A stretch of 64,000 nt of DNA. Source: Roseithermus sacchariphilus (GTDB lineage Bacteria > Bacteroidota > Rhodothermia > Rhodothermales > MEBIC09517). The first letter of the stretch is position 1, and each line of letters begins with the position of its first letter. The position numbers and the translations under genes are program-made. Positions 1-64,000 of the stretch are shown in pieces. The stretch lies in the NCBI GenBank assembly GCA_003285105.1, contig CP030158.1:62001-126000 (forward strand), given 5' to 3'. The notes under the pieces are model-generated. The model saw nothing but the letters and a program-made list of their open reading frames with translations. It was not told the origin of the DNA and made no database searches.

Positions 1-76
1 CGGCCGAGGCCCGCTCCTGACGCAGCGCATCCACGAGGGCGGCGTGGGGAGCCTGAAGCTTGAGGAGGTTGGTCAT
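1..76 (-). CDS. Partial hypothetical protein, N-terminus only
   Basis: An ATG at 76 on the minus strand opens a frame that stays open to the window edge (25 residues, beginning MTNLLKLQAPHAALVDAL). The fragment is too short to assign to a family. No good ribosome binding site precedes it; a perfect AAAGGAGGTGG at 98-108 lies on the opposite strand and is not followed by a start codon. It could also be an incidental open frame. Confidence 0.3.
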   Translation of the reverse strand, partial: MTNLLKLQAPHAALVDALRQERASA

Positions 77-177
77 GGACCTGAAGGAGTCTGACGAAAG
101 GAGGTGGCTAAGGCCCGCACAGGACCTGACGGGAAGATAGGAGCCGGCATGGAGTCCTGCACCCCCCGATATCCCCT

Positions 178-223
178 TTCATGAGAGGTTGACCGAATCG
201 TTCATGAGAGGTTGATCGAATCG
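178..223. repeat. Tandem 23-bp duplication
   Basis: The 23-mer beginning TTCATGAGAGGTTGA occurs at 178-200 and again at 201-223 with one C/T difference. It lies in non-coding DNA just before the heptamer array. No function is evident. Confidence 0.8.
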
Positions 224-258
224 GCCCGGGCATTACGCAACCGGACCGGACAAAATGG

Positions 259-482
259 GCTGTGGGCTGCTCGCTGCTGGCTGCTCGCTGCTGGCTGCTC
301 GCTGCTGGCTGCTCGCTGACGGCTGCTCGCTGACGGCTGCTCGCTGACGGCTGCTCGCTGACGGCTGCTCGCTGACGGCTGCTCGCTGACGGCTGCTCGC
401 TGACGGCTGCTCGCTGACGGCTGCTCGCTGACGGCTGCTCGCTGACGGCTGACGGCTGACCGCTGATCGCTGACGGCTGCCT
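259..482. repeat. Heptanucleotide array, 32 copies of GCTGNNN
   Basis: From 259 to 482 the DNA reads as 32 uninterrupted 7-bp units. Every unit starts GCTG. The last three bases vary, mostly CTC alternating with CTG in the first part and CTC alternating with ACG in the rest. No unit breaks the register. The array lies between the partial gene at the left edge and the lipoprotein gene ending at 500. Similar units recur near 48.5 kb and 61.8 kb. Confidence 0.95.
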
Positions 483-499
483 GGGGCGGCGTCTATCCA

Positions 500-1063
500 C
501 TACTCCCGCTGCGGATCCGGCCATCGGAAGCGCGGTCCGGCCTCCGGGGCCGGGAGCGGAAGCCGGGGTGCCCTCCGCTCCCACTCCTCACCGAAGTTGC
601 GTATGACCTCCGGCGAGACCCCCGGCCCGTACGTCCGTATGCGCGCATCGACCGAGGGGTCGGGCCACAGGACGATGCCGGGGTCCATCTCGGCGGCCCA
701 TGCCGCACGATTGCGAGCCCACCCGTCGCGAACGCCCTCCGGCAGCCCCCGGCGTAGCGAATCCGCCCAGGCTCGCAGACGGAGCGAATCCGGCCAGGCT
801 CGCAGACGGAGCGAGTCCGGCAGCCAGAAGAAACGCAGCGAGTCCGACCAAGCCCGCAGGCGGCGTGAATCCGGCCAGGACCCTTCGTAGAGGGTATCCG
901 GCCAGGCATGAAGGGCGAAGGGGGCGAGGTGGAACGAAGCGGCCGAGGCATCCGGGGACCTGCCGGCCACGGCTTCGCCGTCGCAGGCGCACGGCGCCTG
1001 GGCGGTCGCGCATCCGCCGAAGATCAACCCGAGCGTGCAGAAGATCGTACCGATGTGCTTCAT
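500..1063 (-). CDS. Putative lipoprotein with tandem WPDSLRLRA-type repeats
   Basis: This is a 187-residue protein starting at ATG 1063. The N-terminus (MKHIGTIFCTLGLIFGGC) looks like a short lipoprotein signal with Cys18 as the lipidation site, although Phe at -3 is not ideal. Residues about 55-110 consist of imperfect nine-residue units (WPDSRRLRA, WPDSLRLRA, WADSLRRG). At DNA level two neighbouring units are nearly identical 27-bp repeats around 760-815. The rest has no recognisable domain. It is the last gene in the minus-strand run after the GDYXXLXY gene, with a 97-bp gap. The family is unknown; the reading frame is supported by the signal sequence and the coherent repeats. Confidence 0.65.
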   Translation of the reverse strand: MKHIGTIFCTLGLIFGGCATAQAPCACDGEAVAGRSPDASAASFHLAPFALHAWPDTLYEGSWPDSRRLRAWSDSLRFFWLPDSLRLRAWPDSLRLRAWADSLRRGLPEGVRDGWARNRAAWAAEMDPGIVLWPDPSVDARIRTYGPGVSPEVIRNFGEEWERRAPRLPLPAPEAGPRFRWPDPQRE

Positions 1064-1160
1064 CGCAGAGGCAGGCTGGTATCGGGAACGTTTTCGCTCC
1101 TAACGCGCGGATCCGTCCGTTTCGTATGCAGCGGGGCTCAGCCCGAGTTCAAGCCCGGAT

Positions 1161-1664
1161 TCAAAAGGCCGGTGGGCCGAGCGGCCGCCGGGCCTCGTCG
1201 CGCAGGCCGACGAGCAGGCTCTCTCCCTCCGGGTTCACCTTCAGCGCGCCGTACCGCGCCCCGCTGTAGTAGTCCGCGTGGCCTTCCTGGAAGAAGAACG
1301 CCTCGGCGCCGAACTGCACCCGGCCCTGCCGTTTGCGGTAGGCGATGAGCTGCTCGTTCGGCCCCAGCGGCTCGCCCTCGCGGTAGAGCCGGTCGATACG
1401 CGCCACGCTATCCGGCCCGACGACCAGCACCAGCCGTCCCCGGCGAGGCAGCGCCTCCGGCGGCAGGGTCGAGTCGGGGAAGGCGTACCGGAGGTCCATG
1501 TAATCCCCCTGCATGAGCGAGCGCGGGTCGACCGGGGCCAGGCGTAGCAGCACGGTGCGGCCCTCGGCCAGCAGCCGCTCCTTCTGCGCGATCAGGTACG
1601 CCGGCACGCCGAGCACGGCCAGCGTGACGAGCGCGAGGATGCCGTATCGAATGCGGGCGGTCAT
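1161..1664 (-). CDS. GDYXXLXY domain protein
   Basis: This 167-residue protein has one N-terminal membrane segment (residues about 8-25) followed by an extracytoplasmic domain. It carries the family signature GDYMDLRY at residues about 53-60. Its start codon overlaps the stop of the DUF4401 gene in an ATGA arrangement (1661-1664), so the two are translationally coupled. GDYXXLXY proteins commonly sit beside DUF4401 and DUF2157 membrane proteins, exactly as here. The biochemical role of the trio is unknown. Confidence 0.88.
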   Translation of the reverse strand: MTARIRYGILALVTLAVLGVPAYLIAQKERLLAEGRTVLLRLAPVDPRSLMQGDYMDLRYAFPDSTLPPEALPRRGRLVLVVGPDSVARIDRLYREGEPLGPNEQLIAYRKRQGRVQFGAEAFFFQEGHADYYSGARYGALKVNPEGESLLVGLRDEARRPLGPPAF

Positions 1665-2773
1665 GAGCGTGGCGGAGATCCTGGATCGAGGAAGCGGGGC
1701 CGCTGACCTCGCGAGGGAGCGGGCTCATCCGCCCAGAGCCGCACCAGCACCAGGCGGAGCCCCAGGAGCACCCCGCCGCCACCAGCCAGCACGGCCGACT
1801 TCTGCAGCAGCGTCAGGTCGAGGTCGTAGTAGTAGAAGGACAGGAACCCGGCCAGCGCCACCACCGCCAGCCCCATCAGCGTCCGGTTGCCGCGCCGGAA
1901 TCCGAGGGCGAGCACCAGCAGCGCTCCCATCACCCCCGGCGCCGGGGCCGTCAGCAGCGCCAGCACGACCGTCCCGCCCGTCAGCATCCAGGCGACCGGC
2001 TCCGTGAGGGACGCGCCGAGGCGCCGCAGCTCCTGCCCCTCCAGGAACAGCAGCCCGCCCAGCAGCACCAGCGTGGCGATCCACCAGGCACGAACCCCGA
2101 CCGTATCACCCGGCACGGACAACACCAGCAGGCCGAGCAGGCTCACCACGAGCCCATAGCCCGCCGGGCGGGCGAGGTCGCCGTACCCGGCGGCGACGAG
2201 GCGGCTCTCGCCGAGCCACACCGCCACGACGCCCGGCACCAGCAACGCCATCACGACGTGCAGCGCATCGGGGACCTCCTGCACGACGAGCAGCACCACC
2301 AGCGCCGTCACCACGACCAGCACCGAGAGGAAGCGCCGCGCGGCATCCCGGTAGCGCCACAGCATCACCCCTTCGGCGAGCATCGCCGCGAGGCAGGCCA
2401 CCTCCACGCGCTCCGTGCTGGCGCCCAGTCCGCCGACGAGGCTGAGCACGCCGACGAGGCTGAGCACGAACAGCACCTGCCGCAGGTACAGGCTGCCGGC
2501 CCGCCGGTGCAGCCCGAGCGCCACGGCCGCCAGCACGGCCCCCAGCGTGGCCAGCACCAGCGGCTCCTCCGTGAGCGCCCCCAGGCCGAGGAGGAACGAG
2601 AGCAGAAACCCCGCCGAGATCCAGGCCCCGATGATCGTCAGCGCCCGCACGTACCAGGGCTCGGCCGGCTCGTGATCGGAACGAGCCGCGGCCAGCGCCG
2701 CCTCGACGCGCCCGGCGTCCAGGTAGCCTTCGGCCTGTAGCCGTTGCAGTACCGTGTCGAGGGAATGGGGCAT
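1661..2773 (-). CDS. DUF4401 integral membrane protein
   Basis: This is a 370-residue polytopic membrane protein. I place the start at ATG 2773 (MPHSLDTVLQRL), five bases after the stop of the upstream DUF2157 gene; the frame stays open further upstream, but only as a shadow of that gene. A short cytoplasmic N-terminal helix-rich segment (LQAEGYLDAGRVEAAL) precedes about ten hydrophobic segments starting near residue 45. The C-terminus overlaps the GDYXXLXY start by four bases. The family has no established function; the tight packing suggests a membrane complex with its two neighbours. Confidence 0.87.
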   Translation of the reverse strand: MPHSLDTVLQRLQAEGYLDAGRVEAALAAARSDHEPAEPWYVRALTIIGAWISAGFLLSFLLGLGALTEEPLVLATLGAVLAAVALGLHRRAGSLYLRQVLFVLSLVGVLSLVGGLGASTERVEVACLAAMLAEGVMLWRYRDAARRFLSVLVVVTALVVLLVVQEVPDALHVVMALLVPGVVAVWLGESRLVAAGYGDLARPAGYGLVVSLLGLLVLSVPGDTVGVRAWWIATLVLLGGLLFLEGQELRRLGASLTEPVAWMLTGGTVVLALLTAPAPGVMGALLVLALGFRRGNRTLMGLAVVALAGFLSFYYYDLDLTLLQKSAVLAGGGGVLLGLRLVLVRLWADEPAPSRGQRPRFLDPGSPPRS

Positions 2774-2778
2774 GGCGG

Positions 2779-3774
2779 CTACGGGGTGGGCGGATAGCGT
2801 CGCAGCCAGGTGACGGCCAGGTACAGCAGCGCGATGACGACCAGGGCGACGAGCAACCGACCGCCGGGCCAGTCTCCGAGGAGCCGCGCGGCCAGGGCCG
2901 TCCCCACGCCGATGCCGCTGAGCAGGGCGGCGGCCACGACGTACAGGTCGCCCGGCGGCCGGCGATACCACCAGAGAGCACCGCCGACCACGCCCGCGTA
3001 GGCAGGCACGGCCACGAGGTGCATCGGATGGCTCCACCGTTCCTCCGGCGGGACGAAGATCAGCAGGATGACCGGGACGGTGACGCAGAAGAGCAGGACC
3101 GTGGCGATCAGCCGGGGCGCCCAGCGCCGACGCAGCCAGGTCACGCCGCGGGCGGCGCCGACCTCCCAGGCCGCCAGCGCGAGGGCCTGGAAGCCGGCGA
3201 GCACGAGCCAGAGGCCGACCCCGCCCGCGGCCTCCGGCCCCGGCACCTGGAGCCAGTAAAGCACCAGCGTGGTGTCGAGCAGCGCGAGCCAGCCGATCCA
3301 CAGCCACGCAGACCGGCTGATGAACACCCATCCCGCCACGAGCAACGCCCACGTGCCGAAGAGCCCGTAGGGGTCGGCTCCCGTCTGATAAACCTGCCCG
3401 TAGACGGCCAGCAGCGGCCCCGGCAACACGGCGGCGACCAGCAGCGCCACCTGCCCCGGCCCGGTGTCCAGCCCGAACCGCCACGCCGCCACGACGGCCG
3501 CCAGAATCCCTCCCATGATCAGCCCGAACCGCGCAAAGCGACCGAGATCGTCCCAGTTGTAAGCGAAGAAGAAGACGATACCGGCCAGCAGCAGCACCAC
3601 CCCGACGATGAGCAGCAGCCGGTCCAGCAACCAGCGCCAGGCCGACCGGTCCGGCACGTAGCCGGCGAGATCCAGCCCCCGCTCCAGCGCCTCGGCCGAG
3701 AGGTACCCGGCTGCCGCAAGCCGCCGGAGGCGCTCCGGCGAGGCCGTCAGGTCCGAGGCGTCCGGGTCATCCAT
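2779..3774 (-). CDS. DUF2157 integral membrane protein
   Basis: This 331-residue protein starts at ATG 3774 (MDDPDASDLTASPERL). A GTG at 3876 would add 34 residues of unlikely sequence, so I prefer the internal ATG. The N-terminal region (LRRLAAAGYLSAEALERGL) is the DUF2157 cytoplasmic motif. It is followed by many transmembrane helices from residue about 48, including AYNWDDLGRFARF, typical of the family. It is the first gene of the DUF2157-DUF4401-GDYXXLXY cluster, and lies about 100 bp downstream of truC. Its function is unknown. Confidence 0.87.
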   Translation of the reverse strand: MDDPDASDLTASPERLRRLAAAGYLSAEALERGLDLAGYVPDRSAWRWLLDRLLLIVGVVLLLAGIVFFFAYNWDDLGRFARFGLIMGGILAAVVAAWRFGLDTGPGQVALLVAAVLPGPLLAVYGQVYQTGADPYGLFGTWALLVAGWVFISRSAWLWIGWLALLDTTLVLYWLQVPGPEAAGGVGLWLVLAGFQALALAAWEVGAARGVTWLRRRWAPRLIATVLLFCVTVPVILLIFVPPEERWSHPMHLVAVPAYAGVVGGALWWYRRPPGDLYVVAAALLSGIGVGTALAARLLGDWPGGRLLVALVVIALLYLAVTWLRRYPPTP

Positions 3775-3879
3775 GGAAGGCCGGCGTGAGGAGAGAAGAG
3801 CAGAGCGGGTAGCCACAAGAACGCCTCCCGGACGAACGAACGCAACGGAGCCGCCGCCTCCCTCCGCCAGCCCCACCCC

Positions 3880-4611
3880 TCAGCCCCGCCTGCGCCAGGG
3901 CACCGGCACCGCGTCGGTCCAGGCCAGGCGCTCGACCACCTGCCAGAAGCTGTCCTCCAGCGGCGCGTCGACGGTCAGCGGCGCGTCGACGGTCAGCGGC
4001 GCGCCGCTGGAGGGATGCGGCACGGTGAGGCGCACGGCGGCGAGCAGGAGGCGGTGGCTATCGAGGTGCTCCTTGAAGCTCCGGTTGTGCCGGTAGTCGC
4101 CGTGCTTGTAGTCCCCGATGACGGGATGGGCGATGCGATTGAGGTGACGGCGGATCTGGTGGAAGCGGCCCGTCTCCGGCTGCACCTCCAGGAGCGCGTA
4201 CCGGCTCGTCGGATAGGGACCGACGGCGTAAGGAAGCTCGGCCGTGGCCAGGCGGCGGTAGCGCGTCCGTGCAGGGCGGGGCGTCGTCTGGCCGGGCTTC
4301 GCCAGCGGGTGGTCGATGCAGCCCTCCGGCTCCGGGTGCCCGCGCACGACGGCCAGGTACGTCTTCTCCACACGCCGCTCGCGAAAGGCCTGCCCCAGAT
4401 GCCGCGCCGCCTCGGGCGTGAGCGCGAACAGCAGCACCCCGGAGGTGGGCCGGTCGAGCCGGTGGACGGGATACAGGTAGCGTTCGATCTGGTCGCGCAC
4501 GAGCTGCAGGGCCGCCGTCGCATCGGGCTCCTGCGGGGGGCGATGCACGAACAGCCCGGCCGGCTTGTGCACGGCCACGAGCGCTTCGTCCTGATAGAGG
4601 ATCTCCAGCAC
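3880..4611 (-). CDS. truC: tRNA pseudouridine synthase C (TruC)
   Basis: This RluA-family pseudouridine synthase most resembles TruC, which makes pseudouridine 65 in tRNA. The catalytic motif HRLDRPTSGVLLFA carries the nucleophilic Asp. GRFHQIRRHL and HPVIGDYKHGDY are the other conserved blocks. I choose the GTG at 4611 because the protein then begins (M)LEILYQDEALVAVHKPAG, matching the known TruC N-terminus; a TTG at 4659 would add 16 residues encoded by the duplicated metH end. That gives 243 residues. Near the C-terminus the segment TVDAPL is tandemly repeated (18-bp repeats at about 3960-4010), which is not a family feature. The gene probably once followed metH directly. Confidence 0.88.
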   Translation of the reverse strand: MLEILYQDEALVAVHKPAGLFVHRPPQEPDATAALQLVRDQIERYLYPVHRLDRPTSGVLLFALTPEAARHLGQAFRERRVEKTYLAVVRGHPEPEGCIDHPLAKPGQTTPRPARTRYRRLATAELPYAVGPYPTSRYALLEVQPETGRFHQIRRHLNRIAHPVIGDYKHGDYRHNRSFKEHLDSHRLLLAAVRLTVPHPSSGAPLTVDAPLTVDAPLEDSFWQVVERLAWTDAVPVPWRRRG

Positions 4612-4616
4612 GTCGC

Positions 4617-4647
4617 CTAGGCCGCCACCGCGCCGGACTCCGGCTCG
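4617..4647. repeat. Left copy of 31-bp direct repeat (metH 3' end)
   Basis: These 31 bp, starting CTAGGCCGCCACCGCGCCGG, are identical to 5582-5612, which encode the last nine codons and the stop of metH on the minus strand. This copy lies immediately before the truC start. The two copies bracket the toxin-antitoxin pair and the 5.5-kb palindrome. Confidence 0.95.
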
Positions 4648-4680
4648 GTGGCCCGACAAACGACGCTACCGACGGCCTTC

Positions 4681-5100
4681 TCACCGTCGTACCCATTCCA
4701 GAAACGCATGCGCATTCAACACAGGGATGCTGCGAAAAGGGTGTAACACAAGCAGGTCTGCATCGCCCGTGACGATACAGGCGGCGTTTCCTTCCACGGC
4801 CAGCGCCAGGAACTTGTCGTCCGCGGCGTCCCGGCACGCCCGAATGGTCGTCTTGACTTCGACCAGGGTCGCCTCTCGAATCAATCCGTAGAGCAGTTCC
4901 TCTCGCCGCTCCCGGCGCACGTATCGGTCGAACCGTTCCCGCCGCAATACGCCACTCAATTCCTCCGCTACCTCCTCCGACAGCAACACCGTTCCTCGCC
5001 GCAGCGCCATCTTCAGCGCTCGTCCGGGGAGCGATTCGTCGAAGAGGAAAGCGCTGACGATCGTGTTCGTGTCAAAGACGTATCGTGGCCTATCGCTCAT
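4681..5100 (-). CDS. PIN-domain toxin of a type II toxin-antitoxin pair
   Basis: This 139-residue protein has the fold signature of PIN nucleases of the COG1569/TIGR00305 'putative toxin component' group. VFDTNTIVSAF (Asp10), a conserved Glu in SEEVAEELSGVL (about residue 45), the Asp pair in DAADDKFLALA (about 90) and TGDADLL (about 112) supply the acidic metal-binding site. PIN toxins of this type are predicted RNases. The start overlaps the end of the antitoxin gene by 11 bp. The pair is bounded by 31-bp direct repeats and interrupts what looks like a former metH-truC junction. Confidence 0.88.
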   Translation of the reverse strand: MSDRPRYVFDTNTIVSAFLFDESLPGRALKMALRRGTVLLSEEVAEELSGVLRRERFDRYVRRERREELLYGLIREATLVEVKTTIRACRDAADDKFLALAVEGNAACIVTGDADLLVLHPFRSIPVLNAHAFLEWVRR

Positions 5101-5317
5101 CCAGGAGGTCGTTCAGGATCTCCGGGGTCAGGCCTCTAGCCTGCGCCTCGGCACTGGCTTCCCGCATGACCTGCTCCAGAGGCCGGGGGGGCTGCGCGAT
5201 GCCGCTGATCTGCAGGCTCAGCAGAAGGTCGATCTTGCGACGATCCTGCTCGGAGGCCGCCTCATAAATACGTGCGGCTTCCGGGGTTACGCGAACCGTG
5301 ATTTCCCTGGTTTCCAT
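5090..5317 (-). CDS. Antitoxin partner of the PIN toxin
   Basis: This 75-residue protein starts at ATG 5317 (METREITVRVTPEAAR), preceded by GGGTGGGAAG as a weak ribosome site. In-frame upstream starts exist but add Cys- and Arg-rich sequence unlike the family. The N-terminal beta strand EITVRVTPEAARIYEAA suggests a ribbon-helix-helix type DNA-binding antitoxin. The C-terminal tail (LTPEILNDLLDER) is the usual toxin-wrapping part. It precedes and overlaps the toxin gene, the normal order for such pairs. Autorepression from its own promoter region (5318-5581) is likely by analogy, not shown. Confidence 0.75.
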   Translation of the reverse strand: METREITVRVTPEAARIYEAASEQDRRKIDLLLSLQISGIAQPPRPLEQVMREASAEAQARGLTPEILNDLLDER

Positions 5318-5471
5318 CGTCTTCCCACCCTTGTGGCACGTGGTCTTCCCGCAGCGTACGTCGTACGGCCTCTCCGGTTCACCGCGGCGAACGGCCATCA
5401 TCCCGGCGGACGGCCACCCTCGTGCTGCGTCAAATATGAAATGACGAGTTCATGCGCGCGGCTGTTTGGTC

Positions 5472-5534
5472 GCCGGCAAGGCGTCGAATCGCGGCGTAGC
5501 CAGAGCTACGGCAAGATTCGGGAACGCCGCCGGC
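5472..5534. repeat. Long imperfect palindrome, REP-like hairpin element
   Basis: Nested complementary arms are visible: GCCGGC (5472-5477) with GCCGGC (5529-5534), GGCG (5480-5483) with CGCC (5525-5528), CGAATC (5485-5490) with GATTCG (5515-5520), and CGTAGC (5495-5500) with GCTACG (5505-5510) around a CAGA loop. The element lies between the antitoxin gene and the right 31-bp repeat. It could be a bidirectional stem-loop or one end of a mobile unit. Confidence 0.75.
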
Positions 5535-5581
5535 GGGCGAACGGACCGCGCAGAACCTGTCAGAACAGGCTTGACGGAACA

Positions 5582-9298
<3,717 letters not shown>

Positions 9299-9398
9299 GA
9301 ACCGATCCGACGTGGTTTCCGATGGAAGCGTACAAACGGAGCGCCCCGGGGAAGGTTCTTCGGGGATGGGCGCCGGACGCGGAGCGGCCGCCGGCCGG

Positions 9399-10052
9399 TC
9401 ACGCTCCCTCGGCCCGCAGCGCCTCCACGACGGCCCGGAAGTCGGCAGGGAGCGGGGCGGTGAAGGTCGGCTCGCGGCCGTCGGGCAGGGGAACCTGGAG
9501 GCGGTGGGCGTGCAGGAGCAGGCGCGGATAGCGGCTCTGCACATCCACATCGCCATAGAGCGGGTCGCCGACGAGCGGATGGCCCAGGTGGTAGAAATGC
9601 ACGCGCAGCTGATGCCGGCGCCCGGTGACGGGGTGCGCCTCTACGAGGGTGTACGGCCCGATCCGCTCGAGCACGCGGAAGGTGGTGGTGCTGGCCTTGC
9701 CGCGCCGGGGATCGACGCCCATCCGCCCGGAGCCGAACTTCCGCAGCGGGGCCTCGATGACGCCGTGCTCCGGCTCGATGACGCCGTGCGCCAGGGCGAG
9801 GTAGGTCTTCTCCACGCGCCGGGCCTCGAAGGCCATGCTCAACGCACGGTGGGCCGCGGCGTGCCGGGCGAAGAGCAGCACCCCACTCACCGGCCCGTCC
9901 AGCCGGTGCACCACGAACAGCCGCTGCCCCACCTGCTCCGCGACCCGCTCCAGCAGCGACGGCGCGCGCCGGTCGTAGCCGGGGATGGTCGCCACCCCCG
10001 CCGGCTTGTCCACCACCAGCACATCGTCATCCGCATGGATCACCGGAATCAT
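9399..10052 (-). CDS. RluA-family pseudouridine synthase
   Basis: This 217-residue protein starts at ATG 10052 ([19 protein letters not shown]). [17 protein letters not shown] holds the catalytic Asp, and [21 protein letters not shown] is the conserved RluA-family block. It lacks an N-terminal S4 domain, so it is closer to RluA/TruC-type enzymes than to RluD. The target uridine cannot be told from the sequence. It lies 100 bp upstream of metH in the same orientation, so metH is flanked by two pseudouridine synthase genes. Confidence 0.85.
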
Positions 10053-10485
10053 CGCTGCGACCTCGAACCAGACGACAGGGTCTCTTTCATGATGAACCGT
10101 GTATGCCGCGCCGGCGGCTTCAGATTCGCAGACCGCTCTCCTCGCACCTTTTTCACGAGCGGACCTCACCGCCGGGCGCCTGTATCCAGCGGCTCATCGA
10201 TGCTCCGGTTTAAGCCATCCCGGCCAGGCACGATTATAGAAAGAGCCTTGCGGTTCCTCGAAACCGAAGCCACCCGCTGGCTGAACCCCACAACATGGCC
10301 CCTCAGCCCCGGATCTTCCCCTGCGTGACATCCCCCACCGTAGCCCACGCCGAAGCCGCTTGCCCGACCATCCGCCCCTGCAGGTCCGCCCCGACCGGCA
10401 CCGGGGAGAGGCTCCGACGCGCTCTCATCGCTCAGCAGGACACAGACCGGGTTACCGTACCGTTCCATTCAACGTCATCACGATC
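10053..10485. other. Intergenic region between divergent genes, no gene seen
   Basis: These 433 bp separate the minus-strand pseudouridine synthase from the plus-strand chemoreceptor. The open frames here have no family resemblance. It presumably holds both promoters; an AT-rich patch GATTATAGA near 10230 is the only suggestive element. I see no riboswitch or RNA gene. Confidence 0.5.
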
Positions 10486-12810
10486 ATGGCCGTATCCTTC
10501 CCGGCATCGAGCCGTCGATTCCGTTTCCGCGACCTGACGATGCGCGGAAAGATCCTTGCGCTGATCCTCGGGGCGGTGCTGCTGTCCACCGTCCCGCTGA
10601 CCGTCGTCAACTACCTCCTCGTTCGCGAAGACACCTACGAAGCCGCCGGCACGGCGCTGCTGGCCCGCGGCGAAGACATCCTGCGTAACGCAGGAGACAT
10701 CATCCACGGGCGCATCGCGACGCTGCAGACGCTGGCGCTGGCGCCGGAGGTGATCGAAACCATCGAAGCCGCCAACGCCGCCAACCGCCGGCTGAGTGCC
10801 GACGCCCTTGCCGAACGCATCCGCAGCCGGGACGCGGCCTGGTCGTCCGGCGGTGCGGAGGCGCTGGTCGAGCGCATCGCCGGCAATGCGCTGAGTGCCC
10901 ACCTGAAACGCTTTCAGCAGGTCTTCCCCGAGCAGGTCGAGGTCTTCGTCACCGACGCCGCCGGCCTCAACGTCGCCATGACCGACCGCACGGGGGACTA
11001 CCTCCAGGCCGATGAGGGCTGGTGGCAGACGGCCTTCGAGCAGAATCGCCCCTACATCGGGGAGGTCGAATACGACGAATCCACGGGCAGCTACGCCATG
11101 AACATCGGCGTGCCCGTCCACGATGCCAGCGGCGAGCACACCATCGGCGTGCTGCGCGGGACCGTCGACGTGTCGCTGCTGTTCCACATGCTCGCCGGCG
11201 TTCGCGTGGGCGAGAGCGGCCGGGCTACCCTGCTGGACCGCAGCGGAAGAATCCTGTACGCCCATGACGAGTCGCGGCTGATGCAGACGGCGCCCGAAGC
11301 CCTCCTGGCCATGGTCGAGGCCGGAACGAACCACTGGAGCAAGGAGGCGAGTGACCTGGACGGCCGGGACGCGGTCGTGGCCGCGCGGTTCATGGAGGGC
11401 CCCCTGGGGGAGGCCCTCGGCTGGGTGCTGCTGCTGGACCAGGACCGCACCGAGCTGCAGCAGGCCCTCCGGGCCGGCTTGATGGAAAGCTCCCTGCTGG
11501 CCGTCGGCATCGTCCTGTTCCTGTTGCTGGCGGGAGCATGGGTCGCCCGGTCCATTGCGCGGCCCATCCGCACCTTGAATGAAGCCGCCCATCGCGTCGC
11601 CGAGGGGGACCTGACGGCCCGGGCCGAGGTCACCTCGCAGGACGAGATCGGCAGCCTGTCCCAGGCCTTCAACCAGATGGTGGAGGCCCTGCGGGATTCG
11701 ATGGACGCCGTGAAGCAACAGCAGCGCCGCATCGAGGAAACCGCCGAGCAGGCCCGGCAGGCCCAGGCCCAGGCCGAGGCCCAGCGTGCCTATCTGGCGG
11801 CCAGCGTGGACCGGATGCTGGAGACGATCGACCGCTTCGCTCAGGGCGACCTCACCGTGGCCCTCGAAGCCGAACACGACGACGCGATCGGCACCCTCTA
11901 TACCGGCTTCAACGAGGCCGTTGCCAACCTCCGCGACATGATCCATCACGTCCAGGCGGCGACCGAGAGCGTCACCAGCGCCACGGCCGAGATCACCGCA
12001 TCCATCGACCACCTCGCCGCCGCGGCCCAGGAGCAGTCGGCGCAATCGCACGAGGTGGCGGCGGCCGTCGAGGAGATGGTGCAGACCATCGTGCAGAATG
12101 CCCAGAATGCCACCTGGACCGCCGAGGCCGCCCGCCAGAACGGCAAGATGGCCGAGGAGGGGCATACGGTGGTGCAGGAGACCATCCAGAAGATGCAGGA
12201 GATCGCCGACGTGGTGCGCACCTCCACGGAGACGGTCCTCGACCTGGGCGCGTCGAGCCGGCAGATCGACGCCATCGTACAGGTCATCAACGAGATCGCG
12301 GATCAGACCAACCTGCTGGCCCTGAACGCGGCGATCGAGGCCGCCCGGGCCGGCGAACACGGCCGCGGCTTCGCCGTCGTCGCCGACGAGGTGCGCAAGC
12401 TGGCCGAACGCACCTCCCACGCGACGACGGAGATCGGGCAGATGATCCAGGACATTCAGGTCCGGATCGGGGAGGCCGTGCAGGCCATGGAGAGCGGCAC
12501 GCAGAAGGTCAACGACGGGCTCAGCCTGGCCGACCGCGCCGGCTCGGCCCTGGTCCGCATCGTCGAGGGCACCACCCAGGCCGGCGACATGGTCGCCCAG
12601 ATCGCCGCCGCCAGCGAGGAGCAATCGACCACCAGCGAGCAGATTGCCCGGAGCGTGGAGCACATCTCGACGGCTTCGCAGGAGTCGGCGCAGGGGCTGG
12701 CTCAGATCGCCCGGTCGACCGATCAACTGCACCAGCTCTCCGACGAGCTGCGCAACCTCATCGCCCGCTTCCGGTTCGCCGACGAAGAAGCGCACGCGCT
12801 GGTAAACTGA
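10486..12810 (+). CDS. Methyl-accepting chemotaxis protein
   Basis: This 774-residue transmembrane chemoreceptor starts at ATG 10486 ([12 protein letters not shown]). TM1 covers about residues 22-44. A roughly 290-residue periplasmic sensor of dCache type follows, then TM2 at about 337-358 and a HAMP domain at about 358-410. A second HAMP-like segment ([20 protein letters not shown]) lies at about 445-500. The cytoplasmic four-helix hairpin carries the highly conserved [20 protein letters not shown] at about 601. No CheR-binding pentapeptide is present at the C-terminus. No other chemotaxis gene is nearby, so the ligand is unknown. Confidence 0.95.
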
Positions 12811-12833
12811 CCGGCGCGGGACGGGATGCAGAG

Positions 12834-12870
12834 GGGCCGTGTGCCGGCGACGTCGTCCGGTGCACGGCCC
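12834..12870. terminator. Bidirectional stem-loop terminator
   Basis: GGGCCGTGTGCCGG pairs with CCGGTGCACGGCCC (14 pairs, two of them G-T) around a nine-base loop. It sits between the convergent chemoreceptor and hydrolase genes. There is no strong T tract, so it is an inferred terminator. Confidence 0.6.
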
Positions 12871-12878
12871 TTCGCCGT

Positions 12879-13658
12879 TCAGGCGGGGGGCTCCTGCAGA
12901 AACTCCATCACCGCCCCGGCGAACGCCTCGGGCGCATCGGCGTGGACCCAGTGGCCGGCGCCGGGGATCGTCACCAGGCGCGCCTGCGGGAAGTGCTGTG
13001 TGATGAGGGCCTCGTCCCCGTCCAGGATGTAATCCGAGCGTTCGCCCCGGACGAACAGCGCCGGCCCCTCGAAGACGGCCGTGGCCGGCAGCGCCTCGTT
13101 GAGGCGCTCGTAGTGACGCACGATGGCGTCCAGATTCATCTGCCAGCGGTAGGTCTTCGTCTCCGGGTCGAGCGTCAGGTTCTTCAGGAGGAACTGGCGG
13201 ATGGGCACGGACGGCAGGTAGCGCGCCAGAGCGGCGTCGATGGCGGCCCGATCGGGGTAGTCGGCGGGCCGCACGGCCTGCAGAGCCTCCAGGATGGGGC
13301 CGTGCCGGGCGGGATAGGCCTTCGGCGCCATGTCCACGACGACCAGCCGGTCGACGCGCTCGGGGTGCAACGTGGCCAGGTACATGGCCGTCTTGCCGCC
13401 CATGGAGTGCCCCAGCACATGGGCCCTGGCCAGGCCCTGCCGGTCCATGAACGCCACCACGTCTGCCGCCATCGTCGGGTAATCGAACACGTCGCTGTGC
13501 GGAGAGCGGCCGTGGTTGCGCAGGTCCAGCGCAAAGACGTGAAACGCCTGGCCGAAGACCGTCCGGCTCAGGGTGTGCCAGTTCCCGCCCGAGCCCAGCA
13601 GGCCGTGCAGGATCAGCAGCGGCGGCCCGCTGCCGTAGGCGCGATGAAACAGGGTCAT
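12879..13658 (-). CDS. Alpha/beta-fold hydrolase, YbfF/ABHD11-like esterase
   Basis: This 259-residue protein starts at ATG 13658 (MTLFHRAYGSGPPLLILHG). GGCGGAG four bases upstream supports this start over the TTG at 13682. HGLLGSGGNW forms the oxyanion region, GHSMGG (about residue 95) holds the nucleophilic Ser, and GAGHWVHAD near the C-terminus supplies the catalytic His. DLRNHGRSPHSD is typical of the YbfF/ABHD11 esterase branch. There is no signal peptide, so it is cytoplasmic. The substrate is unknown. Confidence 0.9.
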   Translation of the reverse strand: MTLFHRAYGSGPPLLILHGLLGSGGNWHTLSRTVFGQAFHVFALDLRNHGRSPHSDVFDYPTMAADVVAFMDRQGLARAHVLGHSMGGKTAMYLATLHPERVDRLVVVDMAPKAYPARHGPILEALQAVRPADYPDRAAIDAALARYLPSVPIRQFLLKNLTLDPETKTYRWQMNLDAIVRHYERLNEALPATAVFEGPALFVRGERSDYILDGDEALITQHFPQARLVTIPGAGHWVHADAPEAFAGAVMEFLQEPPA

Positions 13659-13767
13659 GATGCTCCGCCGGAGGGTTGCCAAAGGGAGACTTAAAAGCGC
13701 AAGAAAACGGCCGATACTGCCCGATGCCGATTGTTGACTGCCGTGAACAGTCGCGCCGTATCAGTCC

Positions 13768-14322
13768 ATGAGTACTGCGTCGTTCGTTTCACGAGACACC
13801 TCGCTACGTCTGACCGCCGTGCAGGCCGTCCAGGGCACGGAGCCGGCCACACGGGAAGGTCCGGCCGGCCGGCACGCGTTGACGTCGCAGGAAGAAAAGG
13901 AAGTCCGCCGCCTCAAGCAACGTCACCAGGAAGTGACGCGGCACGAGGAGGCCCACTACCGCGCGGCCGGACGGTACGCCCTGAGCCCTCCGTCGTACGA
14001 CTATGCCGAGGGCCCGGACGGGCATCGCTACCGCGTCGGCGGCGAGGTCCGCATCGACATGGCCGAGGAGCCTCACCCGGAGGATACCCTGGACAAGGCG
14101 CGCGTCATCAAGAAAGCCGCCCTGGCCCCGGCCGATCCGTCCCCGGAGGACCGCCGCATCGCCGCCCGCGCCGACCGGATGATGCAGAAAGCCCGGGAAG
14201 AGCTCCAGCGCATGGCAGCGGACGAAGCCGCCCCCTCGCCCCGCCCGACCCTCGCCTTCCAGGCCGACGGCACCCTCACGCACTCGCCGTCCGAACCCGT
14301 CTTCATCGACACCCGGGCATAG
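13768..14322 (+). CDS. SprA-related putative metalloprotease (CJM1_0395 family)
   Basis: This 184-residue protein matches the SprA-related family, known for a short zinc-site motif. RHEEAHYRAAGRYALSPPSYDYAEG (key residues HEEAH) is at about residues 58-68, and the next block, GPDGHRYRVGGEV, is also typical. The remainder is charged and low in hydrophobics. No signal peptide is seen. Activity has not been shown for most members. It diverges from the hydrolase gene across about 110 bp that probably contains both promoters. Confidence 0.8.
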   Translation: MSTASFVSRDTSLRLTAVQAVQGTEPATREGPAGRHALTSQEEKEVRRLKQRHQEVTRHEEAHYRAAGRYALSPPSYDYAEGPDGHRYRVGGEVRIDMAEEPHPEDTLDKARVIKKAALAPADPSPEDRRIAARADRMMQKAREELQRMAADEAAPSPRPTLAFQADGTLTHSPSEPVFIDTRA

Positions 14323-14442
14323 CCTCCGGGCGAACGGTCGGGGGCCGCCGCTCTGCAGCGCCGATCTTTCCGGCACGGTGGAATCTCCGTGGGAAGCCGG
14401 AGGTCCAACAGACATCGCCCCCCTCCCATCCGGTGATCCGCC

Positions 14443-14871
14443 ATGCTTCGCCATATCGGGCTCCTGCTGCTGGCCGTGCTCTCGGGCTGCCAGGTCTGGC
14501 CGCCCCAGGAAGCCCCGGTGCCCGATGACGTGGAGGCGCGCTTCGGCGAGCCCGTCACGCTGCGCCTGCATCAGACGGCCCGGTTCGCGGACGGGGCGCT
14601 CCGCCTCCGGTTCGACGAGGTCGTCGAAGACAGCCGCTGCCCGTCCGGCGTCGTGTGCTTCTGGGAGGGCCGCGCCGTCGTGGCGCTCCGCGTGGACGAA
14701 GCCGGCCACGCCCCCGTGCTTCAGCAGGTCGGCCTGCCGCCGGAGGCGCTGGACGCGCCCGCACATGCCCGGTACCAGATCGCGCTGCAGGCGCTGGAAC
14801 CCTATCCCCGCTTCAGGCACGCTACCCCGCCGGAGGCTTACCGGGCCCGCCTGCTCGTAACTCCCCGCTGA
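14443..14871 (+). CDS. Putative lipoprotein with DSRCP...C motif
   Basis: This 142-residue protein starts at ATG 14443 (MLRHIGLLLLAVLSGC). The signal peptide ends in the lipobox LSGC with Cys16 as lipid anchor. The mature part contains VVEDSRCPSGVVCFWEGRA at about residues 61-79, a two-cysteine motif seen in many small secreted proteins of unknown function. It is probably anchored in an envelope membrane and faces the periplasm. It ends four bases before the convergent methyltransferase gene. Confidence 0.8.
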   Translation: MLRHIGLLLLAVLSGCQVWPPQEAPVPDDVEARFGEPVTLRLHQTARFADGALRLRFDEVVEDSRCPSGVVCFWEGRAVVALRVDEAGHAPVLQQVGLPPEALDAPAHARYQIALQALEPYPRFRHATPPEAYRARLLVTPR

Positions 14872-14875
14872 GCGT

Positions 14876-16276
14876 TCAGGACCGCCGCCGCAGCTTCGCC
14901 ACGCTCTCGATGTGATGCGTGTGCGGAAACAGATCGACGGGCTGCACGACCTCCACCGCGTAGTGATCCGCCAGCAGGCGGAGGTCACGCGCCTGCGTCT
15001 GCGGGTTGCAGCTCACGTAGACGAACCGCTCGGGCCGCAGCCGGGCGATCTGCTCGACCACCTTCGGGTGCATCCCCGCCCGCGGCGGGTCGGTGATGAG
15101 GACGTCCGGCCGGCCGTGTGCGCGGACGAACTCCGGCGTGAACATCCGCATGAGATCGCCGCTGCGGAAGGTACAGTTCGTGATCCCGTTGGCCGCCGCA
15201 TTCGCCCGGGCATTGTCCACGGCCTCCTGCACCAGCTCGACGCCCACGACGTGCGCCACGTGGACGGCGACGAAGATGGAAATGGTGCCGGCCCCGCAGT
15301 ACAGATCGTAGACGAGATCGGACGGCCTCAGCTCGGCCGCATCCCGGGCGACTTCGTAGAGGCGCTCGGCCTGGGCCGTGTTGGTCTGGAAGAAAGCATT
15401 GGCGGCGATCTCGAAGGTGTAGGGGCCGATCCGATCCCGGATCACCCCGGGGCCGTAGATGGTGTGCATGGCCTCCCCGAAGGCGGTCTGTGCCACGCCC
15501 GTGTTCACGGTGTTGACGAGCGTCGTCACGGCCGGAAACTGCGTCTGCAACATCCCGGCGTAGGCCGCCATGCGGTCCGGGTCGTAGCCGTTAGTGACGA
15601 GGTTGACCATGAGATCGTCCGTCTTCGCGGCCTGCCGGAGGACGAGATGCCGGAGGAAGCCGGTATGGCGCCGGACGTCCCACGGCGCCCAGCCCTGCTG
15701 CCGGGCGAACCGGCGCGTCGCGTTGAGGATCTCCCCACACGGCGCCGGGGGAAGGTGGCACTCGTGCAGGTCGAGCACCTTGTAGAAGTTGCCGGGCACG
15801 TGCAGGCCCAGGGCAAAGCCGGTATCGAAGGACTCGCCCGATGCGATCTCCTCCGGCGTCAGCCAGCGGTCGGCGCTGAAGGAGAACTCCATCTTGTTGC
15901 GGTAGCCGTAGATCTGCTCTGCCCCGAGCGTCGGGCGCACGGAGACGTCCTCGAACCCGCCCTGGTGCACGAACGCCTCGCGCACGCTCTGCTGCTTGGC
16001 CTCGAGCTGGGCGGCATAGGCCACGTGCTGCCACTTGCACCCGCCGCAGGTCCCGAAGTACCGGCACCGCGGCTCGACCCGCAGGGGGCTGGGCGTCAGC
16101 ACCTCCAGCAGGCGGGCCTCGGCATACGTCTTCTTCCGCTTGAACACGCGCGCCCGCACCCGATCCCCCGGCACGGCCCCGGCCACGAACACCACGTAGC
16201 CATCCCTGCGCGCCAGGGACTTGCCGCGGTCGGCAAACTTCTCGATGTCGAGTTCGATCTCTGTGCCTCGCTTCAC
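14876..16276 (-). CDS. 23S rRNA (uracil-C5)-methyltransferase, RlmD/TrmA family
   Basis: This enzyme of about 466 residues methylates uracil C5 in RNA with SAM. An N-terminal TRAM domain (GTEIELDIEKFADRGKSLAR) is followed by a cysteine cluster CRYFGTCGGC for an iron-sulfur cluster. The SAM-binding region has YDLYCGAGTISIF, and VSCNPQTQARDL near the C-terminus holds the catalytic Cys. I chose the GTG at 16276 because family members begin at this point and GGAACGAC lies upstream; an ATG at 16309 would add 11 residues. Whether it is RlmD, RlmCD or another member cannot be decided. Confidence 0.93.
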   Translation of the reverse strand: MKRGTEIELDIEKFADRGKSLARRDGYVVFVAGAVPGDRVRARVFKRKKTYAEARLLEVLTPSPLRVEPRCRYFGTCGGCKWQHVAYAAQLEAKQQSVREAFVHQGGFEDVSVRPTLGAEQIYGYRNKMEFSFSADRWLTPEEIASGESFDTGFALGLHVPGNFYKVLDLHECHLPPAPCGEILNATRRFARQQGWAPWDVRRHTGFLRHLVLRQAAKTDDLMVNLVTNGYDPDRMAAYAGMLQTQFPAVTTLVNTVNTGVAQTAFGEAMHTIYGPGVIRDRIGPYTFEIAANAFFQTNTAQAERLYEVARDAAELRPSDLVYDLYCGAGTISIFVAVHVAHVVGVELVQEAVDNARANAAANGITNCTFRSGDLMRMFTPEFVRAHGRPDVLITDPPRAGMHPKVVEQIARLRPERFVYVSCNPQTQARDLRLLADHYAVEVVQPVDLFPHTHHIESVAKLRRRS

Positions 16277-16363
16277 GTCGTTCCGTGTTCTGTGCCGGGT
16301 TGATAGCATGACGAAGCGCCCCGCGCCACCGCACACCGCGAGCCGGCCGTTCAGGCTGGCCGG

Positions 16364-16942
16364 TCAGGCCGGCCGATGGGCCGGTCCATCGACCAGCCGC
16401 ATGGCGGCGACCGGCCCGTCCCGCTCCACCAGCACCCGGATCAGCTCGATCTGTCCGGCGGCGAGGTACCGCACCAGGGCCGTCAGCACGGCGTTGCCCG
16501 TCCGCGGGTTCCGGTTCGCCAGCGTTCGGATGTCCGGGCTGAACAGGCCCAGCACCTCGGTGTCCACGACGGCCTGCGCCGTCTCCAGACGCCGGACGTC
16601 CCCCAGGATCGACAACTCCCCGAACACGCCGTACTCCTGCACCTGCCGCATCTCGTGCACGCTTCCCTGCTCATCCTGCACGAAGAGCCGGACGAGCCCT
16701 TTCTGGACGACGTACAGCCCGATGCCGGGATCGCCCTCGAAATACAGGATCTGGTCGCGCCGGTACGTGCGGCGATGGACCACCTCGGCCAGTTCGCGCA
16801 ACATGCTACGCGGCACACCCTCGAAGAGCCGCGTACGCCCGAGCGTCCGGGCGATGTCGTCGTAGACGCTGGTTTCCTGGGGCCGGGCCACCCGGCGGTA
16901 GGCATACCGTAGCGTGCGCAGGAGCTGGCTGATCACAGGCAT
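16364..16942 (-). CDS. Cyclic nucleotide-binding domain protein
   Basis: This 192-residue protein starts at ATG 16942 (MPVISQLLRTLRYAYRR). A cNMP-binding beta-roll spans about residues 30-155, with FEGDPGIGLYVVQKGLVRLF and GVFGELSILGD as the phosphate-binding-cassette region. The usual R(S/T)A after the cassette is replaced by RLETAQAVV, so cyclic nucleotide binding is uncertain. No helix-turn-helix follows, so it is not a Crp-type regulator. The role is unknown. An upstream GTG/ATG would lengthen the N-terminus by up to 18 residues. Confidence 0.8.
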   Translation of the reverse strand: MPVISQLLRTLRYAYRRVARPQETSVYDDIARTLGRTRLFEGVPRSMLRELAEVVHRRTYRRDQILYFEGDPGIGLYVVQKGLVRLFVQDEQGSVHEMRQVQEYGVFGELSILGDVRRLETAQAVVDTEVLGLFSPDIRTLANRNPRTGNAVLTALVRYLAAGQIELIRVLVERDGPVAAMRLVDGPAHRPA

Positions 16943-17028
16943 GAAAGCGGACGAGGCAAAGACAGACGGGGCAAGGACGGACGGGAGAGGGAGCACCGGC
17001 GACGGCCGGGGCCGAGACGCACCGGGCG

Positions 17029-19482
17029 TCAGAACGCATGTCCGATGCCGAAGTGAAGCCGGGGTTTCCAGAGGGGGTCGAGAAAAAGGCCGCTGCCGGG
17101 CTGCCCGGGATCGTGGATGCGATACGCCAGATCGAAGCGGACGACCAGGTATTCCCAGGAGGCCCGCAGGCCGTACCCGGCCCCGACGCCCAGCTCCCGG
17201 TAGAACGACCGCCAGCGGAAGCGACCGTCGTCGGCCCCGGTGCGCTCGCTGAAGCCGGGGTTGCGCGGGCCGAACCAGACGTTGCCCACATCGGCGAAGA
17301 ACACGGTGATCCAGTCGGCCGCGAGCACGTTGCGGACGAGCACGTTGCGCAGTTCGAGGCTGGCTTCGAGCTTGATGTCTCCACCGAGGATGTTGGTCGT
17401 CGCCCCGTCTCTGACGCGGGTCGTGTCGAACTCGGCGCCGCCGGGCCCGAGCGAGCGCAGCTCCCAGCCCCGGACGCTGGTGCTCCCGCCGCTGTAGAAG
17501 CGCCGGTCGAACGGGACGACGTCCGCCCGGCCGAGGGGCTGGGCCACGCCGCCCAGCAGCTTCCAGGCCAGCACGCTGGTAGCGCTCAGCGGCCTGTAGC
17601 GGCGGGCATCGGCCACGAGGCGGGTATACTGCCGGTAGAGCAGCCGGCTCGCGGTGCGATCGCCTTCGAAGAACGGCAGACCGGGCAGGCTGCCTTCGAG
17701 CGTGCCGGGGGAGAAGACGAACCGGTCGAGCAGGTAGGGCAGGTTGCCGCCGATCTCGATCCAGGCCTCGTAGCTGTAGCCGCGCTCGCGCCGCAGCGGG
17801 TTCACCCGGGCAGATCGGAAGGTGTAGCGCAGCGCGTTGTTGATCTGCGGCTGCGTGTAGTCTTCGAGCAACTGAGCCCGCTGGACGGGATCCTCCACCT
17901 GAGCCAGGATCTGATCGAGCAGGTCGCTGAAGCCGCCCAGCGTATCCGGGTTGCTGAGGCTGACGTCGAGCACATCCACCAGCGAGGTGATGGTGGGCGT
18001 ATGTTGCAACTCCAGCCGGGCCCGCGCCGTGCCGCGCCCGCGGACGATGAGCTTCAGGTCGTCGCGGCGGCCGGTGATGAGGCTCAGCGAGAGGCGCGTC
18101 CGTGCGTCGTAGAGCCGTAGCCGCCGCTCGATCGAGCGGAAGGGACTGATAAGGTAAGGATACGTCAGCGACGTCGTCACCTCCGCCTGAGCCGAGGCCA
18201 GCTGGACGGTCGAGTCCACGGAAGCCGCCACCGACCCGGTCGTGCGGATCTGGAAGGCCTCCCCCCGCCCGAGCAGGTTGGCGTTCTGGTACGACACGCC
18301 CAGCCCGGTACCGAACTGGTTGTCGAAGGCCGCATCGGTGTTGCGCTGGAGCATGAACGTCTCCAGCCGGATGCTGTGTCGCTGGCGCGTACGCAGGTCG
18401 ATGCGATGCGCCTGGAGCGGTGCGCCCTCGAGCACGGCGGCCGCCGTATCCGCCACCGGCGTGATGGCGGTGAAGGCGAAGACGCCGGTGGCATCCAGCC
18501 GCCGTTTGGTGGCGAGCACGGCGGAGCGGTCGTACCAGGCACCCGGCTGGAACTGCAACGTCCGCGCCAGCAGGCGGGGGGACAGGCGAGCCTCGTCTGC
18601 GATGCGCACGGTGACGAGGCCCGCCTCCGGCGGCCCGTTCCGGGCGGCCAGGGTATCGGTACGCACCCCGGCATCCGGCTCGGTGCCGACGACCTCGAAG
18701 TGGACACCGCCGAACCGATAGCGCGGTCCGGTCTGGATGCGGAAGGTGACGTCGAACGAGTCCGGCTGCACCGGGAAGACCAGCGCGCGGATCGAGTCGC
18801 GGGTGACGGCGGCATAGCCTTCGTCCCGCAGGAACGCCAGGAGGCGGCGGCGTTCCTCGATCAGCAGCGGCTCGGAGAAGCGCTGCTGCCGGGCCTGGAA
18901 GCGGGTCGGCGCGGTGGCATCGAGGGCCGGGGGGCGCAGCAACGAGCCCCGCACGAGCCGCACGCGCTGCTCGGGTTCGAGCGATTCGAGCCCTTCGTAG
19001 ACCACCCGACGGACGAAGGTGGGCGCGCCCATGCGAATGAGGAAGGTGACCCGCGCGTGCGTGCCGTCGTCCAGGGTGTCGATCCGGGCCGTCACCTCCG
19101 CCCGGCGGAACCCTTCCTGCGTGTAGGACAGACGCAGCCGCTCCAGATCGGCCTGCAGGACGGACCGGTCCAGGTACGCCGGGGCTTCACCGATCGACTG
19201 CAGCGCCCGCCCCAGACGTCCGCCCACGTCGTCGCCGAGGCGGTACATCCAGAGCCACCACGTAAAGCCGGGGATCCCCAGGAAGCGGCGGTTGGCGCGG
19301 GTTCGCACCCGCAGGCTCAGCTCTTCCTCCGAGAAAAAGGTATTCCCGACGAAGCGAAGGCGGGAGACGACGATCGGGGGGCCAGACGTGTCGGCGGCGA
19401 CGGCGGGGCGGTCCTGCGCCTGTACGGGGTGCCCACCGTTCCCGGCGAGCATCCAGAGCAGTACGGCCATCCCGAGGGCCAT
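17029..19482 (-). CDS. BamA/TamA-type outer-membrane protein
   Basis: This 817-residue Omp85-superfamily protein has POTRA-like domains in the N-terminal half (IVVSRLRFVGNTFFSEEEL onward, FEVVGTEPDAG) and a C-terminal 16-strand-type barrel ending in an aromatic residue (RLHFGIGHAF). SVRGWELRSLGPGG is the conserved loop of the barrel. I place the start at ATG 19482 (MALGMAVLLWMLAGN), giving a signal sequence. That start lacks the usual positive charges, so an upstream GTG within the RPVR-containing stretch near 19520 is possible. It probably inserts or exports outer-membrane proteins. Confidence 0.88.
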   Translation of the reverse strand: MALGMAVLLWMLAGNGGHPVQAQDRPAVAADTSGPPIVVSRLRFVGNTFFSEEELSLRVRTRANRRFLGIPGFTWWLWMYRLGDDVGGRLGRALQSIGEAPAYLDRSVLQADLERLRLSYTQEGFRRAEVTARIDTLDDGTHARVTFLIRMGAPTFVRRVVYEGLESLEPEQRVRLVRGSLLRPPALDATAPTRFQARQQRFSEPLLIEERRRLLAFLRDEGYAAVTRDSIRALVFPVQPDSFDVTFRIQTGPRYRFGGVHFEVVGTEPDAGVRTDTLAARNGPPEAGLVTVRIADEARLSPRLLARTLQFQPGAWYDRSAVLATKRRLDATGVFAFTAITPVADTAAAVLEGAPLQAHRIDLRTRQRHSIRLETFMLQRNTDAAFDNQFGTGLGVSYQNANLLGRGEAFQIRTTGSVAASVDSTVQLASAQAEVTTSLTYPYLISPFRSIERRLRLYDARTRLSLSLITGRRDDLKLIVRGRGTARARLELQHTPTITSLVDVLDVSLSNPDTLGGFSDLLDQILAQVEDPVQRAQLLEDYTQPQINNALRYTFRSARVNPLRRERGYSYEAWIEIGGNLPYLLDRFVFSPGTLEGSLPGLPFFEGDRTASRLLYRQYTRLVADARRYRPLSATSVLAWKLLGGVAQPLGRADVVPFDRRFYSGGSTSVRGWELRSLGPGGAEFDTTRVRDGATTNILGGDIKLEASLELRNVLVRNVLAADWITVFFADVGNVWFGPRNPGFSERTGADDGRFRWRSFYRELGVGAGYGLRASWEYLVVRFDLAYRIHDPGQPGSGLFLDPLWKPRLHFGIGHAF

Positions 19483-19577
19483 CGGGAAGCGGGCGTATGC
19501 GGCCGCCGTCCGAACCGGCCTACCGGAGACACCGACCGGGTCAGACGGCCCCACCCGGCCGGGCCAGCGCCGCGGGG

Positions 19578-19796
19578 TTACTCGTCCTCGTAGTAAAAAT
19601 CGTCGTCGGCCGTGGGATAGTCCGGCCATATCTCCTCGATACCCTCATACGGCTCTCCGTCGTCCTCGAGGGCCTTCAGGTTCTCCAGCACCTCGAAAGG
19701 AGCTCCGGTACGCTCCGCGTAGTCAATCAGTTCGTCTCGAGTCGCCGGCCACGGCGCATCTTCCAGATACGAGGCCAGTTCCAGCGTCCAGTACAT
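19578..19796 (-). CDS. DUF2795 domain protein
   Basis: This 72-residue acidic protein is highly conserved in Bacteroidota-type genomes. Nearly the whole length is the family domain: YWTLELASYLEDAPWPATR, ELIDYAERTGAP, VLENL and EEIWPDYPT, ending in an acidic tail. Its stop lies about 95 bp upstream of the BamA-like start, so the longer open frame of that gene would overlap it; this argues for the shorter start there. DUF2795 has no known function. Confidence 0.9.
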   Translation of the reverse strand: MYWTLELASYLEDAPWPATRDELIDYAERTGAPFEVLENLKALEDDGEPYEGIEEIWPDYPTADDDFYYEDE

Positions 19797-20012
19797 AACG
19801 ATTCCCCAGGATGATTCTCCGAGACGGTCGTGCGGCTGCCATCCAGTGGCCCCCGCTCACGGTCCGGCGCGGGGGCACGATAGGATGCGATGCCCATAAA
19901 AGCAAGATGACGCACGCAGAAATCGCATGCGCCACCGGTAGGGGCCAGAAGGCGTCGACAGAAGCGGCCCGGGCGGCGCGGCCCCGGGGAGGGGGCCACA
20001 CCGGGGCCGGAG

Positions 20013-20990
20013 CTAGTCGAGCGAGATCGTGTGCTGCTCGGTTTCTTTCAGGAGCGCCAGGTACTCCTGCGGGGTCATGGTGGGCGAGAAGAACTGCACC
20101 GGATTCAGCGTGCGGCCCTCCAGGTCGCGCACCTCATAGTGCAGATGCGGCCCGGTGGAGCGGCCCGTATTGCCGCTCAGACCGATCTGCTCGCCCCGCT
20201 TCACCGCCCGTCCCCGCCGGATCGTGCGCGGCACTTCCGACAGGTGGGCGTACAGCGTCTTGTAGCCGGCTTTGGCGTGGCGGATGATCACGTACCGGCC
20301 GTAGGTCGAACTGTAGCCCGTCTCCTCGATGACGCCATCGCCCGTGGCGACGACCGGCGTGCCGCGGTGCACGAGGAAGTCGATGCCCGCATGCATCTTG
20401 CGCACTTTCAGGATGGGATGGTAACGCATCCCGTAGCTGGAGACGATGGGGCCGTCGGTGGGCATGATGGCCGGCAGCTGCTTCAGGCGCTCCTCCCGCT
20501 GGGCCGCCAGTTCGGCCAGTTCCCGAAAGCTGGCGTTTTGCAGGCCCACCTGGCGTTCGAGCCGGTCGATGTGCTCGGCCGTGCTGCGCAGCAGCGACGA
20601 GACCTCCGGGCTGTAGCGGCTGAACGTCTCGTAGGGATCGGCACCGCCGGTACCCACCTGCCGCACGTCTTCCGGGATGGGCTCGGCCTGGAGCAGCGCC
20701 CGGTAGAGGTCCTGGTCTGCCGCGGCCAGTTGCTCCAGTTCGGCCGATACGCCGGCCATCCGCTCCTCGATCTGGGCCAACTGCTGCTGCAGGATCTCGT
20801 TCTCCTCCTGCAACGCCAGTTCCTCGGGCGTGCTGAACCAGCGGTCCAGCGTCCAGGTCATGCCGCCGGCCAGCAGCAGCGCAGCGACGAACAGCGCAGC
20901 CCCCCGCACCACGAGGCGCCGGCGATCGGGCTGGACCTCGACGAACGAGCAGCTCTCGTGGTCGTAATGGTAATAGCGATTCCGAGACAT
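20013..20990 (-). CDS. M23-family metallopeptidase with coiled coil
   Basis: This 325-residue protein starts at ATG 20990 (MSRNRYYHYDHES). One transmembrane helix (about 35-55) anchors it, a coiled coil follows (about 62-100, EENEILQQQLAQIEERM), and the C-terminal LytM/M23 domain spans about 190-310. The zinc site is visible in HAGIDF (HxxxD) and HLHYE. The protein should face the periplasm and cut peptidoglycan cross-links. The tail QHTISLD follows the domain directly. The gene stands alone, preceded by a 438-bp non-coding region. Confidence 0.93.
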   Translation of the reverse strand: MSRNRYYHYDHESCSFVEVQPDRRRLVVRGAALFVAALLLAGGMTWTLDRWFSTPEELALQEENEILQQQLAQIEERMAGVSAELEQLAAADQDLYRALLQAEPIPEDVRQVGTGGADPYETFSRYSPEVSSLLRSTAEHIDRLERQVGLQNASFRELAELAAQREERLKQLPAIMPTDGPIVSSYGMRYHPILKVRKMHAGIDFLVHRGTPVVATGDGVIEETGYSSTYGRYVIIRHAKAGYKTLYAHLSEVPRTIRRGRAVKRGEQIGLSGNTGRSTGPHLHYEVRDLEGRTLNPVQFFSPTMTPQEYLALLKETEQHTISLD

Positions 20991-21428
20991 AGACACGCGC
21001 TCTTTTTGGACCCTCAACCGGACAAATACCAAGCCAAGGGCTCAGCGGCCGGCTCAGACCCGAAGATACGCTGGTCGCGGGATGCGGCAGGTCGTGGGGG
21101 AACGAGTCCCCTCGCGGGAGCCGGCACACCACCTCCGGCGCCGGCCAGCGGGCAAAACCGGGGCATCGAGCCCCGAGAAGCCCCGCCGCAGAGGACGAAA
21201 CGCCGCAATATAGCCGCCATCGGTAGTGGTGTCAACATGGCAAAAAGGCCCGGTGACCTCGTACGAAGGGCCGTGCGGAAGGCCCCTCCGGGACCCCTGG
21301 ACCGGCTCCTACAAAAGCCCGAGCACCCCACAGGATCCCGCTACACCGGTTGAATTCAGGGTCAAAACGTAAAGTCGATCCGGGTCGAAACGTAACCCTG
21401 CCGCAGATCCGGTATCGGCAGACCGGGC
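20991..21428. other. Intergenic region with a repeated 14-bp motif, no gene seen
   Basis: No convincing gene lies in these 438 bp between the M23 and hprK genes. GGGTCAAAACGTAA (21359-21372) and GGGTCGAAACGTAA (21382-21395) are direct repeats 23 bp apart. CTGCCG/CGGCAG (21401-21406, 21419-21424) can form a small stem-loop just after the hprK stop. The region should contain the M23 promoter. Confidence 0.55.
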
Positions 21429-22445
21429 TCATTCATAATCGTGTTCGAAATATTCGGTGCCGCGCCGGGGCGGCGAGGAGCCTTTCTGCCGGATCCGACG
21501 GGCCAGCCGCTTGGCGAAGACCTCGGCCGGATCGTAGCCCTGATGCCGCAGCAGATAGTTCATGGCGATCACCTCGCAGATCACCGTGATGTTCTTACCC
21601 GGCGTGATCGGCACCTTCACCATGGGCAGTTCGACCTCGAGGATGCGATGAACGTCGTCCACCATGCCGAGCCGGGTGTACTCCTCGTTCTCGTCCCACA
21701 GTTGCATGTTCACGACGACCTCCACCCGCTTCTGAAACCGGATGGCGCGGATGCCAAACATGGCGCGAATATCGACCAGGCCCAGCCCGCGGATCTCCAT
21801 GAAGTGCTGGACCAGATCCGTCCCGGACCCCATCAGCAGGTTTTCCTCTTTTCGGGTCACGATGACCACGTCGTCGGCCACGAGCCGGTGCCCCCGTTCG
21901 ACGAGGTCCAGCGCCACCTCGCTCTTGCCGATGCCGGATTTGCCCATGAGCAACAACCCGATCCCATAGACATCGACCAGAGAGCCGTGGATGGTCTGCT
22001 GCGGGGCGAACTGATCGTTCAAGAAATCACGCAGCAGCGCCATGAAGCGCGTCGAAGGCACGGGGGTGCGATAGACGGGCACCCCGGCCTCCGTGGCCAT
22101 CTGCACGAGATCCCCGGGCAGCGTGTTGCTGTCGGTCAGGATGATGCAGGGGATGGGAAACCGGATGAGGGTCTGGAACGCGGTGCGGCGGGCGGCCTCG
22201 TCGAGGTGCGCCAGGTACTGGTTCTCGGTGTTGCCGAGGATCTGGACCCGCTGGTAGGTGAACAGCTCCACGTACCCGGCCAGCACCAGCCCCGGCCGGT
22301 GCAGGTTGCTCTCGGTGACGACCCGCTGCGTCGCGTCGACGCGGTTGACGGGCTTCACCTCGATCCCCACGGCGCTGTTGAGCATCTCCACCATGAAGGC
22401 GACCGTGATGGACTCTTTCCGGAAGGTTTTCGGCTGGTAGGGCAT
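21429..22445 (-). CDS. hprK: HPr kinase/phosphorylase
   Basis: This 338-residue protein starts at ATG 22445 (MPYQPKTFRKESITVAFM). It phosphorylates a serine of HPr or an HPr-like protein and also reverses the reaction. The P-loop GKSGIGKSEVALDL is at about residues 160-173, preceded by HGSLVDVYGIG (the HPrK His motif region). MEIRGLGLVDI is the second signature block. The N-terminal MurF-like domain covers the first 130 residues. No phosphotransferase genes are nearby, as is common in this phylum, where HprK often stands apart. It is followed after 94 bp (reading from upstream) by the MoxR gene order on the same strand. Confidence 0.95.
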   Translation of the reverse strand: MPYQPKTFRKESITVAFMVEMLNSAVGIEVKPVNRVDATQRVVTESNLHRPGLVLAGYVELFTYQRVQILGNTENQYLAHLDEAARRTAFQTLIRFPIPCIILTDSNTLPGDLVQMATEAGVPVYRTPVPSTRFMALLRDFLNDQFAPQQTIHGSLVDVYGIGLLLMGKSGIGKSEVALDLVERGHRLVADDVVIVTRKEENLLMGSGTDLVQHFMEIRGLGLVDIRAMFGIRAIRFQKRVEVVVNMQLWDENEEYTRLGMVDDVHRILEVELPMVKVPITPGKNITVICEVIAMNYLLRHQGYDPAEVFAKRLARRIRQKGSSPPRRGTEYFEHDYE

Positions 22446-22539
22446 CGCGGTGGACACACATGGAGCGGGGAGGCCTCGCCGGAGAGATTCTTCGGGGGCC
22501 ACGAACATTCCCTCGGCCCCGGCCGGGGCCGGCGGCCGA

Positions 22540-23535
22540 CTACGGCACCTCGACGGTATCGAGGATGCGCTGCACGAGGTCGTCGCTGGTGATCTCCTCG
22601 GCCTCGGCTTCGTAGGTGATGGCGACGCGGTGCCGCATCACGTCCAGGGCGATGGAACGCACGTCCTCGGGGGTGACGTAGGCGCGGTGCTGGAGGAAGG
22701 CATGCGCCCGCGCGGCCAGGTTCAGGTTGATCGTCGCGCGGGGGGAGGCGCCGTACTCGATGAGGCCTTCGAGCTCGCCGAGGCGGAACTGCCGGGGTTG
22801 CCGGGTCGCCATCACCAGGTCGACGATGTACTGCTCTACCCGCTCGTCGATGTACAGCTCGTCGAGCACCTGCCGGGCCGCCAGGATCTGCCGGGGCCGG
22901 ACGACGATGCGCACCTCGGGCCGGTCGCTCGTGCGGGCCATGCGGCGCATGATCTCCAGCTCCTCCTCGCGCGTGGGATAGCCGACCCTGATCTTCATCA
23001 TGAACCGGTCGACCTGGGCTTCGGGCAGCGGGTAGGTCCCCTCCTGTTCGATTGGATTCTGCGTGGCCAGCACGAGGAAGGGATCGTCCAGCGGGAAGGT
23101 CGTCTCCCCGATGGTGACCTGCCGTTCCTGCATGGCTTCGAGCAGCGCACTCTGCACCTTGGCCGGCGAGCGGTTGATCTCGTCGGCCAGGATGATGTTG
23201 GCGAAGATGGGGCCTTTCTTGATCGAGAAGGTGGCCTCTTTCTGGTTGTAGACGAGCGTCCCGAGCAGGTCCGCCGGCAACAGATCCGGGGTGAACTGGA
23301 TGCGCTGGAAGCTGGTGCCGATGGCCCGCGCGAGCGAGCTGACGGTCAGCGTCTTGGCCAGCCCCGGAACGCCTTCGAGCAGCACGTGCCCGTCTCCGAG
23401 CAGCCCGATCAGCAGCCGCTCGATCATGTACCGCTGACCGACGACCACGCGGCCGATCTCGGAGAGCAGGTCGTCCACGAACCCGCTCTCGCGGGCGATG
23501 TGCTCATTTACCCGTGCCAGGTCGAAGGAAGCCAT
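22540..23535 (-). CDS. MoxR-family AAA ATPase
   Basis: This 331-residue protein is a full-length MoxR ATPase. Walker A is GVPGLAKT (about residue 54), Walker B is ILADEINRSP (about 115), ATQNPIEQEGTYPLPEAQ covers the sensor-1 region, and the C-terminal lid contains ASPRATINLNLAARAHAF. MoxR proteins are chaperone-like ATPases that usually act with VWA-domain proteins. No VWA or DUF58 gene is next to it here; the nearest VWA gene is the fragment at 63.7 kb. It lies upstream of hprK on the same strand. Confidence 0.95.
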   Translation of the reverse strand: MASFDLARVNEHIARESGFVDDLLSEIGRVVVGQRYMIERLLIGLLGDGHVLLEGVPGLAKTLTVSSLARAIGTSFQRIQFTPDLLPADLLGTLVYNQKEATFSIKKGPIFANIILADEINRSPAKVQSALLEAMQERQVTIGETTFPLDDPFLVLATQNPIEQEGTYPLPEAQVDRFMMKIRVGYPTREEELEIMRRMARTSDRPEVRIVVRPRQILAARQVLDELYIDERVEQYIVDLVMATRQPRQFRLGELEGLIEYGASPRATINLNLAARAHAFLQHRAYVTPEDVRSIALDVMRHRVAITYEAEAEEITSDDLVQRILDTVEVP

Positions 23536-23636
23536 ATACGCAGGATTGATCCAGGTTTTCGAAAGCCAGGGCCCAAGGTACGAAACGCAGCCCTCAGGGT
23601 TCTACGGCTCCGATCCTCCCCGCCGCCATGGTGCCG

Positions 23637-23695
23637 CCCGGAATGCCCGGGATGCCCGCGATGCCCGGGACGCCCGGGACGCCCGGGACGCCCGG
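23637..23695. repeat. 9-bp tandem array (CCCGGGACG type), 6.5 copies
   Basis: Units read CCCGGAATG, CCCGGGATG, CCCGCGATG, then three times CCCGGGACG and a final CCCGG. The array starts one base after the stop codon of the galactokinase-like gene (stop at 23697-23699 on minus), in the gap before the MoxR gene. Confidence 0.9.
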
Positions 23696-23696
23696 C

Positions 23697-24932
23697 TCAC
23701 AGCAGCTCGACGTCCGGGACGATGCCGAAGCGCTCCTGCACGGCTTCCTGGATGCGGTCGAGGCTGTGCGGGACGATGAAGGGCTGCCCGGCGACGAGCA
23801 CCGTGCCGCCGGCATCCGTCATGGAGGCGCCGTACATCCCGTCGATGCTCATGTCCCGCACCTGCTGCACGACGAAGTCGGCCCGCGGATGCGAGCCTTC
23901 CCAGTCTTCGCGGAGGGACGCGTGGGCCATCAGCATCAGCGCGCCGAACATCTGCCAGTCCGCCTGACGGATGGCAAAGACCATGCGCTGGACGCGGCGG
24001 TTCTGCGTGACGAGATGGCGCACGACGCCGCGGTACCGGGCCGGCAGGTCGTCCAGGGCACGCTGGAGGTCACGGTGTTCGAGGTCGCGGAAGGAGGTCA
24101 GCCGTGGGAAGCCGCGCTGCCGGAGGCGCTGGAGCGCGGCCTCGGCCCGCTCTTTCCGGGGCTGAAAGAACGCCGGTGACCGCAGCATCCCCACGCCGGT
24201 GTCCACCAGCCCCCACCCGAGCGTGTCGAAGGGCGGCAGATCCAGCGCCAGGTACTCGGCGGTGGCAGTGTCGACGAGCAGAAAGGCCCGGGCAACGCCG
24301 GCGTCGGCCGCCAGCGGGTAGGCCACGCTGAAGGCATAGCCCCGGCAGGCCGCGATGACGTCCGCCACGGTGCGCACCAGCTCAGAGGTGCCCTGCGGCA
24401 GCGCAAAGAGGGCCTGGAGCGCCCGGACCGTAGCCATCCCCAGGGCGGCCAGATACCCGTCGGCCGACGCCGCCCGCACGGTGCTGACGACGGCCGCCTC
24501 CACCGCTTCGCCGGGCGCCAGGCGGCGCGCCAGCGCATCCACCACACACCCCCAGAGCGGCAACGCGTCCGCGCCGGCCGCCTCGTCGCCGAGCGCCCAG
24601 TCGCGATCTTCGCCGTCAAAGACGACGCGCGAGGCCTGCCCGGCCGCCCGTCGCACGGCCACGGCCGTGCCCTGCGGCAACGGCATCAGCAGCGCGAAGC
24701 CGTCGAAGTAGTGCGTGTGCTCGCTGACGAGCCCGGTGACGCCATGTGCGAAGGCCGCCTCGCCCTCGCCACCGGCCACACCGTAGCGTTCCATGAGCAG
24801 CGCCCGCGCCCGGTCCACCAGCGCGCCCGGCTGCAATGAAGGGCGCTCCTGCAACCGGCTGTAGGCACTCAGGACGGGTTTGATGTACGGGGGCGTCCCG
24901 GCCGAGCCGGCCCCGATGAACTTGAAATCCAT
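23697..24932 (-). CDS. Galactokinase-like GHMP-family protein, degenerate ATP loop
   Basis: This 411-residue protein starts at ATG 24932 (MDFKFIGAGSAGTPPYI). VSEHTHYFDGFALLMPL (about residues 66-82) corresponds to the galactokinase sugar-binding signature GEHTDYNDG. GASMTDAGGTVLVAG (about 368-382) corresponds to the third GHMP motif. The GHMP ATP-binding loop (PxGxGLSSSAA) should lie about 50-80 residues after the first motif, but the sequence there (AAVVSTVRAASADGYLAALG) does not contain it. The protein may therefore be a sugar-binding pseudo-kinase or use an unusual loop. A short 9-bp array follows its stop. No Leloir pathway genes are adjacent. Confidence 0.7.
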   Translation of the reverse strand: MDFKFIGAGSAGTPPYIKPVLSAYSRLQERPSLQPGALVDRARALLMERYGVAGGEGEAAFAHGVTGLVSEHTHYFDGFALLMPLPQGTAVAVRRAAGQASRVVFDGEDRDWALGDEAAGADALPLWGCVVDALARRLAPGEAVEAAVVSTVRAASADGYLAALGMATVRALQALFALPQGTSELVRTVADVIAACRGYAFSVAYPLAADAGVARAFLLVDTATAEYLALDLPPFDTLGWGLVDTGVGMLRSPAFFQPRKERAEAALQRLRQRGFPRLTSFRDLEHRDLQRALDDLPARYRGVVRHLVTQNRRVQRMVFAIRQADWQMFGALMLMAHASLREDWEGSHPRADFVVQQVRDMSIDGMYGASMTDAGGTVLVAGQPFIVPHSLDRIQEAVQERFGIVPDVELL

Positions 24933-25200
24933 GCGCAGGCAAGGAGACGCGCAGAAAACAAACGGACGCAGACGCCCGGCGAGGTCATTCGTGCAAGCGT
25001 ACGCGTTCCCGCCCCACTTTCGCAACGTCCCCACCCGATATCCTCGCTAAATTACCCGGACCTTCAGATACCCTTGCTCGCCGCGTCGTATACTGAAAGT
25101 TTGTAGCCCGCACACGGGGCCCTCATCGGCCCTCCGACCGTCCCGACGGCGACCGATCACGCTCCCCCCTGCACATATCGACTCCCCCCTCTGGTCCCGC

Positions 25201-27585
25201 GTGGCCGCGTGGATCCTGGATCATCCACGGCTCATCCTGACCTGCGTGTTGCTCCTGAGCGGTCTTCTGGGGTACGGGGCGCTCCAGGTCAGCGTCGACC
25301 ACCGCACGGGCGCGCTGCTGTCGGACGAGTCCGAGACGGTCCGCAACTTCGCGCGCGCGGGGGAGCTCTTCGGCCAGAGCCAGGCCATCCTGTATGTCGT
25401 CTTTGAGGAAGACGATCCGTTCGCGCCGGACTTCCTGGTGCAGCTGGATTCGCTCACGCGCAGGCTCGGCGCGCTGGACGGCGTCGAGAGCGTGCTGAGC
25501 CTGACGAACGTGCCGTACCTCGTGCGGGAGGACGCCGCCATCACGGCCCGGCCGCTCTACGACCCGTCGCTGCCGCCGGACGTGCTGCGCCGCCGCATGC
25601 AGAGCCAGCCGTTTCTGAACGGGCTGCTGCTCTCGGCCGACGGCCATACGACGGTGCTGCTGGTCAAGATCGAGGAGGCGTTCAACGACTCGGCGGCGCG
25701 CATTGGGCTGGTCCGGCGCGTGATCGCCGAGGCGCACACCCTGCCGGGCGACGTGGCGGTGGCGGGCTATCCCTACCTGCGCACGGAATACGCCGAGCGC
25801 GTGGCGGCCGAAGCCCCGCTCTTCACGCTGCTCGCCCTGCTGATCTCGCTCGTCTTCCTGTTCCTCACGTTCCGGTCCTGGCGCGCCGTCCTGCTGCCCA
25901 CGGCCATCGTCGGCCTGGGCATCCTCTGGACGATCGGGCTCATCGGGCTCTCCGGCCATCAGTTGAACATCGTGACGGCGGTGCTGCCCGCCCTCATCGT
26001 CATCATCGGCATGGCCAACGCGATCCACCTGATGACGAAGTTCTTCGACCAGTACCGGCTGACGGAGGACCGGCGGCAGGCGCTGATGTACACGATCCGG
26101 ACGGCCGGGATGGCGACGTTGCTGACCTCGCTGACCACCGCCATCGGCTTTGCCGTCCTCGTGCTGTCACGGTCGCGTAGCCTGGAGGTCTTCGGGCTCT
26201 TCGCCGCCGCGGGCGTGCTGCTGCTCTACGTGCTGTCGGTGACGCTCATCCCCATCGCCTTCGTGTACCTGCGTCCGCCTTCGGTGCGGACCGCCGGCCT
26301 CTCGGGGCACGATGCCTTTGCGGATCTGTTCGACCGGCTGGCGCTGCTGACCCGGCGCCGCGCCCCGGCGGTGCTGACCCTCACCGCCCTGCTCGTCGCC
26401 GTCGGCATCGCCGGCGTGCTGCGCATTCCGTCGGACCTGTTCGTGTTTTCGGACTTCAACGAGGCCGACCCGCTCCGGCAGGACCTGGCCGTCTTCGAGC
26501 AGCAGTTCGGCGGCGTGCTGCCGCTGGAGATCGTGATCGAGGCCCGGACCCCCGGGCGGATGCGCTCGCTCTCCACGCTGCGCCGCCTCGACCGGCTCCA
26601 GCAGGACCTGAGCACCCTCGACCCCGTCGGGCGCACGCTCTCGCTGGTCGACCTCGTCAAGCTGTCCAATCAGGCCTATTTCGGGGGCAATCCGGCCGGC
26701 TACCGGCTGCCCTCGGGCTACGAGCTGCCGTTCCTGCAATCGGCGCTGGGCAACCTGGCCGACCGCGACGCCAGCCGCGCGCTGATCGAGAACCTGCCCC
26801 GGCTCGTGGACTCGACCTTTACCGTCTCGCGCATCTACATGGGCGTCTCCGACATCGGCACCACCCGCATGCATGCGCTGGCGGACACGGCGCTGGCTCG
26901 TGCCCGGCGGCTCTTCCCGGCCGAGCAGTACGACGTCTTCGTCACCGGCACCGCCGTCATGACCACCCGTGCCGGGGAGAACCTGGTTCAGAACCTGGTG
27001 ATGAGCCTGCTGGTGGCGCTGCTGGTGATTTCGGGGCTGATGGCGCTGCTGTTCCGCTCGGCCCGGCTGACGCTGATCAGCCTGGCGCCCAACGTCATCC
27101 CGCTGCTGCTCGTCGGCGGGGCGATGGGCTTCAGCGGCATCACGCTCAAGCCGTCCACGGCCATCATCTTCTCGCTGGCCTTCGGCATCGCCGTGGACGA
27201 CACGATCCACTTCCTGGCCAAGTACCGCCTGCTCCGCCAGGCCGGCCTGTCGCTCGACGAAGCCGTCCGCACGACGCTGCGGGAGACGGGCAAGGCCATC
27301 CTGTTCACCTCGCTGGTGCTGATGAGCGGCTTCCTGGTGTTCACGCTGTCCGACTTCGGCGGGACGGTGAGCATGGGGGCGCTGACGGCCCTGACGCTCG
27401 GCGCCGCGCTGGTGGCGAACCTGTTCCTGCTGCCGGCGCTGCTCTATCGCTTCGGCCCGCGGGACCCCGACCGGCCGGCGCCGGCCCGCCCGGCCCGCAC
27501 CAACGGCCAGGCGCTCGCCCAGGGCCCTCCTCCGGCGGACCGCCCGGCCCATCCCAACGGCAGCCGCTCCCGCGAGGGGGCCTGA
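25201..27585 (+). CDS. RND-superfamily exporter, MMPL/HpnN type
   Basis: This 794-residue membrane protein starts at GTG 25201 (MAAWILDHPRLILTCVLLLSG); no ATG or clear ribosome site is available nearby. It has the duplicated RND plan: TM1 (about 10-28), a periplasmic loop, and a five-helix block from about 200 with NAIHLMTKFFDQYR. The second half has TM7 (about 400), a periplasmic loop and another five-helix block with GIAVDDTIHFLAKYR. At about 790 residues it is in the MMPL/hopanoid-transporter size range, shorter than HAE1 drug pumps. No adaptor or outer-membrane partner is encoded beside it. Substrate unknown, likely a lipid or hydrophobic molecule. Confidence 0.9.
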   Translation: MAAWILDHPRLILTCVLLLSGLLGYGALQVSVDHRTGALLSDESETVRNFARAGELFGQSQAILYVVFEEDDPFAPDFLVQLDSLTRRLGALDGVESVLSLTNVPYLVREDAAITARPLYDPSLPPDVLRRRMQSQPFLNGLLLSADGHTTVLLVKIEEAFNDSAARIGLVRRVIAEAHTLPGDVAVAGYPYLRTEYAERVAAEAPLFTLLALLISLVFLFLTFRSWRAVLLPTAIVGLGILWTIGLIGLSGHQLNIVTAVLPALIVIIGMANAIHLMTKFFDQYRLTEDRRQALMYTIRTAGMATLLTSLTTAIGFAVLVLSRSRSLEVFGLFAAAGVLLLYVLSVTLIPIAFVYLRPPSVRTAGLSGHDAFADLFDRLALLTRRRAPAVLTLTALLVAVGIAGVLRIPSDLFVFSDFNEADPLRQDLAVFEQQFGGVLPLEIVIEARTPGRMRSLSTLRRLDRLQQDLSTLDPVGRTLSLVDLVKLSNQAYFGGNPAGYRLPSGYELPFLQSALGNLADRDASRALIENLPRLVDSTFTVSRIYMGVSDIGTTRMHALADTALARARRLFPAEQYDVFVTGTAVMTTRAGENLVQNLVMSLLVALLVISGLMALLFRSARLTLISLAPNVIPLLLVGGAMGFSGITLKPSTAIIFSLAFGIAVDDTIHFLAKYRLLRQAGLSLDEAVRTTLRETGKAILFTSLVLMSGFLVFTLSDFGGTVSMGALTALTLGAALVANLFLLPALLYRFGPRDPDRPAPARPARTNGQALAQGPPPADRPAHPNGSRSREGA

Positions 27586-27604
27586 CGCCGGCGGCTGAAA
27601 CACA

Positions 27605-27633
27605 TTTCAGCTTCGCTTCAGCCTGGTTTCAGC
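27605..27633 (+). promoter_or_regulatory. PhoB/OmpR-type triple direct repeat with possible -10
   Basis: TTTCAGC (27605-27611), CTTCAGC (27616-27622) and TTTCAGC (27627-27633) are three heptamers separated by exactly four bases, an 11-bp period. This is the layout of PHO boxes and other OmpR/PhoB-family sites. A TAGGGT ten bases after the last repeat (27644-27649) could be the -10 element. The same stretch also contains the inverted arms CGGCTGAAAC/GTTTCAGCCG (27592-27601, 27626-27635), so it might instead act as a terminator of the RND gene. Confidence 0.5.
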
Positions 27634-27726
27634 CGGGCCGTCGTAGGGTCGCCGCTACGCCGCCCTCTCCTCCGCGGTCGCCACACGCCTGGCGGGAGGG
27701 GGAGCCTGCTCATCGGGAGGAAGGTT

Positions 27727-27822
27727 ATGCTCGCCTACGTGTCCCTGCTGCTGGGCCTCGTCTTCTTCGGCATCGTGCTGCCCATCTGCACGGCCCTGGT
27801 CCACCAGCGCCCCGCCGGCTGA
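27727..27822 (+). CDS. Small 31-residue membrane protein
   Basis: This short gene encodes a 31-residue peptide starting MLAYVSLLLGLVFFGIVL and ending in VHQRPAG. Nearly all of it is one transmembrane helix with a short positively charged C-terminal tail. The ribosome site GGGAGG (27715-27720) six bases before ATG is one of the best in the window. It ends 15 bp before a convergent gene, so it is transcribed alone. The helix-plus-basic-tail layout recalls KdpF-type or regulatory small membrane proteins, but there is no specific match. The upstream 11-bp-periodic repeats suggest two-component control. Confidence 0.6.
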   Translation: MLAYVSLLLGLVFFGIVLPICTALVHQRPAG

Positions 27823-27837
27823 CGCCGGGACGCCCCG

Positions 27838-28071
27838 TTATCCGCCTTCGCGAGGCCTCCACGCCTCGATCTGTTCGGTACGCAGGTACCAGGAGCCGTC
27901 CTGCGCCCAGTAGGGCGAGGTGTTCATCCGCCAGCGATGCAGATCGTCGAGGGCATACCAGCGATCCCCGATCCGGTAGTAATCGGGCCGTACCTGGCCG
28001 CGGACGCGCACCACGACCAGCTCCTGCTCGTCAGGCAGCGCCTGCTGCACGGGAATCCACGAGGCCGTCAT
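27838..28071 (-). CDS. Hypothetical protein, 77 residues
   Basis: The most plausible start is ATG 28071 (MTASWIPVQQALPDEQ). The protein is compact with many aromatics (DYYRIGDRWYALDDLHRWRMN, WYLRTEQIEAW) and no signal peptide. The pattern WIPVxxxLPDxxxxVxV resembles small DUF551-type domains found in phage and bacterial proteins. An extended frame reaches 28347 but would overlap the divergent gene's leader and is rich in low-complexity residues. It is convergent with the 31-residue gene. Confidence 0.6.
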   Translation of the reverse strand: MTASWIPVQQALPDEQELVVVRVRGQVRPDYYRIGDRWYALDDLHRWRMNTSPYWAQDGSWYLRTEQIEAWRPREGG

Positions 28072-28261
28072 GATCGAGCACCGCCGGGCGGGAGGGAACA
28101 CCGAAGAGAACGCATCGAAGGGAACGCGAACAAGGCCGGGCGGCCCTGTGTCAACATACGGCGACCGCGGAACGTCTGCCCGGCCCGGCCGGTTGGCGTC
28201 CTCCCTGATGCGTTCCTCGTCATCGCGTACGGACGGCCCCAACTCATCCTCCCGTTCTGTC

Positions 28262-28663
28262 ATGTCGCGCCCTTCCGTCACCGACTTCGACGAACACACC
28301 GAACCCGAGCGCGGGGCGATCCTGGACCTGGCCCGGCGCCGCGGCATCTCCGTGGCGGCGGCGCGGCGCCTCTACGGGTTGCCGCCCGAGCCGCCCCGGC
28401 CGCCCCACCCGGCGCGCAGCCGGGCGTTCCTCCTGATCGACACGGGATCGCCCTTCCGCTACGAAGGCTGGTACTGGCTCAAGGCGTCCGCCCGGACCGC
28501 GTTGCGGCTGGACCCGACGCCCCACGGCAACCCGACGCCCCGCATCCACCTCCGCGAGCGCGCGTTCGACTTCGACACGCCGGTGGAGCCGGTGCCGCTG
28601 GCGGCCCTGCCGGCGGCGTTGCAGACGCTGGTGCGCCGCCAGCGTGCCCGCGGCCCGCGCTGA
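28262..28663 (+). CDS. Hypothetical protein, 133 residues
   Basis: I place the start at ATG 28262 (MSRPSVTDFDEHTEPERG); upstream in-frame sequence is Ser/Arg-rich and unconvincing. The N-terminal part (ILDLARRRGISVAAARRLYG) could be a small helical DNA-binding or anchoring motif. It is followed by a Pro-rich linker and a domain with FRYEGWYWLKASAR. No family is recognised. It diverges from the 77-residue gene across 190 bp. Confidence 0.55.
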   Translation: MSRPSVTDFDEHTEPERGAILDLARRRGISVAAARRLYGLPPEPPRPPHPARSRAFLLIDTGSPFRYEGWYWLKASARTALRLDPTPHGNPTPRIHLRERAFDFDTPVEPVPLAALPAALQTLVRRQRARGPR

Positions 28664-28688
28664 AGCGCACGGACTACGACGCGCCCCC

Positions 28689-29159
28689 TCAGCCCTGCAG
28701 GTCGGCCGGCAGCTCCGCCAGCCAGCCGACGGCCAGCACGCCCCAGAGCCCGGCCAGGATCGCCTCGGCGGCGTCGTGCCGCAGCGAGGTGGGGCGATCG
28801 GCGCCGGACCAGGCGATGACACGCCGCGCCAGCGCGCCGGCCTGAGCCTTGGCGGTGGCCGCATCGCGGCGCTGCCGGGGGAGCAGGAACCGCTCGCGCC
28901 AGGCATCGGCCTGGATCAGGTGGCAGGCCACCCCTCGCCGTTCCGCCTCACGCATCCAGAGGGCGGCGAGGTCGCCGCCGCCCTCCAGCACGAGATGGGC
29001 CACGCCGTCTAGCCCGCCGAGCAGCCCGTAAGCGCCCCGCTTGAGCCGGTTGCGCGTCCCGTAGTTCTGCGACCGGTACCATTGCAACCGCCCGTCCGCG
29101 CCGTAGAGCGCCAGGCCCGTGCGCAGGCCGAGGTCGATGGCGAGCAGGGTGGCGGGCAT
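28689..29159 (-). CDS. RuvC-like RNase H-fold protein
   Basis: This 156-residue protein begins LLAIDLGLRTGLALYGADG, the first strand pair of RuvC/RNase H-fold enzymes with Asp8-type catalytic acid. HLVLEGGGDLAALW (about residue 57) supplies a Glu, and RHDAAEAILAGLW (about 126) supplies the last acidic pair in the position of the RuvC DxxD motif (here DxxE). The size is close to RuvC (about 170 residues), but the sequence is not a canonical RuvC. It may be a nuclease of the same fold. It lies about 100 bp downstream of the DksA-type gene on the same strand. Confidence 0.65.
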   Translation of the reverse strand: MPATLLAIDLGLRTGLALYGADGRLQWYRSQNYGTRNRLKRGAYGLLGGLDGVAHLVLEGGGDLAALWMREAERRGVACHLIQADAWRERFLLPRQRRDAATAKAQAGALARRVIAWSGADRPTSLRHDAAEAILAGLWGVLAVGWLAELPADLQG

Positions 29160-29258
29160 GGGCGATGCACACAGCGGATGATGGGAGGAGCGGCGATGGT
29201 CGGCGTAGCGACCTGGTTTCCCACCGGCCCTTCGCCCTGCGGCCTTCTTCCCTTCGCT

Positions 29259-29591
29259 TCAACGGGCACACGCGATGCAGACGCGGGCTTCGGGCATGAC
29301 CTCCAGGCGGCCGCGCGGGATGGGCCTGCCGCAGCGGATGCACTGGCCGTAGGTGCCGTCGGCAATCCGTTCCAGCGCCTGCGCCAGCAGCCGCAGCCGC
29401 TTCTGCTGCCGCGCCCGCGTCGCCGCCGACATGGACTGCGCCTGCAGGGCTTCCATCCGCGTCAGCCGACCGATGGCGTTGTCGGGGGTGATGCTGTCCG
29501 CGGACGGGTCCGCGACGGCCAGGCTGAGGCGGAGACGCTCCAGCTCGGCCTCCAGCTTCTCCCTGAAGTAGGCGCGGTCGGCGTCGGTCAT
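29259..29591 (-). CDS. DksA/TraR-type C4 zinc finger protein
   Basis: This protein has about 110 residues from ATG 29591 (MTDADRAYFREKLEAELERL); ATG 29600 would add three residues. A long helical hairpin covers residues about 1-80. The C-terminal zinc finger is CIRCGRPIPRGRLEVMPEAR followed by VCIACA, that is CxxC-17-CxxC. Such proteins bind the RNA polymerase secondary channel or act as adaptor proteins. The tip residues DxxDA of true DksA are not clearly present, so classical ppGpp synergy is uncertain. Confidence 0.85.
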   Translation of the reverse strand: MTDADRAYFREKLEAELERLRLSLAVADPSADSITPDNAIGRLTRMEALQAQSMSAATRARQQKRLRLLAQALERIADGTYGQCIRCGRPIPRGRLEVMPEARVCIACAR

Positions 29592-29754
29592 GGGCGGCAT
29601 CGGCTGCGTGGGATGACGCTTCCGTCTATGCACACCCCGTCCATCGGATCCCCGGCAGCGCCGTGGAGCGCCCGAGAATCCGCGGCGCGGGCCGCCCCCC
29701 GAGAAGCCGTGCCCGCACGGACGGGGTTCTCTTGCGGCACGCGGCCCCCGCCCA

Positions 29755-29785
29755 TTGAATCGCTCCGGCCGGGCTCCTACCTTGC
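29755..29785 (+). promoter_or_regulatory. Possible Bacteroidota-type promoter for the OPT gene
   Basis: TTG at 29755-29757 is followed after 20 bases by TACCTTGC at 29778-29785, close to the TTG-N19-21-TAnnTTTG pattern of Bacteroidota primary-sigma promoters. If used, transcription would start near 29792, favouring the GTG at 29846 as the OPT start. Only the pattern supports it. Confidence 0.3.
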
Positions 29786-29845
29786 GGGCGTCGCCGGATG
29801 TGGCGACCCGGCTCCCTTCGTCCTTCCCCCAGGCAGCCTATCCCC

Positions 29846-31585
<1,740 letters not shown>

Positions 31586-31616
31586 CCGGCGGAACGTTCC
31601 GCCGGGTGCTGCTTTT
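31586..31616 (+). terminator. Rho-independent terminator of the OPT gene
   Basis: CCGGCGGAACGTTCCGCCGG at 31586-31605 is a perfect 20-bp palindrome right after the OPT stop codon. TTTT follows at 31613-31616. Confidence 0.65.
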
Positions 31617-31665
31617 GGGAAGCGACGCGGTCCGCTCCCCCCCACCGAACGATTTCGTGCTCCCG

Positions 31666-34600
31666 ATGCATCGCCTCCTCCTCTTCGCGCTCCTCCTCGG
31701 CCTCACCGGCCTCACGCAGGCCCAGGACGCCCCCTCCTGGGACGTCAGCGCCGCCCACGGCCCGACCCGGACCGTGACGTTCACCACCGACGAGGGTACC
31801 TGGATGACGGTGGACGTCTCCCCCGACGGGCAGACGCTCGTCTTCGACCTCCTCGGGGACCTCTACACGCTGCCGATCTCCGGCGGCACCGCCACGCGCA
31901 TCACCTCCGGCCCGGCCTACGACGTGCAGCCGCAATGGTCGCCCGACGGCACCCGCATCGCCTTCACCTCGGACCGTGCCGGCGGCGACAACCTGTGGAC
32001 GATCGCGCCGGACGGCTCCGACCCGCAGCCGGTGACCAGGGAGACGTTCCGCCTCGTCAACGGCCCGGCGTGGTCGCCCGACGGGCAGTACCTCTTCGGC
32101 CGCAAGCACTTCACCTCGACGCGCTCGCTCGGCGCCGGGGAGGTGTGGATGTACCACATCAGCGGCGGCAGCGGCCTGCAGATCACGAAGCGCCCGAACG
32201 ATCAGCAAGACTCCGGCAACGAGATCGCCCTCAGCCCGGACGGCCGCTACGTCTATTACACCGAGGACCTGACCGGCGGCTCGACCTTCCAGTACAACAA
32301 GGACCCGAACCCGGGCATCTACGGCATCAAGCGGCTCGACCGCGAGACGGGCCGGACCGAGACGCTCATCAGCGGCCCCGGCGGCGCCTCCCGGCCCGTG
32401 CCCGCCCCCGACGGCCGGCACGTCGCCTTCGTCCGCCGCGTCCGCGCCGAGAGCGTCCTCTACGTCTACGACCTCCAGACCGGCACCGCCCGCCCGCTCT
32501 TCGACGGCCTCGACCACGACCAGCAGGAGGCCTGGGCCATCTTCGGCACGTACCCGGACTTCGCCTGGACGCCGGACAGCCGCGCCCTCGTCTTCTGGGC
32601 ACAGGGCCAGCTCTGGCGCCTCGACGTGGCCTCGCGCGAGGTCACCAACATCCCGTTCGAGGCGGCCGTCGAGCAGACCGTCACCGAGGCCGTGCGCGTC
32701 CCGGTCGAGGTGCATCCCGAGCGCTTCACGGCGCGGATGATCACCGACGCCGTGACCTCGCCGGACGGCCGCACGCTCGTCTTCCACGCCGTCGGCTACC
32801 TGTGGAAGAAGGCGCTGCCGGACGGCACGCCGGTGCGGCTGACGCGCGAGGACACCCGCTTCGAGTACGAACCGGCCTTCAGCCCGGACGGCCGCCACGT
32901 GGTCTACACGACCTGGGACGATGAGGAACTCGGCGCCATCTACCGCATCCCGATCGCCGGCGGCACGCCCACGAAGCTCACGCGCGAGCCGGGCTACTTC
33001 TACGAGCCCCGCTTCAGCCCGGACGGCTCGAAGATCGTCTACCGACGCGGCGGCGGCAACCTCTTGCTCGGCACGGCGCACGGAGTGGACGAGGGGATCT
33101 ACTGGATGCCGGCCGGCGGCGGGGAACGCCACCTGATCCGCCGGGACGGCTACGACGCCCGCTTCACCCCCTCCGGCGACCGTGTCTACTTCATGACGGG
33201 CGGCGGCCTCTCGAAGGAATACCGGAGCATCGACCTCGACGGCAGCGACGAGCGGACCCACTTCACGCTCAAATACCCCACCACCGTCGTCCCCAGCCCG
33301 GACGGCCGCTGGGTGGCCTTCACGGAGCTGTTCAACGCCTACATCGCCCCGTTCCCCCGGACGGGCGGCGCCGTCGACCTGAACAAGGACACGAAGGCCA
33401 TCCCCGTCCGGCAGGTCACACGCGATGCCGGGACGGAGCTGCACTGGAGCGGCGACAGCCGGACGCTCCACTGGGTGCTCGGCCCCGCGTACTTCAGCCG
33501 CGACCTGACCGAGAGCTTCGCCTTCCTGGACGGCGCCCCCGAGGAGCTGCCCGCCATCGACACCACGGGCGTCGCCATCGGGCTGGAGGTCGAGGCGGAC
33601 GTCCCCACGGGCACGGTCGCCTTCACGAACGCGCGCGTGGTGACGATGAACGGAGACGAAGTGATCGAGAACGGAACGGTCGTCGTCCGGGGCAACCGCA
33701 TCGCCGCCGTCGGCCCGAGCGACCGCGTCCCGGTACCGGAGGGGGCCTACGTGGTGGAGGCCACGGGCAAGACCGTCATGCCGGGCCTGGTGGACACGCA
33801 CGCCCACGCCAGCCACTTCTACAGCGGCCCGACGCCCCGGCAGAACTGGGTCTATTACGCCAACCTGGCCTACGGCGTCACCACGATGCACGACCCCTCG
33901 GCCAACACCGAGTTCGTCTTCCGCCAGAGCGAGTTGCAGAAGGCCGGCCGCATCGTGGCCCCGCGGATCTTCTCGACCGGCACGATCCTCTACGGCGCCG
34001 ACGGGGACTTCAAAGCCGTCATCAACGGCCTGGACGATGCCCGTTCGCACCTGCGGCGGATGCAGGCCGTCGGGGCGTTCTCGGTCAAGAGCTACAACCA
34101 GCCCCGCCGCGAGCAGCGGCAGCAGGTCCTGCAGGCCGCCCGCGAGCTGGGGATGCTGGTGGTGCCCGAGGGCGGCTCGACGTTCTTCCACAACCTGACG
34201 CAGGTGATCGACGGGCACACGACGATCGAGCACAACCTGCCCGTGGCGCCGCTCTACCGCGACGTGCTGGCGCTGTGGGCCGCCACCGGCGTGGCCTACA
34301 CGCCCACGCTCATCGTCAACTACGGCGGCCCGAGCGGGGAATACTGGTGGTACCAGCACACCCGCGTCTGGGAGAAGGAGCGGCTGCTGCGCTTCACCCC
34401 GCGCCCGCTCGTCGACGCCCGCAGCCGCCGGCCGACGCAGGTGCCGGAGGCGGAATACCACCACATCACCGTGGCCGCCGCCGCGAAGGACCTGCAGGAC
34501 CGGGGCATCCTCGTGACGACGGGCGCGCACGGTCAGCTCCAGGGCCTCGGCGCCCACTGGGAGCTGTGGATGCTCGCGCAGGGCGGCATGAGCCCCCATA

Positions 34601-34920
34601 ACGCCCTCAAAGCCGCTACGATCGACGGCGCCCTCGGCCTCGACGGCGACATCGGCTCGCTCGAACCCGGCAAACTGGCCGACCTCATCGTGATCGACGG
34701 CAACCCGCTGGAGGACCTGCACGCCACCGAGCACGTGGAGCTGGTCATGGTCAACGGCCGGCTCTTCGACGCCGCCACGATGCACCAGGTCGCCCCCGAG
34801 CAGAAGGAACGCCGGCCCTTCTGGTGGGAACGCGACGACGTGGACGACCGCTTCGTCTGGATGCCCGCCTACGATGCGACGCTCGAAGGCGGCGCCGTCT
34901 GCTCGTGCGGACGGCATTGA
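31666..34920 (+). CDS. TolB-like propeller/amidohydrolase fusion, secreted
   Basis: This 1084-residue protein starts at ATG 31666 with a clear signal peptide (MHRLLLFALLLGLTGLTQAQ). Residues about 40-610 hold repeated WD40/TolB-like propeller strands (SPDGTRIAF, SPDGRYVYY, SPDGRHVVYTT, SPDGSKIVYR). Residues about 650-1050 form an amidohydrolase domain: GTVAFTNARVVTMNGDEVI, the metal motif VDTHAHASHF, IEHN and GALGLDGDIGSLEPGKLAD. The second metal-site His of many family members is replaced in TTGAHGQLQG context, as in related fusion proteins. It is probably a periplasmic or secreted hydrolase of unknown substrate. Confidence 0.92.
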   Translation: MHRLLLFALLLGLTGLTQAQDAPSWDVSAAHGPTRTVTFTTDEGTWMTVDVSPDGQTLVFDLLGDLYTLPISGGTATRITSGPAYDVQPQWSPDGTRIAFTSDRAGGDNLWTIAPDGSDPQPVTRETFRLVNGPAWSPDGQYLFGRKHFTSTRSLGAGEVWMYHISGGSGLQITKRPNDQQDSGNEIALSPDGRYVYYTEDLTGGSTFQYNKDPNPGIYGIKRLDRETGRTETLISGPGGASRPVPAPDGRHVAFVRRVRAESVLYVYDLQTGTARPLFDGLDHDQQEAWAIFGTYPDFAWTPDSRALVFWAQGQLWRLDVASREVTNIPFEAAVEQTVTEAVRVPVEVHPERFTARMITDAVTSPDGRTLVFHAVGYLWKKALPDGTPVRLTREDTRFEYEPAFSPDGRHVVYTTWDDEELGAIYRIPIAGGTPTKLTREPGYFYEPRFSPDGSKIVYRRGGGNLLLGTAHGVDEGIYWMPAGGGERHLIRRDGYDARFTPSGDRVYFMTGGGLSKEYRSIDLDGSDERTHFTLKYPTTVVPSPDGRWVAFTELFNAYIAPFPRTGGAVDLNKDTKAIPVRQVTRDAGTELHWSGDSRTLHWVLGPAYFSRDLTESFAFLDGAPEELPAIDTTGVAIGLEVEADVPTGTVAFTNARVVTMNGDEVIENGTVVVRGNRIAAVGPSDRVPVPEGAYVVEATGKTVMPGLVDTHAHASHFYSGPTPRQNWVYYANLAYGVTTMHDPSANTEFVFRQSELQKAGRIVAPRIFSTGTILYGADGDFKAVINGLDDARSHLRRMQAVGAFSVKSYNQPRREQRQQVLQAARELGMLVVPEGGSTFFHNLTQVIDGHTTIEHNLPVAPLYRDVLALWAATGVAYTPTLIVNYGGPSGEYWWYQHTRVWEKERLLRFTPRPLVDARSRRPTQVPEAEYHHITVAAAAKDLQDRGILVTTGAHGQLQGLGAHWELWMLAQGGMSPHNALKAATIDGALGLDGDIGSLEPGKLADLIVIDGNPLEDLHATEHVELVMVNGRLFDAATMHQVAPEQKERRPFWWERDDVDDRFVWMPAYDATLEGGAVCSCGRH

Positions 34921-34946
34921 CGGCATTGACGTGCCAACGGCATTGA
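34912..34946. repeat. 9-bp repeat CGGCATTGA around the stop codon
   Basis: CGGCATTGA occurs at 34912-34920 (its TGA is the amidohydrolase stop), again directly at 34921-34929, and a third time at 34938-34946. GTGCC/GGCAC around the last copy can form a small stem. Confidence 0.7.
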
Positions 34947-35069
34947 GGCACCGCCCGCGACGGACCCCATGAAGAAACGTCACACTTCGGCCGCCGCCCC
35001 GACCCACCCCAAACCATTCGCCGCATCATGCGTAATTCGGATCCCCTCCGGTCTCGGATCTGATGCGCC

Positions 35070-35732
35070 ATGGCGACTCACGACGTTGCGAGAACATACA
35101 AGCCCCGTGAGATCCTGGGGTCGTTCTGGACGTTCGCCAACATCCTGAGCCTGGCCCGGCTGGTGCTGGTCGGCCCGATCGTCTACATCATCCTGACCGA
35201 CGGCCCCCGGCTGTGGCTGCTCGGGCTGGTGCTGCTGGCCGTCGCCACGGACTTCTTCGACGGCCGCGTCGCTCGCTGGTCCCACACCGTCTCCGAATGG
35301 GGGAAGGTGCTGGACCCCCTGGCGGACAAGATCGGGGCGGCGCTGGTGATGCTCGCCCTCGTGCTCAACGGCGACCTGCCGGCCTGGCTGCTGCTCTTCA
35401 TGGTCGTGCGTGACGTGCTCATCGTCTGGGGCGGCATCCGGCTCTCCAACAAAACCGGCCACGTGTTCATGAGCATGTGGTCGGGGAAGATCGCCATCAC
35501 GGCGGTCGCGTTGACGATGCTGATGGCCCTGCTCCAGGCGGACCCGCCGGTGATGCAGGTCTGCATCTGGACGACGGCCGCGCTGTTGCTCTATTCCTTC
35601 CTCCGATACGTGAGCCGCTACCTGCGCGTCGTCCGCACGGGCTACATCCCGCCGGACGCCGTGCCGCTCCCGATGAACGACCCGCGGCAGGAGCGGACCG
35701 CCCCCCCGGCTCCCGTCCCCGACCCGCCGTGA
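35070..35732 (+). CDS. CDP-alcohol phosphatidyltransferase, PgsA-type
   Basis: This 220-residue membrane enzyme joins a CDP-diacylglycerol to an alcohol such as glycerol-3-phosphate in phospholipid synthesis. The family signature DFFDGRVAR, then eight residues, then GKVLDPLADK at residues about 61-87 has all the catalytic Asp and Gly residues. About five to six transmembrane helices surround it. The C-terminal tail is Pro-rich. ftsY follows after 21 bp and is probably cotranscribed. PgsA is the likely assignment, but cardiolipin or other synthases share the motif. Confidence 0.88.
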   Translation: MATHDVARTYKPREILGSFWTFANILSLARLVLVGPIVYIILTDGPRLWLLGLVLLAVATDFFDGRVARWSHTVSEWGKVLDPLADKIGAALVMLALVLNGDLPAWLLLFMVVRDVLIVWGGIRLSNKTGHVFMSMWSGKIAITAVALTMLMALLQADPPVMQVCIWTTAALLLYSFLRYVSRYLRVVRTGYIPPDAVPLPMNDPRQERTAPPAPVPDPP

Positions 35733-35753
35733 CCCGATAACCACCACGACCTC

Positions 35754-36704
35754 ATGGGCCTGTTTGACCGCTTCAAGAAACACGACCAGGATCGCCTCGA
35801 AGAAGGCCTCGAAAAGACGCGCACGAGCCTCTTCGGCAAGCTGGACCGCCTCGTGCGCGGCAAGGACACCGTCGACGACGAGGTGCTGGACGAGCTGGAG
35901 GAGGTGCTCGTGACGAGCGACGTCGGCGTCAAGACCACGCTGGACATCATCGACCGGGTGGAGGCCCGCGTGGCGCGGGACAAGTACGTCTCCACGAAGG
36001 AGTTGCAGGCGATGATCCGCGCGGAGATCGCCGACCTGATGCTGGGCGACTCCGCGGAGCGCCCGGCCGGGTTCGACGCCCCCCTGCCGCACCGGCCCTA
36101 CGTCATCATGGTCGTCGGCGTCAACGGCGTGGGCAAGACGACGACCATCGGCAAGCTGGCCTACCGCTACAAGGAGGCGGGCAAACGCGTGCTGCTGGGC
36201 GCGGCCGACACCTTCCGGGCCGCCGCCATCGAACAGCTCGACATCTGGGCCGAGCGGGCCGGCGTGCCCATCATCAAGCAAAAGCACGGCGCCGACCCGG
36301 CGGCCGTCGCCTTCGACACGCTGCAGGCGGCCACGGCCCGCGACGTGGACGTCGTCATCATCGACACGGCCGGGCGGCTGCACACCAAGGGCGGGCTCAT
36401 GGACGAGCTGGCCAAGATCAAGCGCGTGATGGGCCGGCAGGTACCCGGCGCCCCGCACGAGGTCCTCCTCGTGCTCGATGCCTCGACCGGGCAGAACGCC
36501 ATCCGCCAGGCCGAGGCGTTCACCGAGAGCGTCGACGTGACCGGCCTGGTGCTGACCAAACTCGACGGCACGGCCAAGGGGGGCATTGTAATTGGCATTT
36601 CGAACGAGTTCCGCATCCCCGTAAAATACATCGGTGTGGGCGAGCGGATCGAAGACCTGCAGGTGTTCGACCGTCGCGCATTCGTAGACGCCCTGTTCAA
36701 GTGA
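35754..36704 (+). CDS. ftsY: Signal recognition particle receptor FtsY
   Basis: This 316-residue protein starts at ATG 35754 (MGLFDRFKKHDQDRLEEG). The N domain is residues about 20-100. The G domain has GVNGVGKTTTIGKLA (about 121), DTFRAAAIEQL, DTAGRLHTKGGLMDEL and TKLDGTAKGG, then GVGERIEDLQVF at the end. The acidic A domain of E. coli FtsY is missing, as usual for this lineage. It docks SRP-ribosome complexes at the inner membrane. Confidence 0.97.
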   Translation: MGLFDRFKKHDQDRLEEGLEKTRTSLFGKLDRLVRGKDTVDDEVLDELEEVLVTSDVGVKTTLDIIDRVEARVARDKYVSTKELQAMIRAEIADLMLGDSAERPAGFDAPLPHRPYVIMVVGVNGVGKTTTIGKLAYRYKEAGKRVLLGAADTFRAAAIEQLDIWAERAGVPIIKQKHGADPAAVAFDTLQAATARDVDVVIIDTAGRLHTKGGLMDELAKIKRVMGRQVPGAPHEVLLVLDASTGQNAIRQAEAFTESVDVTGLVLTKLDGTAKGGIVIGISNEFRIPVKYIGVGERIEDLQVFDRRAFVDALFK

Positions 36705-36912
36705 GGCGGCCGGGCGAAGCGGCTCGGGGAAACGGTATGACCGTTCACCGGGACGCGGCAACCGTCCGTGGAACACCCGCTTGATTCGAGGCGCGAACGT
36801 GCGATATTGGACCCGGAGGCGCCTCTGCCCCGGGAGGATCCACAACGCGGAGTACCATCGAAGCGCTTTCCATCGAAGCGCGGGTCGTCTGGTTCGTCGA
36901 CGGAGGTCGTAC

Positions 36913-38334
36913 ATGGTCAACCGACGGGAGACAGGACGGCGCCGGCATCCGGCCCGGTCCACCGGCCTGCGCGGGAGCCGGCTACGCGTGAGCCGGCTGC
37001 TCGCGGGCTGGTTGCTCGCGGGCTGGTTGCTCGCGGGCTGGTTGCTCGCGGGCTGGTTGCTGGTACCCGCCGCGGCCGCCCAGCTCCGGGCCGATGCCTT
37101 TCGGATGACGGCCCTCAGCCTGCGCGCCGAGGCGAGCACCGAGACGCGCCTGCACCTCTACACCCGGCTCCCCTACACGAGCCTGCGCTTCCTCACCACC
37201 GCCGACGGCTTTGCCGCCCGCTACGAGATGCTGGTGGAGGCCTACTCCGTCGACGACCGCAACCGCCGCCGGGACCTGGTGCAACGCCAGAGCTGGACGC
37301 ATACGGTTCGCGTCGCCAACTTCGCCGCCACACAGCTGGACCACCTCGCCCACCGCACCGCCCACACGCTGGCGCTGCCGCCCGGGCGCTACCTGCTGGA
37401 GTGCCAGGTCGAGGACCCGGCCACGAACCAGACGATCCGGCAGGAGATGATCGTGGACGTGCGGGACCTGAGCGGCCCGCTCGCGGTGAGCGATCTGATG
37501 GTGCTCGAGGACGTCAACCCGCAGGACGGCTCCTTCCAGCCGATGGCGGGCCACCACGTCGGTGCGGAGCAGTTGCACCTGACGCTCCGCTACGAGCTCT
37601 ACACGGACCGCACACGCGCCGTCCGCGCGGTGCTGGACGTCGTGCGCCCCCGGCGCGGGGGCGGCCTCCCGCTGGTCGGCTCGCTCTTCGGCCTCGGGCG
37701 GGACGACGAGTGGGTCGTCGACTATGCCAACACGCAGGCGCTGACGCTGCCGCCGGGACGCTCCGCGCAGATCGCAACCATCCCCCTGGAAAACCTGGAC
37801 GAAGGGTCGTACCTGATCCGCCTCCGCCTGGAGGACGAGCGCGGCACGGTCGTCGCCCGGGCCGAACGGCCGATCGTCGTGGAGCAGTGGCAGGGCCTGC
37901 ACACGCACATCCTGGACCTGGCTTCGGCCATCGACCAGCTGAAGTACATCGCCAAGGAGAGCGACCTGGCCTACATCCGGTCCGCCCCGACCGAGGAGGA
38001 ACGCCGCCGGCGCTTCGAGGCGTTCTGGCAGCGACGCGACCCCACGCCGGGCACCTCGCGCAACGAGCAGATGATGGAGTACTACTACCGCGTCGATTAT
38101 GCCAACCGGCGCTACGGCGGACGCGCCGCCGGCTGGCAGACCGACCGCGGCCAGGTGCTGGTGCTCTTCGGCCAACCCGACTACGTGGAGCAGTTCGACC
38201 GGGACGCCGACGGCCACCCGTACCAGGTCTGGCATTACCACCGCATCGGCCGCCGCTTCATCTTCATCGACCGCACCGGCCAGGGCGACTACCAGCTCCG
38301 CACGCCCCTCGACGACCGCATCCGCATCCGCTGA
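36913..38334 (+). CDS. GWxTD-domain secreted protein with repeat-built signal peptide
   Basis: This 473-residue protein starts at ATG 36913 with GGAGGT five bases upstream. The N-terminus is strongly basic (MVNRRETGRRRHP), then the hydrophobic core is four copies of LAGWL (residues 30-49), ending VPAAAAQ for signal cleavage. The C-terminal GWxTD domain includes GWQTDRGQVLVLFGQPDYVE (about residues 410-429) and VWHYHRIGRRFIFID. GWxTD proteins are common in Rhodothermota, Gemmatimonadota and relatives and have no known function. The long n-region could favour a Tat-like or slow export route, though there is no clear RR motif. Confidence 0.87.
   Translation: MVNRRETGRRRHPARSTGLRGSRLRVSRLLAGWLLAGWLLAGWLLAGWLLVPAAAAQLRADAFRMTALSLRAEASTETRLHLYTRLPYTSLRFLTTADGFAARYEMLVEAYSVDDRNRRRDLVQRQSWTHTVRVANFAATQLDHLAHRTAHTLALPPGRYLLECQVEDPATNQTIRQEMIVDVRDLSGPLAVSDLMVLEDVNPQDGSFQPMAGHHVGAEQLHLTLRYELYTDRTRAVRAVLDVVRPRRGGGLPLVGSLFGLGRDDEWVVDYANTQALTLPPGRSAQIATIPLENLDEGSYLIRLRLEDERGTVVARAERPIVVEQWQGLHTHILDLASAIDQLKYIAKESDLAYIRSAPTEEERRRRFEAFWQRRDPTPGTSRNEQMMEYYYRVDYANRRYGGRAAGWQTDRGQVLVLFGQPDYVEQFDRDADGHPYQVWHYHRIGRRFIFIDRTGQGDYQLRTPLDDRIRIR
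37000..37059 (+). repeat. 15-bp tandem array inside a signal peptide, 4 copies
   Basis: CTCGCGGGCTGGTTG is repeated four times without change at 37000-37014, 37015-37029, 37030-37044 and 37045-37059, in frame with the GWxTD gene (LAGWL each). Confidence 0.95.
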
Positions 38335-38429
38335 GGCCCCCCTCACCCGGCCGGGGATCTTTGCAGCCGTCCCCCCGTCTGTGAGCCCACTCAACCCGTG
38401 CGCCTACAGACCTTCCCCGTTACGGCCTC

Positions 38430-39359
38430 ATGCGTATCGTGTTCATGGGCACGCCGGAATTCGCCGTGCCGTCGCTGGAACGCCTGGTTGCGGCGGGCTA
38501 CGCCCCCGTCGCCGTCGTCACCGGCCCCGACAAGCCGCGCGGGCGCGGCCAGCAGCCCACCCCCACCCCCGTCAAAGAGGCTGCCCGGCGCCTGGGCATC
38601 GAGACGATCCTGCAGCCGGAATCCGTCCGGGATCCGGCCTTCGCCGCGCAGATCGCCGCGCTGGAGCCCGATGTGATCGTGGTCGTGGCCTTCAAGATCC
38701 TGCCGCCGGAGGTCTTCACGCAGGCCCGCCTCGGGGCCTTCAACCTGCACGGCTCGCTCCTGCCGGCCTACCGGGGTGCCGCCCCCATCAACCGGGCCGT
38801 GATGGCCGGCGAGACGGAAACCGGGGTCACCACCTTCTTCCTGAAAGAACAGGTGGACACCGGCCACATCATCCTGCAACGCGCCATGCCCATCGGGCCG
38901 GACGAAACGGCCGGCGAGGTCCACGACCGGATGATGGAGCTCGGCGCGGACGTGGTCGTCGAAACCGTCCGCCGCATCGAAGCCGGCACGGCGGAGGCCC
39001 GGCCCCAGGACGACCGCCTGGCGACGCGGGCCCCGAAGATCTTCAAGGAGGATGCCCGCATCGACTGGACGAAGCCGGCCGAGGCGGTCCACAACCACAT
39101 CCGGGGCCTCTCCCCCCATCCCGGCGCCTGGACGATGCACGGGGACGTCCTGCTCAAGATGTACCGCTCCCGGCGCGACCACCTCACCGGCACCCACGGC
39201 TCGCCCGGCACGGTCCTCGAAGCCGACGAGCGCCTCGTCGTCGCCTGTGGGTCAGGCACCGTCGAGATCCTCGAACTCCAGCAACCGGGCCGGCGGCGGA
39301 TGGAGGCCGCGGCCTTCCTCCGGGGCTACGACCTGCCCGTCGGCACGCGGCTCGGATAG
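38430..39359 (+). CDS. fmt: Methionyl-tRNA formyltransferase
   Basis: This 309-residue enzyme formylates initiator Met-tRNA with 10-formyl-tetrahydrofolate. It starts at ATG 38430 (MRIVFMGTPEFAVPSLERL). The active-site region is FNLHGSLLPAYRGAAPINRA (about residue 104), with VDTGHIILQ later (about 145) supplying the conserved Asp. The C-terminal tRNA-binding OB-fold (VHNHIRGLSPHPGAWT onward) is complete. No def gene is adjacent, though fmt often pairs with it. Confidence 0.96.
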   Translation: MRIVFMGTPEFAVPSLERLVAAGYAPVAVVTGPDKPRGRGQQPTPTPVKEAARRLGIETILQPESVRDPAFAAQIAALEPDVIVVVAFKILPPEVFTQARLGAFNLHGSLLPAYRGAAPINRAVMAGETETGVTTFFLKEQVDTGHIILQRAMPIGPDETAGEVHDRMMELGADVVVETVRRIEAGTAEARPQDDRLATRAPKIFKEDARIDWTKPAEAVHNHIRGLSPHPGAWTMHGDVLLKMYRSRRDHLTGTHGSPGTVLEADERLVVACGSGTVEILELQQPGRRRMEAAAFLRGYDLPVGTRLG

Positions 39360-39623
39360 GATGCCGGACCTGCGCCCGCCCCTGCCGGACCCTTCGTTCC
39401 CCACATCAGAGCCCGCTTTTTTGTTAAGCTAAATCTAAGAAATCGCTTCCGTTACACAGGCATAATACCGGAAGGCCTTTCAGCATGAAACTGAACGGCG
39501 GCATGGTCGATATCCCCCCTCGCAACGGCGCTCGAGGCGCCGGGCACGCCGTATCCGCTTCCTTTGACCCCCTTTCCGCAGGGCCTCCTGCGGATCCACT
39601 CAAGGATAGATTGCGAGGTAACC

Positions 39624-40085
39624 ATGCTGAACCGTATCGCCTTCATCATCGCCCTGACGGGCCTGCTGCTGCCGCTTCCCGCGGCGGCTCAGACCCCCGC
39701 ATCGCAGATCCCGCTGGTCGACGAGTACCTCGCCGACGCCTATGCGGAGCGTAGCCCCTCCTGGTGGAATGCGCTCAGCCGGCAGTTGGTGCTGAGCCTG
39801 GACAAGCCGGTGACCCAGGTCGACCAGCAGACGCTGCAGAACATCATCTTCTTTGCCACCAACCATGCCGACAAGGTCCGGCTGGACGGCGCCACGCAGC
39901 CGCTCCTCTGGATCTACCGGACGCACCCGGACGACAGCTACCGCCTGATGGCGCTGGCGGCCCTGCATGCCATTGGCGACGAGAACGCCATGTACCGGCT
40001 CTACCAGCACGTCGAGCGCGAAACGTCTGAGCGGGTCCGCAAGTCGACCATCGCCGCGCTGAACGACTACTACCAGCACCAGTAA
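39624..40085 (+). CDS. Secreted HEAT-repeat-like protein
   Basis: This 153-residue protein starts at ATG 39624 (MLNRIAFIIALTGLLLPLPAAAQ), with GAGGT four bases upstream and a cleavable signal. The mature part is helical. LMALAALHAIGDENAMYRL and STIAALNDYY resemble HEAT-like repeats, and the N-terminal part contains the SWWNALSRQLVLSLD segment. An AT-rich stretch at about 39418-39460 probably holds the promoter, unusual against the GC-rich background. A strong terminator follows at 40136. The function is not recognised. Confidence 0.75.
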   Translation: MLNRIAFIIALTGLLLPLPAAAQTPASQIPLVDEYLADAYAERSPSWWNALSRQLVLSLDKPVTQVDQQTLQNIIFFATNHADKVRLDGATQPLLWIYRTHPDDSYRLMALAALHAIGDENAMYRLYQHVERETSERVRKSTIAALNDYYQHQ

Positions 40086-40135
40086 GGCCATGGGGATGAC
40101 CATCCCCTCGCCACGAGCGGCTACGGCTTCTACCT

Positions 40136-40175
40136 GACGAGGCCCGGCGCGGGAGGACCTGCGCCGGGCCTCGTC
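40136..40175. terminator. Strong terminator hairpin with 15-bp stem
   Basis: GACGAGGCCCGGCGC (40136-40150) pairs perfectly with GCGCCGGGCCTCGTC (40161-40175) around a ten-base loop, followed by GTTT. It lies between the convergent small secreted protein and alpha-amylase genes and can serve both. Confidence 0.85.
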
Positions 40176-40177
40176 GT

Positions 40178-40249
40178 TTCCGGCGCTTCCGGCGCTTCCG
40201 GCGCTTCCGGCGCTTCCGGCGCTTCCGGCGCTTCCGGCGCTTCCGGCGC
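40178..40249. repeat. 9-bp tandem array TTCCGGCGC, 8 copies
   Basis: TTCCGGCGC is repeated eight times with no change from 40178 to 40249, directly after the terminator and nine bases before the amylase stop codon. Confidence 0.95.
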
Positions 40250-40258
40250 TTTCGCGTC

Positions 40259-41827
40259 TCACTCGGCCCGCGCGGCCGCGTGTGTCGCCACCGCCCGCAT
40301 CGGTGCCACCGTGAGGGCCGCCGTGCCGTCGGCGTCCACGGTGAGGGTGCTGCCGGAGCAGCGGCCCTCCTGCCACGCGCCGTCGAGGATGTTGCAGTAG
40401 ACCCCCGGCGCCAGGCCGGTCTGTAGCCGCTGCGCCAGCGTTCTGGTCGAGTCCCGGTTGATGGCGATGAAGCCTCGATCGCCCCGGGCGAAGGCGATCT
40501 GCCCGGCGCCGTCGGTCCACCAGTGGGCGACGGGGGCCCCGGCGGTGATGCTGCGGAACCGCACCATCGGCGCGATGGTCTGGCGGCGGTGCTCGCAGAC
40601 CCACGCCCCCTGCCCGCACCGCAGGCCGTCCGCGGCGTGTACCCGCGCGATGGCGTCGGTACCGGGCTCCGTGGGGGGGCCCTGTGCGGCATCGTCGAAG
40701 GCATAGCTCGACATCACGCGCGCCGTCCCGTACGGATAGGCCAGCATGAAGGCCACGGCCAGATCGTAGAGCGCGCCGTCGCGGTGGGTGACGATGTGGT
40801 CGCCCCCGTGGCTGCGCTGGTTGTCGTGGTTGTCGACGAAGACGAGGGCTTCGCCGGAGGGCAGGAACGGCGTCGTCTCCCAGATCGAACCGGGGCCGTG
40901 CAACCGCGCCGGCACGCCGTCGACGAAGGCCGCACTCACCGCCCGGCTGAACTGGAACTCGGTGACCCATCCCATCGGGTAGTACGGCTCGCTCCACGCC
41001 GGCGGGGTGGGGTCGATCACCTCCTGATAGACGAACACCGCTTCATCCAGCCGTTCAAGGATGGCCCGGATGTCATCGGGCGCCATGTGCCGCGCGGCGT
41101 CGATGCGGAAGCCGGCCACGCCGAGGCCGATCAGGTCGTTCAGATACGCCGCCAGACGATCCCGCACGTCGTCCCGCTCCGTGGCCAGGTCGGCCAGATC
41201 GACCAGCTCGCAGGTTCGCACTTGCACGGGATCGTTGAAGTCCCAGATGTCATCGTTCTCGGTGAGGCCGCAGTGATGGAACTGCTCGTAGCCGTAGAGG
41301 CCGGGGTAGTCATAGGGGCCGAAGCGGGTGCCCGCCGTGCCGATGCCGGTGAAGACGTGCTCGGGGTGCTCCAGGTCGGCATCGGCCATGTGGTTGAGCA
41401 CGGCATCGACGTAGATGTCCACGCCGGCGTCCCGGCACCGCCGAACCATCTCGGCGAAGGCGGCCCGGTCGCCGCTGCGAGTTTCGAGCCGATAGCTGAC
41501 CGGCTGGTACCGCTCCCACCAGGGGCGGGGCGGGTTGTCGGCCACGACGTGGTTTTCGGCGGGGGGCGAGACCTGCACGGCGTCGTAGCCCATGGGGCCG
41601 AGGAAGGCTTCGCACTCGACGGCCACGTCGTCCCATCGCCACTCGAACAGGTGCACGATCACGCGGCTGGCCGGGTCTTCCACCGCGGCGGCCTCCGGGT
41701 CTTGCCCCACCGGCTCCAGCAGCAACGCGGCCGACGGCGGTGGCAGCGTGTCCGTCTCCGGTACCTCCGGGGCCTCGCAGCCGAGGCACACGACGACAAC
41801 CATCAGGAGCAGGCGACAGGCTTTCAT
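40259..41827 (-). CDS. GH13 alpha-amylase, lipoprotein, animal-type chloride site
   Basis: This 522-residue protein has a lipoprotein signal (MKACRLLLMVVVVCLGC). The (beta/alpha)8 catalytic residues are the nucleophile Asp in GFRIDAARHM (about 241), the acid Glu in YQEVID (about 268) and the Asp in FVDNHDNQRSHGG (about 333). Arg of GFRID, Asn of VDNHDN and Arg of ARVMSSYAF (about 367) line up with the three chloride ligands of animal-type alpha-amylases. A C-terminal beta domain with Cys residues (CEHRR, CNILDGAW, CSGSTL) completes the enzyme. It is the last gene of the starch locus and probably acts on the cell surface or in the periplasm. Confidence 0.93.
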   Translation of the reverse strand: MKACRLLLMVVVVCLGCEAPEVPETDTLPPPSAALLLEPVGQDPEAAAVEDPASRVIVHLFEWRWDDVAVECEAFLGPMGYDAVQVSPPAENHVVADNPPRPWWERYQPVSYRLETRSGDRAAFAEMVRRCRDAGVDIYVDAVLNHMADADLEHPEHVFTGIGTAGTRFGPYDYPGLYGYEQFHHCGLTENDDIWDFNDPVQVRTCELVDLADLATERDDVRDRLAAYLNDLIGLGVAGFRIDAARHMAPDDIRAILERLDEAVFVYQEVIDPTPPAWSEPYYPMGWVTEFQFSRAVSAAFVDGVPARLHGPGSIWETTPFLPSGEALVFVDNHDNQRSHGGDHIVTHRDGALYDLAVAFMLAYPYGTARVMSSYAFDDAAQGPPTEPGTDAIARVHAADGLRCGQGAWVCEHRRQTIAPMVRFRSITAGAPVAHWWTDGAGQIAFARGDRGFIAINRDSTRTLAQRLQTGLAPGVYCNILDGAWQEGRCSGSTLTVDADGTAALTVAPMRAVATHAAARAE

Positions 41828-41879
41828 GGGGGTGGGTGTCTGTGAGAAGGCATCGCGGTGTGGTGCGGGGCGCCGCCGC

Positions 41880-43409
41880 TCAGTGCCCGGGGGCCGCCAC
41901 GGCGCCGACGGGCGCGCCCTCCTCGTCCTTCACGAACGTCCAGGCCACGGCGGACAGGGCGAGCGAGACGGCGCAGATGATGAAGATGATGCGCTTGTCC
42001 TCGGCCCGGCTGACCACCTCGCCGATCCCCAGGCTGGCCACGAGCTGCGGCAGCACGACGGACAGGTTGAACAGGCCCATGTACAACCCCATCCGGGCCT
42101 TATCCACCTTCTGCGACATGATGGCGAAGGGCAGGCTCACCGTGGCCGCCCAGCCGATGCCGGCCACCACCATCCACGCGTAGACGGCAAGCGGCGTGAG
42201 GCCGGTCAGCAGGAGGCCGGCGTAGGCCACCGCCATGATGGCGATGCAGGCCAGGTGTGTCTTCACACGTCCGATGCGCTCGGTGAGGGGCTCCAGCACG
42301 AATGCCGGCAGCACCGCCGCCACGGCGTTGAAGAGCAGGAAGCTGATGTTGATGACGGCGCCCACCTCGTCGTCGTCCAGCGCCGGCATCTTGTCCTGCA
42401 CGTAGGCAAACAGGTAGACGAACATCGTCTGCACGCCCACCCACGTGAAAGCGTGTGCGGCCAGCACCTTGCGGAAGCCGATGAGCCCCGCCTCCCGCCG
42501 CGGCCGGCCCGCCTCCGGCTGCAACAGCGACCGCGCGATGAGCAACACCGTCAGCCCCAGCAGCGCGAACTCGACGTAGTAGTGCCCGAGGTCGATGCCG
42601 GCCAGCCGCAGCGTCATCGCGTAGACGGCGTAGATGAAGAAGCCCCACAGCGGCTCGATGGACCGGAGGACGTCGCGCAGCGGCACGCCTCCCGACGCCG
42701 ACGCCGGCACCTCCAGGTCCGCCTGCAGCACGTCCGCCTCCGGCCGCGCCTGCGGGTCCATCGGGCCGACCACGTCGTCCTCTTCGTCCCCATCGAGCGA
42801 GCGCGGCTCCCGGATGAACAGCGGAGGCAACACCGAGAAGAGCAGCACCAGGACGGCGCCGACGTAGATCAGCGTGTAGTTGTCCCAGATCGCGCCGATG
42901 GCGTAGGCCAGCACCCCGAACGTGCCCGAGATGGTCTGCATCCACGTGTAGCCCTGCGTCCGCTTGACCCCCTCGGGCGTGACGTCGGCGATGAGCGAGC
43001 GCGTCGGGTTGAAGCTGACGTTGATGGACAGGTCCAGCGTCAGCGCCACGACGATGGCGACGCCCAGGATGCCGTCGACGCCCAGGCCGGCGGCGATGAC
43101 GTCGATGTGGGGCAGGGCCAGCAGCATGAGCGCGGCCAGGACGCCCCCGATGAGGATGAACGGCCGCCGCCGCCCGCCCCAGAACCAGACGTTGTCGCTG
43201 ATGGCACCGACGATGACCTGCCCGAGGATGCCCGCAATCGGGCCGGCCGCCCACACCAGGCCGACGTCGTGGATGTCGAGCCCGTACCGGGTGCTCAGGA
43301 TCCAGCTCAGCGCGGCGATCTGCACGGACAGCGCAAACCCCATCGCCGTGGCCGGCAAACTCAGGAGGACGAAGAACGGCTTCGTCAGCCGTTTCTGGAT
43401 GTCGAGCAT
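41880..43409 (-). CDS. MFS sugar transporter, SLC45/maltose-type
   Basis: This 509-residue, 12-helix major facilitator starts at ATG 43409 (MLDIQKRLTKPFFVLLSLP). GGRRRPFILIGG is the motif-A loop, and FNPTRSLIADVTPEGVKRTQG matches the SLC45/GPH-like sugar porters. A hydrophilic central loop (residues about 215-260) is acidic. Related proteins move maltose or sucrose with protons. It lies between two GH13 genes, so uptake of maltose or maltodextrins across the inner membrane is the likely job. Confidence 0.88.
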   Translation of the reverse strand: MLDIQKRLTKPFFVLLSLPATAMGFALSVQIAALSWILSTRYGLDIHDVGLVWAAGPIAGILGQVIVGAISDNVWFWGGRRRPFILIGGVLAALMLLALPHIDVIAAGLGVDGILGVAIVVALTLDLSINVSFNPTRSLIADVTPEGVKRTQGYTWMQTISGTFGVLAYAIGAIWDNYTLIYVGAVLVLLFSVLPPLFIREPRSLDGDEEDDVVGPMDPQARPEADVLQADLEVPASASGGVPLRDVLRSIEPLWGFFIYAVYAMTLRLAGIDLGHYYVEFALLGLTVLLIARSLLQPEAGRPRREAGLIGFRKVLAAHAFTWVGVQTMFVYLFAYVQDKMPALDDDEVGAVINISFLLFNAVAAVLPAFVLEPLTERIGRVKTHLACIAIMAVAYAGLLLTGLTPLAVYAWMVVAGIGWAATVSLPFAIMSQKVDKARMGLYMGLFNLSVVLPQLVASLGIGEVVSRAEDKRIIFIICAVSLALSAVAWTFVKDEEGAPVGAVAAPGH

Positions 43410-43493
43410 GGACCGGAGTGATGACGGAGGAAGAGAGCGCCCGGCGCGCCGCATCGTGCGTCCGCGGCGGGGCCGGAGGCAATGACGGGGCGA

Positions 43494-45371
43494 TCAGGGA
43501 GCCAGCACCAGCCCGAAGCGCGGCGGCAGTTCCAGCAGCAGCGCCCCGGCGTCCTGCTGCACCCGGTAGGCCTCGTCCCGCGTGACGAAGCGCACGGTGT
43601 AGGACGTCGCCGCTTCCGCCGGCAACGGCACGCGCAGGCTGTGGGCCTCGTCGCTGCGGTTGAGCGCCACGACGACCGCCTCCTCCGCCTCCCCCCGCCG
43701 GAATACCAGCACATCCTGCGTATCGTGTGCCGCGAGCACCTCGAAGCCGCCCTCGCGGAGCACCGGATACGCATGGCGCAGCGCGATCACGTCCCGGTAG
43801 AACCGGTAGACCGTGCTGTCGAAGGCCACCGTTGCGGGCGGGCGCGGCGTGCCGTCCGGGTTGGTAGCCGCCGGCGCGTAGGTCAGGTCCGGCCAGACCA
43901 TCGGCATCCGGTCGTCCGGGTCGTCGGCGCCCCACATGCCGGCCTCCGTGCCGTAGTAGATCATCGGCGCGCCGACGTAGGTCATCTGGAACAGGGCGAC
44001 GAGCTGCTGGATCTGGCGATCCGTGACGTCGGGCTTGCGGACGTCATACGTGAAGCCCTCCCGCGCCGCATGGCGGGGCGACACCTGCCGGTCGTAGCCG
44101 AACTGGTCCTGCTCGCCGTCGGCCGGGATGCGGTTGACGATCATCGAGGCGAGGCGGTCCGTGTCGTGCGAGTCGATCAGGTTCTGCAGCACGCGCTGCA
44201 CCGGCTCCGGGTACTCCTCGCGGCGTTCATCGAGCAGGTCGACGAACGTCGTCGGCGGGATGGATCGATCGATCAGCCAGCCCTTGACGGGGAAGGCAAA
44301 CCCGTGGTAGTTCATCGTGGCCGAGAACCCGCCCTCGGCGAGGAACGTCGCGGCATCCTCCCAGAGCTCGGTCACCGTATAGGCCTCCGGGTTGAAGCTG
44401 CGCACGTGCGCGTTCCAGTCTGCCCAGAAGCCGATGGGGACCTCGTTGGCCACGTCCAGCCGCCAGCCGTCGATGCCGTCGGACGGGTCGCCGTCGCCGT
44501 TCGGGTCCATCCAGCGGGCGGTGGCGTTGAAGATGTACTGCTTCGGGCCGGGGTGCAGGTCGGTGCCGTCTTCGTTGTCGGCAAACACCGGCAGCGTCTC
44601 GACGCCCCACCAGCCCTCGTAGGCGAACTCGTCCTCGGGCGTGGCCGGGTCGTCGAAGGCGCGGACGATGTACCAGTCGGCGTAGGGCGATTGCGCCTGG
44701 TTGGCGCGCAGGTCGGCGAAGGCGAAGAAGTCGCGGCCGGTATGGTTGAAGACCCCGTCGATGATGACGCGGATGCCGCGGGCGTGGGCCTCCTCCAGCA
44801 GCCTCAGAAACAGCCGGTCGGCGGCGGTCCAGTGCCAGGTGGCGGGGTCGGCGGTTTCCTGCGCCATGAGCGCGACGTCCCCCTGCGGATCCGGCCCGAA
44901 GTGCGGGTCGATGTGGTGGAAGCTGTTGCCGTCGTACTTGTGGAGCGAGCGGGCGTAGAAGACCGGGTTGAAGTAGAGGGCGTTGACGCCGAGGTCGGCC
45001 AGGTAGTCGAGCCGGTCGATCACGCCCTGGAGGTCCCCGCCGTAGCGCCGGTCGAAGACGCTCTGGTAGAAGCCGCCCATCTCGCGTTCCCAGGGCGCCT
45101 GCGCGTACCAGTCGTGCGTCCAGGGGGAGACGGCCCACGTCTCCGGCACCCGGCCGTCGACGGGCGTCTCCAGCGAGGCCCGCGTGGGGTCGTTGGAGGG
45201 GTCGCCGTTGCGAAAGCGCTCGGGGAAGATCTGGTAGAAGACGGCATCGGCCGCCCAGGCCGGCACGTTCGGCGCCAGCAGATCCGCCTGCGGCGCCGGC
45301 GGCGTTGATTCGCACCCCGCCGCGAGTGCGACGACGACGAACAGCAGGGGATACCGGTAATGCGTGCGCAT
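43494..45371 (-). CDS. GH13 lipoprotein, neopullulanase/cyclomaltodextrinase-like
   Basis: This 625-residue protein starts at ATG 45371 with a lipoprotein signal (MRTHYRYPLLFVVVALAAGC). The catalytic core carries DGWRLDVANE (nucleophile Asp, about 305), VTELWED (acid Glu, about 333) and DSHDTDRLAS (about 403). VNALYFNPVF and KYDGNSFHHIDPHFG are typical of the neopullulanase/maltogenic amylase group, which has the calcium-site KYD motif. The C-terminal beta domain ends RFGLVLAP. It probably cuts maltodextrins or pullulan in the periplasm or on the surface. Confidence 0.93.
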   Translation of the reverse strand: MRTHYRYPLLFVVVALAAGCESTPPAPQADLLAPNVPAWAADAVFYQIFPERFRNGDPSNDPTRASLETPVDGRVPETWAVSPWTHDWYAQAPWEREMGGFYQSVFDRRYGGDLQGVIDRLDYLADLGVNALYFNPVFYARSLHKYDGNSFHHIDPHFGPDPQGDVALMAQETADPATWHWTAADRLFLRLLEEAHARGIRVIIDGVFNHTGRDFFAFADLRANQAQSPYADWYIVRAFDDPATPEDEFAYEGWWGVETLPVFADNEDGTDLHPGPKQYIFNATARWMDPNGDGDPSDGIDGWRLDVANEVPIGFWADWNAHVRSFNPEAYTVTELWEDAATFLAEGGFSATMNYHGFAFPVKGWLIDRSIPPTTFVDLLDERREEYPEPVQRVLQNLIDSHDTDRLASMIVNRIPADGEQDQFGYDRQVSPRHAAREGFTYDVRKPDVTDRQIQQLVALFQMTYVGAPMIYYGTEAGMWGADDPDDRMPMVWPDLTYAPAATNPDGTPRPPATVAFDSTVYRFYRDVIALRHAYPVLREGGFEVLAAHDTQDVLVFRRGEAEEAVVVALNRSDEAHSLRVPLPAEAATSYTVRFVTRDEAYRVQQDAGALLLELPPRFGLVLAP

Positions 45372-45418
45372 GATTTCTTGAAGCTGATCGCGGAAAGCCG
45401 ATCGCGGAAAGCCCACAG

Positions 45419-48400
45419 CTACTTCACCAGCAGCATCGTACGGGTGAGCGTGTGGCCGGCGGCGGTGAGGCGGTAGAGGTAGGTCCCGCTGGGCAGGCCC
45501 CCGGCGTCGAAGCGGACGGCGTGGGGACCGGCGGGTTGCCGCTGGTCGACGAGCGTGGCCACGCGGCGGCCGAGCACGTCGTAGACTTCCAGGCGCACCG
45601 GCCCGCCCTCGGGCAGCGCATACCGGATCGTCGTCGTGCGGGCAAACGGGTTGGGGTAGGCCGCCTCCAGCCGGAAGGCGTCCGGCACCAGGCCGTCTTC
45701 CGCCTCGGTGCCCACGTACACCGCGCCGAAGGGCAGCGGCGGCAGGTCCGGCACCGTGAAGCCGGGGTCCTCCGAGGTGATGTAGACGACCGTTTCGTAG
45801 GGCGGGATCGTCGCCGTGAAGGCGCCCGTGGTGGCGGCCATCGTGTCGGCAAAGATGTCGTAGTAGGGCACCGGTCCGTCGTGGCTCATGCGGACGGCCT
45901 GCGAGGGGTCGAGCGTGATCGTGTGCGGCGTGTCGAAGAAGTTGATCGCCACGACGGCATTGGCGTCCTCATAGGGGCGGACGTAGGCGTAGACGCTGTT
46001 CGTCGTGTTGAGCGTGACGAGCTCCTGCGAGCCGAAGGCCGCAAACTGCCGCCGGGCGTGGATGAGCCGCTGGTAGTACCGGCCGAAGCGGCCGTTCTCG
46101 GGCGTCTCCCACGAAACCGGTACGCGCCGCTCGTCCCCGCTGACGTTGCCGAAGCCGACCTCCTGCCCGTGGTAGACCATCGGCACGCCGGTGGTGGTGA
46201 GCAGGAAGCCCGTCAGCGGGAGCGTGCGGTCGGGGGCGCTGGCGAACAGCTTGGCGATGCGCGGCTCGTCGTGGTTCTCCAGGAAGCGGAAGAAGCGAGC
46301 ATTGGGGCCCGGATAGAAATCGCCGTTGTGGGCCAGGGCATCGTAGGTCGAGAGCGCGCCATAGGTGCCCCGGATGCCGTTGAAGTAGAAGTTCCAGTCG
46401 TACCCGGCGTCGATGCCGCCCACGACGGGCGTGCCGTGGTCGTCGTCGGCGTAGTAGACCTCGCTGCCGAAGCCGGTGCCGGCGATCTCGCCCAGGAGCC
46501 AGGCATCGGGCCGGAGGCGCTTCATCAGCTCGCGGATGGGCCGGCCGAAGCGCTCGGGGCCGTACCGCCGCCACGGCCCCCAGTAGACGTCGAAGCGCCA
46601 GCCGTCGATGTCGAACTCCCGCACCCAGTAGGCGATGACATCGAGCAGGGCGGCCTGCAGGTCGTCGTCGTCCCAGTCCAGGTTGGCCAGGTCACCGAAG
46701 CCGTCATACTTGCGGTAGAGGTTGCGCCCGCCCTCGACGTGCCAGATCTCGCGCAGGTTGGGTCCGCGCCCGTCGAGGCCGCGGTCGTGGTTGCTCGGGG
46801 TGGTCTGGATGAAGTCGGAGAAGGCCCCATTCCGCCGCAGGCTTTCCACCCAGGGATGGGCCGGCGAGACGTGGTTCGGCGTCAGATCCAGGATGATGCG
46901 GATGCCCAGCTCGTGCGCCCGCTCGACGAGCGCCCGGAAGTCGTCGTTCGTGCCGAGCTTCGGATCGACGTTGTAGAAGTCGATGATGTTGTACCCGCCC
47001 GAGAGGCCGTTCATGATCTGGTTGTGCATGATGGGCATGAACCAGATGGCATTGAAGCCCATCGCAGCAATGTAGTCGAGTTCCTCGCGGATCTCGTTGA
47101 ACTTGTTGCCCGGGTTCGTCACCGTCCCGGAGCCCTCCGGCCCGAACATCAGCGGGAAGACCTCATAGACGACGGCGTTCTTGACCCAGGCGGCGTTCTC
47201 CTCGTAGCGCATGGCCCGCGCCGTGCCGTCGGCCTCGATGAGGACGGCCACGCGGAGCGCGTCGTCGCCCGCGCCGGAGCCACTCAGCGCGACGTCCACG
47301 TACAGCTCGCCCGGCCCGGTGACGGTGCCGGTGGCGCTGAGCCCGTCACCGGAGACGTTCAGCGGGCCTTCGAGGCCGGTCGTGCTGAGTCGCTCGTCGA
47401 CCTGCCACGTAGCCGTCAGGCCGTCGGCGGCCAGGGCCGTCGGCGTCAGGTCGATCTGGAAGGCACGGTCCGCGCCGGAGACGGTAGCCGTCGCCAGGGC
47501 GGCCTGGCGCGGGTGGATCCGCCGCGTGAGCACGAGCGGCGCCGACGTCACCGGCTGCCCCTCGATCACGGCCTCCAGCACCAGTTCATTCTCGCCGAGG
47601 GCCAGGTCCACCTCGGCCTCGGCCACACCGTCGGCCACGGCCACCGTCCCCCACACCGCCCCGTTGACCCGCAGCGTCGCCTCGGTCAGCGCCGGGTCCA
47701 CGGTGCCGTTGAAACGGGTCAGGAAGGCGCGGACGGAAAACCGCTCCTTCACGGTGGTGAACGGCTCCGTCTCCCACTCGATGGGGGAGAAGATCTCCCC
47801 GACCTCGGCCGAGACGGTCCGGCCCACGATGTCGGTGGCGGTGATCGTGAACTGCGAGCCGGCCCGCACGGGCACGTCGAGCACGAAGCGGAAGACACCG
47901 GTGGCCGGGTCGTAGAAGTCGAGGCCATCGGTGCGCTCGATGCCGTTTACGGCGAAGGTGATCTGCGTCAGCGTCTGCGAGCCGAACACCCCGGCGGACA
48001 CCGCCGTCACCTGGCCCGACGCATCCTCGTGCCGGGCCAGTTGGAAGACCATCGGGTCCGCGACGGTCACCAGCGAGTTGTTGTTGTCGTCCGGGTTGGT
48101 GCGGGGGTTGTACGGATCGGAGATCCACTCCCACTCGGAGCCGCTGGCGTTGTAATGGAAGTGCACCTTGTACTGATAGGTCTGCCCCACGCGGAGGCGG
48201 AGCGGATAGACCCAGGCGTCGATCGAGTCCACCCACGTCATGCGCGAGGGGGCATCGACCGCAATGCGCCCGCTGCTGTTGGGCCCCCAGCCGTTGAACT
48301 CGCCCGGCAGATAGGCCCGCACGAAGGTACGCCCCGGCTCCGGCACGTAGCGGAACAGCACGTCGAGGCTGTCCTGTGCCCGGGCAGGCACGACGAGCGA

Positions 48401-48436
48401 CAGCAACAGGCCGAGGTACAGCAAACGATGGCGCAT
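45419..48436 (-). CDS. Secreted GH13 enzyme with T9SS sorting domain
   Basis: This 1005-residue protein has a signal peptide (MRHRLLYLGLLLSLVVPARAQ). The N-terminal CBM48/E-set-like module is marked by VRAYLPGEFNGWGPNSSG (about residue 38). Bacterial Ig-like modules follow (about 120-400), then the GH13 barrel from about 415. Catalytic residues lie in DGWRFDVYWGPW (about 615), LLGEIAGTG (about 647) and ENHDEPRI (about 725). The last 80 residues are a type IX sorting domain (YPNPFARTTTIRYALPEGG, VYDVLGRRVATLVD, LPSGTYLYRL). It is predicted to be secreted to or anchored at the cell surface and to attack polymeric starch first. Confidence 0.94.
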   Translation of the reverse strand: MRHRLLYLGLLLSLVVPARAQDSLDVLFRYVPEPGRTFVRAYLPGEFNGWGPNSSGRIAVDAPSRMTWVDSIDAWVYPLRLRVGQTYQYKVHFHYNASGSEWEWISDPYNPRTNPDDNNNSLVTVADPMVFQLARHEDASGQVTAVSAGVFGSQTLTQITFAVNGIERTDGLDFYDPATGVFRFVLDVPVRAGSQFTITATDIVGRTVSAEVGEIFSPIEWETEPFTTVKERFSVRAFLTRFNGTVDPALTEATLRVNGAVWGTVAVADGVAEAEVDLALGENELVLEAVIEGQPVTSAPLVLTRRIHPRQAALATATVSGADRAFQIDLTPTALAADGLTATWQVDERLSTTGLEGPLNVSGDGLSATGTVTGPGELYVDVALSGSGAGDDALRVAVLIEADGTARAMRYEENAAWVKNAVVYEVFPLMFGPEGSGTVTNPGNKFNEIREELDYIAAMGFNAIWFMPIMHNQIMNGLSGGYNIIDFYNVDPKLGTNDDFRALVERAHELGIRIILDLTPNHVSPAHPWVESLRRNGAFSDFIQTTPSNHDRGLDGRGPNLREIWHVEGGRNLYRKYDGFGDLANLDWDDDDLQAALLDVIAYWVREFDIDGWRFDVYWGPWRRYGPERFGRPIRELMKRLRPDAWLLGEIAGTGFGSEVYYADDDHGTPVVGGIDAGYDWNFYFNGIRGTYGALSTYDALAHNGDFYPGPNARFFRFLENHDEPRIAKLFASAPDRTLPLTGFLLTTTGVPMVYHGQEVGFGNVSGDERRVPVSWETPENGRFGRYYQRLIHARRQFAAFGSQELVTLNTTNSVYAYVRPYEDANAVVAINFFDTPHTITLDPSQAVRMSHDGPVPYYDIFADTMAATTGAFTATIPPYETVVYITSEDPGFTVPDLPPLPFGAVYVGTEAEDGLVPDAFRLEAAYPNPFARTTTIRYALPEGGPVRLEVYDVLGRRVATLVDQRQPAGPHAVRFDAGGLPSGTYLYRLTAAGHTLTRTMLLVK

Positions 48437-48441
48437 GGAAA

Positions 48442-48540
48442 GCTATGAGCTATGAGCTGTGAGCTGTGAGGTATCGGTGCTCCGAGGTCAACGATCGAAC
48501 CGACCGCTGACCGCTGATGGCTGACCACTGACGGCTGACC
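48442..48540. repeat. Heptamer cluster, GCTRTGA and GCTGACC types
   Basis: GCT(A/G)TGA occurs four times in register at 48442-48469. After a 36-bp spacer, five further units (GCTGACC, GCTGATG, GCTGACC, ACTGACG, GCTGACC) run from 48506 to 48540. The units are the same class as those at 259-482 and 61785-61931. It lies in the 181-bp gap before the secreted GH13 gene. Confidence 0.8.
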
Positions 48541-48547
48541 GACGCAA

Positions 48548-48596
48548 CGCCCCGGTGCCGGCATGGCCCGGGGAGGGCACAGCCGGCACCGGGGCG
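48548..48596 (-). terminator. Intra-operon stem-loop after the SusE/F-like gene
   Basis: CGCCCCGGTGCCGGC (48548-48562) pairs perfectly with GCCGGCACCGGGGCG (48582-48596) around a 19-base loop. It follows the SusE/F-like stop on the minus strand. There is no T tract, so it may be an attenuator or an mRNA-stabilising hairpin more than a full terminator. Confidence 0.55.
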
Positions 48597-48617
48597 CAGG
48601 CGGTCAGGGGAGCCGGA

Positions 48618-50702
48618 TCACTTCAACAGGATCATCCGCTTCGAGAGCACCCGGGTGGGCGTCTCGAGCTGGTAGATGTACATGCCGCTGGCCAGGTGGC
48701 TCGCGTCGAAGGTGACGCGGTAGCTGCCGGCCTGCTGCATACCGTCGACGAGCGTGGCCACCTGCCGGCCCAGCAGGTCGAAGACCCGCACCGTCACCTC
48801 CGTCGTGGCATCGAGCGTGTACTCGAACGACGTGGTCGGGTTGAACGGGTTCGGGTAGTTCTGCATCAGCGCGATCTGCGTGGGCAGTTCGCCGTCCACC
48901 GGCTCGATGGACGTGGCCGCCGCCGGGTTTCCCTCGAAGGGCAGCGGGCCCTCGGGCTGGTAGACCTCCGTCTCGCCGTCATCGTTGAAGGCCCAGGCCG
49001 ACGGCCAGGACCCGTCCGCATTCGGCACGATGAACCGCGTGCGCCGCCGCCCGGAGCCCGACGTCGTACCGCCGGCCTCCACCACGAAGTCCTCCGTGCC
49101 GTCGATCCGGTTGCCGTAGGCGTACTTGTACTGGATCCCGGAGTAGGTCGGGCCGACGACGGTGTACGTGCCGGAGTAGACGCCGTCGGCGTCTTCATCC
49201 GTCAGTTGCAGCACATCCGTCAGCTTGACGGCACCGCCGCCCTCTACGACGAACCCCTGCGTGAAGGCCCAGATCGGGTCGCCGATCTCAACGGTCACCG
49301 TGTCCTCGTCCGGGTTGAACGGCCGGGCCTCGTTCGCCAGGGCCGCACTCATGTCCACCGAGAAGGTCAGGTCGATGCTGGTGCCTGCCGGGATGATGTT
49401 CTCCGGCAACACGTCGTTGAAGTTGAAGACGCCCAGGTCCTGGAAGCCATCCGCGATGCCTTCGAACACGAACGTCCGGTTGGCGCCCTGCGTGGAGATC
49501 GGCTCTTCCCAGCCGCTCGGCACGTACTCCACACCGAACTGCTGCTTGAACTTCTCGTCGTCGAGGTTCAGGAAGAACTTGTAGTTGCGCGTGGCGCCGG
49601 GGATGGCGGTGATGGGCACGACGAGCTCATAGATGTTCTGGCCGGGCACGGGGTCCAGCAGGCAGTCGTCGGGCGCGCCGTCGCCCGCACAGTCCCAGCC
49701 GTTGAAGTCCCCGCGGACCTCCAGCGTATCGCCGCGGGCGCGGTCGAAGACGCCGATGGCCTCCATCGGGCTGAGGTCGACGGCGAAGATGATGGCGGAC
49801 TGCACGGGCTGGGCGCTGCCCAGCGGGGCGGTGTTGCCGTAGTAGACCCAGTGCAGCGTCGTGTCCTGCGCAGGCACCGTGAAGGTGCGGTTGCCGCTGA
49901 CGTTGCCTTCCTCCCAGCCGTCGGGCTCGACGAAGAACTTGTACGCCTGCTCCGTGCCGGCCAGATCGGCGGGGTAGTAGGCCACACCCGAGTACAGATG
50001 GTACCCGGCTTTGCTGACGTCATCCAGCTCCGGCGTGAGCATCACCTTCGTCATGCCCCAGTCCAGCGGGCCACGGGCCGCCTCGGGGCCGTCGCCGTCC
50101 GGGTCCAGCGGATCACCCCGCACGCCGACGATGCTGCTGGCGCGGTTGTAGCCGTCATTCTGGCCCTCCTCCGTGTTCATGTAGACGCGGAACCAGACGG
50201 CCACGGTGTCCTCTTTCGGCTCGTAGGGCCGCCAGTCGTAGTCCCCCTTGTTGCCGGGCGGGAAGTCCTTGAACGCGCCCTGCACCTCGAAGAAGTGCAC
50301 CGTCAGCGTCGTGTCGTTCGTGCCGGGGGGGATATTCGGGTTGGGATCGGCCTCCCAGCCGTTCAGACCGATGTCCTCGGCCTGCTGGGAGTAGAACTTG
50401 AAGGTCAGGTCCGTCGTGTCGGCGATCTCGAAGGAGACTTCCCAGTAGTCGCCGCCGACGTTGGCCGGCTCCAGCGTGCTGCTGGCGTTCCAGTCGATGA
50501 TGTTGCCGTCGTAGAGCGTCACCGGCGAGATTCCCTTCACGGCGCCCCGCACTTCGATGAAGCTGTCGGTGGTGATCGTGTCCGGGATCGTCGCGGTGTT
50601 GAGGCGCAGCGTCACCTGTCGGCTCTGCGCGTGGGCGTTGCCGGCGAGGCCTGCCAGGAGGAGCGCCAGACATAGCCACCGGCCTGTCGTAACGATTCGC
50701 AT
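48618..50702 (-). CDS. SusE/F-like starch-binding protein with T9SS sorting domain
   Basis: This 694-residue protein has a signal peptide (MRIVTTGRWLCLALLLAG). Four beta-sandwich modules follow. Two or three carry the carbohydrate-module pattern LEVRGDFNGWD (about 335) or GLNGWEADPNPNIPPG (about 105), close to CBM20/SusE/SusF starch-binding folds. The sequence GSWPSAWAFNDDGETEVYQ also repeats this type. The C-terminal 75 residues are a type IX sorting domain (MQNYPNPFNPTTSFEYTL, FDLLGRQVATLVDG, ASGMYIYQLETP). It should sit on the surface and hold starch for the secreted GH13 and TonB receptor encoded beside it. Confidence 0.82.
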   Translation of the reverse strand: MRIVTTGRWLCLALLLAGLAGNAHAQSRQVTLRLNTATIPDTITTDSFIEVRGAVKGISPVTLYDGNIIDWNASSTLEPANVGGDYWEVSFEIADTTDLTFKFYSQQAEDIGLNGWEADPNPNIPPGTNDTTLTVHFFEVQGAFKDFPPGNKGDYDWRPYEPKEDTVAVWFRVYMNTEEGQNDGYNRASSIVGVRGDPLDPDGDGPEAARGPLDWGMTKVMLTPELDDVSKAGYHLYSGVAYYPADLAGTEQAYKFFVEPDGWEEGNVSGNRTFTVPAQDTTLHWVYYGNTAPLGSAQPVQSAIIFAVDLSPMEAIGVFDRARGDTLEVRGDFNGWDCAGDGAPDDCLLDPVPGQNIYELVVPITAIPGATRNYKFFLNLDDEKFKQQFGVEYVPSGWEEPISTQGANRTFVFEGIADGFQDLGVFNFNDVLPENIIPAGTSIDLTFSVDMSAALANEARPFNPDEDTVTVEIGDPIWAFTQGFVVEGGGAVKLTDVLQLTDEDADGVYSGTYTVVGPTYSGIQYKYAYGNRIDGTEDFVVEAGGTTSGSGRRRTRFIVPNADGSWPSAWAFNDDGETEVYQPEGPLPFEGNPAAATSIEPVDGELPTQIALMQNYPNPFNPTTSFEYTLDATTEVTVRVFDLLGRQVATLVDGMQQAGSYRVTFDASHLASGMYIYQLETPTRVLSKRMILLK

Positions 50703-50810
50703 GGGACTGGTGTGTGTTGGTGATTGGAAGGGTTTCCGGGCGGCCCCACCGTGGGGTCGCCGGGGGTGCCGGCCGCAACGCCGCCGGCGGGCGTACTGAA
50801 GACGTATAGC

Positions 50811-51875
50811 CTAGAATTGCAGGGCCATGGTAAAGCGGTTGACGGCGCCGAAGTACTCCTGCGCCTCGTAGGCATAGTCCAGCCCCAGGTTGAGGCTGCC
50901 GAAGGCGTAGCGAAGGCCACCGCCCAGCGTCAGCGAGCGCAGCGCGTCCGGCAGGAACAGCTCGCTGTAGCCGCCACGCAGCAGGACGAGGTCCCCCAGC
51001 AGCCCGACCTCCGCCCCGACGTTCACATACTGCTCGCTGTTGCTGGGGCTGAGGGCGTCGATGGCCAGCGTGACGCGGCTGCGGGCCGTCTGGTAGAGCT
51101 CGCCCGCCAGCCCGATGCGCATGACCAGCGGCAGATCGAACGGATCCGTCCGGAGCAGCGCCCGGTTGCTCTCGTTGTTGCCGCGGTTGTTCGGGTCGAT
51201 GTCGACCAGCAGCAGCAGGTCGTCGCCGGTGATCTGCATCTTCGTGCCGAAGTTCGAGATAGACGCCCCGAGGCGGATGTCCCGGAACGGCGTGACGAAC
51301 ATCGTCCCGATGTCGATGGCGAAGCCGCCGGCATAGGACTCGGCGATGCGCTCGGTGACGTATTTGCCCGTCATGCCGATGGAGAAGCGGTCGGTCAGGG
51401 CCCGGGCGAAGGACAGCGCGAAGGCATAGGAGGCGGCATCGAACGTCTCACCGGTCCCGTTCTGCTGCTCCACCGTGGTGACCTCCATCTGCGGGCTGCG
51501 CATGCTGGTGACCCCGAAGCCGAACGTGCCGAGCGACGTCGGCAGCGCCAGCGCGGCGTAGCCGAAGTCGATCTCGGCCAGCCACTGGGCATATTCGACG
51601 ACGAGCTGGCCCTGTGGGAGGGCCGTCAGGCCGGCGGCGTTCCAGTAGATCGCCGTGGCGTCGTCGACGGAGGCGCTGATGGCATTGCCCATGGCGGTGG
51701 CCCGGGCGCCGACGGGGATCGTCAGGAACTCCGCCGCCGTCGTGCCGCGCCGGGTGACGGTGCGGGTTTCCTCCTCGAACTGCGCCGCAGCCCGGCCGGG
51801 AAACGCCCCGGCCAGCACGAGCGCGAGCGCCAGCACGGCCGCCGGGCGAACGGGTGGAAAAGGAAAGGACATCAT
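50811..51875 (-). CDS. PorV/PorQ-family outer-membrane protein
   Basis: This 354-residue protein has a signal peptide ending GRAAAQ. FLTIPVGARATAMGNAISAS and DDATAIYWNAAGLTALPQG (about residues 50-90) are the PorV/UPF0164 signature. The rest is an FadL-like beta barrel ending in an aromatic strand (RFTMALQF). PorV shuttles cargo of the type IX system to the attachment complex. A locus-specific copy beside T9SS-tagged proteins suggests dedicated handling of this locus's cargo. It follows the large secreted protein after 48 bp. Confidence 0.9.
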   Translation of the reverse strand: MMSFPFPPVRPAAVLALALVLAGAFPGRAAAQFEEETRTVTRRGTTAAEFLTIPVGARATAMGNAISASVDDATAIYWNAAGLTALPQGQLVVEYAQWLAEIDFGYAALALPTSLGTFGFGVTSMRSPQMEVTTVEQQNGTGETFDAASYAFALSFARALTDRFSIGMTGKYVTERIAESYAGGFAIDIGTMFVTPFRDIRLGASISNFGTKMQITGDDLLLLVDIDPNNRGNNESNRALLRTDPFDLPLVMRIGLAGELYQTARSRVTLAIDALSPSNSEQYVNVGAEVGLLGDLVLLRGGYSELFLPDALRSLTLGGGLRYAFGSLNLGLDYAYEAQEYFGAVNRFTMALQF

Positions 51876-51923
51876 GCGATTCAGGCTTTCGAAGGCCGCG
51901 CGCCGGGACGCACCGGCGGCCGG

Positions 51924-54900
51924 CTATTTGATGATGGCGAACGTCCCCGTCGTCTCGCCGATACCGGGCGCCTCGACGTGGTAGAGGTACAGCCCGTAGG
52001 CCACCGTGAGGTTGTCCTCACTCTGCAGGTCCCACGTCAGCGTGCCGTTCATCAGCGCCTCCGGCGCATTCGGGTCGTTGACGCCCTCGTTCAGCCGCAG
52101 CTCGCGCACGAAGCGGCCGCCGACGGTGAAGATGCGCACGGTGGCCTGCGGCGGGAGGTTGATGAACTTGATCACCCGCGGCCCCCGGCCCGTCGAGAAC
52201 GGGTTGAGCGGCTCGAAGCGGTTGGTGGCCACGTACGGGTTGGGCACCACGCGGATGTTCTCGAGCTGCGCTGCGGCCGCCTCGGCGTCCACCCGCGGCC
52301 CGAAGGCGGTGAACTCGAACTCGTCCGAGGCCAGGAACGGCTTGCGCGTGACGATCCGCGCCACGTCGCCCTGCGCCGGGTTGCGCTTGCCCGTCTCGGT
52401 AAAGTTGAGGCTGATCTCCCAGGTGATGATCCGCGCGTCGCTCTCCGCCCCGAACTGCCGCTCGTAGATGATGATGCGGTCGCTTTCCCCCGCCCCCGCG
52501 CTGAACGTGGCCGGCTCGGTCGAGAGCGCCCCCACGAAGTCATCCCCCGTCAGGTCCCAGAAGGCATAGTCCACCTCCACCTCGCGCGTGCCGCCCTGCC
52601 CGTCGGGCTCGATGCGGTAGACGCGCACGTTGGTCGGGCGCGAGGGCAGCGTGAAGCGCCGGCGGATCTCCAGCTCGGTCGACTGCCCCTCGCCGGGGCC
52701 GACCACCTCCACGCGGTAGTCGAGCGGGTTGCGCAGGCCCTTGACGAAGCCGGCAGCCAGGTACGGCCGCAGCGAGACGGAGTAGATGTCGGTGTCGAAG
52801 CTGACGCCGCCGTCGGTCTCGGTCGGGTTCCAGCCGGAGCGCGTGTTGTCCAGCTGCACCAACCGCTCGGGGCTGAAGAGCAACTCGAAGCCGATCGGGC
52901 GGCCCTGGTCGTCCAGCGGCGGGAACTCCTGGCCGGGCAGGAAAGCGCGGGACCGGTTCAGCAGCGTGTCTCCCGTGGTCAGATTGATCAGCGAGAAGTT
53001 CTTCGTCGTCAGCGTATCCGGCGTGATGAGCGTGCCGCGGATCAGCGTATCCTCGAAGACGACGCGGAAGCGGTCGCCGTCGTTGTAGACGCGGGGGTCC
53101 ACGATGCGGTAGCCGATGCGGCTGCTCGTGAAGCCCTTCGTGCGGATCAGCAGGCCGTCGTTCGACTCCAGCTCGGCGCTCCGGTAGCCGGCCACGGGCG
53201 GCGTGGGCACCACCTCGACGACGTTCGGGCCGGTCTCGATGGTGCCGTCGGGCAGGCGGCGGATGCGGATGGGCGTCTCGGTCGGCGCGATGTTGGCCGA
53301 GGGCGCCCCGAAGTCGTAGGCCGTCACGGCGTAGTAGTACGTCAGGCCGTTGGTGACGGTCGTGTCCACGAAGACGTGCGCCAGGCCGTTGGCCGCCTCG
53401 CCGAGGTCCTCGTCCTGCCGGTCGTTGCCGAGATAGAACTTGATGCCGTTGATGTCGACCGGGTGGAAGCCTTCGTTGCCGTTGATCAGGTCGAACTGCG
53501 CGATGGGCTTGCGGAAGGTGAGGTTGCCGCGCCCGTCGGTGATGGTGAGCGGGTCGAGGAAGGCCGGGTCCGTCGAGCGGTAGATCCGGTAGCCCTCGAA
53601 GTCCCGCGCGGGCAGTCCGAGGCTTTCGAGGAAGGGGTCGACGGAGTCCTCGGCGTCGGTGTCCCAGTAGAGCGTCACGCGGCCATCGCCCGGCACGGCC
53701 GTCACCGTGGGCGTGTTGGGCGCCTGGGCGAACTGGTAATCCTCCGAGTACGCATCCAGCGCATTGTCCCGGGCCGCCAGCGCCTCGTCCTGCGTCAGGC
53801 CGAGCTGCACGGAGAGCGAGATGCGCTCGGTCTGCCCGGCCCGCAGCGGGAAGAGGCCGCTGGAGACGACCAGGTCGTTGTCCCCCGGCGCCGGCCGCTC
53901 CGTGTCGAAGTCGCCCGGCACCATGTAGGTCCGGAACAGGGCGCGATCCGAGATGGTCGACAGGTTGAGCGAGTTGGCGGCGAAGAGCTGGACGTTGGTG
54001 ATGCCGATCTGGTCGGACTCCGAGACGTCCGTCACGTCGATGTTCTTCTCACCCGGGAAGGGCGTGCCCGCCCCCGAGGTCGGCTGCCCGTCCCCGTCGC
54101 CCGGGTCCCCGCTGAAGGGGTTGCCGTCGAGGCCGGTGTCGTCGCGCAGCGGGTTCCAGTCGCCGTCGTTGTCGATCCCGTCGGCCCGGCTCTCGTCGAT
54201 CATCTCGTCGATGCCCTCGTCGATGCCCTCGTCCACGGCGCCGTCGCCGTCGTTGTCGATGCCGTCGGCATAGGGCTTGCCCAGGTCTTCCGGGCCGAGG
54301 GCGAAGAGCACGATGTCGGTCCCCGGAACGCGATAGCGCCCGTAGGGGTCGCCGGCGGCCTGGTCGATCATCTCCTGCGTGACCACCGGCCCGCAGACCT
54401 CCGCCAGGTAGTCCGGCGGCGGCGTGTCCACGACGCAGTCGGTGTGCGGCAGCAGCCCGTCGCCGTCGTTGTCGATGTGATCCCGAAAGCCCCGGCCGAT
54501 GTCGCTCTCGTCGAGCCCGACCAGGTGCACGATGGGGCGGCCGTTGCTCCGCTGCTGGATCGGGCTGGCGGCCGGGTTCGGGGGCCAGCGGCCCCAGGCG
54601 TCGCTGGTCGCCTCGGCCACCATCTCCGCCGTGACGACCGGGCTGCCCGGCTCGCCGTCGCCGTCGTTGTCGATGTAATCGGCATAGCCGACGCCCACGC
54701 TGGACACCTGCTCGCCGGAGAAGGCGATGTGCGTCTGGTTCTCGTCGATGAGGCCGTTGCCGTTGTCGTCGATGCCGTTGGCCGGATCCTCCCCGGTCAG
54801 AAACGCCTCGGGCACGACCGGGCTGTTGCACTCGCCGTTGTTGCGCGGGCAGTCCGGCGAGGTCGATCCGTCGGCGTCGTTGTCGATGCGGTCGACGGCG

Positions 54901-55898
54901 TTGCCCGGGGTTTCGAGGAAGGCAATGGCGGCGGCCCCGACCGGGTCGGAGCCGAAGTTCTGATCGCCGACGCCGTCCTGGTCCGTCATGAAGGCCACGT
55001 CTTCGAGCAGGTCGAAGAAGATGACGTCGTCGGCACAGTCGCCGCCGGCACAGTCGGCCAGCCAGACCGAGAAGCCGACGCTGTTGAGGTCTTCGGTGCC
55101 GTCGTTCTTGACGCCCTGGATCATGAAGACGACGTCGTCGATGAGGATCTGGCTCCAGGCCAGGATGCGGGAATCGACGATCAGGCCGAGGCCGCCGCGC
55201 GTGGCGTCGGTGGAGTCGGGGCGGTAGACGCCGAGGTAGCGGTCGTACTGGTCATCGCCGGCCTTGTAGAAGAATTCCTGGTCGGCGTTCTCGATGTTCT
55301 TGCCGAAGAAGCCGTTCCAGGAGCCGGCCCAGCCCGGGTCGGCGGCATCGCCCTGCTTGTCGGGCCAGAATGGCGGCCAGCTGGTCGGGTCGTCACTCTG
55401 CGCGATGCCGAACTCGCTGCCGGCCGGGTTCACGTAGCCCCGGATCGGCTCGAAGGTCCACGAGTTTTCCTCGCCGCGGCTGTTCTGCCGGAAGTCCGAG
55501 ATGTCCGTGATGTAGATCGTCTCGCCCTCCTGGCCCGGGACGTTCGTGGTCACCTCGGCGCCCACCCAGAGCTGCGTCAGCGCCACGTAGATGCGGTTGG
55601 TGTTCTTGGGCCACTCGTACCAGTAGTCCGCGGGGTTGCCCGACTGCGCAGTCTGCGTCCAGTTGGTGATGGTCGCGCGGATGTTGTTGCCATCGATGTC
55701 GTCGCGGCGGCGTTCGAGCGGGTCCACGCGCTCGTCGCTGGGGACGTGGTTGCGGTCGATGACGCCCTGGGCCTGCACGGCGGCCGGCAGCACCAGGAGC
55801 GCCACCCAGAGCGCCGCACCCACGGCTCCCGGTACCAGCCGGTGCCGGCGCCATCCGCCGGACGATGTCACTGCTGCGTGCATGAGGAGGGTCTGCAT
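51924..55898 (-). CDS. Large secreted protein with DNDGDG motifs, FN3 and sorting-like end
   Basis: This 1324-residue protein starts at ATG 55898 (an ATG at 55883 is also possible) with a signal sequence ending AAVQAQ. Residues about 320-600 carry six Ca-binding-type motifs such as DYIDNDGDG, DHIDNDGDG and DGIDNDGDGAVDEG. A fibronectin type III-like domain lies near 750 (GDGRVTLYWDTDAED, FEGYRIYRSTD). The end (VVPNPYVATNRFE, RIFTVGGRFVRELRLN, YGLYLYHVEAP) resembles a variant type IX sorting domain. No SusD-like TPR fold is visible. Placed between the TonB receptor and PorV-like gene, it may act as the receptor's surface lid or substrate-binding partner. That role is inferred. Confidence 0.75.
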   Translation of the reverse strand: MQTLLMHAAVTSSGGWRRHRLVPGAVGAALWVALLVLPAAVQAQGVIDRNHVPSDERVDPLERRRDDIDGNNIRATITNWTQTAQSGNPADYWYEWPKNTNRIYVALTQLWVGAEVTTNVPGQEGETIYITDISDFRQNSRGEENSWTFEPIRGYVNPAGSEFGIAQSDDPTSWPPFWPDKQGDAADPGWAGSWNGFFGKNIENADQEFFYKAGDDQYDRYLGVYRPDSTDATRGGLGLIVDSRILAWSQILIDDVVFMIQGVKNDGTEDLNSVGFSVWLADCAGGDCADDVIFFDLLEDVAFMTDQDGVGDQNFGSDPVGAAAIAFLETPGNAVDRIDNDADGSTSPDCPRNNGECNSPVVPEAFLTGEDPANGIDDNGNGLIDENQTHIAFSGEQVSSVGVGYADYIDNDGDGEPGSPVVTAEMVAEATSDAWGRWPPNPAASPIQQRSNGRPIVHLVGLDESDIGRGFRDHIDNDGDGLLPHTDCVVDTPPPDYLAEVCGPVVTQEMIDQAAGDPYGRYRVPGTDIVLFALGPEDLGKPYADGIDNDGDGAVDEGIDEGIDEMIDESRADGIDNDGDWNPLRDDTGLDGNPFSGDPGDGDGQPTSGAGTPFPGEKNIDVTDVSESDQIGITNVQLFAANSLNLSTISDRALFRTYMVPGDFDTERPAPGDNDLVVSSGLFPLRAGQTERISLSVQLGLTQDEALAARDNALDAYSEDYQFAQAPNTPTVTAVPGDGRVTLYWDTDAEDSVDPFLESLGLPARDFEGYRIYRSTDPAFLDPLTITDGRGNLTFRKPIAQFDLINGNEGFHPVDINGIKFYLGNDRQDEDLGEAANGLAHVFVDTTVTNGLTYYYAVTAYDFGAPSANIAPTETPIRIRRLPDGTIETGPNVVEVVPTPPVAGYRSAELESNDGLLIRTKGFTSSRIGYRIVDPRVYNDGDRFRVVFEDTLIRGTLITPDTLTTKNFSLINLTTGDTLLNRSRAFLPGQEFPPLDDQGRPIGFELLFSPERLVQLDNTRSGWNPTETDGGVSFDTDIYSVSLRPYLAAGFVKGLRNPLDYRVEVVGPGEGQSTELEIRRRFTLPSRPTNVRVYRIEPDGQGGTREVEVDYAFWDLTGDDFVGALSTEPATFSAGAGESDRIIIYERQFGAESDARIITWEISLNFTETGKRNPAQGDVARIVTRKPFLASDEFEFTAFGPRVDAEAAAAQLENIRVVPNPYVATNRFEPLNPFSTGRGPRVIKFINLPPQATVRIFTVGGRFVRELRLNEGVNDPNAPEALMNGTLTWDLQSEDNLTVAYGLYLYHVEAPGIGETTGTFAIIK

Positions 55899-55936
55899 AA
55901 AAGCTCAGTCAGCGTAAAAGCTCGGTCAGCTCGGGG

Positions 55937-58777
55937 TCAGAAGTTGAATTCCAGGCCCAGGTGCACCCGGCGGGGCTCCACGTAGAACTCCGGGCGCACG
56001 AAGTAGCCGGGGTCGAACGACGCCGTCTGCTGCTGGAACAGCGTCACATCCGGCTTGCCGGTGTCGGAGAAGACGTTCGTCGCGTTCCGGGCGTCGAAGA
56101 GGTTGTAGACCTGAATGAAGACGCGGGGCTGGACGGGGCCGAGCGAGAAGCGCCGGTAGGCGTTCAGGTCCACCTGGAAGCTCGACGGCTGGCGGCGCGA
56201 GTTGGAGGGGAACTCGGGCGGCACGTCTGCGCCGACCAGCACCGCCTCGGGGAAGGACGGGGTGTAGGGGAAGCCCGTCCCGAAAATGCCCAGCACCGAG
56301 GCGCCCCAGTCCCGACCGCCGACGTAGACCGAGCCGGCCACCTTGTGGCGCTGGTCCCAGTCCAGCGGCAGCAGCGCCAGCTTCGGCTGCTGGTTGCCCT
56401 GCAAGGCGAAGAATTCCTCGGCGGGGTTGGAGTTCGAGCCCTCCACCACCTGGAACGTGTAGTTCAGATCGAAGCCGTAGTTGTCGCGGAAGTCCCGCCG
56501 GAAGGTCAACGTGACGCCCTTGGTGTTGGCATAGTCCCGGTTGGCGTAGATGACGTAGTTGACGCCGGGCAGCTCCGACTCGATCAGGGGCGAGGTCGAG
56601 ACCCAGTCGCGCACGTCGCGGTAGTAGCCCGTCACGTCGATCACGTACTCCCCGAAGCCCTGCTTCAGGCCGATCTCGTACATGACGGTCTTCTGCGCGT
56701 CGAGCTGCGGGTTACCGAAGGGGCCGTACGTGCCGGAGCGGTTCGGGATTTTGTAGCCGAAGTTCTCGGACATCCGGTCGATCGTAGGGATCTGCAGGAA
56801 GTGGCCGTAGGAGAAGTGGATCACGCCCTCCTCCGTGATCGGGTAGGCCACGCCGAGCCGCGGCGAGAGCTGGAACTTGGGGTCGGTCTCCGTCCACCAG
56901 TAGGCCTCGCGGTCCTCCACCGTCAGGCGGTTGTCCGGGCGCTCCTCGTCCGCCGTGATCGTGCCGTCGCCGTTGGTGTCCCGGTAGAGGTTGATCTTCT
57001 TGAAGGGGTTGAAGATGTTCGGGTCCTCCGGGTCGGCCGGCACGCGCGCGCGTGCGTCGAAGAAGTCGAACCGCAGCCCGGCGTTCACGATGAAGTTGTC
57101 GAACTCGATCTTGTCCTGGATGTAGGCACTGCCCGAGATGGGGTCGAAGTCGTCGAAGCGCTGATACTGGAAGGAGGTGGCCGGCGGAACGGCCGGCTGG
57201 AACGGTTCGAGGACCTGCCCGTCCTCGCCGGTCGCCGGCACGATGCCGAAGGCCTCGAAGTCGAGCACGTCCATCCGCGCTTCGAGGCCGACTTTGACCA
57301 GGTGATGCCGGGCCACCTGGCTCGTCAGGTCGGCCTTGACGAAGTAGGAGGTGCTCGATCGCCGGAACTGGCCCATGTCCATGCCCCCCCGCGCGAAGCG
57401 GTTGCCGCCGGTGACCACGGGCTCGTAGATGCCCGACCCCGGAATCACCTCCACGGAGTCCGGCGGGTCGATGGCGAAGCCGTTGTAGCGTGGGTCCGTC
57501 GGATCTTCGAAGCGATAGCTCTCCAGGTCGCGCGTGAAGCGGGCCACGTTGACCGTGTAGAAGGTCGTGGCGCTGAGCAGATGGGTCAGCTTCAGCTTGG
57601 CCTGCCATCCGCGGTCGAGGCTGCGGCCGCGGCCGTCAGGGTTCCAGCGCCAGTAGAGGTTGTAGGGCCGGCTCTCGGCCACCGAGCCCAGGCCGATCAG
57701 GTTGAGGATGATCTCGTTGGAGAGCTGGTACTTCAGATTACCCTGCCAGCTCAGCTTGCCGAACGTGTTCATGGGCACCAGCGATGAATCGCCGTAGGTG
57801 CCGTCCATGTTGTAGAGGCGTGCGCCGTAGAGCCAGCCGTCGTTCTTGAAGTACCGCGCCAGGCCGAAGAAGGTCAGCCGATCGGTCAGGACGGGGCCTT
57901 CGAGCGAGCCGCTGAGGTTGTAATAGTGCGTCGGGCGCAGGGGCAGGTAGGAATACACGTCCACGTCCCGATACTGGATGCCCTGGCTGCTGTAATCCTC
58001 CACATCGGTGCCTCGCAGGTAGGCCTCTCCGCCCTCGCCGCCGACGACGTACGAGCCGCTATAGACCTCGAACGACCCGCCGATGCGGTCTCCGCGCCCC
58101 TCCTTCGTAACCACGTTGATGACGCCGGACATGGCATTGCCGTACTCGGCGTTGAACGTGCCGGAGATGACCTGCAACTCCTGAATGCCCTCGTTCTCCA
58201 GCTGGACGGACGTCGAACCGTCGTAGCTGTCGGTGACGGGCACGCCGTCGACCATGACGGTGACTTCGCTGGTGCGGCCGCCGCGGATGTGGAAGCCGCC
58301 CCCGCGGTCCGTGATGCCGGCCTGCACGTTGAGCACCTGGCTGATCTCCTGCACCGGCAGCCGGTCGATGGTTTCGGCGGTGACGCGGGCCTCGGAGCTG
58401 GTCAGGTCCTTCCGCACGGAGATCTGCTCGGCGGTGACGACGACCTCCTCGCCCTCGAAGACCTCCTCGCGCAGCTGGAAGTCGACCGTCGTGGTCAGGT
58501 CGACGTTGACCTGGACGCCTTCGCGGCGCTCGGTGGCGAACCCGACGAAGGAGGCGACGACGGTGTAGACGCCGGGCCGCACGCCGATGATGACATACTC
58601 GCCGTCGATGTTGGTCGCCGTGCCCTGGGTGGTTCCTTCGATGAGCACGTTCACGCCGGGCAGGGGCTCGCCGGTGGCCGCATCCACGACCCGTCCGGCG
58701 ATCTTCCCGGTCGTTTGCGCTGCCGCCGGTCCGCCGAGCAGCATCAGGAAGCCGAGCACTACGATGACTCGTCGCAT
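55937..58777 (-). CDS. SusC-like TonB-dependent receptor
   Basis: This 946-residue outer-membrane receptor starts at ATG 58777 (MRRVIVVLGFLMLLGGPAAAQ); the much longer open frame upstream is a shadow of the PPIase gene. A CarboxypepD_reg-like domain spans about 24-110 (GKIAGRVVDAATGEPLPGVN). The plug domain spans about 125-240 (ITDRGGGFHIRGGRTSEVTV, GNAMSGVINVVTKEG), and a 22-strand barrel ends in HLGLEFNF. It starts 23 bp after the PPIase gene and is followed 38 bp later by the large secreted protein. It likely imports maltooligosaccharides released at the surface. Confidence 0.93.
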   Translation of the reverse strand: MRRVIVVLGFLMLLGGPAAAQTTGKIAGRVVDAATGEPLPGVNVLIEGTTQGTATNIDGEYVIIGVRPGVYTVVASFVGFATERREGVQVNVDLTTTVDFQLREEVFEGEEVVVTAEQISVRKDLTSSEARVTAETIDRLPVQEISQVLNVQAGITDRGGGFHIRGGRTSEVTVMVDGVPVTDSYDGSTSVQLENEGIQELQVISGTFNAEYGNAMSGVINVVTKEGRGDRIGGSFEVYSGSYVVGGEGGEAYLRGTDVEDYSSQGIQYRDVDVYSYLPLRPTHYYNLSGSLEGPVLTDRLTFFGLARYFKNDGWLYGARLYNMDGTYGDSSLVPMNTFGKLSWQGNLKYQLSNEIILNLIGLGSVAESRPYNLYWRWNPDGRGRSLDRGWQAKLKLTHLLSATTFYTVNVARFTRDLESYRFEDPTDPRYNGFAIDPPDSVEVIPGSGIYEPVVTGGNRFARGGMDMGQFRRSSTSYFVKADLTSQVARHHLVKVGLEARMDVLDFEAFGIVPATGEDGQVLEPFQPAVPPATSFQYQRFDDFDPISGSAYIQDKIEFDNFIVNAGLRFDFFDARARVPADPEDPNIFNPFKKINLYRDTNGDGTITADEERPDNRLTVEDREAYWWTETDPKFQLSPRLGVAYPITEEGVIHFSYGHFLQIPTIDRMSENFGYKIPNRSGTYGPFGNPQLDAQKTVMYEIGLKQGFGEYVIDVTGYYRDVRDWVSTSPLIESELPGVNYVIYANRDYANTKGVTLTFRRDFRDNYGFDLNYTFQVVEGSNSNPAEEFFALQGNQQPKLALLPLDWDQRHKVAGSVYVGGRDWGASVLGIFGTGFPYTPSFPEAVLVGADVPPEFPSNSRRQPSSFQVDLNAYRRFSLGPVQPRVFIQVYNLFDARNATNVFSDTGKPDVTLFQQQTASFDPGYFVRPEFYVEPRRVHLGLEFNF

Positions 58778-58800
58778 GGGGATCTTCGTTCCGTGTACGA

Positions 58801-60501
58801 TCAGAGGGAGGCCGTCCGGCCGGGGCGCAGCGGCATGGAGGTGAGGAGGGCGTGGTTGATCCAGATCTCCTCCTCGCTGGCCGCCCGGAGGGAGTCCAGG
58901 TGGGTTTCCAGGTGGAGGCGGCCGTAGATGAGGCGCAGGCCGGCTTCGATCTCGGGCCGGGCCTCGTCCAGGGTCATGGGGCGGGGCGCTTCGGTTTCTC
59001 CCACCTGCAGCAGCGCGAAGCCGGCGTCCAGGGCGATGGGTCCCAGCACGGTGCCTTCCGGGGCGTCGAAGACGCGGGCGCCCACCTCGCCGAGTTGCGC
59101 GCGGGTGACGGGCCCCAGGTCGCCCCCGCTCCGGCGAGCGCCGGGGCGGAGCGTGTGGTCGCGGGCCAGCGCCTCGAAGGATGCCCCGGCCTCGATGCGG
59201 GCCCGGAGCCGCTCGGCCTCGTCGCGGGTGGCCGTCAGGATCTCGCGCACCCGCCGCCGCGGGGGCATCTGGTACTGGGCACGGTGCGCCTCGAAGTGCG
59301 CCTGCACGGAGTCGGGCGGCACCACGGCCTGCGCCCGGAGGCGCTGCCGCTCCTGCCGGGCGATGGCGTCCTCCAGCGCCTGCTGCACCGCCGCCTGAAC
59401 CTCGGGATGCCGGTCCAGCCCGCGAGCCCGGGCCTCGTCCAGCAGCGTCTCGCGCACGAGCAAGCCGGTGATGAACGCCTCCAGGTCGGCCCGGGTGCGG
59501 ACCTGTGCCCGCTGCCGGGGGTCGGTGTACTGCGCTTCGCGGCGGAACCGGTCCACCGTCCAGGTCTGCCGCGCCTCGGGGGGGCCGAAGGTCACCAGCG
59601 GCGCACGCAGCCAGGCTTCGAACGCCTCGCCGTCCGGCAGCACCGCGCGTCCGGTGATCTGCCCGAGCAGCCGGTCCATCGCCGCGTCCTCGAAGGCCGG
59701 CGCAAGCCGCTCCCCGACCGCCCGCGCGTGTTCGTCCCGTGCCCGCTGCTGCTCGCGCCGCCGCACGAACCGCTCCAGCCGGTCGCGCTTCCGGGCGTAT
59801 TCGGACTGCGTCAGCAGGGGCCGGGTAAAGCGCTCGTCGACGCGGATGATGGAGTAGCCGTAGGCGGTCTGCACGGGCTCGGAGATCTCGCCCGGCTCCA
59901 GCGCGTAGGCCGCCTCCTCGAAGGCCGGGTCCAGTTCGTCGAAGGACACCGTGCCCAGCAGGCCGCCGTTGCGGGCCAGCGTGGTGTCTGCGAACACCTG
60001 GCGGGCCAGCGCCTCGAACGAATCCCCGGCCAGCAGCCGGGCGCGCAGGGCCTCCGCCTCCTCCCGCGTGCGGGCGTAGAGGTGCCGCACGGTTAGCTGT
60101 GTGTTGGCCCGGACGAACGCCTCGGCCACGTCCCGCTCGCGAACCTGCAACGTGTCGAAAAGCACGAAGCGGGCGTAGGCATCGAGCAGCAGCTTGCGGC
60201 GGAGCCGCTCCGCCTCCAGCCGGAAGGCGTCCGTCTCCAGGCGCCCGGCGGCCCGCGCATCGTGCGCCAGCAGCTTGTCCGCGATCAGGATGTCCAGCAG
60301 GTGCGCACGCACGGCCGGGCTGTCCTGCAATCCGGTGCTGAGCAGGTACGCCACATACTGCCGGCGAAAGGCCTCCTGCCCGATCGCCTCCCCACGCACC
60401 GTCGCCACCACCGGCTCCGGCTCCTGCGAGAGCGCTTCGGCACACCCGGCGGCGATGCCGACCACCCCCGCCCACAGCACGATCATCCAGAAAAGACGCA
60501 T
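58801..60501 (-). CDS. Parvulin-type peptidyl-prolyl isomerase lipoprotein, SurA-like
   Basis: This 566-residue protein starts at ATG 60501 with a lipoprotein signal (MRLFWMIVLWAGVVGIAAGC). A SurA-type N-terminal helical region follows. Two parvulin domains are visible: about 137-225 (RHLYARTREEAEALRARLLA, FDELDPAFEEAAYALEPGEI) and about 415-505 (REILTATRDEAERLRARIEA, RRSGGDLGPVTRAQLGEVG). SurA-like proteins escort outer-membrane proteins across the periplasm. The gene starts 14 bp after the lacI stop and ends 23 bp before the TonB receptor, so it is probably made together with its client. Confidence 0.9.
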   Translation of the reverse strand: MRLFWMIVLWAGVVGIAAGCAEALSQEPEPVVATVRGEAIGQEAFRRQYVAYLLSTGLQDSPAVRAHLLDILIADKLLAHDARAAGRLETDAFRLEAERLRRKLLLDAYARFVLFDTLQVRERDVAEAFVRANTQLTVRHLYARTREEAEALRARLLAGDSFEALARQVFADTTLARNGGLLGTVSFDELDPAFEEAAYALEPGEISEPVQTAYGYSIIRVDERFTRPLLTQSEYARKRDRLERFVRRREQQRARDEHARAVGERLAPAFEDAAMDRLLGQITGRAVLPDGEAFEAWLRAPLVTFGPPEARQTWTVDRFRREAQYTDPRQRAQVRTRADLEAFITGLLVRETLLDEARARGLDRHPEVQAAVQQALEDAIARQERQRLRAQAVVPPDSVQAHFEAHRAQYQMPPRRRVREILTATRDEAERLRARIEAGASFEALARDHTLRPGARRSGGDLGPVTRAQLGEVGARVFDAPEGTVLGPIALDAGFALLQVGETEAPRPMTLDEARPEIEAGLRLIYGRLHLETHLDSLRAASEEEIWINHALLTSMPLRPGRTASL

Positions 60502-60515
60502 ACCGAGAGGTTCCA

Positions 60516-61568
60516 CTAGGTGTGATCGAGGGGCCACGCCAGGAAGCCCTTCTCTTGCGCCTGCTCGCCGGCCGTCGAGCGACGCACCACGAGCGCCGGC
60601 GAGAAGACGGTGTGAGAGGTGGGCCGCTCCGGCTGTTCCATACGCCCCAGCAGCTTGTCCACGGCCACGCGCCCCATCTCATACATGGGCTGGCGAAGCG
60701 TCGAGAGGCCGACGTACCGGCTGATCTTGATGTCGTCGAAGCCGATCAGGGCCATCTCGTCCGGCACGGCCACGCCGGCCTCGTGCAAGGCCTGCAACGC
60801 CCCGAGCGCCTGCAGATCCGACGTCACGAACACGCCGTCGGGGCGGGTCCGGCGGGCCAGCAGGGTCTTCATGGCCTGATAGCCGGCCTCCTCGGTGAAG
60901 CCGTGCTGCTTCATGTCCTCACTCACCACGATCCACTCCTCCCGCAGCGGCAGGCCGGCCTGCCGGAGCGCCTGCTCAAAGCCGATCCGCCGGTCGGCGG
61001 CCGGCAGCGACTCGGGATGCGCCATGATCATCCCGATGCGCGTGCATCCCCGGTCGATCAGGTGCTGCACGGCCCGGCACCCGCCCTCCCGGTTGTTGGT
61101 CGATACGCAGTCGAAGTCGGCATGAAACGAATCCACCAGCACGACGGGCTGGCTGCTGCGCTGGAGGCGGGCCACCCGGGCCGGCGTCATCGGCGTGGCA
61201 AAGAGCAACACCCCCGAGGCCAGCCCGCGCTGCAAGGCCCGCTCCAGCTGCACGTCCACCTCGTTGAGCGTCAGCGTGGAGTAGACGATGAGGTCTAGAT
61301 CGCTCTCGGCCAGCCGATCCTGCAGCCCCCGAATCACCTCGACGAAGAAGTAGTTGGTCATCATCGGGATGATGGCCGCTACCAGGCTGGTCTTCTTGCG
61401 CGCCAGGCTCTGCGCCGACGCGTGCGGCTGGTAGCCCAGCTCCTCGGCCACGGCCAGCACCCGCGCCCGCGTCCGCGGAGACACCCGCGCGTGGTTGTTG
61501 AACACGCGGGACACGGTCGCTATCGACACGTTGGCCTTGGCGGCGATATCGTAGATCGTTACGGACAA
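60516..61568 (-). CDS. LacI-family transcriptional regulator of the starch locus
   Basis: This 350-residue protein has the LacI helix-turn-helix at residues 3-30 (TIYDIAAKANVSIATVSRVF) and hinge helix region QPHASAQSLARKKT. A periplasmic-binding-protein-like sensor domain follows (about 60-335) with FVTSDLQALGALQALHEAGV and LIGFDDIKISRYVGLSTLRQP. It is the first gene of the ten-gene run. A palindrome matching LacI operators lies just in front of it within its promoter, so autorepression of the whole operon is likely. Maltose or a maltodextrin is the expected inducer by context. Confidence 0.93.
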   Translation of the reverse strand: MSVTIYDIAAKANVSIATVSRVFNNHARVSPRTRARVLAVAEELGYQPHASAQSLARKKTSLVAAIIPMMTNYFFVEVIRGLQDRLAESDLDLIVYSTLTLNEVDVQLERALQRGLASGVLLFATPMTPARVARLQRSSQPVVLVDSFHADFDCVSTNNREGGCRAVQHLIDRGCTRIGMIMAHPESLPAADRRIGFEQALRQAGLPLREEWIVVSEDMKQHGFTEEAGYQAMKTLLARRTRPDGVFVTSDLQALGALQALHEAGVAVPDEMALIGFDDIKISRYVGLSTLRQPMYEMGRVAVDKLLGRMEQPERPTSHTVFSPALVVRRSTAGEQAQEKGFLAWPLDHT

Positions 61569-61590
61569 GGCGAATCGGGGAAAGAAAGGC

Positions 61591-61602
61591 GTAAGCGCTT
61601 AC
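61591..61602. promoter_or_regulatory. LacI-type operator O1
   Basis: GTAAGCGCTTAC is a perfect 12-bp palindrome with the central CG typical of LacI-family sites. Its position is about +5 to +16 relative to the predicted transcription start of the lacI gene. Confidence 0.8.
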
Positions 61603-61613
61603 ACAACGGCTCC

Positions 61614-61643
61614 TAAGTACGGAAACAAAACGATCCCCGTCAA
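61614..61643 (-). promoter_or_regulatory. Sigma70-like promoter of the starch operon
   Basis: On the minus strand TTGACG (61638-61643) and TACTTA (61614-61619) are 18 bp apart, a good -35/-10 pair. Transcription would start near 61607, just before operator O1 and about 39 bp before the lacI ATG. Confidence 0.6.
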
Positions 61644-61768
61644 CCCACCCCGACCTTCCACTTTCTTTTTTTCTCACCCGCTCAGTCCCGACCATATCCC
61701 GCACAACACGGGGCTTATGCAGAATCTGCGGATGCTAAACCCCGCGACGGACTTAACAAAAATTGCAT

Positions 61769-61780
61769 GTAAGCCTTTAC
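61769..61780. promoter_or_regulatory. Second LacI-type half-match operator O2
   Basis: GTAAGCCTTTAC differs from O1 at two central positions and is flanked by T and A to give TGTAAGCCTTTACA. It is 178 bp from O1, in the spacing range for looping, and also faces the plus-strand M24 peptidase gene. Confidence 0.5.
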
Positions 61781-61784
61781 ACGT

Positions 61785-61931
61785 CAGCTTTCAGCCGTCA
61801 GCTTTCAGCCAGCAGCCCGCAGCCAGCAGCCCGTAGCCAGCAGCCCGTAGCCAACAGCCCGTAGCCAACAGCCCGTAGCCAACAGCCCGCAGCCAGTAGC
61901 CCGTAGCCAGCAGCCCGTAGCCAGCAGCCGC
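61785..61931. repeat. Heptanucleotide array, 21 copies of YAGCNNN
   Basis: Twenty-one uninterrupted 7-bp units run from 61785 to 61931. Each begins CAGC or TAGC, with CCG, CAG and CAA as common endings (CAGCCCG, TAGCCAA, CAGCCAG). On the opposite strand this is NNNGCTR, the same class as the arrays at 259-482 and 48.5 kb. It begins four bases after O2 and ends about 80 bp before the M24 peptidase start. Confidence 0.95.
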
Positions 61932-62009
61932 CCCTCGACATTCCACCCGCCAGCGCGTACTATGCCCGCGATCGCTCGCTACTCCCTGTCGCTCTCCGCT
62001 GTGTGCGCC

Positions 62010-63143
62010 ATGCCTGCCGACCGTCTCCCTCGCCTCCGTCTCGCCCTCGCCGAGTCTGGCCTGGACGGGCTGGTGTTGATCCCCGGCTCCAACCTGCGTT
62101 ACCTCACCGGCTTCACGCCGATGTTGAGCAAGCGCGTCGTGCTGGCCGTCTTCCCCGCAGCGGACCGCCCGCCGGCCCTGGCCCTGCCGCGGCTGGAAGC
62201 GCCGGGCGTGCGGGCACACCTCGGAGAGGCCGTGACCTACCACCCCTGGGACGACGCCACCGGCCCCGACGCCGCCGTCGAAGCCGCCCTCCGGCAGGCC
62301 GGCCTCACCGGCACGGTGACCCTCGGCGTCGAGTTTGCCGCGATGCGGGTGCAGGACCTGCGGGCGCTGGAGCGGGCCGCGGCGGCGCTGGGGGGGCGCG
62401 TGGACGTGCGCGACGCCACGCAGCTCATCGGCCGGATGCGGATGGTCAAGGACGCCGACGAGCTGGCGGCCATGGAGGCCGCCGCCCGGGTCGTGGAGGA
62501 AGCGTTGCAGCGCACCATCGAGCAGATCGCCGTGGGCAAGACCGAGCGGGAGCTGGCTGCGTTCTGCGCCAACGCCATCCTGGCGGCCGGCGCGGAGGGG
62601 CTCAGCTTCGACGCGTTCGTGGCCACCGGCCCCAACACCGCCAACCCCCACCATGAGCCCGGCGACCGCCCCGTGCAGGCCGGGGACCTGGTCATGATCG
62701 ACTGCGGCGCGGTGGTCGGCGGCTATGCCTCGGACATCACGCGGACCGTCGCCGTGGGCGATCCCGGCGAGGACGCCCGCCGGATCTACGACGTCGTCCG
62801 CGCCGCCAATGCGGCCGGCAAGCGCGCCGTACACCCCGGCGCCACGGGGGAAGCCATCGACCGGGCCACGCGCGCCGTGATCGAGGAAGCCGGCTACGGC
62901 CCGTACTTCGTCCACCGCACCGGGCATGGCCTGGGCATGGAGACGTTCCCCTGCCACGAGTACCCGGACATCGTCCAGGGCAGCACCGACCCGCTGCCGG
63001 TCGGCACCACGTTCACCATCGAGCCCGGCATCTACCTCGAGGGCGTCGGCGGCGTTCGCATCGAAGACGATGTGGTCGTCACGCCGGACGGGCACCGCTC
63101 GCTGACGCACTTCCCGCGGGATCTGATGGTGCTGACGCCGTAG
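62010..63143 (+). CDS. M24-family Xaa-Pro peptidase
   Basis: This protein of about 377 residues starts at ATG 62010 (MPADRLPRLRLALAESGLDG); an ATG at 61962 would add 16 residues. The N-terminal creatinase-like domain (LVLIPGSNLRYLTGFTPML) is followed by the pita-bread domain. All five metal ligands are visible: Asp in VMIDCGAVVGG and SDITRT (about 230, 241), His in HRTGHGLGMETF (about 306), Glu in IEPGIYLEG (about 338) and Glu in GVRIEDDVVV (about 352). It cuts N-terminal residues before proline in the cytoplasm. Confidence 0.94.
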   Translation: MPADRLPRLRLALAESGLDGLVLIPGSNLRYLTGFTPMLSKRVVLAVFPAADRPPALALPRLEAPGVRAHLGEAVTYHPWDDATGPDAAVEAALRQAGLTGTVTLGVEFAAMRVQDLRALERAAAALGGRVDVRDATQLIGRMRMVKDADELAAMEAAARVVEEALQRTIEQIAVGKTERELAAFCANAILAAGAEGLSFDAFVATGPNTANPHHEPGDRPVQAGDLVMIDCGAVVGGYASDITRTVAVGDPGEDARRIYDVVRAANAAGKRAVHPGATGEAIDRATRAVIEEAGYGPYFVHRTGHGLGMETFPCHEYPDIVQGSTDPLPVGTTFTIEPGIYLEGVGGVRIEDDVVVTPDGHRSLTHFPRDLMVLTP

Positions 63144-63218
63144 CGCTCCCTCCGCAACCCTCCAGGCAGCGGCCGTATACGGGATCTCACCACCCTCCCA
63201 CGAGCCCCGGGAAGACCG

Positions 63219-63692
63219 ATGCGCCATCATTTCGAAGCCCCGTGGGGCTCCCGGCTGACGCTGATCACGCTCGTCGTCATGCTGATCCTGGTGGGGGTGT
63301 CGCTGCTCGTCCCGGTCTGGTCGCGCTACCTCCTCCTGGCCATCGTCGTCGCCAGCGCCGCCTTCGCCGTGCGAGGCTATCGCCTGGAAGACGGGATCCT
63401 CTACATTCTCCGCCCGGGCTGGTCCACCCGCATCGACCTGTCCGGGCTGACGCACGTGGTCATCGCCCCGGAGGTGATGCGCTGGTCGCTGCGGCTCTTC
63501 GGCAACGGCGGCCTGTTCAGCTACACCGGCCTCTTCCACAACCGCCGCCTGGGCACCTACCGCGCCTACGTCACGGACCAGCGCCGGACGGTGGTGCTGC
63601 ACTTCCGCGATGCCCGCCCCGTCGTGCTCTCCCCGGACGACCCGGAGGCCTTCGTCCACGCGCTCGAAGCCATGCTGGCCGACCCCGCCTGA
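63219..63692 (+). CDS. PH-domain membrane protein
   Basis: This 157-residue protein starts at ATG 63219 (MRHHFEAPWGSRLTLITL), with GGGAAG upstream. Two transmembrane helices (about 15-33 and 38-53) precede a bacterial PH-type beta domain from about 55 (YRLEDGILYILRPGWSTRID, GLFHNRRLGTYRAYVTD). The domain should face the cytoplasm. The family (bPH_5-like) is often paired with other membrane or peptidase genes but has no defined role. Confidence 0.82.
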   Translation: MRHHFEAPWGSRLTLITLVVMLILVGVSLLVPVWSRYLLLAIVVASAAFAVRGYRLEDGILYILRPGWSTRIDLSGLTHVVIAPEVMRWSLRLFGNGGLFSYTGLFHNRRLGTYRAYVTDQRRTVVLHFRDARPVVLSPDDPEAFVHALEAMLADPA

Positions 63693-63721
63693 CCCCACGG
63701 CCTCCCGGCCCTGCCCGCCGC

Positions 63722-64000
63722 TCACCCGTCGAGCGACCAGCCGTACCTCTGCCGCCACGTCTGCCCGGGGCGGCGAGCCACCTGCGTCAGCACGGCACCC
63801 AGTTGCTCCAGCGATTCGAGGTTGTGGACGGGCAGGAAGTCGTCGACGTACGGCAGGGCGGCCCGCATGCCGCGGGTGAGCGGCTCGTAGCCCTCGTAGC
63901 GCAGGAGCGGGTTGAGCCAGAGCACCCGGTAACAGCTGCGCGCCAGACGGGCCATCTCCTGCTCCAGCCGGTCGACGTCGCCCCGGTCACAGCCGTCGCT
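63722..64000 (-). CDS. CoxE-type VWA-domain protein, C-terminal fragment
   Basis: The frame from the right edge to a stop at 63722 encodes 92 residues. SDGCDRGDVDRLEQEMARL, then YRVLWLNPLLRYEGYEP and TRGMRAALPYVDDFLPVHN match the C-terminal half of CoxE-family VWA proteins. The rest of the gene lies beyond the window. These proteins normally work with MoxR-type ATPases. Confidence 0.85.
   Translation of the reverse strand, partial: SDGCDRGDVDRLEQEMARLARSCYRVLWLNPLLRYEGYEPLTRGMRAALPYVDDFLPVHNLESLEQLGAVLTQVARRPGQTWRQRYGWSLDG

Follow-up and report, generated by a model that had tools for sequence, protein, structure and literature searches.

Heptamer repeats described so far and the arrays of the window

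Over-representation of heptamers among the simple repeats of bacteria has been on record since 2007, polymerase slippage was suggested as its cause, and there has been scarcely any detailed study (PMC4692102). Judged by sequence, the nearest described family to the arrays reported here is that of the TAACTGA direct repeats of Beggiatoaceae, cyanobacteria and some Bacteroidetes, which were proposed as regulatory sites upstream of start codons (PMC4679880). MacGregor found that single-base variants of TAACTGA are rarely repeated in the genome studied (PMC4679880), which suggests a separate heptamer dialect for each genome. Dispersed intergenic GGGNATC heptamers, located near stop codons and with a preference for four units, have been described from Xanthomonas and Nostoc (PMC4692102), and the heptanucleotide STRR repeats of cyanobacteria were reported for Calothrix, as cited in PMC4692102.

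The window, i.e. the whole 64,000-bp stretch that was analysed, comprises bases 62001-126000 of a single-contig genome of 4.81 Mb, the sole member of its family in the collection searched. A first, sequence-only reading had counted 32, 9 and 21 seven-bp units in register at three loci and had all units begin with GCTG or GCTA, and both statements hold for the first and the third. Array 1 (259-479, plus strand), established by direct reading and by scripts, consists of 32 GCTR units in a 7-bp register without break, in which alternating GCTGCTC and GCTGCTG units give way to alternating GCTGCTC and GCTGACG units (a 14-bp period) and then to class B units (GCTGANN, see below) at the end. Two tandem copies of a 23-bp sequence, TTCATGAGAGGTTGACCGAATCG, lie immediately upstream of it at 178-223. 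Array 3 (61785-61928, minus strand) has 21 units, likewise in unbroken register, of which 17 class A units (GCTGCTG, GCTACGG and others) are followed by class B units (GCTGAAA, GCTGACG), and its neighbours are the genes of a LacI-type regulator and an M24 peptidase. The locus at 48442-48540 is not one array of nine units but is split into array 2a (48442-48466, plus strand), with two GCTATGA units and then GCTGTGA-type units, four GCTRTGA units in all, and, after a gap of ~36 bp, array 2b (48506-48540, plus strand), with about five class B units (GCTGACC, GCTGATG, GCTGACC, ACTGACG and GCTGACC), one of which thus begins with ACTG. The proteins of the two genes beside array 2 carry a type IX secretion tail, and one of them is also an alpha-amylase. 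All three loci are intergenic and both strands are represented, as had been read. RNA structure prediction for the window arrays gave z-scores of -0.98, -2.70, +1.70 and -2.78, which is not a consistent signal, and a search against Rfam models found nothing, either in the window or at three loci with E1 (see below) and arrays.

With TAACTGA repeats the arrays share the 7-bp unit, the intergenic position, a patchy occurrence across phyla and a position often flush with start codons. Read in another phase, TAACTGA becomes (ACTGATA)n, one base off GCTGATA, and ACTGATA units were found within the GCTGA arrays of an Acidobacteriaceae MAG. However, TAACTGA was described as one uniform word, whereas GCTGA arrays have a fixed core with two variable bases, those of the source genome falling into two ordered unit classes and those of phages forming inverted divergent pairs. 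The source-genome units are GCTNYKG and GCTGANN instead of TAACTGA, and they favour 3' gene ends rather than start codons, phage arrays standing at both ends. The GGGNATC heptamers resemble the arrays in their intergenic dispersal, their vicinity to stop codons and their preference for four units, but they have a G-tract core and form quadruplexes, whereas the present arrays have a GCTGA core and, for the most part, no quadruplex motif (four G-tracts in 9 of 83 arrays). STRR repeats share the 7-bp tandem unit, the dispersal through the genome and the intergenic placement, and in this general sense the source-genome arrays are dispersed tandem heptanucleotides as well. The units of STRR repeats are not known to be GCTR-based, and the resemblance is one of form and not evidence of kinship. 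REP/BIME and MITE elements are likewise extragenic, frequently beside stop codons, inverted, present in many copies and non-autonomous; unlike them, the arrays are built of 7-bp units, no two phage pairs are alike, no RAYT (Y1_Tnp) is found in the source genome and no target-site duplication was seen. Searching the literature with array strings returned primers and unrelated text only, and the open-access full text, to which the search was confined, held no paper describing GCTGANN arrays.

Arrays throughout the source genome

Searching the whole source genome for five GCTRNNN units gave 912 overlapping matches (375 forward, 537 reverse), whereas writing the pattern backwards gave 7 (5 and 2), and a chance origin of these runs is therefore excluded. 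The anatomy of arrays was studied in a 2.04-Mb sample, in which 83 arrays, defined as five or more GCT units, were present. The arrays thus belong to a genome-wide repeat family and are not products of local slippage, as had been proposed: there are far more than three copies, and relatives are not entirely without them, since five-unit matches occur in 13 of 60 genomes of the same order, mostly few, the majority having none.

The three bases behind the core had been thought to vary in an ordered way, and indeed this trimer is not free. Units fall into class A, GCTNYKG (GCTGCTG, GCTGTGG, GCTGCGG, GCTTCTG, GCTACGG and others), and class B, GCTGANN (GCTGACG, GCTGACC, GCTGAAA, GCTGATC and others), and in mixed arrays class A lies upstream of class B on the array strand in 53 of 54 cases (binomial p 6e-15). 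A search that presupposed no core found 100 intergenic tandem arrays with a period of 7, none with a period of 6 or 8 and four with a period of 9, besides two period-7 arrays inside genes. Another core-free search returned 122 longer intergenic period-7 arrays, in 85 of which the GGCTG frame holds the best-conserved triplet, and GCT-type cores account for the majority of period-7 arrays in the genome; in a test of column conservation at a 95% cut, array edges obscured the result. The source genome also contains intergenic arrays of heptamers whose cores are different (TCGARKG-type and CATTCCS-type), at G000:C1:947881-948050 and at 2567507, 230705 and 3884274, and therefore period 7 is not bound to a single core.

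On gene calls from a purpose-made codon-usage gene model, all 83 arrays of the sample are intergenic. Within 10 bp of a 3' gene end lie 58% of them, compared with 33% under random placement in the same gap, and within 10 bp of a 5' end 19%, compared with 19%. When the array length was subtracted from the gap, the remainder equalled the length of array-free gaps in all four gene orientations, thus arrays are DNA added to otherwise normal gaps. The flush placement at stop codons could be the work of purifying selection alone. Source-genome arrays have no replication-strand bias and no consistent orientation relative to genes, and they mostly run in one direction from A to B instead of forming inverted pairs. 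A second short element (about AGCTGCGCGACGAGCACCACCGTGTCAAGCCTGCCG) was observed between outward-facing class B arrays at G000:C1:572094-572350 and 576618-576720 (also loci L394 and L395).

Over the source genome as a whole, neighbouring units are identical at chance level, and short class B runs show a slight excess of adjacent-unit identity (0.304 versus 0.239 by chance). Moreover, the arrays have a strong 14-bp periodicity, and long ones alternate at periods of 14 and 21 bp. Because of this periodicity and the excess of identical neighbours in short class B runs, we conclude that duplication or slippage contributed in the source genome after the arrays had arrived.

Class B arrays in phages and across phyla

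Scanning viral contigs revealed dense carriers of arrays. The contig IMGVR_UViG_3300045936_000120 (34,160 bp; loci L272, L260 and L273) holds 66 arrays of at least two full units, situated at most gene junctions, and encodes head morphogenesis and protease proteins besides the terminase, portal, major head and tape-measure proteins by which it is a tailed phage. Near-identical contigs occur in two further metagenomes, and dense arrays are also present in the phage contigs L259/L326, L296 and L356, without detected similarity to it. At a typical junction, the stop codon is followed by AGC(NNTCAGC)2-5, a spacer frequently like TAAAMCGC, (GCTGANN)2-7 GCT and the start codon, and the array head often stands 0-5 bp upstream of the start codon. 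Neighbouring array pairs at viral loci are divergent in 72 cases and convergent in one (p 2e-20), four units is the commonest size of viral arrays, including those without G-tracts, and all 15 of the 15 phage pairs that were parsed differ from each other. Inverted pairs are predicted to fold as hairpins with periodic internal loops, at a mean of -34.9 kcal/mol. NN complementarity between the two arms was lower than in between-pair shuffles in four sets (P 0.024, 0.003, 0.010 and 0.005), and within-pair permutation ascribed this to a difference in composition and not to order; perfect hairpins were rejected, the arms avoiding complementary NN. Small extra ORFs lie between arrays in the relative L286, which, together with the presence of arrays at most gene junctions, suggests that phage arrays mark module boundaries.

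In the matching regions, between zero and four arrays are present in relatives of the phage whose DNA identity to it is about 70-87%. At least one relative lacked the array at 7 of 7 comparable clusters, and the array-bearing phage was longer by 50-133 bp at 6 of the 7; one array junction is an overlapping TAATG in a relative, and a 63-bp in-frame gain within the head-morphogenesis gene was verified by translation. Because several relatives are without arrays, sequence comparison leads us to read the phage arrays as gains and not losses, the alternative being loss in all relatives. Target-site duplication was not evident at the phage empty sites. In L286, the second array-bearing relative, the same junction likewise carries an array of four units, the cores being identical and the NN different. 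Among phage units standing between two intact units, 119 of 124 retain the core, and in 11 of 119 the NN is that of the neighbour; adjacent NN identity is 0.084 versus 0.128 expected (P of as few 0.04). Since the core is invariant and the NN of adjacent units coincide no more often than chance predicts, single-unit slippage cannot produce the phage arrays, and it is in phages that the earlier argument from a fixed core and a variable tail is strong.

A related pattern was matched, among the matches listed, in at least Acidobacteria, Armatimonadota, Bacteroidetes, Bipolaricaulota, Chloroflexi, Cyanobacteria, Deinococcus-Thermus, Firmicutes, Methylomirabilota, Nitrospirae, Omnitrophota, Planctomycetes, Poribacteria, Proteobacteria and others; on the same matches, the class B core GCTGA is patchily distributed in more than 12 phyla, and it is found in phages as well. 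The pattern had been designed for the A-then-B order, and the cross-phylum matches are mostly inverted class B pairs, (GCTNTCA)n-(GCTGANN)n, therefore the A-then-B order is claimed for the source genome only. Five or more tandem class B units were present in 24 of 30 such genomes, with up to 484 overlapping matches, and the reversed control was near zero in most of the 30, Moorena being the main exception. When genomes were drawn evenly from the phylum of the Acidobacteriaceae MAG (G429), class B arrays were found in 10 of 99 and the control in 1 of 99. Some foreign genomes hold uniform arrays, and class A arrays as a family are known here from the source genome alone.

Origin of the arrays

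In our judgement the case is evenly balanced that the arrays are non-autonomous insertions of core-site arrays, dispersed and non-coding like REP and MITE elements. The functional part would then be the fixed core, GCTGA in class B, recurring every 7 bp, and a core-recognising factor, either protein or nucleic acid, would select or write this core and bring the blocks in, which by analogy with REP and MITE elements may be carried by an enzyme encoded elsewhere. On our reading, phages acquired whole blocks at gene junctions with their NN already varied, each block comprising 2-5 units and in most cases forming one half of a divergent inverted pair with a short spacer in the middle. NN would be left free, its tendency to be non-repeating and non-complementary presumably protecting the blocks from deletion by slippage or palindrome cleavage. 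In the source genome, blocks would later have been lengthened via copying of 14- and 21-bp stretches, class A would later have become fixed upstream of class B, and some blocks may have travelled with E1. The phage anatomy applies to the source genome in part only, because arrays there are mostly one-directional and not inverted pairs. Two candidates for the enzyme were rejected: mobilisation by a REP/RAYT system, with 0 Y1_Tnp matches in the genome, and writing by a reverse transcriptase, with 0 RVT_1 matches, although diverged defence RTs may escape detection. The scanned phage proteins included no transposase or reverse transcriptase.

The arrays might instead be RNA or DNA binding sites that regulate the neighbouring gene, for example through a protein that reads GCUGA-NN repeats in the 5' leader. 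The constant core with its variable 2-nt linkers, the position of phage array heads just before start codons and the predicted hairpins of inverted pairs are consistent with this function. We nevertheless regard it as unlikely, since source-genome arrays abut 3' ends over 5' ends and have no consistent orientation to genes, phage relatives do without arrays, and one phage array lies in frame inside a gene.

Neutral tandem repeats could arise from chance seeds by polymerase slippage that prefers 7 nt, followed by homogenisation within the array; slippage with a 7-nt preference is the hypothesis of Mrazek (2007), as far as it is reported in PMC4692102. The alternation at 14 and 21 bp in long source-genome arrays means that block duplication certainly acts, period 7 is dominant in the source genome, and the uniform arrays of some foreign genomes agree with slippage too. 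However, independent seeds should give different cores, whereas GCT-type cores dominate and recur across phyla, the A-to-B polarity at 53 of 54 loci argues against such an origin, and the constant core with dissimilar neighbours contradicts it for phages; as a full explanation we find it quite improbable.

E1 is a 153-bp GC-rich and hairpin-rich repeat at 22 sampled loci in the source genome, with tandem copies at some of them (e.g. L389, G000:C1:1456800-1459200, and L392). At 17 of the 22 loci it adjoins an array, the strand is always shared and the order is array-E1-array, as would be expected if the arrays were passengers that spread with E1 only. Against this, 57 of the 83 arrays are without E1. 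Moreover, a genome from another family of the same order, G010, has at least 29 E1 matches, with identity of at most 91% across most of the element, and has no GCTR arrays; the sites examined there (L376-L388) are mostly framed by terminal inverted repeats, ACTGATGTTACGC...GCGTAACATCAGT, and are MITE-like, whereas the frame of E1 in the source genome is formed by heptamer arrays. Hence E1 and arrays are separable, and the passenger explanation, contradicted as a full account, is very improbable. It is barely credible that the arrays are G-quadruplex repeats resembling GGGNATC: where class A units end in GG, a GGG recurs at 7-bp intervals (cf. PMC4692102), and the four-unit preference is common to GCTGA arrays and GGGNATC, but the canonical motif is confined to the nine arrays mentioned above, it is absent from class B, and arrays without any G-tracts also have four units as their mode.

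Returning to the insertion of core-site arrays, we tentatively suggest that bacteria and phages might share an undescribed DNA-writing or DNA-moving activity. It would deposit blocks of roughly four heptamers at the borders of genes, in most cases two divergent blocks with a short spacer between them, and every heptamer would have GCTGA as its constant core and a dinucleotide that is left unspecified. TAACTGA repeats, and perhaps further families of heptamers, would then be dialects of this activity. The phage family, in which empty and filled sites exist side by side and cores are invariant while linkers vary independently, turns the origin of such repeats into a question open to testing, namely which factor reads GCTGA at 7-bp intervals and which one inserts the blocks. 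A writer, if found, would represent a new class of genome-modifying activity across many phyla and their phages.

The window also contains two perfect tandem repeats of other periods, one of 15 bp (TGCTCGCGGGCTGGT) in 4 copies at 36998-37061 and one of 9 bp (TTCCGGCGC) in 8 copies at 40178-40251.
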